A stretch of DNA of 64,000 nt from Diphasiastrum complanatum (Eukaryota > Streptophyta > Lycopodiopsida > Lycopodiales > Lycopodiaceae): contig CM055092.1 of NCBI GenBank assembly GCA_029204225.1, positions 86,664,537 to 86,728,536 on the forward strand, in the 5' to 3' direction. Under the pieces are notes generated by a model that saw nothing but the letters and a program-made list of their open reading frames with translations, did not search any database and had not been told where the DNA came from. Positions 1 to 64,000 of this stretch are shown here, in pieces (position 1 is the first letter of the stretch; every line of letters begins with the position of its first letter). A program made the translations under genes and the position numbers.

Positions 1-856
1 TATCAAACTCCCAACTAGCTAACGAAATAGAGTAGCATCAACATGTGCACTATCATCAATACGAGATAATTTCTTACCAGATTCGCAAGGGGTGATGGAA
101 GGTTTGCACTCTGTCATGTGAAATCTCTCCAATATCTCGCCCACATACTTGTTTTGACATAACTTGATATCACTTCCAGTTTGCCATACTTCGACACCCA
201 AGCAATAGTGCATAAGATCTAAATCTGTCATCTCAAATTGCTTGCATAAGTTGGCTTTGAAAGAATGAGTGAGGTTCTCATCATTGCCCATGATAATGAT
301 ATCATCAACGTAAAGTACAATCAAGGCAATGCTATCATCATTTATAAGAACATAAAGTTTTGGATCTGAATTTGTTCTTACAAACCCATGAGAAAGAAAG
401 TAATTGTCGATGCGTCCATACCATGCGCGTGGCACTTGCTTAAGGCCATAAAGTGCTTTGTGTCGTTTACATACCTTCTGTTCTTGCCCTTTTGCCATGA
501 AGCCCTGTGGTTGGACCATGTAAACTTCTTCCTCTAAGTCACCATTTAAAAATGCGGACTTCACATCCATTTGATGGATCTTCCACCCAAAATGAGATGC
601 TAAGGCAATGATACGGCGTAGCGTAGTCCACTTAGCCACTGGAGCAAATGTCTCTTCATAGTCAATTCCTTTGCTTTGCTCATAACCCTTCACTACTCTA
701 TTGTGCCATCCGCATGAAACTTTTGTCAATGGGCTTCTTTCCATGTGGTAGATCAACCAACTCCCATGTATCATGCCTGTGGATGGATTCTATCTCCTCT
801 TCCATTGCCCTTTGCCACTCTTTGTGATCTTTTGCCTCATCAAAGGTTGATGGCTC
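1..856 (-). CDS. pol: copia reverse transcriptase, partial
   Basis: The longest open piece is 19-774. It carries the ordered copia RT motifs: YEETFAPVAKW, MDVKSAFLNG, KALYGLKQVPRAWY and the catalytic YVDDII, followed by LMHYCLGVEVW. Residues before 774 need a frame change. An in-frame stop at 16-18 replaces glutamine of the sister copy B. The connection and RNase H domains are outside the window. Confidence 0.92.
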
Positions 857-2219
857 TCAACACTTCAAAATGTCACTCATTAGGGCATAGTTCACATCAT
901 AACGATCGGGAGACTTCCTTTTCTGCGTTGATCTTCTCACTTCTCCTTGTGTGCTAGATGCTAGTTGATTTAGCTTTGCATCCCTCATGATCTTTTCATA
1001 CCATTTTGGTATCTTAGATTCAGGTGATACACTACGTGGAGAGTATGTATCCCAAGGAGTGTCTAAGTAGTGTCTCCTACTTCCAACCGGTTTCTCCTTT
1101 ATTGCTCCTATTGGCAAGTATCTCCCCCTAGGCTCTTGAATAGGTGGTGTCCTTTCATACTCACCCTCTCGACTCTCGTCTTCAGGTGCATCATCTTGTG
1201 GAGCATCTTTTTCATCTTCTTCCTCCAAAATTGTGGGAAGTCTTTTGATGCTTTCACCACTTGCATGATCTTCATCTTCATAGCTATGCGTCTCATCAAA
1301 GATCACATCTTTGCTAATGTGAATCTTGTTCATTACAGGATCAAAACACATGTATGCCTTCATCCTCTCATCATAACCGACAAAGATACACTTGATTACT
1401 TTGGCATCAAGTTTCTTTCGCTCCTCCTTTGGCACATGTACATAGGCCTTATATCCAATGACACAAAACTTGTTGATTTTTGGCCTTATTCCTGTAAATG
1501 CTTCTTCGGGAGTCACATTTGGAACTGCAACTGTAGGGCTCCTGTTTTGCAAGAATGCTGTCGCACTGCACGCTTCCGACCAAAGTGAATCGGTCAAGCC
1601 CATTTGCTTCATCATGGAGCGTGCACTCTCCATAATAGTCATGGTTTTCCTTTCAGCTACACCATTACTATGCGGCATGTGTGATTGTGTGAATTGTCTT
1701 TTGATGTCGTGTTCTTTGTAAAAGTCCTCAAAATCATCAGATTTGTATTCGCCCCCTTTATCAGATCTTAGCACTTTGATGTGTGCATCCAGTTGGTCCT
1801 CAAGTCTTGAACTCCTTGAAGTGAGCAAAAACATCAAATTTTTTCTTCAAGAAATAAATACATGTCCTCCTAGAGTAATCATCTATGAAAGTCATAAAAT
1901 AATATGCTTTCCCCAATGACATGGTCTTCATTGGGCCGCACAGGTCGTCGTGAATGAGTTCCAGCGGTTTCTTAGCTCTTGCAGCTCCACCTTTCTTGAA
2001 TGTCTCCCTGTGATGCTTTCCCATGACGCATCCTTCACATATTGCATGATGATCATCCTGCAATGTCGGTAACCCTATTACCATCTTCAGCTTCGCCATC
2101 AATCTCAAGCTCCCATAGTTCAAATGATCAAGTCTTCTGTGCCACAACTCAGATTGAGATGTTATTGAGGTAGACAAACTATATTCTCCTGGTCTTGAAA
2201 TCCAATTTATAAAGGCCAC
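857..2219 (-). CDS. pol: copia integrase region, broken
   Basis: Two overlapping open pieces cover this domain. The first (2219-1800) has the zinc-binding HRRLDHLN ... CEGCVMGKHH motif and the first catalytic region (DDLCGPMKTMSLGKAYYF ... IDDYSRR). The second (1837-857) has SDKGGEYKS and GVAERK, then the integrase C-terminal KCIFVGYDE block and the acidic linker that precedes reverse transcriptase. A frame change separates the pieces near 1800-1837. Integrase joins the cDNA to host DNA. Close relative of fragment I at 16812-18596. Confidence 0.88.
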
Positions 2220-2553
2220 AGTTACTATCTCTATAACCCTTCGCCACCACTTTATGGTTGTAATTCATATCCCTCATAAGACATCCATCCTTGAAAAATT
2301 CAACCTTAAGATGTTGATTTGCCATTACACCAACAGAAAGCAAACTCTTTTTGAGTTCAGAAACATAAAGCACATTAGAGATGTTCTTGATTTTACCACC
2401 AGGAAACTGCACAGGTACATTGCCCACACCCTGTATTTGGCATTCCTCTCCATTGGCTTGAGTGACCTTATCCCCATCATGGATTGGTGAGAATTTCTCA
2501 AACCAATCACGTTTCCCGGTCATATGCCTTGTGGCGCCTGAATCTATGAACCA
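2179..2553 (-). CDS. pol: copia aspartic protease region
   Basis: The active-site motif DSGATRHMTG is encoded at about 2515-2544 on the minus strand, followed by a typical retropepsin body with the flap-proximal LYVSELKKSLLSVG block. It would mature the gag-pol polyprotein. The frame is offset from gag. It ends at a TAG, where the next segment (the GAG_pre-integrase domain) continues in another frame, so the polyprotein is interrupted here. Confidence 0.85.
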   Translation of the reverse strand, partial: WFIDSGATRHMTGKRDWFEKFSPIHDGDKVTQANGEECQIQGVGNVPVQFPGGKIKNISNVLYVSELKKSLLSVGVMANQHLKVEFFKDGCLMRDMNYNHKVVAKGYRDSNCGLYKLDFKTRRI

Positions 2554-3467
2554 TCATCAACTTGGGATGCCAATGCCGATGAGAAGACACTTGTCTCATC
2601 ATCCTCTCCATCATCTTCAGCAATGTTGCCTTGTTGAGTCACTTTTCCCGCCTTTATGTCCGCTTTCTTCTTGTAACACTCATGTGCCCAATGACCCGGT
2701 TTGTGGCAATAGTAACATTTGCCTTTCTTATTCTTTTTCCCTTTTGATGATGACTCTCCCTCGTCATCATCATCCTTGGATTTCTTAGAAATCCTTTTCC
2801 ATCCTTTTTGCTTGCCTTTAGCAAGAAAGGCTTGATCCTCCTGTGGGGTTTGCCATGACTTCACCACTTCGCGACGCTGCTCTTCTTGCAACATGATTCC
2901 GTGGAAGTCTTCAAAAGTAGGCAACCTCTCCCTCGAAGTAGTGCCGCTCACAAACATTTGTAGCCCTTCCGAGACACCGCTCATTGTGGTATGTACCAAT
3001 TCAACGTCCCTAATTGGTTCTTCAATTGCCACAAGTTGATCTCTCAGCTCCTTTATCCTGGTGAAGAAAGATCTCACTGATTCACTTTCTTCCATCCTTA
3101 CTGCATTCAATCTCGACTTCAAGAACATGGCCCGAGCTGGATTGCATGTTTGAAATTGCATTCTAAGAGCTTTCCAAGCTCCCCTAGCCGTCGTGGCATC
3201 ACTTATATGAGTGATTACATGGTCTTTCACTAAAAGATTGATTAAGGACAATGCTCTCTGCGCCTTTTTATCAAAGGCCCTCATGTCACCTGGAGTGGTA
3301 TTTGGGCGGACTTCAATACCTGCCACGATCTCCCATAACTCTTTTTCCATCAAAATGCTCTTCATTTTGAATTTCCAGATGTTGTAGTTAGAAGCCCCAT
3401 CAAGTTTGCTTGCATCGCCCAAAATTGCCTCATTGATGTTTGCCATCTCCAAATTGCTTGAATCCAC
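2544..3467 (-). CDS. gag: copia gag (UBN2-type) with zinc knuckle
   Basis: A 307-residue frame starting MDSSNLEMANINEAI. The N-terminal two thirds follow the copia gag pattern: a YNIWKFKMKSIL block near residue 28, then helices ending LQEEQRREVV near residue 195. A lysine-rich stretch precedes a CCHC zinc knuckle (CYYCHKPGHWAHEC) near residue 252, which binds RNA. The product would form the retroelement particle. The frame ends in a TAG one frame away from the protease, so gag and pol are separated by a +1/-1 shift; whether this is programmed or decay cannot be told from one copy. Confidence 0.9.
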   Translation of the reverse strand: MDSSNLEMANINEAILGDASKLDGASNYNIWKFKMKSILMEKELWEIVAGIEVRPNTTPGDMRAFDKKAQRALSLINLLVKDHVITHISDATTARGAWKALRMQFQTCNPARAMFLKSRLNAVRMEESESVRSFFTRIKELRDQLVAIEEPIRDVELVHTTMSGVSEGLQMFVSGTTSRERLPTFEDFHGIMLQEEQRREVVKSWQTPQEDQAFLAKGKQKGWKRISKKSKDDDDEGESSSKGKKNKKGKCYYCHKPGHWAHECYKKKADIKAGKVTQQGNIAEDDGEDDETSVFSSALASQVDDGS

Positions 3468-3479
3468 CTGTAGGCTATA

Positions 3480-4657
3480 AAGCGTATGCCGAAGCCAATC
3501 GTGATGTCAAAAATCACAAATAATGACCTGCAATTTTTTGCTTACCAGGCCACCCACCGCTCTTTCGCCAAATTGAAAGCCAAACTGGCGTCGCTTTCCG
3601 AAATGCTTCTCGTCACCAACTACCAACTACCTATCCAGTGGAATGGTGAAATCACTTTTGGCACGCGATAATCACTCTATTTTGGTGTACCGTATTTGCA
3701 AGTACAATTAGGGTGCCCTTTCTTTGGAGGCTATAGCCTTTCGTTTGGCCAAAATAGGCTAAAGGAGGTGAAAATAAGGGCAATTTGGGTTTTTAAATTG
3801 TTTCTTCAGTGTAAAGAAACTTCACCCTTCAAAAACTTGGGACCCAACAATTGTTTCAGTTTGAAGAATTTTAATGAAGTTGCAATGCACTTTGCACTTC
3901 AGACCCCTTCAGACTTTTTCACATCAATCCGATGGATCTTTTAGATCCAACGACCCACCTGATATGCAATCACCATCGTCGATCTGTGTGACTCGAGATC
4001 TGGACGACTTTCCACACTTCTGCATGTTAATCAAGAGCCTTTGAAGCACCAGGCACTTTGGGTCGCTAATAGGCTAGCTGAGCTGGGTGCGCACGAGGTC
4101 CCGCGACCTCTCCTCCTCTTCTCTTTACGATGGATCTTCCACCAAGCTATGGTGGCTACCATCATGGATCTGATCCATGCTCTCTTGTCTTTCCATGGCT
4201 GTCCACGACCTGCTTTGAGCTGACTCGCCCTACCACGACGCCCTGCTTTGTGCCTTTACAGCTCCAGAAACGATGTTCATCAAAGAGAAAACTAAGGTTT
4301 CTCAACTACAAACCCTAGCTGCCTTTTGGCTATCTGATCTTCTTGAGAATAAATCTAAGCAGCTCCCTATCTCTCTGAGGTCGCCCTACAACAGGCAATA
4401 TTCTGCTCCAAACCGCTCTTCAAACGATGTTTGATTGGATTCAAACCAATCACACATGCCAAGCAACCCTTCAGAAGATTTTCCAACTTCACTTTTTGCT
4501 TGCCCTCTAATTCAGCTGACAATCCCCTGCTCTGAATCTTCTTACAATTTTGAGCTATTCCACGGATCTCCACAGACTCGGTGTTGTGCTTCCTAGCCAA
4601 CAAACCGTCGTGAATTCGCAGCCTTCTGTTCTTGTCCGGTGATTCAAGCCACCAAAG
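3480..4657 (-). other. Non-coding leader of copia element A
   Basis: About 1.2 kb lies between the primer site and the gag start without a convincing reading frame. Several blocks (around 3865-3920, 4279-4320 and 4353-4390) resemble, in the same order and orientation, the primer-proximal 1 kb of element C (about 53220-53730). The leader is therefore probably shared between this copia family and the gag/pol-less element C, and may hold packaging or priming signals; that role is inference. Confidence 0.6.
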
Positions 4658-4669
4658 GCTCTGATACCA
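4658..4669 (-). other. Primer-binding site of element A (initiator Met tRNA)
   Basis: On the minus strand this reads TGGTATCAGAGC, complementary to the 3' end of plant initiator methionine tRNA, the usual copia primer. It lies immediately inside the LTR. The same site is found in elements C and D. Confidence 0.9.
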
Positions 4670-4670
4670 A

Positions 4671-4896
4671 GTTAAGAAACACAGTTTAAACACCCGACTA
4701 GATCAATCACCATAGCACAATGTCAAGCGCAACAAGACAAGACAACAGAATTGCTCTCCACAAACTGTATATTCAACTGATAAGTAAGTACAAAGATAAG
4801 CTGCCTAAAAGCACTCAAAGGGCTCGTAAAAGAAAGATGGCCCTGGTGCCGTCGAAATAAGAAAGCACTGTATAAGTCGATCATTGCTATTTTAAC
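4671..4896 (-). repeat. 5' LTR of copia element A
   Basis: This stretch matches 62526-62772, the 3' LTR of element B, almost base for base apart from roughly 21 bases missing here near 4842. The ends carry the short inverted repeat GTTAA/TTAAC. The inner end lies one base from the primer-binding site and the outer end abuts a PLE fragment. LTR boundaries were set by comparing the two copies; target duplications cannot be checked because the other end is outside the window. Confidence 0.85.
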
Positions 4897-4904
4897 TGTA
4901 ACAT

Positions 4905-5246
<342 letters not shown>

Positions 5247-5249
5247 CTA

Positions 5250-5900
5250 TCTTGAGGTTTGGGGGTCCTCTATCAAAACCACTCATTGTACACTTGTAAA
5301 TAAGTGATTAGTCCAAATTTAGAAGTGCATTAGCTCATGATAGTGTAGGTTAATTACACTTGGCTTGATGGTAGAGGTCTAGTGACATAGCACCCCTTGA
5401 TTTCATTTGTCAATTTGTACCAATCATATTGTAAGATGCACCAAAATGGTCCAATCATTGTAAGAGGTGGCATATAGGTGGTCCAATCAAACTAAGAGGT
5501 GATGTTAGAGAGCTAAAATCATTTCACTCCATTACCACTCTTCATGGATCTCAGGCTACTATGAGGATGAGTGAGATTGAGTCCACACTTAGTTTTTTGT
5601 TGAGAGATTTGGAGGTTGCATGCTCCAAGACTTAGAATATTTTTCACATTCTCCCTCTATCCGAGAGCTTGATGTAGCATTCTCTCTCTACCCAAAAACA
5701 AGCCAATTTTATACTTAGTTTTTTTTCATCCAAATTTGCCTCTCATTATGTGTGATGAATGGTATGTGATAGATGCATGAGTTGAAAATGCAGCAAACTA
5801 AACTCATTTGATCCTAGAAATGATGGAGAAAGCACCTACTTAAGATCCAATCAAGATCTAATTGTCCGGGAATCGGGTTTCATGCTGTGTGTAGCTGTGC
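5250..5900. repeat. Dispersed non-coding repeat, copy 1
   Basis: This block shares with 9290-9965, in the same orientation, phrases such as GGTCCAAT...AGAGGTG and the pair CCGAGAGCT ... CTCTCTCTACCCAA, with similar spacing. No reading frame is supported. It could be a solo LTR or a small non-autonomous element; its ends are not resolved. Confidence 0.55.
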
Positions 5901-5989
5901 TTTGATGCTCAGCGGTGTGCGCCTATTGTGTGCTACACTATGCATTCAACTGTAGGACCTAGATACGCAACTATCAATCACAAATATTG

Positions 5990-6487
5990 CAGCAATTAAT
6001 CACAAGTATCAGACTGTAACGCATGAATGAATGATGGAAGAACAGAATGTATTTGGTGTTTTGCTTTTCTTTATCAGAGTGAGTCGGTAGTGTCTTGCTT
6101 GTTGGTGGCCTGACGCTCCTCTTACACTTTTGTATCTGCTACTTGTAGATCTCTAGTCATCCATGTCTCTAATCTAAATTCTAGAACCTATACTTATGTC
6201 CCACCAGGTGAGATTACAAGATAGATTAACTGAACATTACAATAGAAGTTTATGCTAAATCGTTAGATAACTGTGTCTCTCTCGTAATGTCACTATTACA
6301 ACTGAGCGTGACAGTTTAAAGTTTTACACCCGACAAGCTATGGTCCCGATAGTTCGTCTTGCCCGACTATTCATTCTGCTCGACGTTTGTCTTCAGCCTT
6401 TGGTTGGGGGTTGGACAATCCGATATGTCAGCCCCTTCGGGGAATGCCGAAGAATGGTTGCATAAGTTCACCATCTCCAACACTCCC
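5990..6487 (-). repeat. Probable 3' LTR of element G
   Basis: On the minus strand a purine-rich AAGAGGGAG is followed by TGTTGGAGATGG, the usual polypurine-tract/LTR junction, just downstream of the RNase H frame. There is no second LTR to compare with, so the far end (about 5990) is a guess. Confidence 0.5.
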
Positions 6488-6509
6488 TCTTGAATGGCAA
6501 CCTTTTTGT

Positions 6510-7142
6510 TTATCCTATTCCAATTGATCTTTTGTGTTTTGTAAACAGTGGCTTGGTCAGCAGATCTGCAATCGTGTCTTCTAATTTTATGTATTTGATA
6601 GTAAGCTCTCCTTTTGAAATCAGATCTCGAATATGATGGTACTTCAGAGGTATGTGTTTGGTCTTTGAGTGAAACACTAGATCATGGGCCAAGTAAATGG
6701 CAATCTGAGAATCCATCTTCATGATGGAAGGGTCCTTGTGTTGTATGCCAATTGCTTCCAGCATCATCTTTAACCACATCACCTCATTTTCCACCTTCGA
6801 TGCTGCCACATATTCGGCTTTGCATGAGGATTGAGCCACCAGTGTATGCTTCTTGCAGGTCCAACTTATCGCTACTCCGCACGCTATCAAACATCCACTT
6901 GTGATGGACTTGTCATCTTTGCAGCTCACCCAACTTGCATCACTGTGGTATTGTAGCATAAATTCATCTTCTGCTTTATAGATCAATCCCAAATTCTGGG
7001 TGCCTTTTAGATATTGCAATATTCGTTTTGCCATCAGCCAATGTTGCATGCAAGGATTGGAAGAGAATTCACTGAGTGAGTAGACAGAGAATGCTAGATC
7101 GAGCCTTGTACAAATTGTAAGGTACATCAGACTACCAATCAA
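6510..7142 (-). CDS. pol: copia RNase H domain of element G
   Basis: A 210-residue open piece begins with the RT-connection block (MIGSLMYLTICTRLDLAF) and contains the RNase H motifs YHSDASW, SSCKAEYVAAS, KMDSQIAIYLA and the C-terminal KTKHIPLKYHHIRD ... LTKPL. The enzyme degrades RNA in the RNA-DNA hybrid during reverse transcription. It ends close to the polypurine tract, as expected. Confidence 0.9.
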   Translation of the reverse strand: MIGSLMYLTICTRLDLAFSVYSLSEFSSNPCMQHWLMAKRILQYLKGTQNLGLIYKAEDEFMLQYHSDASWVSCKDDKSITSGCLIACGVAISWTCKKHTLVAQSSCKAEYVAASKVENEVMWLKMMLEAIGIQHKDPSIMKMDSQIAIYLAHDLVFHSKTKHIPLKYHHIRDLISKGELTIKYIKLEDTIADLLTKPLFTKHKRSIGIG

Positions 7143-7980
7143 ATTTTGATATGGTATCTGCTCCTTCTTTTGTCTCTCTTCATCTGTATCAAGAAATCCT
7201 GCTTTGACAGTTTGGCTCCGGCTATCATTGGTGTAGCTTTTTCTTTACAGTCCGCAGTACTGTTTCAATGCCTTTTAAGCATATTTTGATTGATTCAAGT
7301 GCATAACACCTTTCCTTTGATCTTTTTTGATTAGCAGCCCTAGACATTTCGTCGCTTCTCCTAAATATGTGATGTCATCACTTGAAGATATTTGACTCTT
7401 CGTTTTATTGATTGATATCAGAAAATTTTCTATCATCAGATAGTCATCTACAAATGTTGTCAGAATCACAAACTTCTTTTTTATTCTTTTTTTAACATTC
7501 CGATTGTGTAGGAGTGAAGCCTAGAGATTTCAGAAGACTGTCGAGCTTTTTGTACCAAGCTCCTGATGCTTGCTTGAGACCATAGATACATCGATGTAGC
7601 CGACAGGTGTAGTCTCGATGATAGCCGATAGGTGTAGTTCGGGTCTTCGTATCCTTCAGGCTGCTTCATAAAGATTTCTTCATCTAGGTCTCCGTGGAGA
7701 AAGGTTGTCTTTACATCTATCTTGTGTACTTCCAGATCATATTTTGTTGCATAGTCAAGGAGTTAGTCAAATGCTCGACATCTTGACCATCGGTGAGTAT
7801 GTATCGGAATAGTCAATGCCATACCTCTACATGTAGCCCTTGGCGACAAGTCGAGCCTTGTATCGTCCGACACTTCCATCTGATTTTAGCTTCCTTTTGT
7901 ATACCCATTTGCAATTGACTTTCTTCTTTCCTTCAGGAAGCGGCTCAAGTGTCCACGCCTAATTCTGCTTCATCGATTCG
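7143..7980 (-). pseudogene. pol: copia reverse transcriptase of element G, frameshifted
   Basis: Pieces of RT are spread over several frames: 7469-7275 holds the catalytic region as FVDDYLMI (tyrosine of the usual YVDD replaced by phenylalanine), 7669-7481 the KQPEGYEDP block, and 7700-7980 further upstream motifs. Several frame changes and stops make it non-functional. Confidence 0.8.
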
Positions 7981-8130
7981 ATCTCCTCTGACATTGCTTG
8001 CTTCCAAAATTCTCCCTCTGGATTCTGGATAGCTTCCAAATATGTCGTTGGTTCTTCAGTGTAGCCACAATATTCGACATCTGTGTCTTTACTCCATTGA
8101 AGATTTTCGATGTATAGGTCAGGGGTCTTT

Positions 8131-9230
8131 TTATTCTTGTCGACCTTGTTGGTCTGATTTGTCGTTGCTGTTGTGTGTGTTCTTCAATTTCTTCGACAGG
8201 TTGATTTTTCGCTTTCTGTAGGAGTTTCTAGTTTGACATTCTGATTTGATGTTTGACCTTGAACTCCCTCTTTCAATCGGTAGTATTGTGAAGATTTCAT
8301 GGCCTTTTGATTCTTTCATTCCAGGAAACGTCGATTCGTCAAACTTCATGTCTTTGCTCATCATCACCTTCTTCAAGGTTGGATTGTAGAGTCGATAGAT
8401 CTGTGATCCGTTCGAATATCCGACCGTGATTGTCTGCTTTGACTTTTCTTCGAGCTTACTTTTTTTTCTTTTGTTATGTGCATGTATGCTACACATCCAA
8501 ACACTTCTACATACAACAGATCAGACTTCTCACATGTCCATATTTCATACGGTGTCTTGTCTTCTAGTGTTGTCATTGTCGATCTGTTTCTGCAGGTGTA
8601 CAGCAACTGCAACTGCCTCAGCCCAAAACTGACTCAACAACTATGCTTGTGCCATCATGCATTTAGCTCCTTCGACAAGCATTTTGTGTCTTTTTTCTGC
8701 GACACCATTATATTAAGGTGTATATGTAGGTGTGAACTAATGTTCAATTCCTCTGTCTTGGCAGAAGCTTCAGAACTCCTTGCTTGAATACTCGCCTCCG
8801 TTGTTGGATCTGATTGTCTACAACTTCTTGGAGATGTGTCTCTCTACAAATGCCACGAACCTTTTGAAAGCATCAAACACTTTGGGTTTTTCTTTAAGTA
8901 ATATATTGTCATCATCCTACTATAATCATCAATGAAAGTGAGAAAATATCGCGATCCAATGAGAGAGTCGACTTTCATTGGCCCACAGACATCTAAGTGA
9001 ACAAGCTCAAAAATGTCCTTGGCTTTTCTTCCTTCATGTACAAACGAGCTTCGATGTTGCTTGCCTTTTTGACAGGCCTCGCAAAAGTCAGACTCTGGAC
9101 TTGTGATCTTCATACCACTTACTAGCTCTTATGCTCATGTCGTAGAGACTCCACATATTCAGATGATACATTCTTCTATGTCATAGATGATTTTTACTTT
9201 CAGATGCATTCAGTATGCTATCATAGCTAC
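8131..9230 (-). pseudogene. pol: copia integrase of element G, frameshifted
   Basis: The piece at 9113-8844 holds FCEACQKGKQHRSSF and the first catalytic region LVHLDVCGPM ... FIDDYSRMM. The pieces at 8612-8373 and 8496-8131 hold TPYEIWTCEKSDLLYVEVFGC and the integrase C-terminal block, then a link to RT. A degenerate HRRMYHLN zinc motif is encoded around 9160-9180. Frames change several times. Confidence 0.82.
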
Positions 9231-9289
9231 TGATAATTTTGGCTTGGTACAAGTTGTGAAGAATTGAAAAAGATGATCTATGCTAGATA

Positions 9290-9965
9290 TAGGGGTCTTA
9301 TGTTTTTTTATATCAAGCATCTAGGTGTAGGATGTTGATAGGACCAAATTTGGCATAGATGGCAAATTACCCATTTCCACTTGTAATGCCACTATTTAGC
9401 CAAAATAGAGTAAGAGGCTAAACTCATGCCAATTAGAGTGTAGACAAGTGTAATACTTTTGTTTGATGAAATTTAAGAGGTCCAATAGGATTTAGAGGTG
9501 GAACCTTGAGGGGTCCAATAGAATTTGAGGTTTGCTTGAAAATGGTCCAATAGAATTTAGAGGTGAATGGATCAATGGTCCAATAGGATTAAGAGGTGGA
9601 AAAAGTGTGGTCCAATCATAGTTAAGCATAGTGGTAGCTCGTGGATCTACTAGTATCATTGTACTTCTCATTTGGATCTAATTGATTTTGAGATTGAGTG
9701 GATTTTGTGAGTAATTGGTTTTCTAGCTTTCTCTCTCTACCCGAGAGCTCATAATGATTTTCTCTCTCTACCCAAGGAGAGCAGCTTGTTTTTACTTAGA
9801 TTATTTTTGGAACACTTCCCACATGTGTGAGTGAGAGTTGGAAGTAATTGAATGCATGTAGTAGTGTGTTTTTGCCATAGAATCAAAGATAGATCTTGAA
9901 TCTCAATCTAGTCTTGATCTTGTGCATCTACACACCTTAGGAGATCACAAGTACATGCTGTGGAC
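9290..9965. repeat. Dispersed non-coding repeat, copy 2, inside element G
   Basis: It resembles 5250-5900 and lies between the protease remnant of G (still readable at about 9985-10130 as LRRDLLSLSRIADLG) and its GAG_pre-integrase motif at about 9180. It is therefore an insertion into G. Repeated GTCCAATAGAATTTAGAGGT phrases occur at about 9480-9600. No coding capacity seen. Confidence 0.55.
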
Positions 9966-10176
9966 AGTCCACATGTGTGAAATCAAACAAGTTACCTTGT
10001 CTGGACTCGATAGTCAGCAGTTTATTTGATTTTTGCTCGATTATTCGGCATACGTTCCCATCGAATATGACTCATATTCCAAGATCGGCTATCCTCGACA
10101 GAGAGAGTAGATCTCTCCTCAGTGTGGGTACATAGAGTGCTCCTTGAAGCTCTACATGTCTTGACAGTGTACGTAG

Positions 10177-10746
10177 CTACAAAGTTCTGATGCCTTCGAC
10201 ATCTTGTCTTCCATCGCCTAGTATCACTGTTCTTGAATTGTTGAGTGTCTTGTAGTTGATCAAGACATCTTTGTTGCAGACTATGTGTGATGTAGCTCCA
10301 GAGTCGATGAATATATTGTAGTCATGCTTCGTGTAGCTGGTTGACATCTCATCGACAATCGGGAAGTCATTGTCGTTCTTCTCAACATCCTTCGATGATT
10401 CTGCAACATTTATTTTTTCTGCTTTATGTTTTCTTTTTGGGTTATGCCAGCATTCATATGTTGAATGCCCTTTCTTCTTGTAGTGTGTGCAAGGTATTGT
10501 CGGGTTGTTGTCTGTTATGTGTCCCGATTTGTGACAATGATCACAAGTAGAAGTATCTTTGTTGTAGTTGCCTCTTATCAAACACTTCATTTGAGTCTTG
10601 TCCTTCTTGGGCTTGTTTTTGTATTTCTTCTTTTCCCTTATGAAAATGGTCTTCCCCTGGTCGTTGTTTGCCTCTCCATCTCTCATCAATCTTTCATCTA
10701 CAACAAATATAGGAAAACCAAAATCTACACTATGAATGAGATGCAA
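10177..10746 (-). CDS. gag: copia gag C-terminus and protease of element G
   Basis: 189 open residues. A lysine-rich part is followed by two CCHC-type knuckles, CDHCHKSGHITDNNPTIPC (variant spacing) and CTHYKKKGHSTYEC (second cysteine replaced by tyrosine), then the protease active site IDSGATSHIV near residue 150. The N-terminal gag core is missing: upstream of 10746 nothing gag-like is seen. Confidence 0.82.
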   Translation of the reverse strand: MHLIHSVDFGFPIFVVDERLMRDGEANNDQGKTIFIREKKKYKNKPKKDKTQMKCLIRGNYNKDTSTCDHCHKSGHITDNNPTIPCTHYKKKGHSTYECWHNPKRKHKAEKINVAESSKDVEKNDNDFPIVDEMSTSYTKHDYNIFIDSGATSHIVCNKDVLINYKTLNNSRTVILGDGRQDVEGIRTL

Positions 10747-10937
10747 ACTCTAATATATCTTGATCAAACATGAATCAAAAAATAAAGTTTTTTTCCATAC
10801 AAAAACAGTAAGCTACTATATTTTACATGTGCAGATCTAAAAATAGCATTTAATGAACATTTTACATACAAAATTGCAAGATATCACAAGTATAGTGGAT
10901 AATAGAACCCAAGAGAACCATGTATAAGCATGGATGA

Positions 10938-13276
<2,339 letters not shown>

Positions 13277-13306
13277 GCGCGCGCGCACACACACACACAC
13301 ACACAC
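13277..13306. repeat. Alternating GC/CA tract
   Basis: A short (GC)n run passes directly into (AC)n, giving about 30 bases of alternating purine and pyrimidine, the kind of sequence that can adopt left-handed DNA. Further CACACGTGTG-type palindromic text precedes it at 13230-13275. Confidence 0.85.
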
Positions 13307-13779
13307 ATATTTACCATTTTTTCACTTTTTTTGTGCTAATGGTCATATGGTTAAAAGAATAACTCTATATTATCCGTGATGACAGCAAAACTATGCAAGA
13401 AAGGAAGGGTACTAGATGGGAATGAAAATATTGTCCAGAAGGGCAAAAGGAAGAAATTGATGAAGTTTTAAATAGTTAGGGTAGTACATGTTATGGCGAG
13501 AAAGGAAATGTTGGGTGACTGTATTGCCAGGACTCATATTCTGAACTTATGCATCGAATGGTTTCAAGTAGAGTATAAACATCTGAAACTCATAAATTGA
13601 CAGCTTATGACGACTTATGGTTCAGTAATGCTGCTTTTTGCGGTAACTAGTTTCACAAACGTCTATCAGATGATGTTTTACTTTTTCACGACCGCGGCTA
13701 GAGTCATTTACTTATAAAGTTACTATGGATTGACTTATTCCAACTTTACTATGAGTTTTGACGATACTGTACTTCATTT

Positions 13780-14690
13780 TATGTACTTGCTTTCTTTACC
13801 TCGTGCTGTATGTTGTCACTTGGGTGGCTTTTTAGTTGGCTTGAGGTTTGGTATTTTTATTTTCGGGTGGGCTTTGGCTTAGCCAATCTGAGGTTGATAG
13901 CTGGCTTCCTTCATTTTTTTCCTTGGGCTTGGCGCTCTCCCCTCGCTTTCTTTTCTCTCTTCTTCACGTTGTTTTCTGCTCCTTCGCTTCTGGTTTGGTC
14001 TTTTGATTCGTTTGGTGGTCTTTCCCTTCGGGATGCGTGTGCTTGGCGGTGTCTCGGAGGCTGTTTCATGGCAGTCTGCTTATGATTTGCTAGTTTTTGG
14101 CGCTTTTTGCTGCTTCGGTGGTTTGGTTCACCTATATTTTGCGCTCCTCCTCGTTGCTACTGGTATTCTTGCAGTGTTGTTTGTTCTCATTTCGGCTTTT
14201 GTGGTTGTGTGGGGTGCTGCTGTTTCTGATGGCTTTGCCTAAGGTATGTTCCTTATGCGGTTTTTGTTGCTTGTTGGGCTTCTTTTACCTTAGTGTTGGT
14301 GGTTGCCTAGTCTTTTGCTTTGCTCAGTGGTTCTCTGTTGCTTTTGTTGGGTGACATTTGCCCTCTTGTTTTTGGTTGGATGCTGGTTTTTTAGCGTTTT
14401 TCTGGTTTTGTGTTGCTCGTTTTTCTCTTTGCTTGATGGTCTGTTTGTTTTGTGGTGGGTTAGTGTTTTCTGGTTTTCATTTTAATTTTCTTGTGTTGCT
14501 TTGTTTTTTGTACTGATTTGACTCTTGGTCTTTTTTACTAGCATTCTTTACTAGTTCTATGTCTTTGACTGGCCTCTCCTTTTTTTGGTCTTTATTTATA
14601 TGTAAATTTTGTACTGTTCGGTTTCTCTGTGATAGGCTGGACTTATGTACAGTTGTTGTTTTCGGTGCATGTCTTTAATCTTTTTTACTT
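13780..14690. other. G/T-rich, A-poor segment without a recognisable gene
   Basis: Over about 900 bases the plus strand is dominated by T and G with very few A. This alone leaves several overlapping frames open (13810-14085, 14003-14242, 14097-14354, 14303-14485), all predicting leucine/phenylalanine/valine/cysteine-rich peptides. Overlap in several frames and lack of any motif argue that these are composition artefacts. Confidence 0.7.
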
Positions 14691-14749
14691 ATGGGGCTGG
14701 TCTCTGGTTGCTTCAGTAATAATGATTTATATTCTCCCATACTAACATC

Positions 14750-15200
14750 TGCACAAGTTTTAGTTTTTCATATACTGATAGGATACTATGTGAGAAAAAG
14801 AACTTTTAAACTGATTGATGTACATGTTCCAAATTATATGACTATTTTACTGTTATATGATCATGAGTCAGACAATTTTTTATGAGTAGATGTAACTTAT
14901 GGATGAGTGCATACTGTGTACCTCTTCGAAAAATCTAAATGATTGACTTTATTTGGTCTTACACTATGTTGCTTTGTTATCATACAATATTTTATGTGGA
15001 AATGGTTTTGCAATATAGACAATACATTTTTCAGGCACAAGTTTCAGTTTTCATATATTGATAGGATACTATGTAAAAATGAACTTGTAAACTGATTTTT
15101 GTACATGTTCCAAATTATATGACTATTTTACTGTTATATGATCATGAGTCATACAATTTTTTTATGAGTAGATGTAACTTATGGATGATTGCTTATAGTA
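14750..15200. repeat. Duplicated non-coding segment
   Basis: About 160 bases at 14750-14905 recur at 15035-15197 in the same orientation (shared GATAGGATACTATGT, ACATGTTCCAAATTATATGA, GAGTAGATGTAACTTATGG). The spacer at 14915-15018 itself recurs at 15558-15670 (TGTACCTCTTCGAAAAATCT). This indicates at least two duplication steps. Confidence 0.85.
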
Positions 15201-15409
15201 TCTGTATTACTGTATCAGTTGAAAAAATTGTACTGTTAAGGAAAGAACGGGTTTGGTAGACATTTATGTATATCTGTATCAGGTCGTATGTCTATTTAAA
15301 CAGTCATATTGGCATGAGACATACGTTAATGACATGTAAAAAAGGTCTGATAATGGTTTTTTTGCTATGACAAAGTACTTCTTATTGTAGATACTACGGT
15401 AAAATTCTG

Positions 15410-15535
15410 TAGTGACATGGATAACAACTGATGGTATGCATTGATGCCTGTAGTTCCCACAGAATATACCTTGTGCTAACTTGGTGTTTTTCGTGTGGAT
15501 GGATGTAGGTTAGTATACTATCTTCTTCGATTTTT
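15410..15535 (+). repeat. PLE-associated upstream repeat, copy 1
   Basis: The text GGATAACAACTGATG ... GCCTGTAGTTCC ... GTGCTAACTTGGTGTTTT resembles 21195-21290, which lies upstream of the PLE reading frame at 21.5 kb, and 37663-37760. It is probably part of the 5' region of the same repeat family. Confidence 0.5.
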
Positions 15536-15668
15536 ACTTGGATGTTTGGCTACATATTGTGTACCTCTTCGAAAAATCTTATAAAGTGTACTAAATGATT
15601 GACTTTATTTGGTATTACACTATGTTGCTTTGTTGTCATGCAATATTTTATGTGGAAATGGTTTTGCA

Positions 15669-15670
<2 letters not shown>

Positions 15671-15715
<45 letters not shown>
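15671..15715. repeat. (CA)n microsatellite
   Basis: Perfect CA repeat of 45 bases. It starts exactly where the copy at 15018 reads TAGACAATAC, so the tract expanded inside a duplicated segment. Confidence 0.98.
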
Positions 15716-15719
<4 letters not shown>

Positions 15720-15867
15720 GTAATGGTGAGGATGCCCCTCGAGTTCCAGCGCTCATACTGTACTTCGAAAGTTTTTCTACATAAGATACTTACTTTTATT
15801 GCTTTTTTTTCAGACTTATACATGGCCTGCGGATTTGATCAAACTAGATTACTAGGATTTGTTCTTA

Positions 15868-16811
15868 GTGACTATGATCCTTCCACGCATTTAATGCTTG
15901 TTGATAGTAATATTGTCATTCTTCTAATCTATGTTGATGACATTATTCTTTGTCGAAGTTGTGTCAAGCTAGTTGAAGAAACTAAGCTAGCACTTGGTAG
16001 TGAGTTTAAATTGCAAGATCTAGGCGAGATCCATTACGTACTAGGCCTAGAGATTGACTTTCATGAAGATTATGTTTTTATATGTCAATCTAGATATGCT
16101 CTTTCTATGTTGAAAAAACTCCATATGAAAAATTCTAAGAGCATAAATACTCCAATGGAGCAAATTGTAAAAGAGCCTAATAAAGGTGATGAAAGATCCT
16201 TTGAGGACATCACACTTTTTAGGAGTCTTATAGGCTCCTTAATTTGGCTTACCATCACTAGGCCCAACTTAAGCTTTTGTGTGCACAAATTGAGTCAATT
16301 TATGCAAGATCCTAAGATCCATCATTGGAAGATGGCCAAGAGGATTCTAAGATATATATCTTCATCTTGTGATTATGGTCTACTTTAAAAACAGTCAAGA
16401 TTTATCTATTGTTGGCTACTCGGATTCGAACTTTTCAAGTGATAAGATGGATTAAAAGTCCATTAGTGCATATATTATATTTCTTGGAGGCAATCTAATA
16501 TCTTGGCTTTCCAAAAAGCAAGATACTATATCCCTTTCTTCATGTGAGGCCGAGTACAAAGCACTCACCACAACTACCAAGAGATTATTATTGGAGCTAA
16601 AGTGTATCAAGGAGTATGATATACCAATGATCAAGTATGACAGTATCTCGGCCCAAGCTCTTGCCAATAATCTCATATTTCATGCAAGGAGCAAGCACAT
16701 AGAAGTGGCACACCACTTTGTGAGAGAAAAGCTTATTGGAGGAGAAATCTGTTTGGAGCATGTCAACACATCCTCTTGTAATATCCTCACCAAGACTTTG
16801 AGAAAAAGTGC
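15868..16811 (+). pseudogene. pol: copia fragment H: RT end and RNase H
   Basis: The plus strand encodes the catalytic RT motif as LLIYVDDIILC, then LQDLGEIHYVLGLEI, the connection block LIGSLIWLTITRPNLSF, and ends with TAA at 16386-16388. RNase H follows in another frame with GYSDSNF, SSCEAEYKAL, NLIFHARSKHIEVAHH and LTKTLRKS. There is no upstream RT, no LTR, and the frame runs at about 16811 directly into integrase of a different copia family. Confidence 0.88.
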
Positions 16812-18596
16812 CGATTGCCTACTATAGAAGGCCACTTGAAATCGATGTGCGAATCATGTGTATATGGGAAGCAGCATAGAGAGAAGTTCAATAAAGGGGG
16901 TGTTTCAAGGGCAAAGAACATCTTGGATTTAATCCACATAGATTTATGCGGGCCTATGAGGACCATGTCCTTAGGTAAAGCCTTCTATTTCATGACCTTT
17001 ATTGATGATATGTCACGTAAGACGTGGATCTACTTCTTGAAGAAGAAATCAGATGCATTTGACAATTTCAAGAGCTTCAAAGCATTGGTCAAACATCAGA
17101 CAGGTAGGAAAATCAAAGTCCTAAGATCAGATAGTGGAGGTGAGTACAAGTCTAATAATTCAATGATCTTTGTGATCAATGTGGGATTAAAAGACAATTT
17201 ACGCAAGCTCATACTCCTGCTCTCAACGGTGTAGCTAAGCGCAAGAATTGTACGATTGTGGAAAGTGCCAGATCTATGCTAGCTGAGATGAAACTACCAA
17301 AAGATTTTTGGTCAGAAGCATGCAGTATGGTAGTCTATCTTCAAAATAGAAATCCTACCATTGCCATACCAAAGATAACACCTGAGGAAGCCTTCATGAA
17401 GAGAAGCCAAAGGTGAACCACTTGAGAATCTTTGGATGTAAGGCCTTTGTACACATTCCTAAGGAAGAGAGACATAAACTTAATGTGAAAGCTATCAAGT
17501 GTATATTCCTAGGATATGATGAACGTGTGAAGGGCTATAGATGTTTTGATCTAGTGAAAAACAAAATCCATGTAAGTCGTGATGTTATCTTTGATGAATC
17601 CAAGATGTATGAAGACGAGGATGCTGAGAAGATAGATACATCTAGTGGGAAAGATAGTATAGTGAGGATACCTCTTGATGATGATCCATTCATTGACCTT
17701 CCAAGTGATCAACATGAGGATACATCTCAAGATACTACTACTCAACCCCAAGAAATAGGTTGGAGAGGTAGAGATAAACCTTTTGGTGCAAGAAGGATTG
17801 AAGTTGCAGGTGACAAACGCAAGGAGAAGGATGTAATGTGGGATACATTTTCACCAGGAAGCCGATCACCTGACAGGAAGCTCCCTAAGTGGTTTGAGAG
17901 ATTGTTGGAGAGCCGCGACATAGATGAATTTCCAAGATCATCTAGCCAGGGAGAGCTACGAAGATCAACAAGAGAGAAGACACAACTTGAAAGATATGAA
18001 GCAAATTATGCTCTCTTATCTAGCATTATTCAAAGCAAAGAATCTTTGACTTATGGTGAAGCAAAGGATGATGATATTTGGGTCAAGGCCATGGGAGAGG
18101 AGATGGAGTCAATTACTAAGCATAACACATGGGACTTAGTAGAACCACCATTTGGCAAGAAACTCATTGGTTGCAAATGGGTATATAGGACTAAGTACCA
18201 TGCAGATGGAAGTATAGCAAAGCACAAGGCAAGATTGGTAATCAAAGGGTATGCACAAAGTAAAGGCATTGACTATGAGGAGACCTTTGCACCAGTATGT
18301 AAGTGGAATACTCTAAGTCTACTTGTTGCTTTAGCTTCACATTTTGGTCGGCCTTTGCATAAGATGGATGTGAAATCTGCTTTTCTAAATGGTGAGTTAG
18401 AAGAAGAGGTATTCATGGATCAACCTGAAGGCTTTGTAGCGAAGGGACAGGAAAATAAAGTATGTCGCTTGAAGAAAGCACTTTATGGTCTTAAACAGGC
18501 ACCATGTGCATGGCATAGCAGAGTTGATGCCTACTTTCGTTCAAAGGGGATGGTGACAACACATTCTGATCCAAATCTATATGTCTTATGAAAACA
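16812..18596 (+). pseudogene. pol: copia fragment I: integrase and reverse transcriptase
   Basis: Starts abruptly inside the GAG_pre-integrase domain (PTIEGHLKSMCESCVYGKQ), passes through the integrase core (LIHIDLCGPM, IDDMSRKTW, SDSGGEYKS) and, after frame changes near 17160 and 17400, a 392-residue open piece (17413-18591) with the integrase C-terminus, an acidic/proline linker, and RT motifs YEETFAPVCKW, MDVKSAFLNG and LKQAPCAWH. It stops at DPNLYVL, before the catalytic YVDD, where it abuts PLE sequence at 18596. Same family as A and B. Confidence 0.9.
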
Positions 18597-18597
18597 T

Positions 18598-18870
18598 CTT
18601 TGGGTTTGTAAAGGAAATTTTTCATATTGTGAGTAAAACGCCACCCAAACATAATATTATCCCAAATATTCTGCTCGATATGACAGTTAACAGCAATTGT
18701 AACTTCTTTGAACAGATCTTTTATACAAAAGGAATCCAAGATCTTGTTAACGAAAAGTACGTGAAAAAAGAACTCGTATTTGTTTTTAGCCCTGCTAAGT
18801 CGCATCCTTCCATGGGGAAAAGAATAGGTGGATCGTACCTCGTAGAAATCATTTTCACCCTGTATCAATC
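18598..18870 (-). pseudogene. Penelope-like RT N-terminal fragment, inverted
   Basis: The minus strand reads DNIMFGWRFTHNMKNFLYKP, clearly related to EEIMFGWIIFPHLKHEWYKP of the plus-strand frame at 29246-29839, with matching residues upstream. The fragment ends at about 18598 against copia fragment I. It faces the opposite way from the C-terminal PLE fragment that follows directly. Confidence 0.65.
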
Positions 18871-18879
18871 TTTATTATT

Positions 18880-19150
18880 GTTGCACAGATTATTGCTGCT
18901 ATGTATTGTTGTAGCGGTCAGACTGCTGTTATTAAAGAAGTCAATGACATTGTGTTGGCATTCCAGAAAAATGGCTTTATGAAAGGAAGACTCTACAGAA
19001 TAGTAAACAAAATTTTCTTACACAATATGTTTCCTGGTCTTATGTTCACATTACCAATAAATGCAGATTTTTTTTTGGTGGGCAGTTATAGCACTTCGTC
19101 TCAGGGGCCTAACTGCCCCCTGAGACACCTTGCTAACTATGGGTACGATT
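18880..19150 (+). pseudogene. Penelope-like RT C-terminal fragment
   Basis: An open stretch (EVNDIVLAFQKNGFMKGRLY ... NKIFLHN) resembles the helical C-terminal end of PLE reverse transcriptases, where a short 'L..GF....L..I...F' pattern is typical (family knowledge, from memory). A related tail occurs at 4905-5246 on the minus strand. It is followed by a short 3' region and the CT tract. Confidence 0.5.
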
Positions 19151-19155
19151 GGTGA

Positions 19156-19157
<2 letters not shown>

Positions 19158-19243
<86 letters not shown>
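19158..19243. repeat. (CT)n microsatellite, 86 bases
   Basis: Perfect CT run immediately behind the PLE-like C-terminal fragment, matching the arrangement on the minus strand at 4957-5056. Confidence 0.99.
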
Positions 19244-19248
<5 letters not shown>

Positions 19249-19249
19249 T

Positions 19250-21195
19250 GAGCTCTATTATGCAGTTACTACGTTGGTTTTTACCTTCTAATACTTCATG
19301 GAAGGAATTTACTTGTATGGTACGACATTTATTTAACTACTGTACCTTGCTAAGACTTATGTAAATGGCCAAAAAAGGAAAAAAAAAATTCAAATTTTTC
19401 CTTTGGAGGAAAACTTTGGTTGCTTTGATGGCTAAGATCTGTGCACTTTTGGATGAAATGATCTAACGATGTGCAACAATAAACACCCAGGCCACTAAGA
19501 GACATTGTATTGTCTATTTAAGGAAGGATCACACAAACCTAAAGGTTACTACTCTCCTTCTCTCTTGTTTTTGCTTTCTACTGCCACACTTGAAGCTTGG
19601 AATAGAAAAGACTTGCGATTTTCATTGGAAGAGTAATTGTGCTTCAGATACTAGGAAGGCAAGGTAAGAAATCCATACTTTCTTTCTACTTTCATGTATT
19701 CGTAATGCCAAATAACACTCTTGAATGGCTCTATCAGCGATTAACCATTATTGAACGGCGCTATCAGCGATTGATCCGCACAACTGAGCAAGTGGACGGT
19801 GCCTCAACGCTTCGGATACAACATTTCATAGATATGAATACAAACTCTATCAACTTTTCTAGTTGTTCTAATAGCAAACAGTCATGTTGAAATGTTTAAA
19901 GCTTTACTTATCTATGATAAGCACGATGATAGCATGATTAATGGACCGCTGCTTGTGGCCTACCTTCTGCTAGTGAGGTGCGGTTCTACCATCGCGTTTT
20001 TGAAATAAATGCTCAATTAAATCATCATACATACTGCTAGAGTAGCAGTAATTTGCGTTGAGGGCAGCGATGGACCATCGCACGTATACTATTACTCTTG
20101 CACTTTATGTTCCGGTCACTATTTGTATACATGCATGCCTTGAATCCACGTGTATAGATCGTGCTATGAGCAGCGATGGACCATCGCGAGTCTTTTGGTA
20201 TGCTCATACTACATGCTGTGGTTATGAGCAAATGTGCATGCATGCCTTGAAATTGCATTTTGTTACTCAACAAAAGCTACCATAGTGCTCTCTTTATGGT
20301 TAAAGCAATGCTTATTAAGCTTGACTGGATAAGAGATATATACTTGCTCTTCAAGTGTAAGTAACACGTGATGTTATCTATGTTTTTTATTTTCTCAATG
20401 GTGATGATGGTTTAACAATAATATAATGAGAAAAAGGAGTGATACCAAAATGATTACGCTATTATTTGAATGCATTAGTATGCATACTGTGAAGGCTTAT
20501 ATAGTAGTAGCTATGATAATAGCATACTATAATAAGAATGGCATTATCGAAGACTCCTAGTTGAGTAATGACACGATACGCCTATTAAAAATACACACTG
20601 CATTTAACTCGGTCTTCTTAATTTGAAAATTAATAGTACAAAAAGAGGATCCGGCCTTAAGCAACTGGAGATGGGTAGCTCGCAAGACATCACTTCGCCT
20701 CGTATCCAGGTATGAGAATATAGAAGGTGACAATAATTTGAATGGTTCCCTACTCGGCAGGACGATGCAATTCACACTTGTGAGAGTTAGTTATATGCGT
20801 AGAAGGGTGTTTTTTGAAAGCATTGTCGTAATACTACTTACGTGATATGTCCGTCATTCAACAAAGTGTTTATTCATAATGCGTATAGCAAGGTTGTGAT
20901 TTTATTGACTTAAGTGCAGTTGCTTTTAAAGTAAGCTAAGAATGGATCTGCCCTAGTACCTGGCACCGATAACAATGTCAAGTTTCTTGTCATCTGTGAA
21001 GTGTAGAATGGCTGCTTACATACTAAATGCTCATATGAACTTCTTGCTCTTGTACTGATCAGTATGGCATCTTCCCTGATACAGTTACGTTAAAGGGCAG
21101 AATGTGATGTTATTTATGAAATGCTTCATAGGTTAGATTGGACATACTTTTTGTAATTGCAATCAAGCTGGTAAAGTAGTGAATCTTGTTTTGGA
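19250..21195. other. No supported gene; short local duplication with palindromes
   Basis: A region of about 115 bases is repeated: 20067-20081 and 20173-20187 both hold the palindrome GCGATGGACCATCGC, each near ATGCATGCCTTGAA. CTATCAGCGATT is repeated at about 19732 and 19760. No open frame or RNA gene could be supported. Confidence 0.6.
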
Positions 21196-21548
21196 GATGG
21201 ATAACAGCTGATGCTCAGCTATGACACCTGTATTCCTCACTTGACTAACTCATGTGGTTTTGTTTTGTGGGATGGTGGCAGGTAACAACTGGGTGTCCTA
21301 AAACTGGCTTCACGTTTTGGTACTTTATATTGTTAAATTTTATATGGCTATATGTAACTTGTGATGCTATAAATTGAAAGGTTCAAAGGGTTTGGTCTTG
21401 ACTTGTCAAGAGGGACTATGTGATGTTCTAATACTCTCTCAAAGCATATTTTTAAGATGCTAACCTGACTACCTTTTGGTCGGGGTAGTACCAAACCTTT
21501 ACCTTTATTTGTATTTTATGGCTAACAAGGTCTTTTTTATGATGTAGT
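21195..21548 (+). repeat. PLE-associated upstream repeat, copy 2
   Basis: The segment 21195-21290 matches 15410-15535 and 37663-37760, and 21375-21410 (TTCAAAGGGTTTGGTCTTG) matches 37854-37880. It ends in TTTTTTATGATGTAG, a plausible intron acceptor, right before the PLE reading frame. Interpreted as 5' untranslated or intronic sequence of the PLE family. Confidence 0.5.
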
Positions 21549-22342
21549 CCACAGAATGGTTACAGGAGGCTGTTACTCTTGGTTATGGGGAGCCCCTTCC
21601 TCCTCCTAACCCTTTTGTTCAGACTATCATTTGTTGTATGAAGAAAGTTGCTGATGTTCACAAACTCATCACCTCTTATGATAAAGCTACTTGTGATGCT
21701 GCTGGACCTGATGATAAGATATTTTGCCTTGTTGACTTGATGACTACTATGGATTGGATCAAAATTTATATGGATTTTATTAAAAAGAACGAATCGCTAA
21801 ACATGGTTGAAAAAATATGTATGGATCTCTCTAACTATGCTGAACATATTGCTGTTGTGAAAAATTTCTGCAATTTACATATTTGGAAGATTTTTACCTA
21901 TTTGGAAGAAAATGGCGATCTTTCTGTTGATACTCCTACCCTTACTAAACCTCCTACCTCACTGCATCCTTTGATATTTATCGAAGACCTTGATGATGAT
22001 AGTGTGTCTCAATTGGAATCTTTCTCTCAAGAAATCTATGAAATAGACCACCTGTCTGTCTTTGAATTCTGCCAATCCAAAAGTTGCGTACCCATGGTAC
22101 CTATTTGTACAATTGAACACAAATCTGCCAAGTCTGCCTACAAACTCTGGAGCCTTTCCTCTATCGATTTTTTGGCACTCATTCCTATTGAGCTTTGGAT
22201 TGCTCTTACACATCTTACTGAAGCTGAAATTCAGTCCTGCAAGCTTGCTTCTTTGCATAAGAATCTCTCCTTTGATACACCTATTGCTTTTGATACTGTC
22301 ATCAAGATGAGCAAATTTGAACCTATGAGATGTCCTTATGAG

Positions 22343-23600
22343 TGTGATGCCACGAAAATGTTAAATATTGAATATCAACATAAATATGCATGATATACTC
22401 AAAAATGAAGATATGAGCTGGTTAAGTATAAATCATGAAGAGGCCTAAGTCATTTTTTGGGAATATATCTCCTAAGTACTTGCCTTATAATTAAGGGCAA
22501 GACCTTTAAAAGGAAAAGACATTGTCTTGGACAACCTTTACTAGGTCGTCCATACAAAACGACTAGATACGAAGACATGATAAACTAGAGTAACTATAAC
22601 TCATAGTTAAGTATACCTCCTATGGTATAGGTGAACGTATTTTCAGTCTAATCGTTAACTAGACCCTTTTGCGGGAGCGATGCACCTGTTGTTTTGGAGG
22701 TGTTTTTGTTCGCCCCGTAGAACATATATTGATCTCACACTTCAGTCTCAATCATCGAGAGAGAAGAGTTTATGCTTATGTAAGAGATTGAAGAAACTAA
22801 TAGAGTTCTGTGAGTTACTCTCTCTTATCTCTGTTCTCCGCACTGTTGAGTGTGAGTGATCTTGAGTATGCTAACAATCTCTAACGCATTTCATGAATTA
22901 CTCTTTGATCAGACAGACGCTCTAGTGCATTACAGTCGTTTGCTGTGTTTCCGTAAAGCATGCTCTAAAGAACTGTCTTTGAACCATCTTATTCGTCTGT
23001 CGCAAATACTTTCTTTTCGGCACTCGAATAACGACTATCTTTGGTACAGTCTAGCACAATCATTGAATAAAGCTGTATGTATACATATGAGATGACAATC
23101 TTTGTCTGAAGAATTAAGTCTCTGATCTGTCTTCCTGATTGGCATTGACATAAGTTTCTAACGTATTCTAAAATCTTCGTCTTCTTTAACCATTAAGTTG
23201 GACTTTAGTTGTTGAGGACTTCTATCTAGAAACAAATAGTTCGTGAATGCGATTAATTAATTGTCTGCACAGTCGAGAATACATCGAACAATTCTCGATT
23301 CTCTGTTGACACCTTAATCAACCAACATGTAGTACCGTTGTACTACTCTGATAACATCTCATATGTAGAATGCGCTTCATCCAATTTGATAGAGGCCAGA
23401 TTGTTGTTCTGAATTTATTAACATTACCCATTCCAAATATAAGTAATACTGGTTAGTTTTGATGTCTGTCGACAACCAGAATAACACTCGAAACCACTTG
23501 CCATAATTGTACCAAAAACATAACTTTCTAACAATGTCCTCTGTGGGAACGACATTATTTACTATAAAATCTATATTAACTCTGTTCGTATAGTACGACA
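22343..23600 (+). repeat. 5' LTR of element E
   Basis: 1258 bases starting TGTGATGCCAC and ending TAGTACGACA, matching 27383-28638. Both ends are fixed by the LTR pair and the flanking ATGAG. Confidence 0.93.
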
Positions 23601-23612
23601 TATACCAATTTT

Positions 23613-23630
23613 TGGCGCCGTTGCCGGGGA
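23613..23630 (+). other. Primer-binding site of element E
   Basis: TGGCGCCGTTGCCGGGGA, twelve bases inside the 5' LTR. This is the common primer site of plant Ty3/gypsy elements (Athila/Tat-like and related groups) and separates E from the copia elements of the window, which use TGGTATCAGAGC. Confidence 0.92.
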
Positions 23631-23682
23631 TAGTTTAGGAAAGCTATAAGAAATCTGACAAATCCATTTCCATCTCTAGTGT

Positions 23683-24273
23683 ATGTCAGATAGAGAATCT
23701 AGACTAGAATGATACCGTAAGCTTAGAGAGGAATTTTTACGAAGACAAAGTGAGAATACTAGTCGAAGAAATCTAGACAAAATCACTGCCCACTTACTTG
23801 AACTCCTAATTAGCTTCGGTATGGAGGGTCCTGCTGCACGTTTCACTTCTATCTCCAAAATTAAATACGATTATTTTAAAGGGACTTCTTTCAATGATGC
23901 AGATAGCTATGTCTCACAATTCGAGTCACTCGCTAATGCGAATAACAAGGGAACTGACGTAGACAAACTATGAATTTTCCCTGGTCTGCTAAGAAAGCAG
24001 GCACGCATATGGTACAGTCAAGTTGAACCAAGTCGTGTAGGAACCTGGTACTTGCTGAAAGATGCGTTTCTAAACCATTTCAGAGAGATCAGTTACACAT
24101 CTAGAATTCTTGGACGTCTGAACAATGTTCAGAAGAAGAGTAAAGAATCCCTTCCCAAATATACACGTAAGGTTAAAAATCTCATAGGAAAACTAACCGG
24201 TGTATATCCCGTAGATATGCAAATCGAATGGTTTTTGGCTGGTTTACCACCAAAGATTGATCGGTATTGCTGA
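23683..24273 (+). pseudogene. gag: gypsy gag (Retrotrans_gag) remnant
   Basis: In one frame the sequence encodes FNDADSYVSQFESLANANNK, ARIWYSQVEPSRVGTWYLLK and FLNHFREISYT, the arrangement of the Retrotrans_gag domain (F..A..Y...FE ... A..WY ... W..L...F...F). In-frame stops occur (TAG near 23706, TGA at about 23971). The open end (24052-24273) closes with PPKIDRYC. No zinc knuckle is visible. Confidence 0.75.
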
Positions 24274-24386
24274 CAAGGGGACATGACCTCCTTAGTAGCA
24301 GTAATAGCTAGTGCCGAAAATTTTGAGACCTCAAAACTAGCATGAAAGCGACGATTGACGAAGAAATCTCGTTAAACATTCGAACA

Positions 24387-25238
24387 ATGGCTTCCGGATT
24401 AGGTTCAAGCTCTAATATCATTTGGAAAGCACGCGCAGGAATCCGCTTGACATCCATCCAGTCCTATTTGGATCGATGCAGGTTGGGTGATTTGAAAGTG
24501 GACCCCTCCATCATCCTCTCTGAAGTCAGTACTGAATTCGTGAACTCCATCCATTCAATTTCGGAGGTGGACTTCAAAGTTCACGTACGAGGCCAATTCT
24601 TCACTATCACTGAAGACCTGTTCTGCATAGCTCTCGGATTACCTCTGGACGGGAAGCTGCTTTCAACTAGCAAAGATTCGGTGGATGAAGCTGTCCACTT
24701 CTTAAGCAACTGTTTCGTATCCACAAAGGGGTACAAAATCTCTATGATCCGAGATACAACATTCAAGTTGTTTTGTAAATATGCAAACCAAACAATCTTT
24801 TTGACGGATGCGGATGCCACCATTTCAGTTCAAAATTTTGGGTATATATTAGATGCTCTTGCGGGTAATCCAGTGTGCTTTGGCGTTATCACATACAAAG
24901 CCCTTTTGCGCTGGATTAAGCACCAAAAGTTTTTTGGAGTTGGAGCCCATGTATCTCGACTCTGCGCTCATTTTGACATATTGAACAATCAAGAGAAAAC
25001 CATGCTGACAGGAAGATTGTTGGTTCCCAAGCCAATAGATCTTTCCAGCATCCTTTCTGTTCCTATCCCGGATACACAAGATGCTGCACCAGCAATCGAA
25101 GTAGCAGCTATCACTGCTATGGACATTGACGCTGCACCATCTCAATCTGATACGGTTCTAGCAGGGGCAATGAATACTGATGGAGCAACTACTGCTGCTG
25201 TGGATTCTTCAAAGCCAGCATTTTCTTCCACATCTTAG
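24387..25238 (+). CDS. Accessory ORF of element E, putative plant-transposon domain
   Basis: An undisturbed frame of about 283 residues from the ATG at 24387 (an in-frame ATG at 24342 is also possible). The first 220 residues look globular: RAGIRLTSIQSYLDRCRLG, then VDFKVHVRGQFFTITEDLFC and IALGLPLDGK. The pattern 'V.VRG....ITE......LGLP' recalls the 'putative plant transposon protein' domain found beside plant gypsy elements; that match is from memory. The last 60 residues are alanine-rich and low complexity. It is the only clearly open frame in E, in contrast to its decayed gag. Confidence 0.55.
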   Translation: MASGLGSSSNIIWKARAGIRLTSIQSYLDRCRLGDLKVDPSIILSEVSTEFVNSIHSISEVDFKVHVRGQFFTITEDLFCIALGLPLDGKLLSTSKDSVDEAVHFLSNCFVSTKGYKISMIRDTTFKLFCKYANQTIFLTDADATISVQNFGYILDALAGNPVCFGVITYKALLRWIKHQKFFGVGAHVSRLCAHFDILNNQEKTMLTGRLLVPKPIDLSSILSVPIPDTQDAAPAIEVAAITAMDIDAAPSQSDTVLAGAMNTDGATTAAVDSSKPAFSSTS

Positions 25239-26155
25239 AAGCAGCTGAGCGCATCCACCTTTGAGGATGACGCAACCTAGTCCGATACATTAGACAAGGG
25301 ATGCATAGCTGCTGAAGGCGACACTGGGGCACCTGTGGCAGATGACGAAGAACCAGATGACCAACCCCAGTGGTTTCGATCCATGACAGAGAAAGCCAAG
25401 AACCTTGTGGCTGAAGTATATGAGTTCGACAAGTACCACCGTCAACTCACAATGCAACTTATCGCCTCAGAGAGGAAATCACTCGACTCTCTGAAGGATT
25501 TCTTTGAGAAGATCGATTCGCTCGAATTAGACAACACAAAGCTAATCGAACAACATCATTCTCTTGAAACACAGCTTCAGACTTTAATAAAGGAAGCTAA
25601 TTCTTTAAAGCAACCAATAAGGCGATTCAGGCCAAGTCTGACAATTTTTAGACTCAAAACGATTCTTTGAAGAAGCAACTTTTGGCTGCAAATCAACAAT
25701 GTCGCGTTCCAGAAACATCTACAAGAGGAGCGAATGACAAGATTAAAGGCAGAAGCTGCTTTGTCCCTGAGCACCACTACAGGGTCAATCACTGTCGATC
25801 TCAAGAAGCTGAACCAGCTCCAAGGCCAGATGATCGAAAATTTTTGAGTCGAGTTCTTACAACCGCTCAAGGATGCGAAGGCTCTCGTCGAGGAAGAGTT
25901 GGCGGAGCTGAAGGAGCTCTCCAGTGATGCCACCCCGTCTTGCAGCAGGCCCGATGCACACAATGACTATCTTCAGTCCTTGCTGCGAATTGATGAACTT
26001 ACACAGCAACTCCAAGTTGTGTCTGCCTGCACCGGAGTCTCAAACCATTGAGAATTCTTGGAGGCTATCACGAAGATTGACCAGCTCGAATATGAGCTGT
26101 CAAACCAAAAGCAACAAATGGAAGATCATAAGCTAGCTGCTAAGTTGCAAACTTA
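25239..26155 (+). pseudogene. Coiled-coil remnant of element E
   Basis: After a TAG at 25236 the downstream sequence still encodes long helical, Glu/Lys/Leu/Gln-rich segments in changing frames: 25335-25670 (SMTEKAKNLVAEVYEFDKYH ... LIEQHHSLETQL), about 25780-25925, and 26040-26150 (YELSNQKQQMEDHKLAAK). This suggests that the accessory protein once continued into a long coiled coil. Several stops and shifts now break it. Confidence 0.5.
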
Positions 26156-27367
26156 GGATTTGACAACTACATCTACACAGCCAAAGCAAATGCGACGAAA
26201 TCAATCCAAGGTATGTGCTGACAGATTCCGTGCATTTGCCGATCGCTTCTGAAAATGGTGTCCACATGCTTTTAATATTGAGTTGCAATGGCGTGTGGTA
26301 ATTACATGATGCTACCAGGCGCAGTAGGCATCGCCTTCAACAACTGGAAGCGACCGTGGGAGAAGGACAACTTTCTCTAGTTATGGGCCCAGCTCACTAT
26401 CGAGCAGAAAGGATGTCTCTGCTGGAAAATATTCCAGGGTAAATTCCAGGTCGTACCTTTTGGATCGGCAAAGTTATACATAGGCTCTTCGGCTATGTAT
26501 TCTCTCAAATATATCCGTATCAAAGAACTTCAATTTTTGCAAAACGAAGATAGTAAGCGACATTTTTGGAAGTGAAAGTCGCAGTTTCAGTTGTACAAAC
26601 CATAAGCTATTGCGGATTTATGCACATTCGACGATGCAGGTCTGCTGATTAATATCAATATGGCTTATCCGAAATTATTCAATCTATATGTGGATTGGGA
26701 GCGAAACCTTGCAGAATATTTTGAGGAGATTCATGATAATTTGCAAGATAGAAGGAAGTCATTTTGTTATAAGCAATTCTGTACATATACATTTTGGCAG
26801 TTTGGTACCTTTGCAGAATCTTTATGTTAAAAGCAATTTTATTAGATTTTCAGCTCGTTACTGTAAAGAAATCACTCTACGAAGTGATTCAGATGAAGAT
26901 ACCAAGTTAACCCAGGAACTGTTCGATGGAACATTACTCCCGATTAAGTTAGAAGAATTCGGCAACTTACCAGTTGGCCGCTATACCAAATCGAAAGAAG
27001 ACTTGCTCTTGATTGAAGCTCAACAGAACTTGGAGCTTGCTCAGAAGTTATATGAAGAACTGAATCATTCCTGAATATTCATTCGTGTCTTTGTCGTGGT
27101 GATGTTTCTATGGGATGCTGAATTTTTGAAGCTTAAAGATGTTTTGAAGTTTGATTTCAGTTTCCATCAGCAATTCAAAGATCAACTCAAGACAACCTAT
27201 TCAATTAAAAGAAACATCAAGACACATATTCTTTAAGATGAAGAAATATCTAAAGGACAAAATACACAAAGAAATATCTTTTCACCTCAACAAAAATCTG
27301 ACGAACAAAAATGTTTCTCGAATACTCCTCGAAATAAAGATAATATGTTCACGAGGACGTTTCACAT
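26156..27367 (+). other. 3' interior of element E, no recognisable domain
   Basis: The longest frame is 26688-27074 (128 residues), with a helical Glu/Leu/Gln-rich C-terminus (LLLIEAQQNLELAQKLYEEL). There is no reverse transcriptase, integrase or RNase H motif in any frame I examined. Confidence 0.5.
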
Positions 27368-27382
27368 TTGAGGAAGAGGATA
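27368..27382 (+). other. Polypurine tract of element E
   Basis: TGAGGAAGAGGATA-type purine-rich run directly before the 3' LTR start TGTAATGCCAC, the expected site for plus-strand priming. Confidence 0.75.
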
Positions 27383-28638
27383 TGTAATGCCACAAAAATG
27401 TTAAATATTGAATATCAACATAAATATGACATGATATACTCGAAAATGAAGATATGAGCTGGTCAAGTATAAATCATGAAGAGGCCTAAGTCATTTTTCG
27501 GGAGTATATCTCCTAAGTACTTGCCTTGTAATTAAGGGCAAGACCTTTAAAAGGAAAAGACATTGTCTTGGACAACCTTTACTAGGTCGTCCATACGAAA
27601 CGACTAGATACAAAAAGACATGATAAACTAGAGTAATTTTAACTCATAGTTAAGTATACCTCCTATGGTATAGGTGAACGTATTTTCAATCTAATCGTTA
27701 ACTAGACCCTTTCGCGGGAGCGACGCACTTGTTGTTTTAGAGGTGTGTTTTTTCGTCCCGTAGAACATATACTGATCTCACACTTCAGTCTCAATCATCG
27801 AGAGAGAAGAGTTTGTGCTCATGTAAGAGATTGAAGAAGTGAATAGAGTTCTGTGAGTTACTCTCTCTTATCTCTGTTCTCCACACTGTTGAGTGTGAGT
27901 GATCTTGAGTCTGCTAACAATTCTAACGCATTTCATGAATTACTCTTTGATCAGACAGACACTCTAGTGCATTACAGTCGTTTGTTGTGTTTTCGTAAAG
28001 AATGTTCTAAAGAACTGTCTTTAACATCTTATTTGTCTGTCGCGGATACTTTCTTTTCGGCACTCGAATAACGACTATCTTTGATACAGTCTAGCATGAT
28101 CATTGAATAAAGTTGTATGTATACATATGAGATGACAGTCCATGTCTGAAGAATTAAGTCTCTGATCTGTCTGATTGGCATTGACATAAGTTTCTAACGT
28201 ATTCTAAAACTCTTCATGTTTTTTAACCATTAAGTTGGACTTTAGTTGTTGAGGACTTCCGTCTAGAAACGAATAGTTCGCGAACGCGATTAATTAATTG
28301 TCTGCACAGTCGTGAATACATCGAACAATTCTCGATTCTTTGTTGATACCTTAATCAGCCAGAGTGTAGTACCGTTGTACTACACTGATAACATCTCATC
28401 TGTAGAACGCGCTTCATCCAATTCGATAGAGGCCAGATTGTTGTTCTGAATTTATTAACATTACCCATCCCAAATATAGGTAATACTTGTTACTTTTTAA
28501 TGTTTGTCGACAACCAGAATAACACTCGAAACCACTTGCCATAATTGTACCAAAAACATAACTTTCTAACGTTGTTCTCTGTGGGAACAACATTATTTAC
28601 TATAAAATCTATATTAACCTTGTTGGTATAGTACGACA
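27383..28638 (+). repeat. 3' LTR of element E
   Basis: 1256 bases, same ends as the 5' LTR and followed by the target duplication ATGAG. Confidence 0.93.
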
Positions 28639-30186
28639 ATGAGCAAACCTGGGCTAAAACCAGAGGCCACTTTGAGACCTGCTTCAATAGAATGAACCTA
28701 CATCAAGCTAGAATCTGGAACTGGAAAAGACCTTTCTTCAAGTGCAGATGTGGTGACAAATGTAAAAACAATTCTTCTATCATTTGGTCTGATCATGCTA
28801 TCTAGTATGTGATGAACAACCTTGCCAAATTCTTCCCCGTTGTTTTGTTACAGAACCAACTCAATGTCTTCTTTCTTTGGCTTCACAAGCCTGCTAGAGA
28901 TGTCAAATCTCACCTTACCTTTTTGTACATCAGACAACACATGATTGATGCTGCCATTGAACTCCCCATTAATCCTACTGCCAAACTGCTTGCTCACCTT
29001 GGCGATGATGAGAATATACAAGAAATCGAATGCTTGCTTAAAAAACTGAGCTTCTCTACCTTACTGGATAAGTACTTTCAAAATACAAGCAGAAAGACTG
29101 GTTCTTTCAATTTAAATAATCCAAGTTCAGTCATCACAAGCAGTGTCAACAAGAAGAGGAAATACTTCCCAAGTAGAGGCAATGAGGGATAGAGCAGTGG
29201 TGGAAAAGGTGATTTTCCTATCAGAAAGTTGAACTTTTACTATGATTGATCCTTGTGCAGGAAGATATTGAAGAGCTTAGAGTATTGGAGGTCAATGCAG
29301 TTGGTAGGCGACGACTTTTGGTGAGAAGAGATATAGTGAAGATGTTTTTACATTTACGTTACTATAATAGATACTTTGAGAGTATAAACATAAAACAATT
29401 TTATTCTGAGACTTTACTTCATTTATTTGACTATATTGATGACATCTTTGAAGAAATTATGTTTGGCTGGATCATTTTTCCACATTTGAAACATGAATGG
29501 TATAAACCCTTTCAAGTTTTTTGTGATTTTGATACTAATCATATTCCACCTTGTATGTGCTCAAATTCTAAACGTTTTAAAGAGTTTATTGACAATAATT
29601 TTGGGCATGTAATTTCTACGAATACTAGAATTATCTATAGTAAGCTTTTAAGGAGCGACTTGAACAAAGGACTCAATCATATTTTGCTATGTCAATCTAA
29701 CATTAATGAGGTTGCTTTGGAACTTTATCATAGATGGTTAAAATTGGCTACTTTCTTACCCTATTATCAGAATGTGCATCATGATATTATTGTGGAACAT
29801 GCTCTAGTTTGCAAGCTTATTGTAACAAAATTTTATTAGAAGCCTAAATGGCTACATGGAAATCTTTTTACAAAGTTGGATCTTAAAAATGTTGTTGATG
29901 AACGTGACTGAATCACTACCTTTCTATATGTAAACGGAATAGATAAAGCCCAGCATACTACCTTGTTTCATGTGCATAAATTTTGTTAGGAACTTGGCAT
30001 TGCAAAGATATCTGGTCCAGATTTTGCTCCTTTCCCAGACACTGAAAACAATAACATTGATAATGCCTTGATGATTACTAAGCATACTTTTTCCAATATC
30101 CTACCAAATTACTTGTCTGGGAAAGAAGAATCACCTTTTCTACTTTGCACCTTTAAAGCACACAAAAATACTTTCAGATGGATTAC

Positions 30187-30608
30187 AAATAGCCACTTGT
30201 CACAAGCTCTCAAAGATGGCACAACAAAAGTTAATAGATTATTAAGAAACATTGTACATATAGGAAACACACTAACTGCATGAAAGGATAGGTGCCCTAA
30301 AATTGGCCTACTACCACCTGCCAAACTAGAATAAGGCCCAGTATGGCCTAAGTAACTGACAAACCCGAGACATGCCCTCGAGTATAGCATCACGAAATCA
30401 GAGTCCACTGTGCAGTCTAATTTTCTACCAAAATGGCTACTCGGCTAACCCAAGTGGCCAGCTACGAGACAAGTGCCCAACTGATATGACAATGGTGGGT
30501 CACGTCCCAATCACCATTAAAAACAATAAATTGACTAACTGTACAATAAATACAATATCACATTTGAAGCTTATAAAATGTATATCAGATTAACTCTGAT
30601 TTCTAACT
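30187..30608 (-). repeat. Truncated solo LTR of the element C family
   Basis: The sequence from CACAAGCTCTCAAAGATGGC to CTGATTTCTAACT parallels the LTRs at 49162-49635 and 54229-54695 throughout, but is more diverged and lacks their first 50-60 bases. No internal sequence or partner LTR is beside it. It terminates the PLE reading frame. Confidence 0.88.
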
Positions 30609-30959
30609 CCCATGTGCTCATAGGGTATGTTCTTTTAAACATGCACGTTTCCCTCTCCTAATGATCAAATATAAACTAGAATTTGAACTATAATTTGCCA
30701 ATCACAATTCATCCAATTCTTATTCTATCATCATTAGTAAGAGAACATGAATATGACTATTCTTAGAAGACATCTGAGTTGCCACAAAATGGTAGCACAT
30801 GGCATGTTACTCTTTTTATGCCACTACATGTTTTTTGAAGAATAATAATGGGTTTTGATGCATACTTAAAACTTGACTATCCATCAAATTTTAAGTAGGT
30901 CTATCACAAAATAATTTGTTACTCTATAAATATAGGTTTACGTTTATTAAAAACAAAGT

Positions 30960-31900
30960 GTTATTGAAGTTGTAAAAGCTAGCATGCCGGTGTGCTAGCT
31001 TGCAAATTTTTTATTTCAAAAAATTAAGTTTTTTATAAAAATTTTTTGAAAAAATAATTTTTTTTTTGAAGCTGATTTTACTAGCATGCCAGTAGTTATG
31101 AATAGAGCCACAATTGATCTAGAGCTAAGCTATGAAAACATCACATAAGCAAGACTTAAGCTATGAAAGCAGCACATAAGCAAGACTTAGCCCTAGAAAA
31201 GAGAGATTAAGGAGACTAAAGAGAGAGATCAATATCATCAGCTGAATAACAAATGACGCAGTTTCCCTACTTATAGCCAAGAGAAAGCCCTAAAAGAAAG
31301 CTTCCGGTGGCTAGGGCCCAACTGGGAGGGAAAATAGTGCGCCCTCCAAGAAGGCCCTCACTCTCCAGTAATATGTCCAAATGGCCTAATAATGAGTAAT
31401 AAGGCCAAAGGCCAACCATATAGTCTAAGTGTCACTAATGAATAAAAAAGGGCCCAAGGCCTGCTTATGCATAAAGTAAAGTAAATGTAAATGGACGCGG
31501 CGAATGTAATGAGCCGAGTCCATAACTCTGGTGTGCTAACTGAGTAAATTATAAAATAGAAAAGCTATTTTGACACATTTGAGAATCAAATTTTGAGTAA
31601 AACCACTATTTCAAAATAAATTTTCAGCCTCCAACATAGTAAGCCGATGTGCTAATAAGTACAACAATTAAAAAAAAAATTTGCAACCTTTAAAGATAGC
31701 ACACAAGCGTGCTATATGAAATGAGGAAAAAAAAAATTTGTAGCCTCCATACCTAGCACACCGGGATGCACGGGGAGACCGCACGAAAAAAAAAAATTGT
31801 AGCCTCAAAACCTAGCACATCGGCACGCACGAGAGACTGCCCAGAAAAGAAAACTATATATATTTCGGGCGGTCTCCCGTGCATGCCAACGTGCTACCTT
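30960..31900. repeat. Cluster of short repeats with TAGCACxCCGGxxTGC cores
   Basis: Motifs such as CTAGCATGCCGGTGTGCTAG (about 30982), AGCACACAAGCGTGCTA (about 31697), TAGCACACCGGGATGCACGG (about 31758) and TAGCACATCGGCACGCACG (about 31814) recur, often followed by A-runs and TTGTAGCCTCC. The stretch at 31758-31785 is roughly complementary to 31866-31903 (GCGGTCTCCCGTGCATGCC), so a hairpin is possible. No coding seen; probably a small foldback or non-autonomous element. Confidence 0.5.
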
Positions 31901-32410
31901 TGGAGGCTGTTTATTCATTTTGAAATCATGAAATTTTTCTTCCATGAAGACTACCTCTTTGCTAATAAGTGTCTTGCCAAATTGTAGATCATAGAGCTTG
32001 TAGGCCTTATGATCTGATAGATATCCAAGAAATATAGCCTTGGTACTAGTTTGATCAAATTTATTTCTTAGTTCTAATGGAATTTGGGCATAGCAGACAC
32101 ATCTGAATACTCTAAGATGATCTATGGATGATTTTGGATTGGACCAAGCCTCCTCAGGAGTTTTGTTGTTGATGGCCTTGGTACAGTAATGATTCTAAAT
32201 ATAATAGGTTGTTGCAATTACCTCTACCCAGAACTTGTTTGGAAGATTAGCAGCAATTCGAGTTTGTTGAGTTTGGAATGAAGCCATTCTCAATAAGGAA
32301 TGCATTGATTTTCTAGAACCAAACATTGGGTGACTGTCTCAACAACAAGAGCATGATTCTTTCATTTAGCTACTCCGTTCTACTGAGGAATGTAGATCAA
32401 AGAATATTGT
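31900..32410 (-). pseudogene. pol: copia integrase fragment J
   Basis: On the minus strand: PQ-NGVA-KNHALVVE (near 32390), FWVEVIATTYYI, KTPEEAWSNPKSSIDHLRVF, AIFLGYLSDHKAYKLYDL and an SKEVVF end at about 31920. These are the third catalytic region and the C-terminus of a copia integrase, with several stops. No other part of this element is nearby. Its lineage is different from A and G. Confidence 0.82.
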
Positions 32411-33048
32411 CTCTGAATCCTAGAAAAAATGTCTTGTGATAACAAGAATAAAGATAATAATCTAATAGTGTGCAATTTTCTAGAGTAGTATTGTTTTGAT
32501 AGAAATGAAAATGATAAATCTCATTTTTTGGAAAAATGTGAGCAAAGATAATTATAATAGTAGTGTCAAATTATATTGTTTTGATGAAAATCAAAATGAT
32601 GGATTCATAAAACAACTACTTGAGCTATAATACCATGTTGGAAAATGATAGGTATGTGAAATGAAAATAACATATAGTCTTAGATACACACCTACTCTAA
32701 ATAGTCTCGTAAATAACATATAAAAATTGCAAGATTTGAAGAAGCAGCTAAGACTTTAGGATCACTACTAATTTGATCAGATTTGTAACAAGCTATCATT
32801 ACAATCAAATTAGACTGAACATAATATGGCAAATTAGAATAGTTTGCATGCATACAATTTGTAGTGACAAAATTGAGACAATATTTGAAATGATTAGTTG
32901 CTTTGAACATGATTGATCAAAGAAATAACTTACGCTACTGCGTCTAACTCTAACTCGATGTTGTACTCATCTTCTAACAGCTTCACTTATTCTACATCTG
33001 CTACAATGTTTTCACAAAACTTATTACAATGCTACGCTTACAAAAAGT
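32411..33048. other. No supported gene
   Basis: AT-rich sequence between integrase fragment J and element D. No motif or repeat partner found. Confidence 0.5.
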
Positions 33049-33310
33049 TGTTAGAAATCAATGATAAACTTCATTGTTACACTTCCTAGTTACTGTTTAT
33101 GATGTACTTTATTACTAGTTGTAACTAGCTGTAGGCTAGTCTAGTAGTCTACTCCTAGGTTCTCCCTCTCTATCAGGGTTCAGGGTTTATATGTACATTT
33201 TACATTCAGTGCATGTTAGTGTGATAGAGTGATATTGCATGTTCTTCTTCCGTCTCCCTACTTGGTGATTGCTTATGGTGAATGCTTGATGTTGCATTTC
33301 TAATTGTTGA
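33049..33310 (+). repeat. 5' LTR of element D
   Basis: Starts TGTTAGAAATCAATG and ends ATTGTTGA, paired with 36183-36444 with only a few differences. CAAAAG-like text lies near both outer ends but a clean target duplication could not be assigned. Confidence 0.92.
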
Positions 33311-33312
33311 AA

Positions 33313-33323
33313 TGGTATCAGAG
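33313..33323 (+). other. Primer-binding site of element D
   Basis: TGGTATCAGAG, two bases inside the 5' LTR, complementary to initiator Met tRNA. Confidence 0.9.
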
Positions 33324-33740
33324 TTACGATAGTCCTGCGTGCCTGATCTGTGGATACAGCTTGTCACAGGCTCCGCAACGAAGTGAGAAAGTCCTTCATA
33401 GGAGGTGAAAGCTTGGAGAGACAAAAATAGCTGGAAGAAATCCTTCTTGATGTACTTTGCAGGTTTTGGAGCTCACAGTTATTAGTGGGGAACAAAGACA
33501 CAGTCCCGGAGGCATCGAAAAGGCTAGGGCAACATCAGATAGATTGAAAATCTGTTGAGTGGAAAAAGTTTTACAATAATTTTTTTAGTCTTTGTGAAAA
33601 GTCTCATTTGTCAGAGACTTGTGCCAAAAAATCTCTCATTTGTTTGTTTGGACTACTGCAAATCACACCTGATAGTGGCCGAAGTAGGGAATCTAGAATA
33701 TTCTCTCAAAAAATTCTTATATTCTCTCTTTTTTTTCGTA

Positions 33741-33980
33741 CCAATATCGGATCCAAGCGCGCTAGCTGAAGAGAAACACGAGCAGTCGTACATCCGCGTT
33801 CCAGTCCGATATTGTCCGTATCGATATCGGATCCAAGCGCACGAGCTAGAGAAAATTCCGAGCAATTGTACATCCGCGCTCTAGTCCGATATCACATGCT
33901 CCAATATCGAATCCACATGCACAAGTTAAAGAAGATCCTGAGCAGCCGTACTTCCGCACTCCATTCCGATACCATGTGTA
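33741..33980 (+). repeat. Three 80-bp tandem repeats in the leader of element D
   Basis: Units begin at about 33741, 33821 and 33901, each with ATATCG(G/A)ATCCA near its start and a CATCCGCG(C/T)TC/CTTCCGCACTC block near its end. The repeat lies in the non-coding leader before gag. The ATATCGG core is also found repeatedly upstream of the gene remnants at 47.6-47.8 and 55.3-55.5 kb. Confidence 0.85.
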
Positions 33981-34045
33981 TAACCAAAAAAATATACAGT
34001 TATGTGGTGTGATAAATTACTTGATCCGGACTCATCTGTTCAGTA

Positions 34046-34650
34046 ATGACAACTCTAAGCGAGAGTGTCCTCAATGAGTCAAGCAAATTGGAAGGAGCCG
34101 ACAACTATGCAGTTTGAAAATTCAAACTGAAAAACATTTTGATGGAAAAGGAGCTATGGGAGATCGTGACAGGTGAAGAGAGAAGGCCAGTGATTGAAGA
34201 AGATCAGCGGGCATTTGACAGGAGAAAACGAAAAGCACAAAATGTCGTCAACTTATCAGTTAGAGATGCAATCATTCCCTACATTTCAGATTCAGAAGGA
34301 CCAAAAGAAGCATGGGATACGTTGAAGGCATTGTTTGAGACCACAAACACATCTCAAGTGCTATTCCTGAAGATGAAGCTACACACATTGCGGATGGATG
34401 ATGGTGCAACTGTTGCTGATCACCTACTGAAGATCGAAGAGATTCGTGACCAATTAGCAGTAGTTGGAGAGCGAGTACAGGATCGTGAGATCGTGCAGTT
34501 GACATTGAATAGTTTGAGTGAGTCACATCAAATGTTTGTGACAAGTATAGCCACACGAGAAAATCATCCAACCTATGAAGAGTTAGGTGGATTGCTTTTG
34601 CAAGAAGAACAACGTCAAGAGAACTTGAGTCATCGCAACAGGAGATTTGC
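34046..34650 (+). pseudogene. gag: copia gag of element D
   Basis: From the ATG at 34046 the frame encodes a UBN2-type gag: SKLEGADNYAV, a stop at 34115-34117 where tryptophan is expected, KFKLKNILMEKELWEIV, LKMKLHTLRMDDGATVADH and YEELGGLLLQEEQRQEN. The zinc-knuckle C-terminus is missing because the deletion junction follows. Confidence 0.88.
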
Positions 34651-34689
34651 AAGGCTCAAGAACCCCAAAATTTTGATAAAGCAAAGGAG

Positions 34690-35910
34690 CACGAGGAGTG
34701 GCGTGAAGCTATGGAAACAGAAATGGGATCTATATCAAAAAATAGGACTTGGAACTTGGTTGAGCTACCTGATGGTAAGACGCCTATCACTTGCAACTGG
34801 ATATCCAAGATCAAATATGGAGCTGATGGGCCATTCAACAAATACAAAGCACGGTTGGTTGCGAGAGGATTTGAACAACATGAAGGTATTGATTTTGAGG
34901 AAACCTTCGCACCCGTAGCTAAGATGGTAACCATACGTTCTATCATTGCTATTTTTGCTTTCTATGGTTGGAAGATCCAGCAAATGGATGTTAAATCTGC
35001 TTTTCTTAATGGAGTCCTGGATGAAGAGGTGTACTTAGTACAACCTCAAGGATTTATTGAACCAGGGAGAGAGCACCTTGTTTGTAAGCTCAACAAAGCT
35101 ATTTATGGATTGAAGCAAGCACCACGGGCGTGGTACTCTTGCATTGATGAACACTTTAAGCGAAGGGAAACGGTAAAGAGTGATGGTGATCCTAATCTTT
35201 ACATTCTAAGACAAGATTTAGATATAGTGTTCATTGTGTTGTACGTGGATGATTTGATTATTACAAGAAGTAATGAGAGCTTAATTGATGAAATCAAATC
35301 AGATCTTTCCAATGCTTTTGACATGAGCGATCTAGGATTGATGCACTATTGTCTTGGCATTGAAGTATGGCAAAAGAAAAACGTGGTCTTTCTTACACAA
35401 AGCAAATATGCACGAGATTTGTTTTATAAGTTCAATATGCAGGATTGTAAGCCTTTGAGTACACCTGTGGATGTCAACACGAAGCTTACTGCATATGATG
35501 AATCTGAGAAAGTGGATGCTTATTTGTATAGACAACTGGTGGGTAGTTTGATTTATTTGACACACACACGACCTGATATTTCTTATGCTATTGGTGTTGT
35601 TAGTCGATTTATGCAAGATCCTAGTCAAACACACTGGAAGTCTGCTAAACGTATTCTCAGATACATTCGAGGGACATTGAATTTTGGTTTGAAGTATGAT
35701 CAGGCTGAAGCGCCAATATTGATAGGATATATAGATGCTGATTGGGCAGGTAATGTTGATGACATAAGGTCTACCGGTGGTCATACATTCAGTTATGGTA
35801 CAGCTGCAGTTTCATGGAGCAGCAAAAAGCAACCTACAGTAGCCTTATCCTTGACGAAAGCTGAATATCGAGCAGTCAGCAATGCTGCACAAGAAGCGGT
35901 ATGGTTATGA
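34690..35910 (+). CDS. pol: copia reverse transcriptase and RNase H of element D
   Basis: The frame opens with HEEWREAMETEMGSI, the usual start of copia RT, and contains FEETFAPVAKM, MDVKSAFLNG, LKQAPRAWY, catalytic LYVDDLI, LMHYCLGIEVW, the connection LVGSLIYLTHTRPDISYA, and RNase H motifs YIDADWAG and SLTKAEYRAV. It ends in a TGA at 35908-35910 inside RNase H. Up to that point it is the best-preserved RT of the window. Confidence 0.93.
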   Translation, partial: HEEWREAMETEMGSISKNRTWNLVELPDGKTPITCNWISKIKYGADGPFNKYKARLVARGFEQHEGIDFEETFAPVAKMVTIRSIIAIFAFYGWKIQQMDVKSAFLNGVLDEEVYLVQPQGFIEPGREHLVCKLNKAIYGLKQAPRAWYSCIDEHFKRRETVKSDGDPNLYILRQDLDIVFIVLYVDDLIITRSNESLIDEIKSDLSNAFDMSDLGLMHYCLGIEVWQKKNVVFLTQSKYARDLFYKFNMQDCKPLSTPVDVNTKLTAYDESEKVDAYLYRQLVGSLIYLTHTRPDISYAIGVVSRFMQDPSQTHWKSAKRILRYIRGTLNFGLKYDQAEAPILIGYIDADWAGNVDDIRSTGGHTFSYGTAAVSWSSKKQPTVALSLTKAEYRAVSNAAQEAVWL

Positions 35911-36178
35911 AGATTGCTTGTGGACTTAGGTCAACCACAAGTGGATGCGACTACTATATCTTGTGACAATCAAAGCTGCATTCAACTTGCCAAAAATCCA
36001 GTTTTACATGCTCGAACCAAGCACATTGAGAGAAAATTCTTGATGGAGCCATTGATCTTGTCTTTTGTAAATCTGAAGATCAAGTGGCAAATATTTTTAC
36101 TAAGTCATTAGGTAGATGTAAATTTGAAAAGCTTTGTACTCTACTAGGAATAGAAGAATGTAATTTTATCATTGAGGG
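35911..36178 (+). pseudogene. pol: RNase H C-terminal part of element D
   Basis: After the stop the protein continues (LLVDLGQPQVDATTISCDNQ ... NPVLHARTKHIE), then changes frame near 36030 and closes with SEDQVANIFTKSL and IEECNFIIEGEC next to the polypurine tract ATTGAGGGAGAG (about 36171-36182). Confidence 0.88.
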
Positions 36179-36182
36179 AGAG

Positions 36183-36444
36183 TGTTAGAAATCAATGATA
36201 AACTTCATTGTTACACTTCCTAGTTATTGTTTACGATGTACTTTATTACTAGTTGTAACTAGCCGTAGGCTAGTCTACTAGTCTACTCCTAGGTTCTCCC
36301 TCTCTATCAGGGTTCATGGTTTATATGTACATTTTACATTCAGTGTGTGTTAGTGTGATAGAGTGATATTGCGTGTTCTTCTTTCGTCTCCCTACTTGGT
36401 GATTGCTTATGGTGAATGCTTGATGTTGCATTTCTGATTGTTGA
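36183..36444 (+). repeat. 3' LTR of element D
   Basis: 262 bases, same ends as the 5' LTR, immediately behind the polypurine tract. Confidence 0.92.
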
Positions 36445-36524
36445 CAAAAGCTCTAACAATGCTTACTCAAAAGACTTTAAGCCCCTATTTATAATTATGC
36501 TACTCTAATTTCTATGCACTAATT

Positions 36525-37511
36525 GATAAAATGCATTTATTTGGATCACTCTCCAATGTGTACTCATGCTTGAGGCTACCACATTCCTTTGATTGATGCA
36601 AATTAATCACCTTGATATCTGCTATTGCCAATCTTCATCTTTACGCTTTTTTGAATATTTTGTAAATTTTGCTACTTTCTTGACTTTGTGTGTATTTTGA
36701 CCTTCATGTGCATTTTTTAGTCTTGGAACATTTGTAAATTTTTACTCTTCTCTAAATTTATGCCATTTCTTGACTGTTCGACTTTTTCAACTTTGACATG
36801 TCGAGTTTTTCTCTTGTTGCGATTTACATGTATTTTTGTAGACTAACTATTTACAAGTATCTACAGGTTGTGCATTATTTATTTCCATCTGAGATAGAAA
36901 TCTAACACATGTATGAATGAGTGGAGATAGACTAGGTTTGGATCAAAACTATGCTTGGTGGAAGTCAAGCCTTGTGCAAAAAATGGTTATTGCAATTAGA
37001 CTTTAGTTGGAATATAGGAGCTATGCACTACTAAAACAACTTTCTTATGTGGTATACAGAATGTCTTTAGCAATCCATGTAAACATGTAAAATGATGCAT
37101 GTTTGTCTAAGATAGTCATCTAGTAGTTATCAAGTTCTCGACATAGAAAAACCCATGCAAATTTATATCATTTAAAAAAGAAAATCTTGAATTTTCTTTA
37201 CGTATCAAGTCATATCAATTAACCTACCATAGGAGACAATTGAAAAAATCATTATTGCTCAGTTATATACATGTAAAGACTTTAGTATATGTTTCAAGAT
37301 TCAAATGTTTTGTGAGACCCCTCTTTCGAAATTATGCAAATTTAAAGCCTACATACAACTACAATGGTCCAAATCCATTTGATTCAATTTCAACATTGAT
37401 GATCTTCACATATCTCATCATATTTGTGAGTACTTGTGAGCATCGAAGTAAAATGACAATGGAGATGGATTGAGGCGTTACAATAGAGTCATACATAATT
37501 CAGTTAGAATT
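36525..37511 (+). repeat. Inverted repeat arm 1 (about 1 kb)
   Basis: Nearly the whole segment is found in reverse complement at 45025-46020, for example the block with TCTTGACTTTGTGTGTATTTTGA and the block TTTGTGAGACCCCTCTTTCG. The match starts near CTAATTTCTATGCAC and ends near CATAATTCAGTTAGAATT. No coding seen. The arms face each other across 7.5 kb containing the LEA_2 gene. Confidence 0.9.
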
Positions 37512-37662
37512 AAAGTAGAACTATTGTGTTACTGTACTGTGGGTCCTATAAGTGGGTAAGGACTAGTTGGCCTCGCCATGAGGCGAGTCGACAGGACATG
37601 CGTCCCGTCAACGACAACCTGAGCCATGCATGGGTTGCCATAGTGAAAAAGTGATACTTACA

Positions 37663-37900
37663 TTTGAGATGGATAACAACCGACACTCAACTTTGACACC
37701 TGTCTTCCTCACTGTGCTAACTTTCACAGTTTTGTTTGGTGGGATGTTGGCAAGTACCAGTTGGATGTGAAATAAGTTTTGCTTTATAGTGCTTTTTTAG
37801 TACTATGAGAACTTCTCATATTTTACTTTACCTAGTTGGATTATGAATAAAGGCTTCAAAGGGTTTGGTCTTGCTTTGTCAAGAGAAATTATGTTTTGTT
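37663..37900 (+). repeat. PLE-associated upstream repeat, copy 3
   Basis: GAGATGGATAACAACCGACAC ... ACACCTGTCTTCCTCACT ... GGGATGTTGGCAAGTACC and, further on, TTCAAAGGGTTTGGTCTTG match 21195-21410 in order. No PLE protein follows within the next kilobase. Confidence 0.55.
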
Positions 37901-39930
37901 CTGTTATCTCTCTCTCTTCACCATTTTTTTGTCATGTTAGTCTTACCAACCCCATTTTTCATTCATCTTTCAGCCACCCATTCAATGACATCTTATATAT
38001 GCTTGTTTTCCTCATGAGTAAATGTGTGTTGAGCTATACAAACAGCTCCAGTTTGTGTTTCATTGTGTGCTTATTGTACTATTTCATACCCATGTGGACC
38101 AATCAACATTGGCAAAACATGTTTTGTCTATCACTTGCCACTTTCTTCTCTCAAAAATTTCCCAGCCAACCTCATCTCTTATTTAAAAAATGTTTTAAAC
38201 AAAGACTCACCAATGGATTTTGTTTTTTTTTTTTCAAATTTGATGGTGATGCAACACAAGCAATGCACGTGAACTCATGGTTGCTATGAAATGAGTTTTT
38301 CTTTTGCCAGTTTTGCATGTTGCGTAGCACTCCAATATTCTTAAGAGTGACCCATTCACTTTGTATATGGTGTCTTTAAAATTTTCACTTTCTTGAGCAT
38401 TAACTATCACAAACTTTCCTACCAACTTGAGTACATAGTCTTGACTTTCAAAGAAAATCTTAAATACAAACATACCAACAACAATACTAGGAGACTTCAA
38501 CATCAGCATGCTCTTTTTTTCAATCATAAAATACAGTTGAAAATCATCATGAATCTATATAATTTCCACAAAAGCATCACTATAACGACAACCTTGTACT
38601 CAAGCAAATTAAAAAAAAAAACTTTTAAAAGAAGTGTAATCATTTTGTAACATACTTTTACTTCACTAGCCAATGTATTACAATTAGCTTCACTAGCATC
38701 ATCATGTATGAATTTCACACATCAATAGAGATAGACATAGCTAGGTGTCCACTTGCACAATAGCTGAGGCTCTAACTAATGATTGCATGGCCGCAATAAC
38801 AATTTTTATCAAACTCGCCTATCATGAATAACAAAACTCATAGTTTGCACTTTTTTTTTCAATGTGCCCATAAGGTTTTGTAATTTTTCGATGAGCTCTT
38901 CCTTCAATGGGGTCCGTGCTCATGAAAAGCCAACAGATTTCAAAGTCTCTATATATTATAAGTCTTTAAATATTCACTATCTAAAACCCATTAAGGAATC
39001 AACGTTTCATAATGAAATTTTATTATAAATTGATTCAAATTAGGGATAGGAAAGGAAAAAAAACATCAACAAATGAGACTTCAAAAAGTAAAACTATGAG
39101 AGCATTGGATGTAGTGCAAACAAAAAACTAGCAAAGTCCTACAACCAACCAACTGATTTTAAAATATATCGATTGATCTTGAAACAAGCAACCTTGATCA
39201 AAAAATAGGCGGAAATTTTTAAGTACACATTAACAAAATTCATTGAATCACTTAAGTTTTATACTACTAAAAAGTAGATATACCTATTACAATAAGTAGC
39301 ATTACTCTTTGGATTTCTTTTGGCGAACTTAGCCTAAGGTACTTCAAATGTATGTTTCCTATTGAGAAATGTAGGCTCTTTGAATTTTTTACCAAGTTTT
39401 AAACTGCACACAATTGACTTTTCAAGAAAATTTTAATAAACATTTTGCAAATGCACTTGAATTAAAAATTGGCCAGACTTAAAAACTGTAAAGGACCAAA
39501 ATGGGCTGGAACCCCACAAAACCGACCTAGCTGGAGAAGAAAGAGCTTGATGAGCATTGATTGGATGGGTCCAAAATAGCAAAGGTGTCAAAACTAGCTT
39601 CATTCATATTCATTTATAATCTTATAATTTTTTATTCAATATAGAAATAATTTAAAGGTCTTATGATATATTTATTATATTTCAACTAAAGCTGAAATCA
39701 TTTAAGACATTATTGGTTAGTTTAGAATATACAAATAAATACCTTTGGAAATCCTCTTTTGTACAATAACCTGCTTGGCCAGTCATTCGTCGAAATTGTA
39801 AGTGTTTTTAAAAGCAAGCAAAGTATAAGTACGAAGTCGGCATTTTCTCTCAAAAATCGACATTGTTAAAATATTGACGGTTTTTTATATAAGCAAATAA
39901 ACCTTTGATGAGTAATAGTCCTTAAAAAAA
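37901..39930. other. No supported gene
   Basis: AT-rich sequence. Open stretches such as 37843-38289 have no motif or splice support. Confidence 0.55.
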
Positions 39931-39933
39931 GGG

Positions 39934-40106
39934 GGTGTATGTATGCGTAGAGTTGTTGACTACCACTAGAAAGGTGCAAGGCTCGAAACCCGTCGATCAC
40001 TGTGTAGTGACATCTAAGGAGCTTAGCTTTGTAAATGGTGTTGCCAAGTTGTATATGTTGTATATAACGACCAATAGTTGCTTAACATGTATGCAAAAAA
40101 AAAAAA
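39934..40106 (+). mobile_element. SINE-like unit 1
   Basis: A GTGTATGTATGCGTAG start resembling an RNA polymerase III A box, followed about 35 bases later by GGCTCGAAACC (39980-39990), close to the B-box consensus GGTTCGANNCC, and a 3' run of 12 A at 40095-40106. The unit resembles the one directly downstream, so it looks like a tRNA-derived SINE. It does not fold into a complete tRNA by eye. Confidence 0.6.
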
Positions 40107-40129
40107 CTTAAAATAGTCCATCAGAGCAC

Positions 40130-40256
40130 TGTGTGTATGGGTAGCGTTGCTGACTACTGTGATCCACAAGACATAGACTCGAATCCCAACTGCTCCGTAG
40201 TGTCTTCTTTCACATGCCGTTGCCCACATTGCATTGCCAGGCTGTTACAAAAAAAA
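40130..40256 (+). mobile_element. SINE-like unit 2
   Basis: GTGTGTATGGGTAGCGTTGCTGAC at the start and GACTCGAATCCC (40176-40187) as B box, in the same spacing as in unit 1, ending in an A-rich tail. Shares GTTGNTGACTACNA and a GTAGTG block with unit 1. Confidence 0.6.
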
Positions 40257-40329
40257 TAGAAATAAAATAAAAAAGCTTTAAAAAAATTTAACTCAAAAAA
40301 GGTTGCCCCAACATTGAAGAAGTGGATGG

Positions 40330-40440
40330 ATTACCTTAGGGGGATGACCTACTGGTCCCGTCTCCTTTTGGAGTTGGAAGACCTGCTGGTCCGGTGGCCT
40401 TTAGGTCGGTTTACCTGCTGGTCCGGTCGCCTTTAAGAGA
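40330..40440. repeat. Short tandem repeat with ACCTGCTGGTCCGGT
   Basis: ACCTACTGGTCCCGT, ACCTGCTGGTCCGGT and ACCTGCTGGTCCGGT lie at about 40347, 40380 and 40411, each followed by a CCTTT-containing stretch. Non-coding. Confidence 0.75.
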
Positions 40441-40779
40441 GAGCTGGCTCCAACGCGCTTCCGTATGTACACAAAAAGCTGTACCGTACGTAGACGTATA
40501 AACGTATGTTGAAAAGCAGACCGTATCTGAGAGCAGAGAGAGTGAAGTCGCGCCGAAGATGCTCTACGGTGGCGGCGACGTCGATGAAGGAGGGAAGCGA
40601 GAAGGAAGGCGGAATTGCTGAGACGACGACGAAGATAATGAGATTTGGCGATGGCGGTTGTGGATCGACGGTAAGATCGTGTTCTTGCTCGGCATTGTCG
40701 TCGAAGATATTGTTTGTCGCGGCTTGTTTGAGATTTTGAAGTTTTATGGCATGTCTTGGTGAGCATTTCGACTTGTTAA

Positions 40780-40955
40780 TGGCTGTCTGCCTCTGCTGGT
40801 GATGCATTTCAGCTTATTATGGCTGTGTCTCTTCTGCTGATGCATTTCAGATTATTATTGCTGTTTGCCTCCGACGGTGATGCATTTTCATCTCATTATG
40901 GCTGTGTGCCTCTGATGGTGAGGCATTTCAGCTTATTATGGCTCTGTGGTGAGTA
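40780..40955. repeat. Minisatellite upstream of the LEA_2 gene
   Basis: About four imperfect units with TGATGCATTT(T)CA(G/T), (T)TATTATGGCTGT and GCCTCTG at 40-55-base spacing. It lies 0.4-0.6 kb upstream of the LEA_2 start codon, possibly in its promoter or 5' untranslated region. Confidence 0.8.
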
Positions 40956-41374
40956 GTTGAGGTTGTTCTACCAAGTCAGCTTGTGCAGTTTTATCTCTTC
41001 AAGCATTTGGTAAGTAGTTTTACCAAAGAAGGCAGCATCAGCGGGATTATTATTGCCTCTATTTCTTTATTGCAAAGGACTGATGGAGAAAACTGATTTC
41101 TGCTTCTATTTCTAGGCATTTGGTAAGTAGTTTAACTATCTATAGAAGGGAGGCAGAAGCAGAAGCATTGATGCGGGAAACTGACTTCTGAATTGATGGA
41201 AGTGATTTCGTCATCTTTGAGGAAGAGCTTTTTGGAACTAGGGAGTGAGGACACAGGATATGCATGAGGAAGCAGGTAAGTGCTCGCAAATGCGTTGTTC
41301 CTAAGAAGAAACAAGAGTGAGATCGTGAAGCAATAAATTATCTTTGCAAGCTAGGCATCTTGGAGCTTTCAGCA

Positions 41375-41883
41375 ATGTCAAGGTATCACGGCAAGGCGCA
41401 TCGTTCGTTCGATTCAGAAGGCACGAGCATTGGAGTGTCTCCGCCTCTCTCGCCTCCTCGTCACCCTGTTTATTTTGTGCAAAGTCCTTCGCGCAGCGAG
41501 TCTCAAGATGGCGAGAAGCCATCTTTCCACTCAACTCCCCTGGCATTGAGTCCTACAGCGTCTCCGCTTCATTACTCCTTCTCTACAGATGCTGTAAGAA
41601 CAGCTCCGAAGCCTGGTTCGAGAAGAGTCCTACCTCAGCCGACGTCGGGAGTCGCCTCAATTCGTCAGCCTTCTCAAAAGAAAGGCTACGTGCCATGGAC
41701 TCCGGGCACGATAATCGAGGAGGAAGAGCAGCTAGCCAGTTCTGCTAAAAAGAAAGGATTGTCACGCTGGTGCATGTTCTTGATCAGTTTTCTGTTCTGC
41801 ATTTTGCTTCTGACTATTGGAGCCTTGATATTTTGGCTAGTTTGCCAACCTCATTCCCCTCGGCTACTCGTGAAGGTAGTTCA

Positions 41884-41938
<55 letters not shown>

Positions 41939-42966
41939 TTTGTGACGCATATTGTAATGAACATTACTTAGAGGAAAAGATCTGGTTATCGTAGCTTACC
42001 TCAGAGGGTAGAACATAAACATCAGACAATGCTGTGTACGTTTTGTCTTTTGACGTAAGGATACCATTTATATAGCACTAGCTGGAGTTTATTCTATGTG
42101 TTCTTCACAATTACTAGATAAAACTATCGTGTCTGCAAAGGATACTGCTAAAATCCTCTTTTTGGGTTGCCAGTTAGTTAATCTTCTCTTGCATTTGATT
42201 GAATTCCAAGTCCTGATCTCAAGTAGAGTAGTTCATTATCGTAAGGCACATCATTATCTGGATAAAGACAGTTTTAGAAACAAATGATAGTTAGCTAGTC
42301 CGTGATGCAAGGACGACTGTTAATATTTGTGGATGTTGATGGTTTGGATAGAGTTATACGAACTTAATCTTACTTTTTACACGGTAATTTCAGGATGTGA
42401 TGTTTAAGGAGCTAGAAGTTGTTCCAGGAACTGATGAAGGCGTGCCCACAAGGGTTCTAACAGTGAACTGCACTATTCTATTGACTTTAAGCAATCCTTC
42501 TCAGTATTTCGGAGTACATGTCAGTGCCTCAGAGATCGATTTAGTCTACTCTGAACTAGTTGTCGGCACAGGCCAGGTAAGTATTTGGTTTAGACTGGCT
42601 ACATTACAGCTTGTTCAAATGGTAGCAAATGCTTAAAAGGTCAGCAACTAGGTTGAATGTGGATTGACTTTTTTCCAGGTACCTAAGTTTTATCAGCCAA
42701 AGGACAGTGAGAGAACCTTCTCTGTGAATGTTGCTGGTATTAAGCTACCACTCTATGGTGCTGGACCTAGCCTGCAAAGCATTACAGATGCTGGAGGAGG
42801 AGTTCCTTTTCATTTGGGAGGAGTTCTACAGTCTCGTGCGTATGTCTTTTGGAAATTCGTCAAACCAAAGTTCAGAAACTACATATCATGTGACGTAATT
42901 GTGAATAGCAGTGGAATGGCCTTTCTCAAACTTATCCAAAAGGCCTGTTCGTATACTCGAAATTGA
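41375..42966 (+). CDS. LEA_2-family single-pass membrane protein (intact)
   Basis: Three exons: 41375-41875, 42394-42576 and 42679-42966, all with GT-AG introns in phase 0, give 323 residues. The N-terminus has the hallmark PVYFVQSPSRSESQDGEK (about residues 29-46), followed by serine/proline-rich sequence, a VIEEEEQ acidic stretch and a hydrophobic segment (WCMFLISFLFCILLLTIGAL) near residue 132. The C-terminal part is a LEA_2 beta-sandwich (ILLTLSNPSQYFGVHVSAS, FYQPKDSERTFSVNV, KLPLYGAG, PKFRNYISCDV). This is the architecture of the plant 'late embryogenesis abundant hydroxyproline-rich glycoprotein' family. Biochemical role unknown; related LEA_2 proteins act in stress and membrane-wall processes. 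The ATG chosen is the first in the conserved frame. No disruption seen. Confidence 0.93.
41887..41935. repeat. (GA)n microsatellite in intron 1 of the LEA_2 gene
   Basis: 49 bases of GA starting 11 bases after the 5' splice site of intron 1. A tract this close to a donor could influence splicing, though the donor GTAGTT itself is intact. Confidence 0.95.
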
Positions 42967-45024
42967 GTTTGCTCATTACTGTTGACTGCTAATTTTAGAT
43001 AGTGGCACTGGTTATTCGTGCTTTATAAGTATGTCATTGAAATGGAATGTATACTAAATGCAGACGGTGTTCAATCTTTCCGGGACTGCAGACCTCTAGT
43101 GTGTAAAGTGATGAGATTAATGTTAATTGACTCAATAGGAATGACGGGCTAGAATCTTTCCAGAGGACCGCAAAACTTCTGGGAGGGTCAATATTTTAGT
43201 AGTTGGCAGTTATTAGTGTTTAATTTATATAATCAGCATAAAGTTGCTGGTTATAAGTTCCTCAAAGAAGCTCCCAATCACTATCCAGAAGTAAGGTATG
43301 ATTTTGCAACAGATCATATGTACTTACCTATATACTATGAAAGTATTGTGTAATTAGATAGAAAGAACCATCTTTGTTTCTCCTTCATAAAAAGCTCTTT
43401 CACAGAAGAGCTGAATTGTATGCATTACTATGCAATCGACTGATTGGCTGTCTTTTTGCTGAAAGACATTTTACCTGCTTTCCAATAGAGCTTATGAGAG
43501 AGTGGGAATCGAAGTCCCTTATGGACACAATAGGAATTTAAACCCTGCTCTAATGAGAAATTGCCACATGTGAAAACAAGCCAGGAGATTTTTCACACGG
43601 GACCACCTGGGAGCAACATACAGGCTTCATGCCTGTGCCTGCACACACACACACACACACAGGAGCTTAATGGCAGGTTATCATATACATTTTGTGGGTT
43701 AGAATATTAACTTTATATGATGGGATTATCCAACATGTGGCTTGTTACTAAAAATCTGGCCCCTTTTGCACACATGGCAGCGTTTGAATTGTGTTGGGAG
43801 TTACCTGGCCCATGCCAGTAAGAGACTAGTAGTGGGAATAAATATGGTTCCAACCTTGAGCATTGACACGATTCCCTTATATATTGGAGTCTAAGTACCA
43901 AGAAGGAGACTGGCAAGTGATGTATCGTATATACAGGATACAGAAGCTCAATGCCATACTTTGAACTTTGATACAATGCTTAAGTCGTAAAGTTGGATGT
44001 GTTGCTCACAAGCACTTTCTGTTTGATACACTGTAACGAATTATTGTTGTCAATCCGGCAATACCTATGAGATTATGTTGCCGGATAAAGTGACAACTGC
44101 ATGCTCTGATCATCCTTTTAGTTTCTCTTGTTTCTAGGAAAGGGATGAGCTCAATGCTGTTTATGCTCTTTTTTTCACTACTAGTTGTATTGGAAGTTTA
44201 AGTAGGCAATAAGCTTTTAATTGTTTCTATAATATCAGACGCTGGAGTTGCTTATGAAATAAGCTTGTCAATTGCTGGTATTGAAAGAATAGTTTTTGCC
44301 TTGTCAATGTTGCAAATGTAGTAAATAGTTTTGCAACAATAATTAATACCTCCAAAGATTTCTGACAGTCATGCTTCAACCATCCATGTAGTTTTTAGGT
44401 TTGATATCTAGTCTGGCTATGTGTGTATGCAACTTTGATAATTCCTGATTGCTCTCAAAACGCTTCGCATAGAGTTAACACTCATTCAATTTAACCAACT
44501 TGTATGAATCCATTTCAAACTATCTATCAATTCCTGACATTTCAAGCTAAAATTCAAGCTAGCTTGCCAATATTGCTAATTCTAAGTCAAAAGTGAACTT
44601 ATTTATTTATGAGCAGAAGAGGCATATCATAATAATCCAAGATAAAATATGCTTGAAATCAATGCATACTAGTTACCCAAGAATGTCAATTGAAAATTTC
44701 CTTGAAATTCTCACATTAAGAATATACTAAAAGTCTCTCAGCTCCAAGCTGATATTGGGTTCTAAAGAACTTGACTTAACCCAAACCCTAATACCTGTTA
44801 TTTTTTAAATCAGCCTCCTTGGATCCTGAATCACATTTTCCATAAAACCATGATTCAAAATTCACTCATTGATTTGCCAAGATTTAGGGATTATATGGGT
44901 AGCCTTGAGAATTGGGCTGATAAGTAATATGAAAATAAAGTACACATCTATAGCTATGTACAAATGATGACCATGTGGTCAAACAAGCCATGTGGCCAAT
45001 GCACATTACTTGGTTTTCCAAATT
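42967..45024. other. No supported gene
   Basis: 3' flank of the LEA_2 gene and AT-rich intergenic sequence. A short CA run (about 43643-43662) is the only repeat noted. Confidence 0.55.
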
Positions 45025-46020
45025 CTAACATGAATCATGTATCACTCTTCTTTAACGCCTCAATCCATTTCCGTTGTCATTTTACTTTGATGCTCATCTG
45101 CATTGTCACTTTACTTTGATGTTGACAAGTACTCACAAATATGGTGATGAGATATGTGAATCATAAATGTTGAAATTGAATCAAATGGATTTGGACCATT
45201 CTAGTTATATGTAGGCTTTAAATTTGCATAATTTCGAAAGAGGGGTCTCACAAAACATTTGAATCTTGAAGCATATACAATATTAGTGAGCAATACTGAT
45301 TTTTTCAAGTGATTCCTATAGTAGGTTAATTGTTATGATTTCATACGTAGAGAAAATTCAAGTTCTTTTTCAAATGATATAAATTTGCATGGGTTTTCTA
45401 TGTCAAGAACTTGATAAGTACTAGATGACTATTTTAGACAAACATGCATCATTTTACATGTTTACATGAATTGCTAAAGACATTTTGTATACCACAAACA
45501 TGCATAGCTCCTATATTCCAACTGAAGTCTAATTGCAATAACCATTTTTTGCACAAGACTTGGCTTTTACCAAGCATAGTTTTGACCTAAACCAAGTCTC
45601 TATTTCCACTCATTCATACATGTGTTAGATTTTTATCTCAGATGGAAATAAATATGTAATGTGCACAACCTGTAGATACTTGTAAATAGTTAGTCTACAA
45701 AAATGCATTTAACTTGCAACAAGAGAAAACTTGACATGTCAAAAGTTGGAAAAGTAAAACAGTCAAGAAATGGCATGAATTCAAAGAAGATTAAAAATTT
45801 CACAAATGTTCCAAGACTAAAAAATGCACATGAAAGTCAAAATACACACATAGTCAAGAAAGTAGCAAAATTTACAAAATATTTTAAAAAAGCATAAGGA
45901 TGAAGATTGGCAGTAGCACAAATCAAGATGATTAATTCGCATCAATCAAAGGAATGTGGTAGCCTCAAGTATGAGTACACATTGGAGAGTGATCCATAAA
46001 GGCATTTTATTAATTACCAC
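45025..46020 (-). repeat. Inverted repeat arm 2 (about 1 kb)
   Basis: Reverse complement of 36525-37511, estimated at roughly 85-90 percent identity by eye. Its outer end lies about 100 bases before gene remnant 1. Confidence 0.9.
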
Positions 46021-46120
46021 ATAGAAATTAACTAAAAACTCTATCTCTACCACATTTTTTAAGTGAGGAATGGGTTCCCCTCGATTCTACCATAGCAGAA
46101 AGTTTTAGATCGAAGTTTTT

Positions 46121-46777
46121 ATGGACATTCAAAACTGCATGAAATGTAGCACGGGTTCAAAAGCCAGTAGACTATATTGGTATTTACCATTTGCAATTTT
46201 TGTAGATTTTTTTGCTAGATGTAATGTTCGTAAAACAGCTACAATGTTCATTGCTAAGGATTTAACTAATGAAATGATATCAGAACTCCTTGATGATCAT
46301 TGGGATGTGAAAACTGATGGCAGCATTCGATATAGAGCTAACAAATCATCCATGATATTTAGATATCATATAGAAAAACAAATGCTTTCTTTTATGGTTT
46401 ATTATAGAAGATGGATTAGAAATAATAATGAATGGAAAGCATTAGATCAAGACTTTACAGTGAACCATCAAGAGCAAATGCAAATAGAGGTGAAGCAAAA
46501 TGAGGTTGTTATTGCAACAATTGAAGTGGAGGAGGACTGGAGTCTAAAATATATACGATCGGAACTTACAATGCTCCAATTTGACATACCTCAAAGCTAT
46601 GGTTTTTGAGTAAATGGAAGAATGGTACGTCTTTGTATTTAAATAGTCTGTTATGTAATTGTTATCCTGTTATTTATTAACAATGATTTATTGATAGTGT
46701 AGATTAGAGCAAGGCAAGAAGATCATATCCCATGCAAAGATTTATTGTCAGGCATAGAAATTGTCGCAACAAATTAA
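46121..46777 (+). pseudogene. Spliced gene remnant 1, unknown protein
   Basis: Exon 1 (46121-46624) encodes MDIQNCMKCSTGSKASRLYW and continues to SELTMLQFDIPQSYGF, with one in-frame TGA at 46607-46609, then VNGRM. A GT-AG intron (46625-46702) leads to exon 2 (46703-46777), which reads IRARQEDHIPCKDLLSGIE and ends in TAA. Frame and splice phase fit, so this was a real gene. Total about 193 residues. No family recognised. It has the same strand as the next two remnants and may belong to the same mobile unit. Confidence 0.55.
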
Positions 46778-47334
46778 AGCTTTGATGAATCAATAAATCT
46801 ACAATATTGGTGAGCTTAACTTTCCTTGTGAAATTTTAGATTGCTAACTTTTGGCTCCTTTTATATTAACCCACATTGTTTATTGATAAATGTAATTCCA
46901 TTGTTTTCATGTGCAAGTTCAAGGAAAGTGAAATGAAAGATTGAAATAGCAACAATAGAATATCAAATGATGGAAATAGCAATAATCAAATATCAAAAGA
47001 CCCAATAGGGTCATCATTTGTACACATTGAATGTAAATTTTTGAAGTACATATTTTTATATTGGCCTTTCAATAAGACCATCTATCTATTTTTCTATATA
47101 AATTTCTTGTCCATGAGCTCTTTCAAGTGTAAGCTCCCCAGCTTCTTGATTCTTGTCACCGATGTTGCATTAGAGAGAAAAATCTTAATCATCTCTTGTC
47201 AAAATTCAATATAGATCCCGCAGATTCATTGCAGCCGTTTGGAAATCACCATTAGATATGCGACACTTCAGAGATACGTCAATTCCTATAACGTGTGCGA
47301 AGCATTTATGTGCAATGTCGGCCAAATCCATAGG
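46778..47334. other. No supported gene
   Basis: AT-rich spacer between gene remnant 1 and the promoter repeats of gene remnant 2. Confidence 0.5.
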
Positions 47335-47500
47335 TGACACATGTATGGTTGAAAAGCAGACACATGTATCTGCCCGTGTGGAGTAATCATTAATAAAACA
47401 CACGAATCAGAAATTGGCACGTGTGTGGTTGAAAATCTGACACGTATATTTGCACGTGTGGAGCAATCATTAATAGGACACACCAATCAAAAATTGTCAC
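47335..47500 (+). promoter_or_regulatory. Two 82-bp tandem repeats with CACGTG cores
   Basis: Units at about 47335-47416 and 47417-47500 share ATGGTTGAAAA/GTGGTTGAAAA, a CGTGTGGAG(T/C)AATCATTAAT block and a following (G/A)ACACACxAATCA block. GGCACGTGTG, TGCACGTGTG and GTCACGTGGC are G-box/E-box-like plant regulatory cores. They end about 40 bases before a TATA box, so they probably act as upstream promoter elements of gene remnant 2. Confidence 0.65.
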
Positions 47501-47538
47501 GTGGCGTTTTTTCATCTAATGCACAAAAAATCTCTCTC

Positions 47539-47546
47539 TATATAAG
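47539..47546 (+). promoter_or_regulatory. TATA box of gene remnant 2
   Basis: TATATAAG in a pyrimidine-rich context (TCTCTCTCTATATAAGCAGA), a near-ideal plant TATA element. It lies about 240 bases upstream of the ATG at 47782, leaving a roughly 210-base leader. Confidence 0.7.
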
Positions 47547-47781
47547 CAGAGACCATAATTAAAAAACATTTGCCTATCAGATTCGTGAGTCGTTCCTTGC
47601 TCTCTGTCACCCAAACTGGATATCGGAGCCGTGCGACCTTCTACATTCTTTCTGAGAGACTTGGTTGCTGCTCGCGCCACTGCGATATTGGAATCTACTG
47701 GGTTGATATCGGAGCCACGCGAGGATCTACATACAATTAATTCATCTACGACCTACTTGCGTGTCTGTGATATCGGAAGGA

Positions 47782-48630
47782 ATGGAAAAGACTAAATAGA
47801 CCGCGCGTCCAAAATCTATTGTCCTGTCTGCTGGTCAACCTACATCATCCTTGCATCCTGCAGCTGCTCGACCTCGTGCTAGGGGGACTAGCAGAAAACC
47901 CCGTCCATGGCTCAGAGATATTAGGAGGTTATAGAAGTCCACCAACCTTCTGATACCGAAAGCTCACTTCAACAGAATAGTGAGGGATGTGACGAGATCT
48001 TTGTTCGTGGATGTCAGATGGCGCGTGACTGCAATTGAAGCATTGCATACAGCCTATGAAGATTATCAGATTAGGTTTTTTGAGGATACTGTGCTTGCTG
48101 CTGTACATGCAAAGCGGGTGACTATCATGCCCAAAGATATGGAGCTTGTGTTTAGGCTGAGGAATCAGTACGAGCAGGTGTTCAAGACACCTCCACCTCC
48201 CCGACCAGCTCCCAGGGTTAGACCCCCTTATCAGAGGAAAAGAAAGCAATCAAGGCCAGTGAGGTCAAGAACCAGGGCCAAAAAAAACCAAATCAAGCCA
48301 GTGGAAGACTAGCCAACTCATGATCAAGTTGGGTCGTCTAGGGTGGAAGCTGAAGAATCCCCCTCTCCTCCACCTCCGTCTAAAAGAAGATTAGTACTAT
48401 CAGATGAGACCGAGCAGATGATAAGCTAGACCCAATTGATTCTTGATACACTGAAAGTTCAAGAGGGTCTTCCTGTCACTCCTTGTCTAAATTTTTTACT
48501 AGATTACTCTTCTGATAGTGACTAGTCTTTGGATGTGCCCAGACGCACCACAGAGGATCTGGATAGATATATCACAAAATCAATTGCTCTCTTTCCTAAT
48601 CCCATCTCAATCAATAGGAACTGTATATAA
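47782..48630 (+). pseudogene. Histone H3-like domain with linker (exon 1, first part)
   Basis: 849 bases in one frame without any indel, ending in TAA at 48628-48630, but with five internal TAG codons. The first two TAGs align with H3 Gln5 (T-K-Q-T-A-R) and Gln55 (Y-Q-K-S-T); the other three are in the linker. Loop 1 of the fold has the canonical H3 length, so it is not CENH3-like, while many fold residues differ from canonical H3 (RWRVTAIEALHTAYEDYQ). K4 and R8 of the tail are kept; the K9/S10 region reads RPKS. After the fold comes a C-terminal extension of about 150 residues rich in Pro, Arg, Lys and later Ser/Asp, which canonical H3 lacks. Confidence 0.85.
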
Positions 48631-49015
48631 AACTTTAGTTGTTCAATATCCAATCGATCCCATGCTGACATTTTTTTATTCTGAGCGATATATAATTTTT
48701 GACGAGTACATAGCTAAAAAAATAGATAAATTAGGTGGTCACTTTGTATTCAATATATATTCGGCCTCATATATGAATTATTTTAATCTTGTTATCTGTA
48801 AGGAATTAATGAATAAGTCTTTGGACCTCACAAACCCAGTTGTCGAAGCTGGACTCAATTATTGTGTTCAGTTGTACAAAAGCCACATTGTTCCAGGTGT
48901 TTTTGTGCGTACTCAATTTTTTTTGTCACTTGTTTAAGGATGAGCAATCAGTTGCATCATGTTTACGACGCATGCCAAGCGATAGCAAAATTTTTGTTGT
49001 ACCATACTGTCAAAA

Positions 49016-49114
49016 GTATGTATTGTTTAATTTGAGTTGTATGTATTGTTTTATTATATGCTTTATTTGTATTTTTTTTCATTTACATATCATTGACTAT
49101 TTCGTTGATTGCAA
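49016..49114 (+). other. Intron 1 of the H3/Ulp1 gene, acceptor mutated
   Basis: Donor GTATGT at 49016. The reading phase places the acceptor at 49112-49114, which now reads CAA rather than CAG. Exon 2 from 49115 would then give HH followed by a TAG codon and FVHIISL, with correct phase from exon 1. Confidence 0.55.
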
Positions 49115-49156
49115 TCATCACTAGTTTGTACATATTATATCACTAAGAGTGGATGA

Positions 49157-49161
49157 AGCCG
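49157..49161. other. Target site duplication of element C, left
   Basis: AGCCG, repeated at 54696-54700. Removing C and one copy restores exon 2 reading frame (VDEAG|LCNPRVL). Confidence 0.92.
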
Positions 49162-49635
49162 AGTTGAAATTCTGTTAGGATCTAGTGCAGTATGCAAATC
49201 ACATTACACAATCACCATAGCCACTCCTCACAAGCTCTCAAAAATGGCATAACAAAAGTTAAGTCTATTATGACGAAACACTATACATATAGCAAAGCCC
49301 CAAGCTGCATGGGCTCCACAGGTATCACTAAACTGGCCTACCACCTGCCAAACTAGAGTTAGGCCCAATATGGCCACATATACTGACAAACCCAAGACAT
49401 GTCCGTGAGTATAGCATAATGAACTCAAAATCACTGTACAGGCTAATTTCTTCCTACGTGTGGCTACCCAGCTAACCCAAGTAGTCGTCTACGGGATCAG
49501 TACCCGATCAATATATCCTAACGGGTCACGTCCCGATCACAACCATATATAGTAAACCAAATAAACTGTACACTAATTACATCATCACACTTAGAACTTA
49601 TACTAATGAATCATATCACAAGCTGATTTCTAACT
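49162..49635 (-). repeat. 3' LTR of element C
   Basis: 474 bases, minus-strand ends AGTTAGAAATC and GAATTTCAACT (imperfect inverted repeat). Closely matches 54229-54695 and more distantly 30187-30608. Confidence 0.93.
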
Positions 49636-49647
49636 CTCTCCCTTAAG
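49636..49647 (-). other. Polypurine tract of element C
   Basis: Minus strand CTTAAGGGAGAG directly before the LTR start AGTTAGAAATC. Confidence 0.85.
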
Positions 49648-52600
49648 CTCAAATGTGATAAGAGTGAAAAACAATATATTGCAGCAGCGTCTGGAGTGTC
49701 CAAAAGATGTTATGCATATCACAACTACTATGTACTTGACTCACACTCAAGCACACTAACAAACCACCAGGTTTGACTCACAAAGTATCATGTAAACACA
49801 ATGCTCATATAGAGAGTCTATCATACTCTCGACCAACTGACTCGTCCCCAATCCGACTTGAACACAAGTGGACCACATGAGCGACATGGCTTAAACTGAG
49901 AAAATCCCACTGCCACCATGAGACTTACATCCTCCATCTAGCTAGGCTGACATCCTATCAGACACTTACAAGTACGAACCTGTAAAGCTGGCATAAATGA
50001 GCGACTGAGGCTCAACCTGAGGAAATCTTACTACCACCATAAGATTATACCCTCACTAGATGGACAGCTAGTAGAAATGATAAGTCAATGAGCATAAACG
50101 ACTACTTTGTTTCAAACGTAGCAAATGCACAAGCAAATACAACTCCAACTCAGATCTAGACTCCCGTGACAAGGCAACATGCAAGTCCACACACACTCAT
50201 GCAAACCAACACGAATGATAAAGTGTCAAATACATGACCAAGGCCTGCCCAAACTGTGGTATCCTGTCATACCAACACCTATGCCACTTGTAGATCTGTT
50301 GCTACACCACTGGTCTCCAAATCAAGTCTCCAACCATGGCCCACACCTGTAATCAAGATGCCCAAGCATATCACATAGATGTCCTCATACATCATCCAAG
50401 ATCAACCATCTCGAACCAATGAGTGCTCCAAGCCTGATGTATCTCCCAAACAAGGCTATGCTCCAAGCCGCTTTGCCCTGACATTCTGTCCAATAAGTCT
50501 TGAAAGTTGATCCCCATCCATTCCCCATGCTCCAAGCACAAGAATCTACCAAGGACTCAATGAATGAATGTACACAAACCTCACCATAGGCTATACCTGA
50601 GTAGCTCGCCTACCTCCCAGAGATACTAATGATGATCTCCCTATCCTACATTCCATGTAGGTTTAACTTTCCATGCTTGACGTTGCCAACTCTGATTTGA
50701 CTAGTACATAGGCCTCCCACCAAGGAGCCTATCTCACCAACACTGTATCCATCATAGCGTCCAAGCCAAAGCAAATGCAAACTAGATCCACTATTGTGAT
50801 GAACAACTCACCCACGATCCATAGCATATCAGGTAGGATAGCTCCAGAACCCTGTACCCTGTACCATCTGATCACCAAGTATCCATTACCCACTAATAGC
50901 TCCCCAAGAATCTGTCCACCTGTAGTGCAACTAGACTCCAACTGGATCTAACCAAAAGTTGCATCCTACTTACCAAATAATGATGGATAGAAACAACATG
51001 TGACGCCAACCTGGAGATCACTGTGCATATAACCATGCAGCTCACCTGATCACTCACCAAAGTATCAGTTGTCACTCCCTGAGCAACCATCTCCATCCAT
51101 GTCAGCTCACAACCACGGGCATGCTGGATCCACATCGCCCCGTAATGCTCTCTATGCCCTCAGGATATGTACCACCACAGGTACACTCCATGCCACCTAC
51201 CTCCAAGTAGGCATGACCCATTCCTAGGTCATCACACATGATGCACCAGTGAAGAACATCGTCCATACATCAAATGACATGTCATATCTGAGCAATTGTA
51301 ACATCTCCCTGAGTGCCACCCCAATGGACTTGTCATCCACATACTATGCCACCTGATGTCTCTGATCCTGGTCACCATCATGCTAGACAAGTCGAACTCC
51401 AAAGCATCACCTGCTCCACCTGGCTCCTAGTATCTTCTCCCTCTCCCTGGCTATGTGCCACCTGACACCATGCCACCGCAAGCATATCCTTGAGTCATCG
51501 CTCATGAGATCCCGAGACCATTGTCTCCCTTATCGTATTGAGGTATATGGTTCTGAGTGACTCCCTCTAGGCTTATCCCTAATCTCACCACCTGAGAATC
51601 TGCACCATGGAAATTCCAACACTTGTGCCAAGCCTAGACTCCTGAACACAACCAAATGCATGAAAGCTATAGGTAGCTTATCCACGCCCGTGATGGTAGA
51701 TGTCTCCCCATTGATGCCAATGTCCAAAACTGCCCCCCTGTAGTAATGCCATCCTGTACTCCCAAATGAGCACACCATGAAGTCCTTGCCATCAGTGTCC
51801 CCTCTAGTAGATCGCTAGCAAAACACCCATCATAGTGTTTGCCCTCCGGATCACACCCTGTGCGATCTCCATCAGCTCTCCAACCTAGAGCTGGCTCTCA
51901 AAGCTTCACGCTTTGTCCATTTGTGTTTGCAGCTTCCTGATTCCATCATGAATTCCACTTGTAAGTCCTGTCCATGCCAATGACTCAAGTCCAATCTGAA
52001 ATAGCTGCCCCCTGATGATCACCCCATGTCACCCTGCAGTGGTATTTCTACTAGGTATTCCAATGCCATCACTGATCTCGAAGATCTGAACATCTACCAT
52101 GTAGTGCCCACCTGTATTCTCCCAAGCTAGCTCCAAGCTACTTCTGTGAATGGTTCTAAACCACTCCTTGAGAATACACTGAGATGTGAACTCCAAAGCC
52201 ACCATCAAGTCCCTCACATGACTATGCACGCCAATATCCCTCCAAGTGAACCTGTGAGATCTTCCATGCCCAAACCAAATGATCTGCACCCTGTCATCGC
52301 TGGAATCTGCATCTCTGATGCAATACTGATATGGCAAATTGACTTGACTTATCCAAACTGGCAGTTGAAGTGTATATCTTCGATGACAAACCTGACACAC
52401 TGCTCCACAGCTACAATGACTTGATCAAAATTGACTTATTGACTGCAAAACTGCAAAATCATCACACTCACCACTCGTCAAGGGCATCCAAAGTGTGACT
52501 ATTGACCTGTTCTTCATCCTCTGCATGTCCCACACATAGCTCGTCCAATGCAAGTATGCTATCTTGCCCAATGGCTTCCAACTGGCACCACCTCGTATTT

Positions 52601-54216
52601 CCATCACCTGTGACCACCAATATGTGTGTACCTCCAAGCTAACATGTATTTCCCTCCAAACGAGAAATTTCCAAGCTACAGATGTGTGTGTCAATGCAGC
52701 TATCACCTAACTCGACAATGCCACTACCGATCATACCTATGAGAGCGTTCCCCCAAAACGCCACTTGACGTTGGTTGGTTCGAACCCCAAGAGTTGAACC
52801 TGATCACAAAAAAATTTCACCTGTAACCAGCATACCATGCCTACCTCTCACATGTGATTGCTTGCCCTCTCAAAATTGTCACCAATGATGAGTAGTCACG
52901 CCGCCAAACTACACTTTCGTCGCCAATACTAGCTTTCTCCATACAATTCCGCTACCATTCGGCCCCATATTGCATTTACTGCCTCCAAACACCCTGTTAC
53001 CCTGTCAGGAGTAAGTAATAATGATTCAAAAGTGGTAATGCCTCATTGTACCACCATGTAGCAGGTTTCACCAGCCAAAAATTGCCTCGAATTTGGCCCT
53101 ACGATACCCAAATAGCGAATGTAACCCATCACTAGGTCACTGGCACTCCGCTTGATAAAATGGTGATGAAAACACTCCAAAACACCTTTCTTCCTACTCT
53201 GTGACGTCGCTCTGTCCGCTGGCTATGAGCAGCCAGTTTCAGGGGTCATTTTGGCCCGAGGATGGCCAAAAAATGTGCCTTCTAGCCAAAATTAGGCCCA
53301 TTTCCAAAATGCCTTGCAAAAATGAACTGGTTCTTCATAATGAAGATTTTTAATGAAGTGAAGTTCACTTTGAACTTCGGGTCCCTCCACTCAATTTCAG
53401 AGTGAAATTTTTTTATTGAAAATGAAGGCTAGTTTCCCCTTCATTTCTTCATGGCCCCATTCTCTCACCATCCAATGGTGGTTTCACATCGAACGGTCCA
53501 TCTTGCTCCCCAACTAATTGTGGCCTCCTAGTCACACCTTGGCAGCACCAGGGTGCCCTACTTTATGATTTTATAACATCAAAAAAGGCTTCCTAAAGAG
53601 AAAGATCTATGCTTTTCACTCTGTAAACCTCGGTTTCCAAACCACAGCTCTAAGAGAGGATTTCTTGGGCATTTCTCAGTCTTTTACTAAGATATCACTT
53701 GCAGCTCCTATCTGGCTGAGGTCATCCTACCTCCAGATCAGTAACACAATTTACGGCTTGCCAATTGGTGTGGTATCAACTGCAAACACACTGGTTTTCA
53801 TTCCAAACCGTCAACACCCCACGAAACTGGAAATTTCTCAAATTTCCTCCATTTTCCACCCAATTGATCCCTGTAAATTGCTATGGCTCTCCATCACTGC
53901 TCTTTGCAAACTTTCTGCAAGCCCCGTTGTGCCAAACGGCTGTCCACACAATGAATCATGAAACCACCATCGATGATTTCCCCGAAACCACCGAAACTGC
54001 AAGTTTCTCCGTGAATTCTCTCCAGAATCCACCTACGAGGATCGTTCTGATCCTCCCCGAAGCTCCGATCGAAGGAACTTTGCTGCCTCCTACCATCAGG
54101 ACTACCTATATCCCGTATGGAGTTCTCTCTCTTGAGACGCTTTGAGTGCTATTTCTCTTGGTGAAAGACGCTATCCCATAGCTCCACTGGATTGTGCATA
54201 CCTGCTACACCCTGTA
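49648..54216 (-). other. Interior of element C, non-coding and compositionally biased
   Basis: The plus strand is poor in G and dense in short words such as CTCCAAGC, CCACCTG, CCATGCC and CATCACC between about 50250 and 52700, which suggests an old, eroded array or an unusual captured sequence. The 53220-53730 part resembles the leader of element A, including GCAGCTCC(C)TATCT near the primer site. No supported gene. Confidence 0.65.
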
Positions 54217-54228
54217 GCTCTGATACCA
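54217..54228 (-). other. Primer-binding site of element C
   Basis: Minus strand TGGTATCAGAGC directly adjoining the 5' LTR: initiator Met tRNA primer, as in elements A and D. Confidence 0.92.
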
Positions 54229-54695
54229 AGCTGAAATTCTGTTAGGATCTAGTGCAATATGCATATCACATCACACAATCACCATAGCCACTCCTCACAA
54301 GCTCTCAAAGATGGCACAACAAAAGTTAAGTCTATTATGAAGAAACATTGTACATATAGCAAAGCCCCAAACTGCATGGGCTCCACAGGTGTCACTAAAC
54401 TGGCCTACCACCTACCAAACTAGAGTTAGGCCCAATATGGCCACAACAAACCCAAGACATGCCCTTGAGTATAGCATAATGAACTCAAAATCACTGTACA
54501 GGCTAATTTCTTCCTACGTGTGGCTACCTGGCTAACCCAAATAGCCGTCTACGAGATTAATGCCCGATCAATATATCCTAACGGGTCACGTCCCGATCAC
54601 AATCATGTATAGTAAACCAAATAAACTGTAAACTAATTACATCATCACATTTAGAGCTTATACTAATGAATCAGATCACAAGCTGATTTCTAACT
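54229..54695 (-). repeat. 5' LTR of element C
   Basis: 467 bases. Compared with the 3' LTR it differs at scattered positions and by a short deletion near 54445, so the insertion is not brand new. Confidence 0.93.
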
Positions 54696-54700
54696 AGCCG
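54696..54700. other. Target site duplication of element C, right
   Basis: AGCCG, the partner of 49157-49161. Confidence 0.92.
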
Positions 54701-54933
54701 GTTTGTGCAATCCAAGGGTGCTGAAAATGAGCTCTTTGAGATCAACACACCTCAATGTCGACATTGAGATGTACAAAAGCATGATCATTTATTTTCCAAC
54801 GAAGGCCCTGTGTGTAGCAAAGCACATAGAGATAATAGACGCACAGGTAACCAATTTTTCAATTACTCTTTTCGTGATGCAAATTGCCATATAAAAAAAA
54901 TGTGAAACTAACATTCTGTATTTTGATTCTTAG

Positions 54934-55041
54934 TCCTCTCCGCAAGTTGACTCATTCAATTGTGGTTGGTATGCCATTAAAAATGTAAAATGCTTTATGG
55001 CATGGCTGATCAGCCAAAGTGAAAATGTCGATATACGTCAA
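54934..55041 (+). pseudogene. Ulp1-like exon 3 with active-site Cys motif
   Basis: Bounded by TTTGATTCTTAG and GTAATTTGG splice signals, phase 0 at both ends. Encodes SSPQVDSFNCGWYAIKNVKC: the PQ glutamine and the (N/D)CG cysteine are in the spacing of C48 peptidases (PQQ.N..DCG). Itself undisturbed. Confidence 0.82.
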
Positions 55042-55249
55042 GTAATTTGGGTTTGGATGTACACTGATTTTATTTATATGATTTTTTGTTTTTGTGTATT
55101 CGTCTAACTTGTCCGTTGTTGATGATTTGCAGTTCATCTGTCCAAAATTCACACAAAATGACATAAAACATCACCATAAAACGTTTTGCTATTCGGAGAT
55201 CTTGAAGGCAATATTGCAACCACGCGAGTCTACTACTTTTGATTTTATT

Positions 55250-55475
55250 TGCCAACACTCCCTTGCGTGTCTACGATATCGGATATTCGTTTCAGCTGCC
55301 CAATATCACTACGACGCGATGCTGCTACTTTTTTCCTATTTTTTCTGCACACCGTCGCGTGCCTGCAATATCATTACATGCTTGTTTCCCAAATATCGCT
55401 GCCATGCGATAGTGCCTCTCTGGATCCGAATTGTGGCCATTCCTCGCGTTGCTGCAATATCCAGTATTTAGTGTT
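55250..55475 (+). promoter_or_regulatory. ATATC-rich leader repeats before gene remnant 3
   Basis: GCGTGTCTACGATATCGG, CGCGTGCCTGCAATATCATT, ATATCGCTGCCATGCGAT and CGCGTTGCTGCAATATCC follow one another at 40-75-base spacing. Very similar CGCG/GATATCGG phrases fill 47620-47785, the leader of gene remnant 2. This suggests a shared leader or regulatory module; its function is unknown. Confidence 0.5.
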
Positions 55476-55491
55476 CTCTGTCATTTTTTAT

Positions 55492-57008
55492 ATGAAATCT
55501 GACAAGCTGCATAAATTCCTCTTTGATGCTGGTGTTCTAGACAGGACTGAGTACTTTTCATCTCTTTTTAGACTTAAATTTGTTGTGATAGATTTGTGCT
55601 TGAGCACAAATCTCACCTATTGGAATTATTCGAAAAGTTTCGGACTAGCATCCTCGAATTATCTCTTGTTATTGATGGCCTGAAGTGTATTCACTTCCAT
55701 GAACTGATAGTTGCCTAGCCTGAAGCCAAGCACAAGCATGATAGGAAGTTCACCAAGCTTGATGAGAGCCTGAAGTTGGTACAATATTGTGAATCCCATA
55801 GGAGATTATGCAGGTTTATAGCTGAGGGCATAGCTTTTGTTTTCTTCATATCTGCGTTAATACCTGATGAAGGCCAATCTTCCAGATCAATTGGTGTTGG
55901 TTCTTCAAGTAGAACATCTACTCAGAGATGTACTGTCGATGTGGACAAAAATTTAGAAGACGAAGTATTGGGTGATGAGAAAGAGGCTAGGCTGGCTTCG
56001 ATGTATGACCCTGCTCTGTCACGGTCGATGGTAATATCTTCTACATCAGGTGTAGAAGAACACGATAAAAGCAAGAAACTGCTTGACATTCCTGTATACC
56101 ATAAGAATAGCCTACCATATTTATCATTGAATGATATTGGGGATGTGTTTGACATGAGAGAGGACGAGATCCTATCTATACTAGCCAATGCATTGTCAGA
56201 ATTTTCGAATATAATAGACATCAATCATGATGATTTAATTGAAGGGATTGACTATGAAGATGAAGGTGGTTGGAAGTCTGGAGAGCAGGCCTTACAAATT
56301 ACAAGGAAACAATGTCTAACCTATGGAGCAAATGCTCCTAGTGAGGAGGAGTTCATTGAGTTTCAAAAAAGATATCCTCCTCCAGAGCAATACGTTTTTT
56401 TTGAGGATACGTTTCTTGCTGGGCATGACTTGCATGGAAAAGGATTGTTGGAGTATGACTAGCATGACATTGTAATTTTCATTTTCTTATTCCATCATAA
56501 TCATATTTAGCATTGTATTCAATCAAAATCCATCTGAAAATTTAATCGATTACAAATTTTCTTATTTATGGTGCAGGACACAATTGAAGTTGATGATTTT
56601 ACTACGAGAAGAGGAGGTGTCCGAGGTGTTGTTGGCCATAAGGATTCAACATTGTGTCATTACCTGAAATACTTTGTACAAAATGAAATTTGTATTCAAC
56701 ATGACAAATTTTATTCACAAGCAGGAACTATAGTAATGGCAATAAAGGCATTGTCCTATTTTTGTGATGGACATAGATATCCTAACAGTACATACAAAAT
56801 CATTTTTGTGAACAGAGATATAGCTATCAAAATATTGGGTTATGTTTCTGAAAATGTACCCAAAAGATCATCTGCTTTAGCAGTGTATGCAAGTTATATA
56901 GAGTTGAGCAAAAGAAGATCAATTGATCATCTGGATCCATATGAGAGGAGACAATTTCTTCATGACCATACTGCTCAGCTGACCTTTGATACTGATGAGG
57001 ATATGTAA
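55492..57008 (+). pseudogene. Spliced gene remnant 3, unknown protein
   Basis: ATG at 55492 (MKSDKLHKFLFDAGVLDR), a one-base frame change at about 55575-55600, then FEKFRTSILELSLVIDGLKC, TAG at 55716-55718, and a long open part (RLCRFIAEGIAFVFF ... acidic middle ... KRYPPPEQYVFFEDTFLAG) to TAG at 56460-56462. A GT-AG intron (56472-56576, 105 bases) follows in phase 0, then an exon of about 143 residues (DTIEVDDFTTRRGGVRG ... TFDTDEDM) ending TAA. Roughly 470 residues in all, helical and acidic. I recognise no family. Strand, spacing and leader repeats tie it to gene remnant 2. Confidence 0.6.
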
Positions 57009-57679
57009 TGTTTTGATTGTTTTTCTATTACGATGATGAAGTTGAACTATTTCTCCTCAGATGTTGAAATGCCTTTTTGAATGAAATGAGATTTGTTGAA
57101 TATTTGGTTTGATATCTAAACTATGCTCTTCTGTAGAACCATTCAAATAATTGATATAAGTAGCATCTCTTTGAATTATATCCTCCATGGTTGGTTGCTC
57201 GATGAAAAGCTCCTCTTGCTTGCCAATGCGATTTCTCCATACCTTGAGAAGACCATATGCTCATATTTCCATATTCTTTTGCAAAAAATGTGGTGTGATG
57301 TAATAGAATATGCTGCAACCAGTAAAATACATATATCAGAAATCAAATATATGACGTTGCAAAACAATTTTTGCACAAAAACAAATAGTGAACTACCATA
57401 TAGTGTGTAACATGATCCTCTCCCCAACATTATGCTACCAATTTGACAGATATCTCACAATATTTTTGTAAATTTGCAATGTCGATTTCAGATAACTTTT
57501 TTTTTTTTGCAACATGCCAATCAAATTGTCGAGATTTCTTTTGTAGTTTTGGATGACAATATGGAACTCAAAGATTTTTCGATACTCGTAAAATCTTTAT
57601 AATGTTCTCTCGTCACCGAAGATGATATGCAAGACATAATAAATAAAAAAATTAGCAAGCATTAGAAAAACAAGGACAC
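57009..57679. other. Gene-fragment-like minus-strand stretch, otherwise nothing
   Basis: Minus strand 57290-57120 reads coherently as GLLKVWRNRIGKQEELF ... MEDIIQRDATYINYL but has no splice or family support. The rest, including a T-run near 57500, shows nothing. Confidence 0.3.
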
Positions 57680-58213
57680 CGTTCTAAATGTAAGCTCTGG
57701 ATGTAAGCTGCAGTGGAAACAACTTCAGCTTAGAAGCTCTTTGGCAAAGATGCGTGTGCCAGCATGCATTTGGATGACTCGACTAGGGTACGATTCTTGC
57801 TCTCGGCTTGACTAAGACGAATAGGGAGTGATAAATTGTTGTTCAATGCCTTGGCTCTGGCAGTACTCCTTGAATTTGGTAGAGATATATATTCCACCGT
57901 TGTCGGCACTCAGGGCTTTAATTTTCTTACCAGTTTATTTCTCTACATGCTCCTTAAAGATTTTGAAGCAACTGAAAGCTTCTGATTTCTTCTTGATGAA
58001 GTACACCATTGTCCTTTTGAAAAATTCATCAATGAAAGTGATGAAATACTTTGCATCCTTCAATGAAGGATTCTGCATTGGGCCACATATGTCTGTATGT
58101 TCAACATCTAATAATCCTCTAGCAACATGCTAATGGCTTGATCTAAATGGTTTCCTAGCATGCTTACCGAATAAAGAATCTCGACAGACATGTAATTCGA
58201 GTTCCTTATTTGG
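57680..58213 (-). pseudogene. pol: copia integrase fragment of F2
   Basis: CRDSLFGKHARKPF, then VEHTDICGPMQNPSLKDAKY, FITFIDEFFKRTMVYFIKKK, SADNGGIYIS and IEQQFITPYSS, AESKNRTLVE in changing frames: zinc-binding end and catalytic core of integrase. In-frame stops after SSH and EHVEK. Confidence 0.85.
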
Positions 58214-58217
58214 ATAG

Positions 58218-59170
58218 TCAGATCAAGAACAATAGATTGCTTAGACATATGTAATACAGAAACACCATTCAAACCATTTTTGCATGGTATGTAAAGAGAA
58301 TCGTAAAAAAAAGTGCCAGAATCCAAAAGTGACTTTAAAGGACGATGCTTATACGGGAGTAAACCAATATCAGAATGAATGACGTCTATGATGCCTGAAA
58401 GTGATTGTATTGGTTGCCATTCGCTTATGCTCGATGGATACAAGTCTGCAAAAGACAATATTCTATTTTAACACAAATATATCACAATAATGAATGTGGA
58501 TCATTAACATAGAAAAACCAACGTAAGTTGCATCACATACAATTGCATTTGAGTCAATCTACGAGATTGACATCCACCACCATAACTTCATTGTGCATAT
58601 ACACATGTTGAATCAAGACTTCTGAAATGGTTTGACCTCCCTTTGAAACTTTGAACTCTAAAATTCTTCCTTTCCAAAAGTTTATGTCATACATATTTGA
58701 TCTCTTTCTTTTGCGAAATGCACCTTTTGATGAGGGATGCATCACAACCCATTGTGCATGGTATCCAATAACCCTTCAGAATCCCTTTCATTACAGACAG
58801 TGATCGAATTGATCGCACTACATGGTCTTCGACTGCAAGCGGCCATTGCATAACAGTGCAAGATACAAAAGGATTGATAATGAACATCCAAGATACAAAA
58901 CGATTGATAATGTACAGAACGATTGATAACTTCAGTTAGTTGAACCATCCATGCAAGTTAGTTTAACTTCAGTTAGTTAAACTCGGGCAGTCTTTTGCCG
59001 ACGGGCAACAATATATTATCCAATCACATATCTAGACTGTGCCCGACGGGAGTTTTGAACTGGCTAAAAATATGCTCGAGAAATTGTAAAAAAATTTTGT
59101 CCGGCAAACACCGTTACCGTCCTGCACACATGTAAAAATATTATTTGGACATGTGGACGTCGAATAGTTG
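58218..59170 (-). other. Insert in F2 with spliced gene-like fragment
   Basis: Between protease and integrase of F2. On the minus strand a coherent stretch (RKRKRSNMYDINFWKGRILE ... LIQHVYMHNEVMVVDVN) ends at about 58555 and a second (DLYPSSISEWQPIQSLSG ... GTFFYDSLYIPCKNGLNG) begins after TTTTGCAG at about 58446, with GTAGAT at the donor side: an apparent intron of about 110 bases. The protein is not recognised. The 58870-58985 part has tandem GATACAAAACGATTGATAATG and TTCAGTTAGTT repeats. Confidence 0.4.
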
Positions 59171-59560
59171 AAAACTAAAAAAAAGTATCTTTACAAAGGG
59201 CCCTTATAGCGCTTGGACCTTCCCTAATGCTTTTCGAGTGCTAGGATCTTGCTTGTCTTATCGACTACTTTACATTGATCATATTCGAATTCTACTTTGT
59301 GTCCTAGATCTATTATTTTGCTTATAGAGAGCATATTTGTAGAAAGATTTGGTACATGTAGGACATTAGAAAGTAGTTTGGATTGATTATTTGTAAGGCT
59401 TATCTTACTGTACCTTCACCTTTGATAGCATGTGTGCTATTGTCACTTATGTGGACATATCTTTTGGTATTGTAAGGCATATAGGACTCGAAGCAGCCGA
59501 TATGGTTGGTCATGTGTTGTGTGGATCCAAAATCCAGAAATCAGGAGTTGTCGTTTGATG
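59170..59560 (-). pseudogene. pol: copia protease region of F2
   Basis: Minus strand reads SWFLD..STQHMTNHIGCFE, ISDNSTHAIKGEGTVRI and LLSNVLHVPNLSTNMLSISK, the retropepsin of a copia element, with the usual DSG active site degraded. Confidence 0.75.
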
Positions 59561-59575
59561 TTTCTTGATGGCTAC

Positions 59576-60330
59576 TCATGAATGCATCATGATCCGTTTC
59601 TTGGTTAGGCTGTGGTGTTTCTGCAGCTGCATTTTCCATCTGATTCGATTGTCCTTTGCTGTTGTTTTTGGCTTGTAGTATGCGACAATCTTGAATCTCG
59701 TGGTTGGTTCGTTTGTAGTATTATCTGCAAAAAAGCCTCTTCCTTGTCGGCGGGTTCGATTGCTCTTGACGCTGTGTCGGCTTCTAGTTTTGCTTTGATT
59801 GCTTCGGGCCTTTCTTCTCCTGCTTTGTTGAGCCTCTATTGGTGAATAAGCCATGAGAGTCGACAGTTGAGGAACTGGAGGGTTTGCTCTTTCTAGTATC
59901 TTTCTGCAGTAACATTGTAATGACTCTTGAAAGAGTCAGTTCTGGGTGTGTTGTAATCATCACCCAACTGTCATATGAGCTTGACAAGCTTGAAAGCAGT
60001 GCCTTTGCTATGTCTTGATTGTCTATGACTGATCCGATAGTGGCCATTTGCTTCAGTAGGTTCTTGAACTGGTTGATGTGATTCTGTAAGGAATCACCAT
60101 TTGTCATCTTGAGGGAGAAAATTTTTCTCCTAAGATGTAGCTTGGAAGCTACATCGTGCACTTTGTACAGAGGGTGCTCAAGATGTCCCAAACTTCCTTG
60201 GAGGAGAGAGCTTCAGACATATGGCCGATTTGTGTGTCTAATATGTTGATGATGATTAGCGCGAAAGCTTTGTCATCCGTCAGCTTCCATCGAGATATTG
60301 CAGCATCGTCGGCTTTGGGTCATACAGGTC
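59576..60330 (-). pseudogene. gag: copia gag of F2
   Basis: AISRWKLTDDKAFALIIINI, IGHMSEALSSKEVWDIL, then (60191-59784) LHLRRKIFSLKMTNGDSLQN and DIAKALLSSLSSSYDSWVMI, the UBN2-type gag fold. The basic C-terminal part is frame-shifted and the zinc knuckle is degraded. Confidence 0.85.
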
Positions 60331-60350
60331 AATAATGTAGGTGAGCACAA

Positions 60351-61150
60351 AACAATAGCGGACGTAACCGCATGCTTCACAAAGCTAATCACATAATCTG
60401 TAAAGGTTATGAACCTATTACTGACAATACATCTGGAAGAAAGAATCAATGCGCAAAGGCATCTACAATGTCTATCTTTGATTAAAGTGATGTTCCGTTC
60501 TATCTTCTATTATTTTGAATACTGAATATACATAAGATTTACATGTGTGCAGATGAAGAAGGTACAAAAAGTGGTTGTGCTATCTGTAGGAAATCGTGGG
60601 TGGCTGTTGTTGTTGTCAAATCTGATTGCATAGTGCATGGAATGAGCGTGAGGAGGCCATGACGTCGGGCTTCGCTAAAAATGACATTGATGAAAATGTG
60701 AAAAACGCGACACTCCATCAAAATGCTTTAGAAAATGATTTATAAGGTACCTTCGTCTTTCTATAAGGGCACCTTTGGCTATTGTAGTGCACCTTCGGCA
60801 TTTGTAGGACAGTGTCGCCTTTTTCGCCTGTCATAAATTTTGTGTAAAAATACAGTGTCACCTTTTTCATCTGTTTTGCATTTTTTGTCTGTTCAAATTT
60901 ACTTGTATTTATGCAGACTGTCGCTTTTCTGGAAGTGTCGCAAACACTTAGTTTCTCAAGGTGGCCCGAAGGTGAAAAAGTGATAGCGTCACACTTTTTG
61001 CCTGTGGGAATTTCTGAGTAAAAATGCAGACTGTAGCGACAATCAGTTCAAATATGCAAACTGTGCGACAACATGAGTAAAAATGCAACAGCATGAATGG
61101 AGGCAGATTAACATAGGATTTAGGAGAGTAGAGGAGATAAATCCAACACA
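60351..61150 (-). repeat. LTR and leader region between F1 and F2
   Basis: On the minus strand TGTGTTGGATTTATC begins directly after a polyG tract at the end of F1. About 0.8 kb further on gag of F2 begins. Within it AGTGTCGCCTTTTTCGCCTGT-like phrases recur (60810-60960). LTR end and primer site are not resolved. Confidence 0.5.
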
Positions 61151-61175
61151 CCCCCCCCCCCCCCCCCCCCCCCCC
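61151..61175 (-). other. 25-base polyG tract (polypurine tract of F1)
   Basis: Uninterrupted C25 on the plus strand, G25 on the minus strand, between the RNase H stop and the LTR start TGTGTTGG. A normal polypurine tract has 6-10 G, so this one is expanded, or inflated by sequencing/assembly. Confidence 0.7.
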
Positions 61176-62525
61176 TTAATCTGGATCCGTGAATGTCTTG
61201 ATCTTCAAACTAAGCAATGCACAAAACTTGATGTGTGCATTAACACTTAATGCCTTTGTAAATATATCTGCAACCATGTCCTGCATTCTATAGTACGTTA
61301 AGCTTACTTCCTTGTTGAGAACCTTGCACCTAATGTAGTGATATTGTATTTCAATGTGCTTACTCCTAGAATGAAATCTAGGGTTGGCCGATAAGGCAAT
61401 AGCACCATGATTATCACATAATATAATTGTAGGGCTGTACATACACAAACTAATGTCTGACAATAAATCTCTCAACCAAAACGCTTCTTTAATGGATTGA
61501 GAAGTAGCAACGTATTCTGCTTCTGTAGAAGAAAGAGCGATAGAGGTTTGCCTATGATTTTCCATGAGATAGGACCGCCGTTGAAGAAGAATGTAAACCT
61601 AGATGTGGACTTACGATTGTCTACATCTCCTCCCCAGCTTGCATCAGAGTATCCATTGAGGTAATGGAGATTGTCGTTGTTGACTTCTCCATAGCAGATG
61701 CACTGGTCCATGGTAGCTTGAATATATTTCATGACTCTTCTGAGAGCCTTCCAATGGGTAATGCCAGGATTAGCCATATATTGGCTGAGTGAGCTTACTG
61801 CAAAAGAGATGTCAGGTCTTGTATAGACCATTGCATAAATGAGAGATCCAAGTATCAATCGATAAGGATACTCTCTCATCTACTCCTCTTTCTGCTTGGT
61901 CTGGGGACATTGGTCCTTTGGCAAATGCAGGCCTAGATCCATCAGTGAGTGGGCTAACTTACATTTCATTAGATTATATTTGTCAAGAATATTGTGAAGA
62001 TACCTTTTTTGAGTGATATAAATCAATCGTCTCACTCTGTCTCTATGGATTTGAATGCCTAGACAGAAGTGAGATTCACCCAAATCAGTCATGTCGAACT
62101 CAGAAAACATCTGTTTAAAATCTTTAACCAAATTGGAACTGTTGCTGAAAAACAATGTATCATCCACGTATAAGGTGATGATAATGAAGGATTGCTGCAC
62201 CGACTTGGAATAGATGTTGCAATCAGTAGTGCTTGGTTGGAAACCTTGTTCAATGAGTAATGTGTTGATCCTCTAAAACCAAGCTCTGGCAGACTATTTC
62301 AAGCCGTAAAGTGCCTTATGGAGTTTATAAATATGATTCTTCATACCTTCTAGAATATATCCTTCAGGCTGGATCATGTACATGTCTTCTTCTATAACTC
62401 CATTCAGATAACTTGTTTGCACATCAAATTGATGCACTTTGAGGTCGGTTGTTGCAGATATGATGCTACCGCCTTGCCTTCCTTCAATCAATCGCTCCAT
62501 TGGCATTGTACTTGATATTGAAGAA
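61176..62525 (-). pseudogene. pol: copia fragment F1: reverse transcriptase and RNase H
   Basis: Minus strand: DLKVHQFDVQTSYLNG and IYKLHKALYGLK (62526-62294), catalytic ITLYVDDTLFF (about 62178), FDMTDLGESHFCLGIQI, RPDISFAVSSLSQYM, GYSDASWGGDVDNRKST, SSTEAEYVATS, CDNHGAIALSANP and DMVADIFTKAL. Frames change at about 62290, 61880 and 61560. The N-terminal end is cut by element B at 62526. Confidence 0.9.
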
Positions 62526-62772
62526 GTTAAAAAAACACAGTTTAAACACCCGACCGGATCAATCACCACAGCACAACGTCAAGTGCAACAAGACAACAGA
62601 ATTGCTCTCCACAAACTGTATATTCAACTGATAAGTAAGTACAAAGATAAGTTTGTTAAAAGCACTCAAAGGGCTCATAAAAGAAAGATGGCCTGATAAC
62701 TCTAGAACTAGGCACACGTGGTGCCGTCGAAATAAGAAAGCCCTGTATAAGTCGATCATTGCTATTTTAACT
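62526..62772 (-). repeat. 3' LTR of element B
   Basis: 247 bases matching the 5' LTR of A (4671-4896), with GTTAA/TTAAC ends; preceded on the minus strand by the polypurine text ATTGAGGGAGAG. Confidence 0.88.
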
Positions 62773-62863
62773 CTCTCCCTCAATGATCAACGTCTCTTTT
62801 TATTTTAGAGTTTACTCTATTCACGGAACATACCTCCATGATAGTATTACAAGTAAAGGCTTT

Positions 62864-63334
62864 TTACATAACCAGATCTAAGCCAAGTTTGGCTCTAAAA
62901 GTCTCAAACTTTTCTTTACTTAAAGCTTTCGTAAATATATCAGCAGCTTGTAATAACGTAGAACAATGTACAATACTTATATCTTCAGATTGTAACATCT
63001 CACGCATAAAGTGATATTTCACCTCAATATGTTTTGTCCTTGCGTGAAAGATAGGATTCTTAGCCGATTGTATTCCACTTTGACTGTCACAGAAAATAAC
63101 AGTAGGATTTACCTGCTTCATGCCAATCTCACATAACAACTTACGTAGCCAAACAGCTTCCTGGGTAGCAGAACTCAACGCTTTATATTCGGCTTTTGTA
63201 GAAGAAAGAGAAATAGTATCTTGCTTCTTGCTAGACCATGAAAAACAACCACTACCAAAATTGAAGGCATTACCTGTTGTTGAATTTCTATCATCTATAC
63301 TTCCTGCCCAATCAGCGTCAACATAACCTTGCAA
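62864..63334 (-). CDS. pol: copia RNase H of element B
   Basis: 156 open residues: YVDADWAGSIDDRNSTTG, SLSSTKAEYKALSSATQEA, CDSQSGIQSAKNP, FHARTKHIEVKYHFMRE and AADIFTKALSKEKFE. It is well preserved. An in-frame TAA at about 63386 separates it from RT. Confidence 0.92.
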   Translation of the reverse strand: MQGYVDADWAGSIDDRNSTTGNAFNFGSGCFSWSSKKQDTISLSSTKAEYKALSSATQEAVWLRKLLCEIGMKQVNPTVIFCDSQSGIQSAKNPIFHARTKHIEVKYHFMREMLQSEDISIVHCSTLLQAADIFTKALSKEKFETFRAKLGLDLVM

Positions 63335-63385
63335 CTTAGGTAAAACACTTTGTCTTTTGTAGATTAGGCCAAGGTTAGGTGTACC

Positions 63386-64000
63386 TTACAAATACCTCAA
63401 AATCCTTTTTGCAGCTTTCCAATGGTCCATAGTGGGTGATGACATGATTTGGCTAATCAAACTTACAACATAGCAGATATCAAGATGTGTAGTCGTAAGA
63501 TATATCAAACTCCCAACTAGTTGACGAAATAGAGTAGCGTCAACATGTGCACTATCATCAATACGAGATAATTTCTTACCAGCTTCGCAAGGGGTGATGG
63601 AAGGTTTGCACTCTGTAATGTAAAATCTCTCCAATATCTCGCCCACATATTTGTTTTGACATAACCTGATATCACTGCCAGTTTGCCATACTTCGACACC
63701 CAAGCAATAGTGCATAAGATCTAAATCTATCATCTCAAACTGCTTGCATAAGTTGGCTTTAATAGAACGAGTTAGGTTCTCATCATTTCCCGTGATAATG
63801 ATATCATCAACGTAAAGTACAATCAAGGCAATGCTGTCATCATTTATAAGAACATAAAGGTTTGGATCTAAATTTGTTTTTACAAACCCATGAAAAAGAA
63901 AGTAGTTGTCAATGTGTCCATACCATGCGCGTGGCGCTTGCTTAAGGCCATAAAGTGCTTTGTGTAGTTTACATACCTTCTGTTCTTGTTCTTTTGCCAT
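63386..64000 (-). CDS. pol: copia reverse transcriptase of element B, partial
   Basis: 204 open residues up to the window end, with KALYGLKQAPRAWYG, catalytic LYVDDIIITGN, DLDLMHYCLGVEVW and LVGSLIYLTTTHLDICYVV. It is close to element A but lacks A's stop at the end of DATLFR. The N-terminal RT motifs are outside the window. Confidence 0.92.
   Translation of the reverse strand: MAKEQEQKVCKLHKALYGLKQAPRAWYGHIDNYFLFHGFVKTNLDPNLYVLINDDSIALIVLYVDDIIITGNDENLTRSIKANLCKQFEMIDLDLMHYCLGVEVWQTGSDIRLCQNKYVGEILERFYITECKPSITPCEAGKKLSRIDDSAHVDATLFRQLVGSLIYLTTTHLDICYVVSLISQIMSSPTMDHWKAAKRILRYL

Follow-up and report, generated by a model that had tools for sequence, protein, structure and literature searches.

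Organization of the locus

The window, a stretch of 64,000 nucleotides of Diphasiastrum complanatum (C1:86664537-86728536 in a 1.74-Gb genome of 5176 contigs), contains a disrupted gene in which a histone H3-like domain is followed by the parts of a C48 (Ulp1/SENP-like) cysteine peptidase (Table 1). The gene is located within a larger carrier element of about 46.0-59.23 kb, together with two companion genes and the remnant of a transposase-like gene. The surroundings, as read by eye, include frames of the Copia type and, near 41.3 kb, a plant-type gene.

Table 1. Positions of the features of the H3-peptidase gene and its carrier in the window
Feature	Position	Strand	Content or basis
Companion gene 2 ("right gene"), C-terminal part	46030..46627	+	sister-locus comparison
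Exon 1, H3-peptidase gene	47782..49015	+	H3-like tail, alpha-N, H3 fold, basic/proline linker, peptidase N-part
Open stretch with H3 fold, 125 aa	47935..48309	+	Pfam PF00125 E=3.4e-21; PDB H3 2e-19
Exon 2, first part	49115..49161	+	catalytic His; peptide NHH*FVHII at 49113-49163
Nested LTR element, ~5.5 kb, in peptidase exon 2	49162..54695	-	direct repeats, target duplication
Exon 2, second part	54701..54846	+	catalytic-acid position; peptide AGLCNPRVLKMSSLRST...IIDAQ at 54697-54846
Exon 3	54934..55041	+	Gln and catalytic Cys; peptide SSPQVDSFNCGWYAIK
Exon 4, start only	55133..55165	+	truncated by inversion breakpoint
Companion gene 1 ("left gene")	55492..57008	+	divergent from H3-peptidase gene in sister copies
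Transposase-like gene remnant, C-terminal exon	57112..57513	-	...SSQGMEKSHWQAR...
Companion gene 2, N-terminal part	58265..58763	-	sister-locus comparison
Right terminal inverted repeat	59183..59229	+	outer end ...CCTAATG

As stated in the preliminary description, an H3-like tail, alpha-N and the H3 fold follow the ATG at 47782. Pfam Histone is matched at 3.4e-21, and the match of the open stretch to H3 in the PDB covers 78 residues with zero gaps (2e-19). The frame that begins with this ATG is not open. Its translation starts MEKTK*TARPKS, and up to 48600 it is interrupted by five in-frame TAGs (47797, 47932, 48310, 48427 and 48523), where most of the 19 relatives examined have sense codons. 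Beyond 48600 the frame of exon 1 shifts too. In exon 2, the W codon beside the catalytic His has become TAG, and the acceptor reads AA. In exon 1, 16 differences set the window apart from at least 80% of the 19 relatives, and 13 of these are C>T or G>A changes, as would fit a methylated, silenced copy.

Exon 2 is split by a nested LTR element, whose LTRs (49162-49635 and 54229-54695) are 93-94% identical and which is flanked by the 5-bp target duplication AGCCG (49157-49161 and 54696-54700). The element is missing in all 17 loci with an alignment across the site, out of 29 other loci compared, among which near-duplicates are apparent (L008/L017, L009/L010, L024/L025). The LTRs, the duplication and the absence from sister loci rule out that 49.16-54.70 kb is an intron. 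On the minus strand the element carries a putative tRNA-Met-like primer site; nine frames scanned gave no Pfam match below E=0.1.

Exon 4 breaks off at 55165, and in sister loci its remainder matches the minus strand of the window from 47209 leftwards. Where sister loci extend far enough, most have the left gene in reverse orientation first, then the H3-peptidase gene in forward and finally the right gene in reverse orientation. Compared with them, the window reads as if a block of about 46.03-58.26 kb had been inverted and the H3-peptidase part (47209-55165) had then been inverted again. Because of the five TAGs, the LTR element inside exon 2 and the truncation of exon 4 by inversion, the window copy cannot give rise to the fusion protein; it is a decayed relic.

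A joint reading frame for the two domains in other family members

At least 150 matches to the H3 frame of the window were obtained in the genome (all 150 of the candidates scored, out of 6233); one of them is the window itself, and some on small contigs look like duplicates. Chance similarity is ruled out by the E-values of the H3 matches. Among the matches listed, two subfamilies can be distinguished, A, which includes the window copy, with roughly 62-94% identity, and B with roughly 54-62%. The matches listed occur at positions of tens of megabases on the contigs C1-C23, while none lies above 2 Mb on C24, a distribution that would agree with 23 chromosomes, the number in the clubmoss Diphasiastrum. 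Twelve pattern matches in viral contigs included no relative.

That a family exists in which one frame joins the two domains, as had been proposed, is borne out by sister copies. A subfamily B copy, L035, possesses an intron-free frame of 434 residues in which a linker connects the MARTKQTAR start and the H3 fold to the peptidase N-part, and this single open frame rules out that two separate neighbouring genes are involved. When it was used as query (97 of 9526 candidates scored), 52 of the 109 rows listed spanned both domains, from query residue 100 or lower to residue 420 or higher. In subfamily A, the tail start MARTKQ was found in 16 of the 29 sister loci read (L004, L034 and L035 were left out), 19 of which span exon 1. 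According to the preliminary description, the fusion would have to be given up if all other copies carried the two parts as separate genes; at the DNA level this is not the case, because other copies have both domains in one frame.

Four exons, ending in ...YYFEL-stop, were defined from an alignment of 28 B rows. These derive from the 30 loci L039-L068 without L039 (L035's own copy), L045 and L056 (both short of exon 4), to which L035's copy was added, and they include near-duplicates, e.g. L046/L048, L049/L050, L059/L060 and L065/L066. L040 is the sole row with a complete reading, of 518 amino acids over the four exons, with six of six GT/AG splice dinucleotides and no internal stop; its tail is altered to MAHTKQTAC. 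L062 is also free of internal stops and has lost one donor site, and the other 26 rows are broken by at least one stop or frame shift. Both subfamilies share the same motifs and matching exon borders.

The histone half and selective constraint

The fusion's first domain scores above the cut-off of Pfam Histone and finds its best PDB matches in H3. Its core is gapless from alpha-N to alpha-3 and contains HAKR...MPKD or MPQD, which we take to be the H3-H3' contact residues. Of the H3 residues that contact DNA, the fusion retains only some, LLIR of H3 being replaced by LLIP. Identities to canonical H3 are 43/84 (A) and 40/84 (B), those to Arabidopsis CENH3 41/85 (A) and 42/85 (B). In view of these values, capture of a CENH3 gene was dropped as a firm claim. 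A longer loop 1 of the CENH3 type was not found, since the core shows no gap against H3 and a two-residue gap against Arabidopsis CENH3. The structure predicted for the window H3 from the single sequence was poor (pLDDT 55).

Subfamilies A and B were compared four times in each region. In the H3 core pN was 0.23-0.27 and pS 0.79-0.84 (ratio 0.29-0.33), in the linker 0.33-0.40 and 0.78-0.86 (0.39-0.52), and in the exon 1 portion of the peptidase N-part 0.38-0.55 and 0.78-0.86 (0.47-0.65), where the top value belongs to L009, which is frame-shifted in that part. The ratios are likely too high, because synonymous sites are near saturation and dead copies are included. These comparisons show that selective constraint acts on H3 and on the peptidase N-part. 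They also bear on the possibility that functionless fragments of host genes are simply spread by the element. Such a capture would agree with the 26 broken rows among the 28 aligned B rows and with the frequent capture of gene sequences by plant transposons that has been described (PMC13317346). We rejected it because pN/pS, at about 0.3 to 0.65 across the split with near-saturated synonymous sites, shows constraint; motifs and exon borders common to both subfamilies also stand against it, and we regard this disfavoured explanation as most improbable.

The peptidase half

None of the window pieces scanned one by one (48503-48937, 48813-49124, 54694-54894, 55082-55471 and 54934-55041) gave a Pfam C48 match. 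The C48 assignment of the preliminary description is nevertheless upheld by the motifs and by the sister copies, in which C48 (PF02902, curated cut-off 20.7 bits) exceeds the cut-off in four of six readings, with both subfamilies represented. These are the spliced B copies L040 (24.4 bits, 3e-5) and L059 (26.7 bits, 6e-6) and the A copies L023 (27.6 bits, 3.2e-6) and L020 (26.2 bits, 8.2e-6), while the A copies L006 (18.6 bits) and L014 (14.2 bits) remain under it. A profile built from four copies matched the PDB weakly (SENP2 0.045, Ulp1 0.25).

In an alignment of three copies with the host C48 protein L001, the catalytic His, Gln and Cys occupy the same columns, but the catalytic Asp is absent, as HYDS of L001 corresponds to KINS, KMNS and RMNS. 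All 14 sister copies translated, from subfamilies A and B (L040, L051, L055, L059, L060, L062, L014, L043, L047, L023, L020, L006, L009 and L019), have Asn at the catalytic-acid site, and the window copy has Ser. The replacement of Asp by Asn speaks against reading the domain as an ordinary SENP enzyme and may reduce or abolish SUMO cleavage. It is conceivable that the Asn-bearing half is a pseudo-enzyme serving as a SUMO- or ubiquitin-like-binding module, and that the H3 half alone, as an altered H3, opens or marks chromatin. The presence of Asn throughout the translated copies of both subfamilies would suit this idea. On the other hand, His, Gln and Cys are retained, the peptidase N-part is still under constraint, and Asn also belongs to the triads of some viral proteases of clan CE and of papain, so that we consider a pure binding role quite unlikely.

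The single, polyprotein-like frame with its long linker could also indicate that the peptidase cleaves the linker or companion proteins and thereby frees an H3-like protein. The substrates of C48 enzymes, though, are ubiquitin-like conjugates, and self-processing appears very unlikely.

The carrier element

The preliminary description had spoken of an element carrying the gene, and a transposon was indeed recognized, bounded by inverted ends and containing a transposase-like gene. At L035, the carrier measures 8.9 kb between the inverted ends CATTAGAGGAATTACAAACATCAAAAGGGCC and CATTACAGGAGTTCTCAAACTTAGAAGGGCC, which agree in 21 of their first 30 bases. All 40 matches listed for the left end (40 of 825 candidates scored) reach its first base, and the flanks outside it vary between copies. 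Judged from these features, the carrier is a DNA transposon family with many copies, a transposase-like gene and inverted ends of about 30 bp. No target duplication was detected at C10, C14 and C3, which are independent of each other and in which both ends were read, nor at the copy of L035; inversions could mask one. The right end was lacking in two of five end pairs of a first set and four of five of a second set; C2993 repeats C14, and the right end of C7 was not recovered.

The left half L069 contains a forward gene in four frames with ELDE, AGDLKSL...PCLYC, ICTLHGEVRI and SSQGMEKSH, which by eye looks like a DDE-type transposase. Its parts gave no Pfam match below E=0.03 and the joined core none. 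Affiliation to known superfamilies was not apparent: for MULE/VANDAL there is neither a Pfam transposase match nor a 9-bp target duplication (C10, C14, C3, L035), and for CACTA (EnSpm), whose membership was likewise considered, the ends are CATTA, with no 3-bp duplication and no TNP2-type Pfam match. The companion genes, one divergent and one convergent, yielded no near-significant Pfam match in the pieces scanned.

In L036, the 1.2 kb between the divergently oriented genes contain ATATCG ten times, counting both strands, often followed by CACGCG, while mononucleotide shuffles gave an expectation of 0.8 and a maximum of 4. The corresponding B region has seven (a raw count without shuffle baseline). 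At a guess, these repeats are candidate regulatory or binding sites.

In at least 24 pairs, picked by eye among the matches listed (109 rows; 150 rows of 9039 candidates scored), a transposase-like exon lies 1.0-4.0 kb upstream of the fusion on the same strand (median 3.2 kb). This proximity, like the Ulp1 domains reported on Ginger1 transposases (PMC2836005), could mean that the H3 half serves to recruit the transposition complex to nucleosomes, the peptidase-like half having the transposase or its SUMO state as its target instead of silencing. However, the H3 and peptidase domains are encoded by a gene separate from the transposase, and we think such a chromatin tether unlikely.

A possible role in counteracting silencing

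The sister copy that reads through both domains suggests that the transposon may act on chromatin via a counterfeit histone. We infer that the H3 half would pair with H4 and be incorporated in, or docked on, nucleosomes, perhaps those of the element itself. There the peptidase half might free neighbouring proteins of the chromatin from SUMO or a related modifier. This removal could relax the silencing of the element, a role modelled on the Ulp1-carrying VANC proteins of VANDAL. That the family encodes a 518-residue H3-linker-Ulp1 protein which removes SUMO or a related modifier on chromatin and weakens silencing is, in our opinion, evenly poised between right and wrong. Against it count the Asn at the catalytic-acid site, the DNA-contacting H3 residues that are retained only in part, the two C48 readings under the cut-off, the weak PDB profile matches and the damage in nearly all B rows, with an altered tail even in L040. 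A more far-reaching version, in which the element-coded H3 and SUMO protease replace host H3 on the element's chromatin and strip silencing modifiers, and in which the carrier represents an undescribed superfamily of DNA transposons (a new transposase between inverted ends, and no target duplication), is possible but doubtful. If true, it would mean that a transposon makes its own nucleosomal histone, a "self-made anti-silencing nucleosome". The histone-protease fusion gives direct, testable access to the ways in which an element could modify the chromatin it occupies. With its putative activity, it might also serve as a naturally occurring tool to deSUMOylate nucleosomes in a targeted manner.

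Comparison with known systems

Searches of open-licence PMC papers yielded no description of an H3-Ulp1 fusion or of a transposon with a histone domain, and we know of no transposons carrying a histone. With canonical H3 and plant CENH3 the fusion shares the gapless H3 core and, in many copies, the ARTKQTAR start, and with Arabidopsis CENH3 the motifs TNLLIP, RW and EDY/EDF. What separates it from both is a tail that is shortened and rewritten after residue 9 and a C-terminal end that continues into the linker. Similarly, the peptidase half has the His, Gln and Cys motifs in the same order as the Pfam C48 proteases SENP/Ulp1 and NEDP1, for instance the host protein L001, but it differs from them by Asn instead of Asp, by the attached H3 and by an overall identity to L001 of only 16-22%.

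Among transposons, the VANDAL elements of Arabidopsis are comparable. Their VANC proteins with Ulp1 (KIU/Kaonashi) are reported to cause hypomethylation of related copies, the role of Ulp1 there being unknown, and Ulp1-carrying MULEs related to VANDAL elements occur in grapevine, melon and rice (PMC13317346). Like KIU, the carrier is a multi-gene plant DNA transposon with Ulp1 on a non-transposase protein; unlike KIU, for which no H3 domain is mentioned in the text consulted, its Ulp1 is joined to one (PMC13317346). Moreover, VANDAL/KIU elements are described there as non-TIR MULEs, whereas the carrier has inverted ends of about 30 bp and a transposase-like gene without Pfam transposase match. 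The Ginger1 transposases, as described, bear a C-terminal Ulp1 or OTU domain and are thus another case of an Ulp1-type peptidase coded by a transposable element (PMC2836005). In Ginger1 the Ulp1 domain is joined to the transposase; in the family described here, which gave no integrase Pfam match, it is joined to histone H3. Ulp1 proteins borne by transposable elements are already known, and the histone H3 partner appears to be the new part.

LTR insertion and divergent promoter

The peptidase exon of the H3-peptidase gene is interrupted by an LTR element whose outer ends read AGTT...AACT rather than TG..CA and which is bordered by a 5-bp target duplication. A Pfam scan of nine frames of this element gave no matches below E=0.1. 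Motifs of the types ATATCG...CACGCG and ACACGTG are abundant in the promoter between the divergent genes (locus L036:2600-3800) and in the corresponding region of subfamily B, a richness common to both subfamilies.

Structure of the element copies

At the copies on contigs C10, C14 and C3 (L073/L074, L077/L078, L079/L080), both inverted ends were present and a target site duplication was absent. The right end of the L036 copy runs into N (L036:7078-10000), which may be an assembly gap. Helitron-like Rep-helicase frames, read by eye, border the subfamily B copy L035 (L037 and L038, C6:21309900-21327699); the C-terminal part of the helicase is inverted and lies across this copy from the remaining frames. 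Internal segments are repeatedly inverted among the carrier copies (window 46030-58264 and subfamily B loci L035, L046, L048, L055), for which aberrant transposition, recombination or assembly may be responsible.

Host genes

Copia remains surround a probable host gene in the window, and a host C48 gene served as reference sequence.

Coordinates of the LTR element and the host genes
Feature	Position	Remarks
LTR element	window 49162-54695	inserted within peptidase exon
Host C48 gene	L001, C5:76129325-76129789	NEDP1/SENP8-like (named by eye)
Putative host gene	window 41321-41968	rich in proline, with a single membrane helix; judged by eye to resemble LEA/NHL proteins
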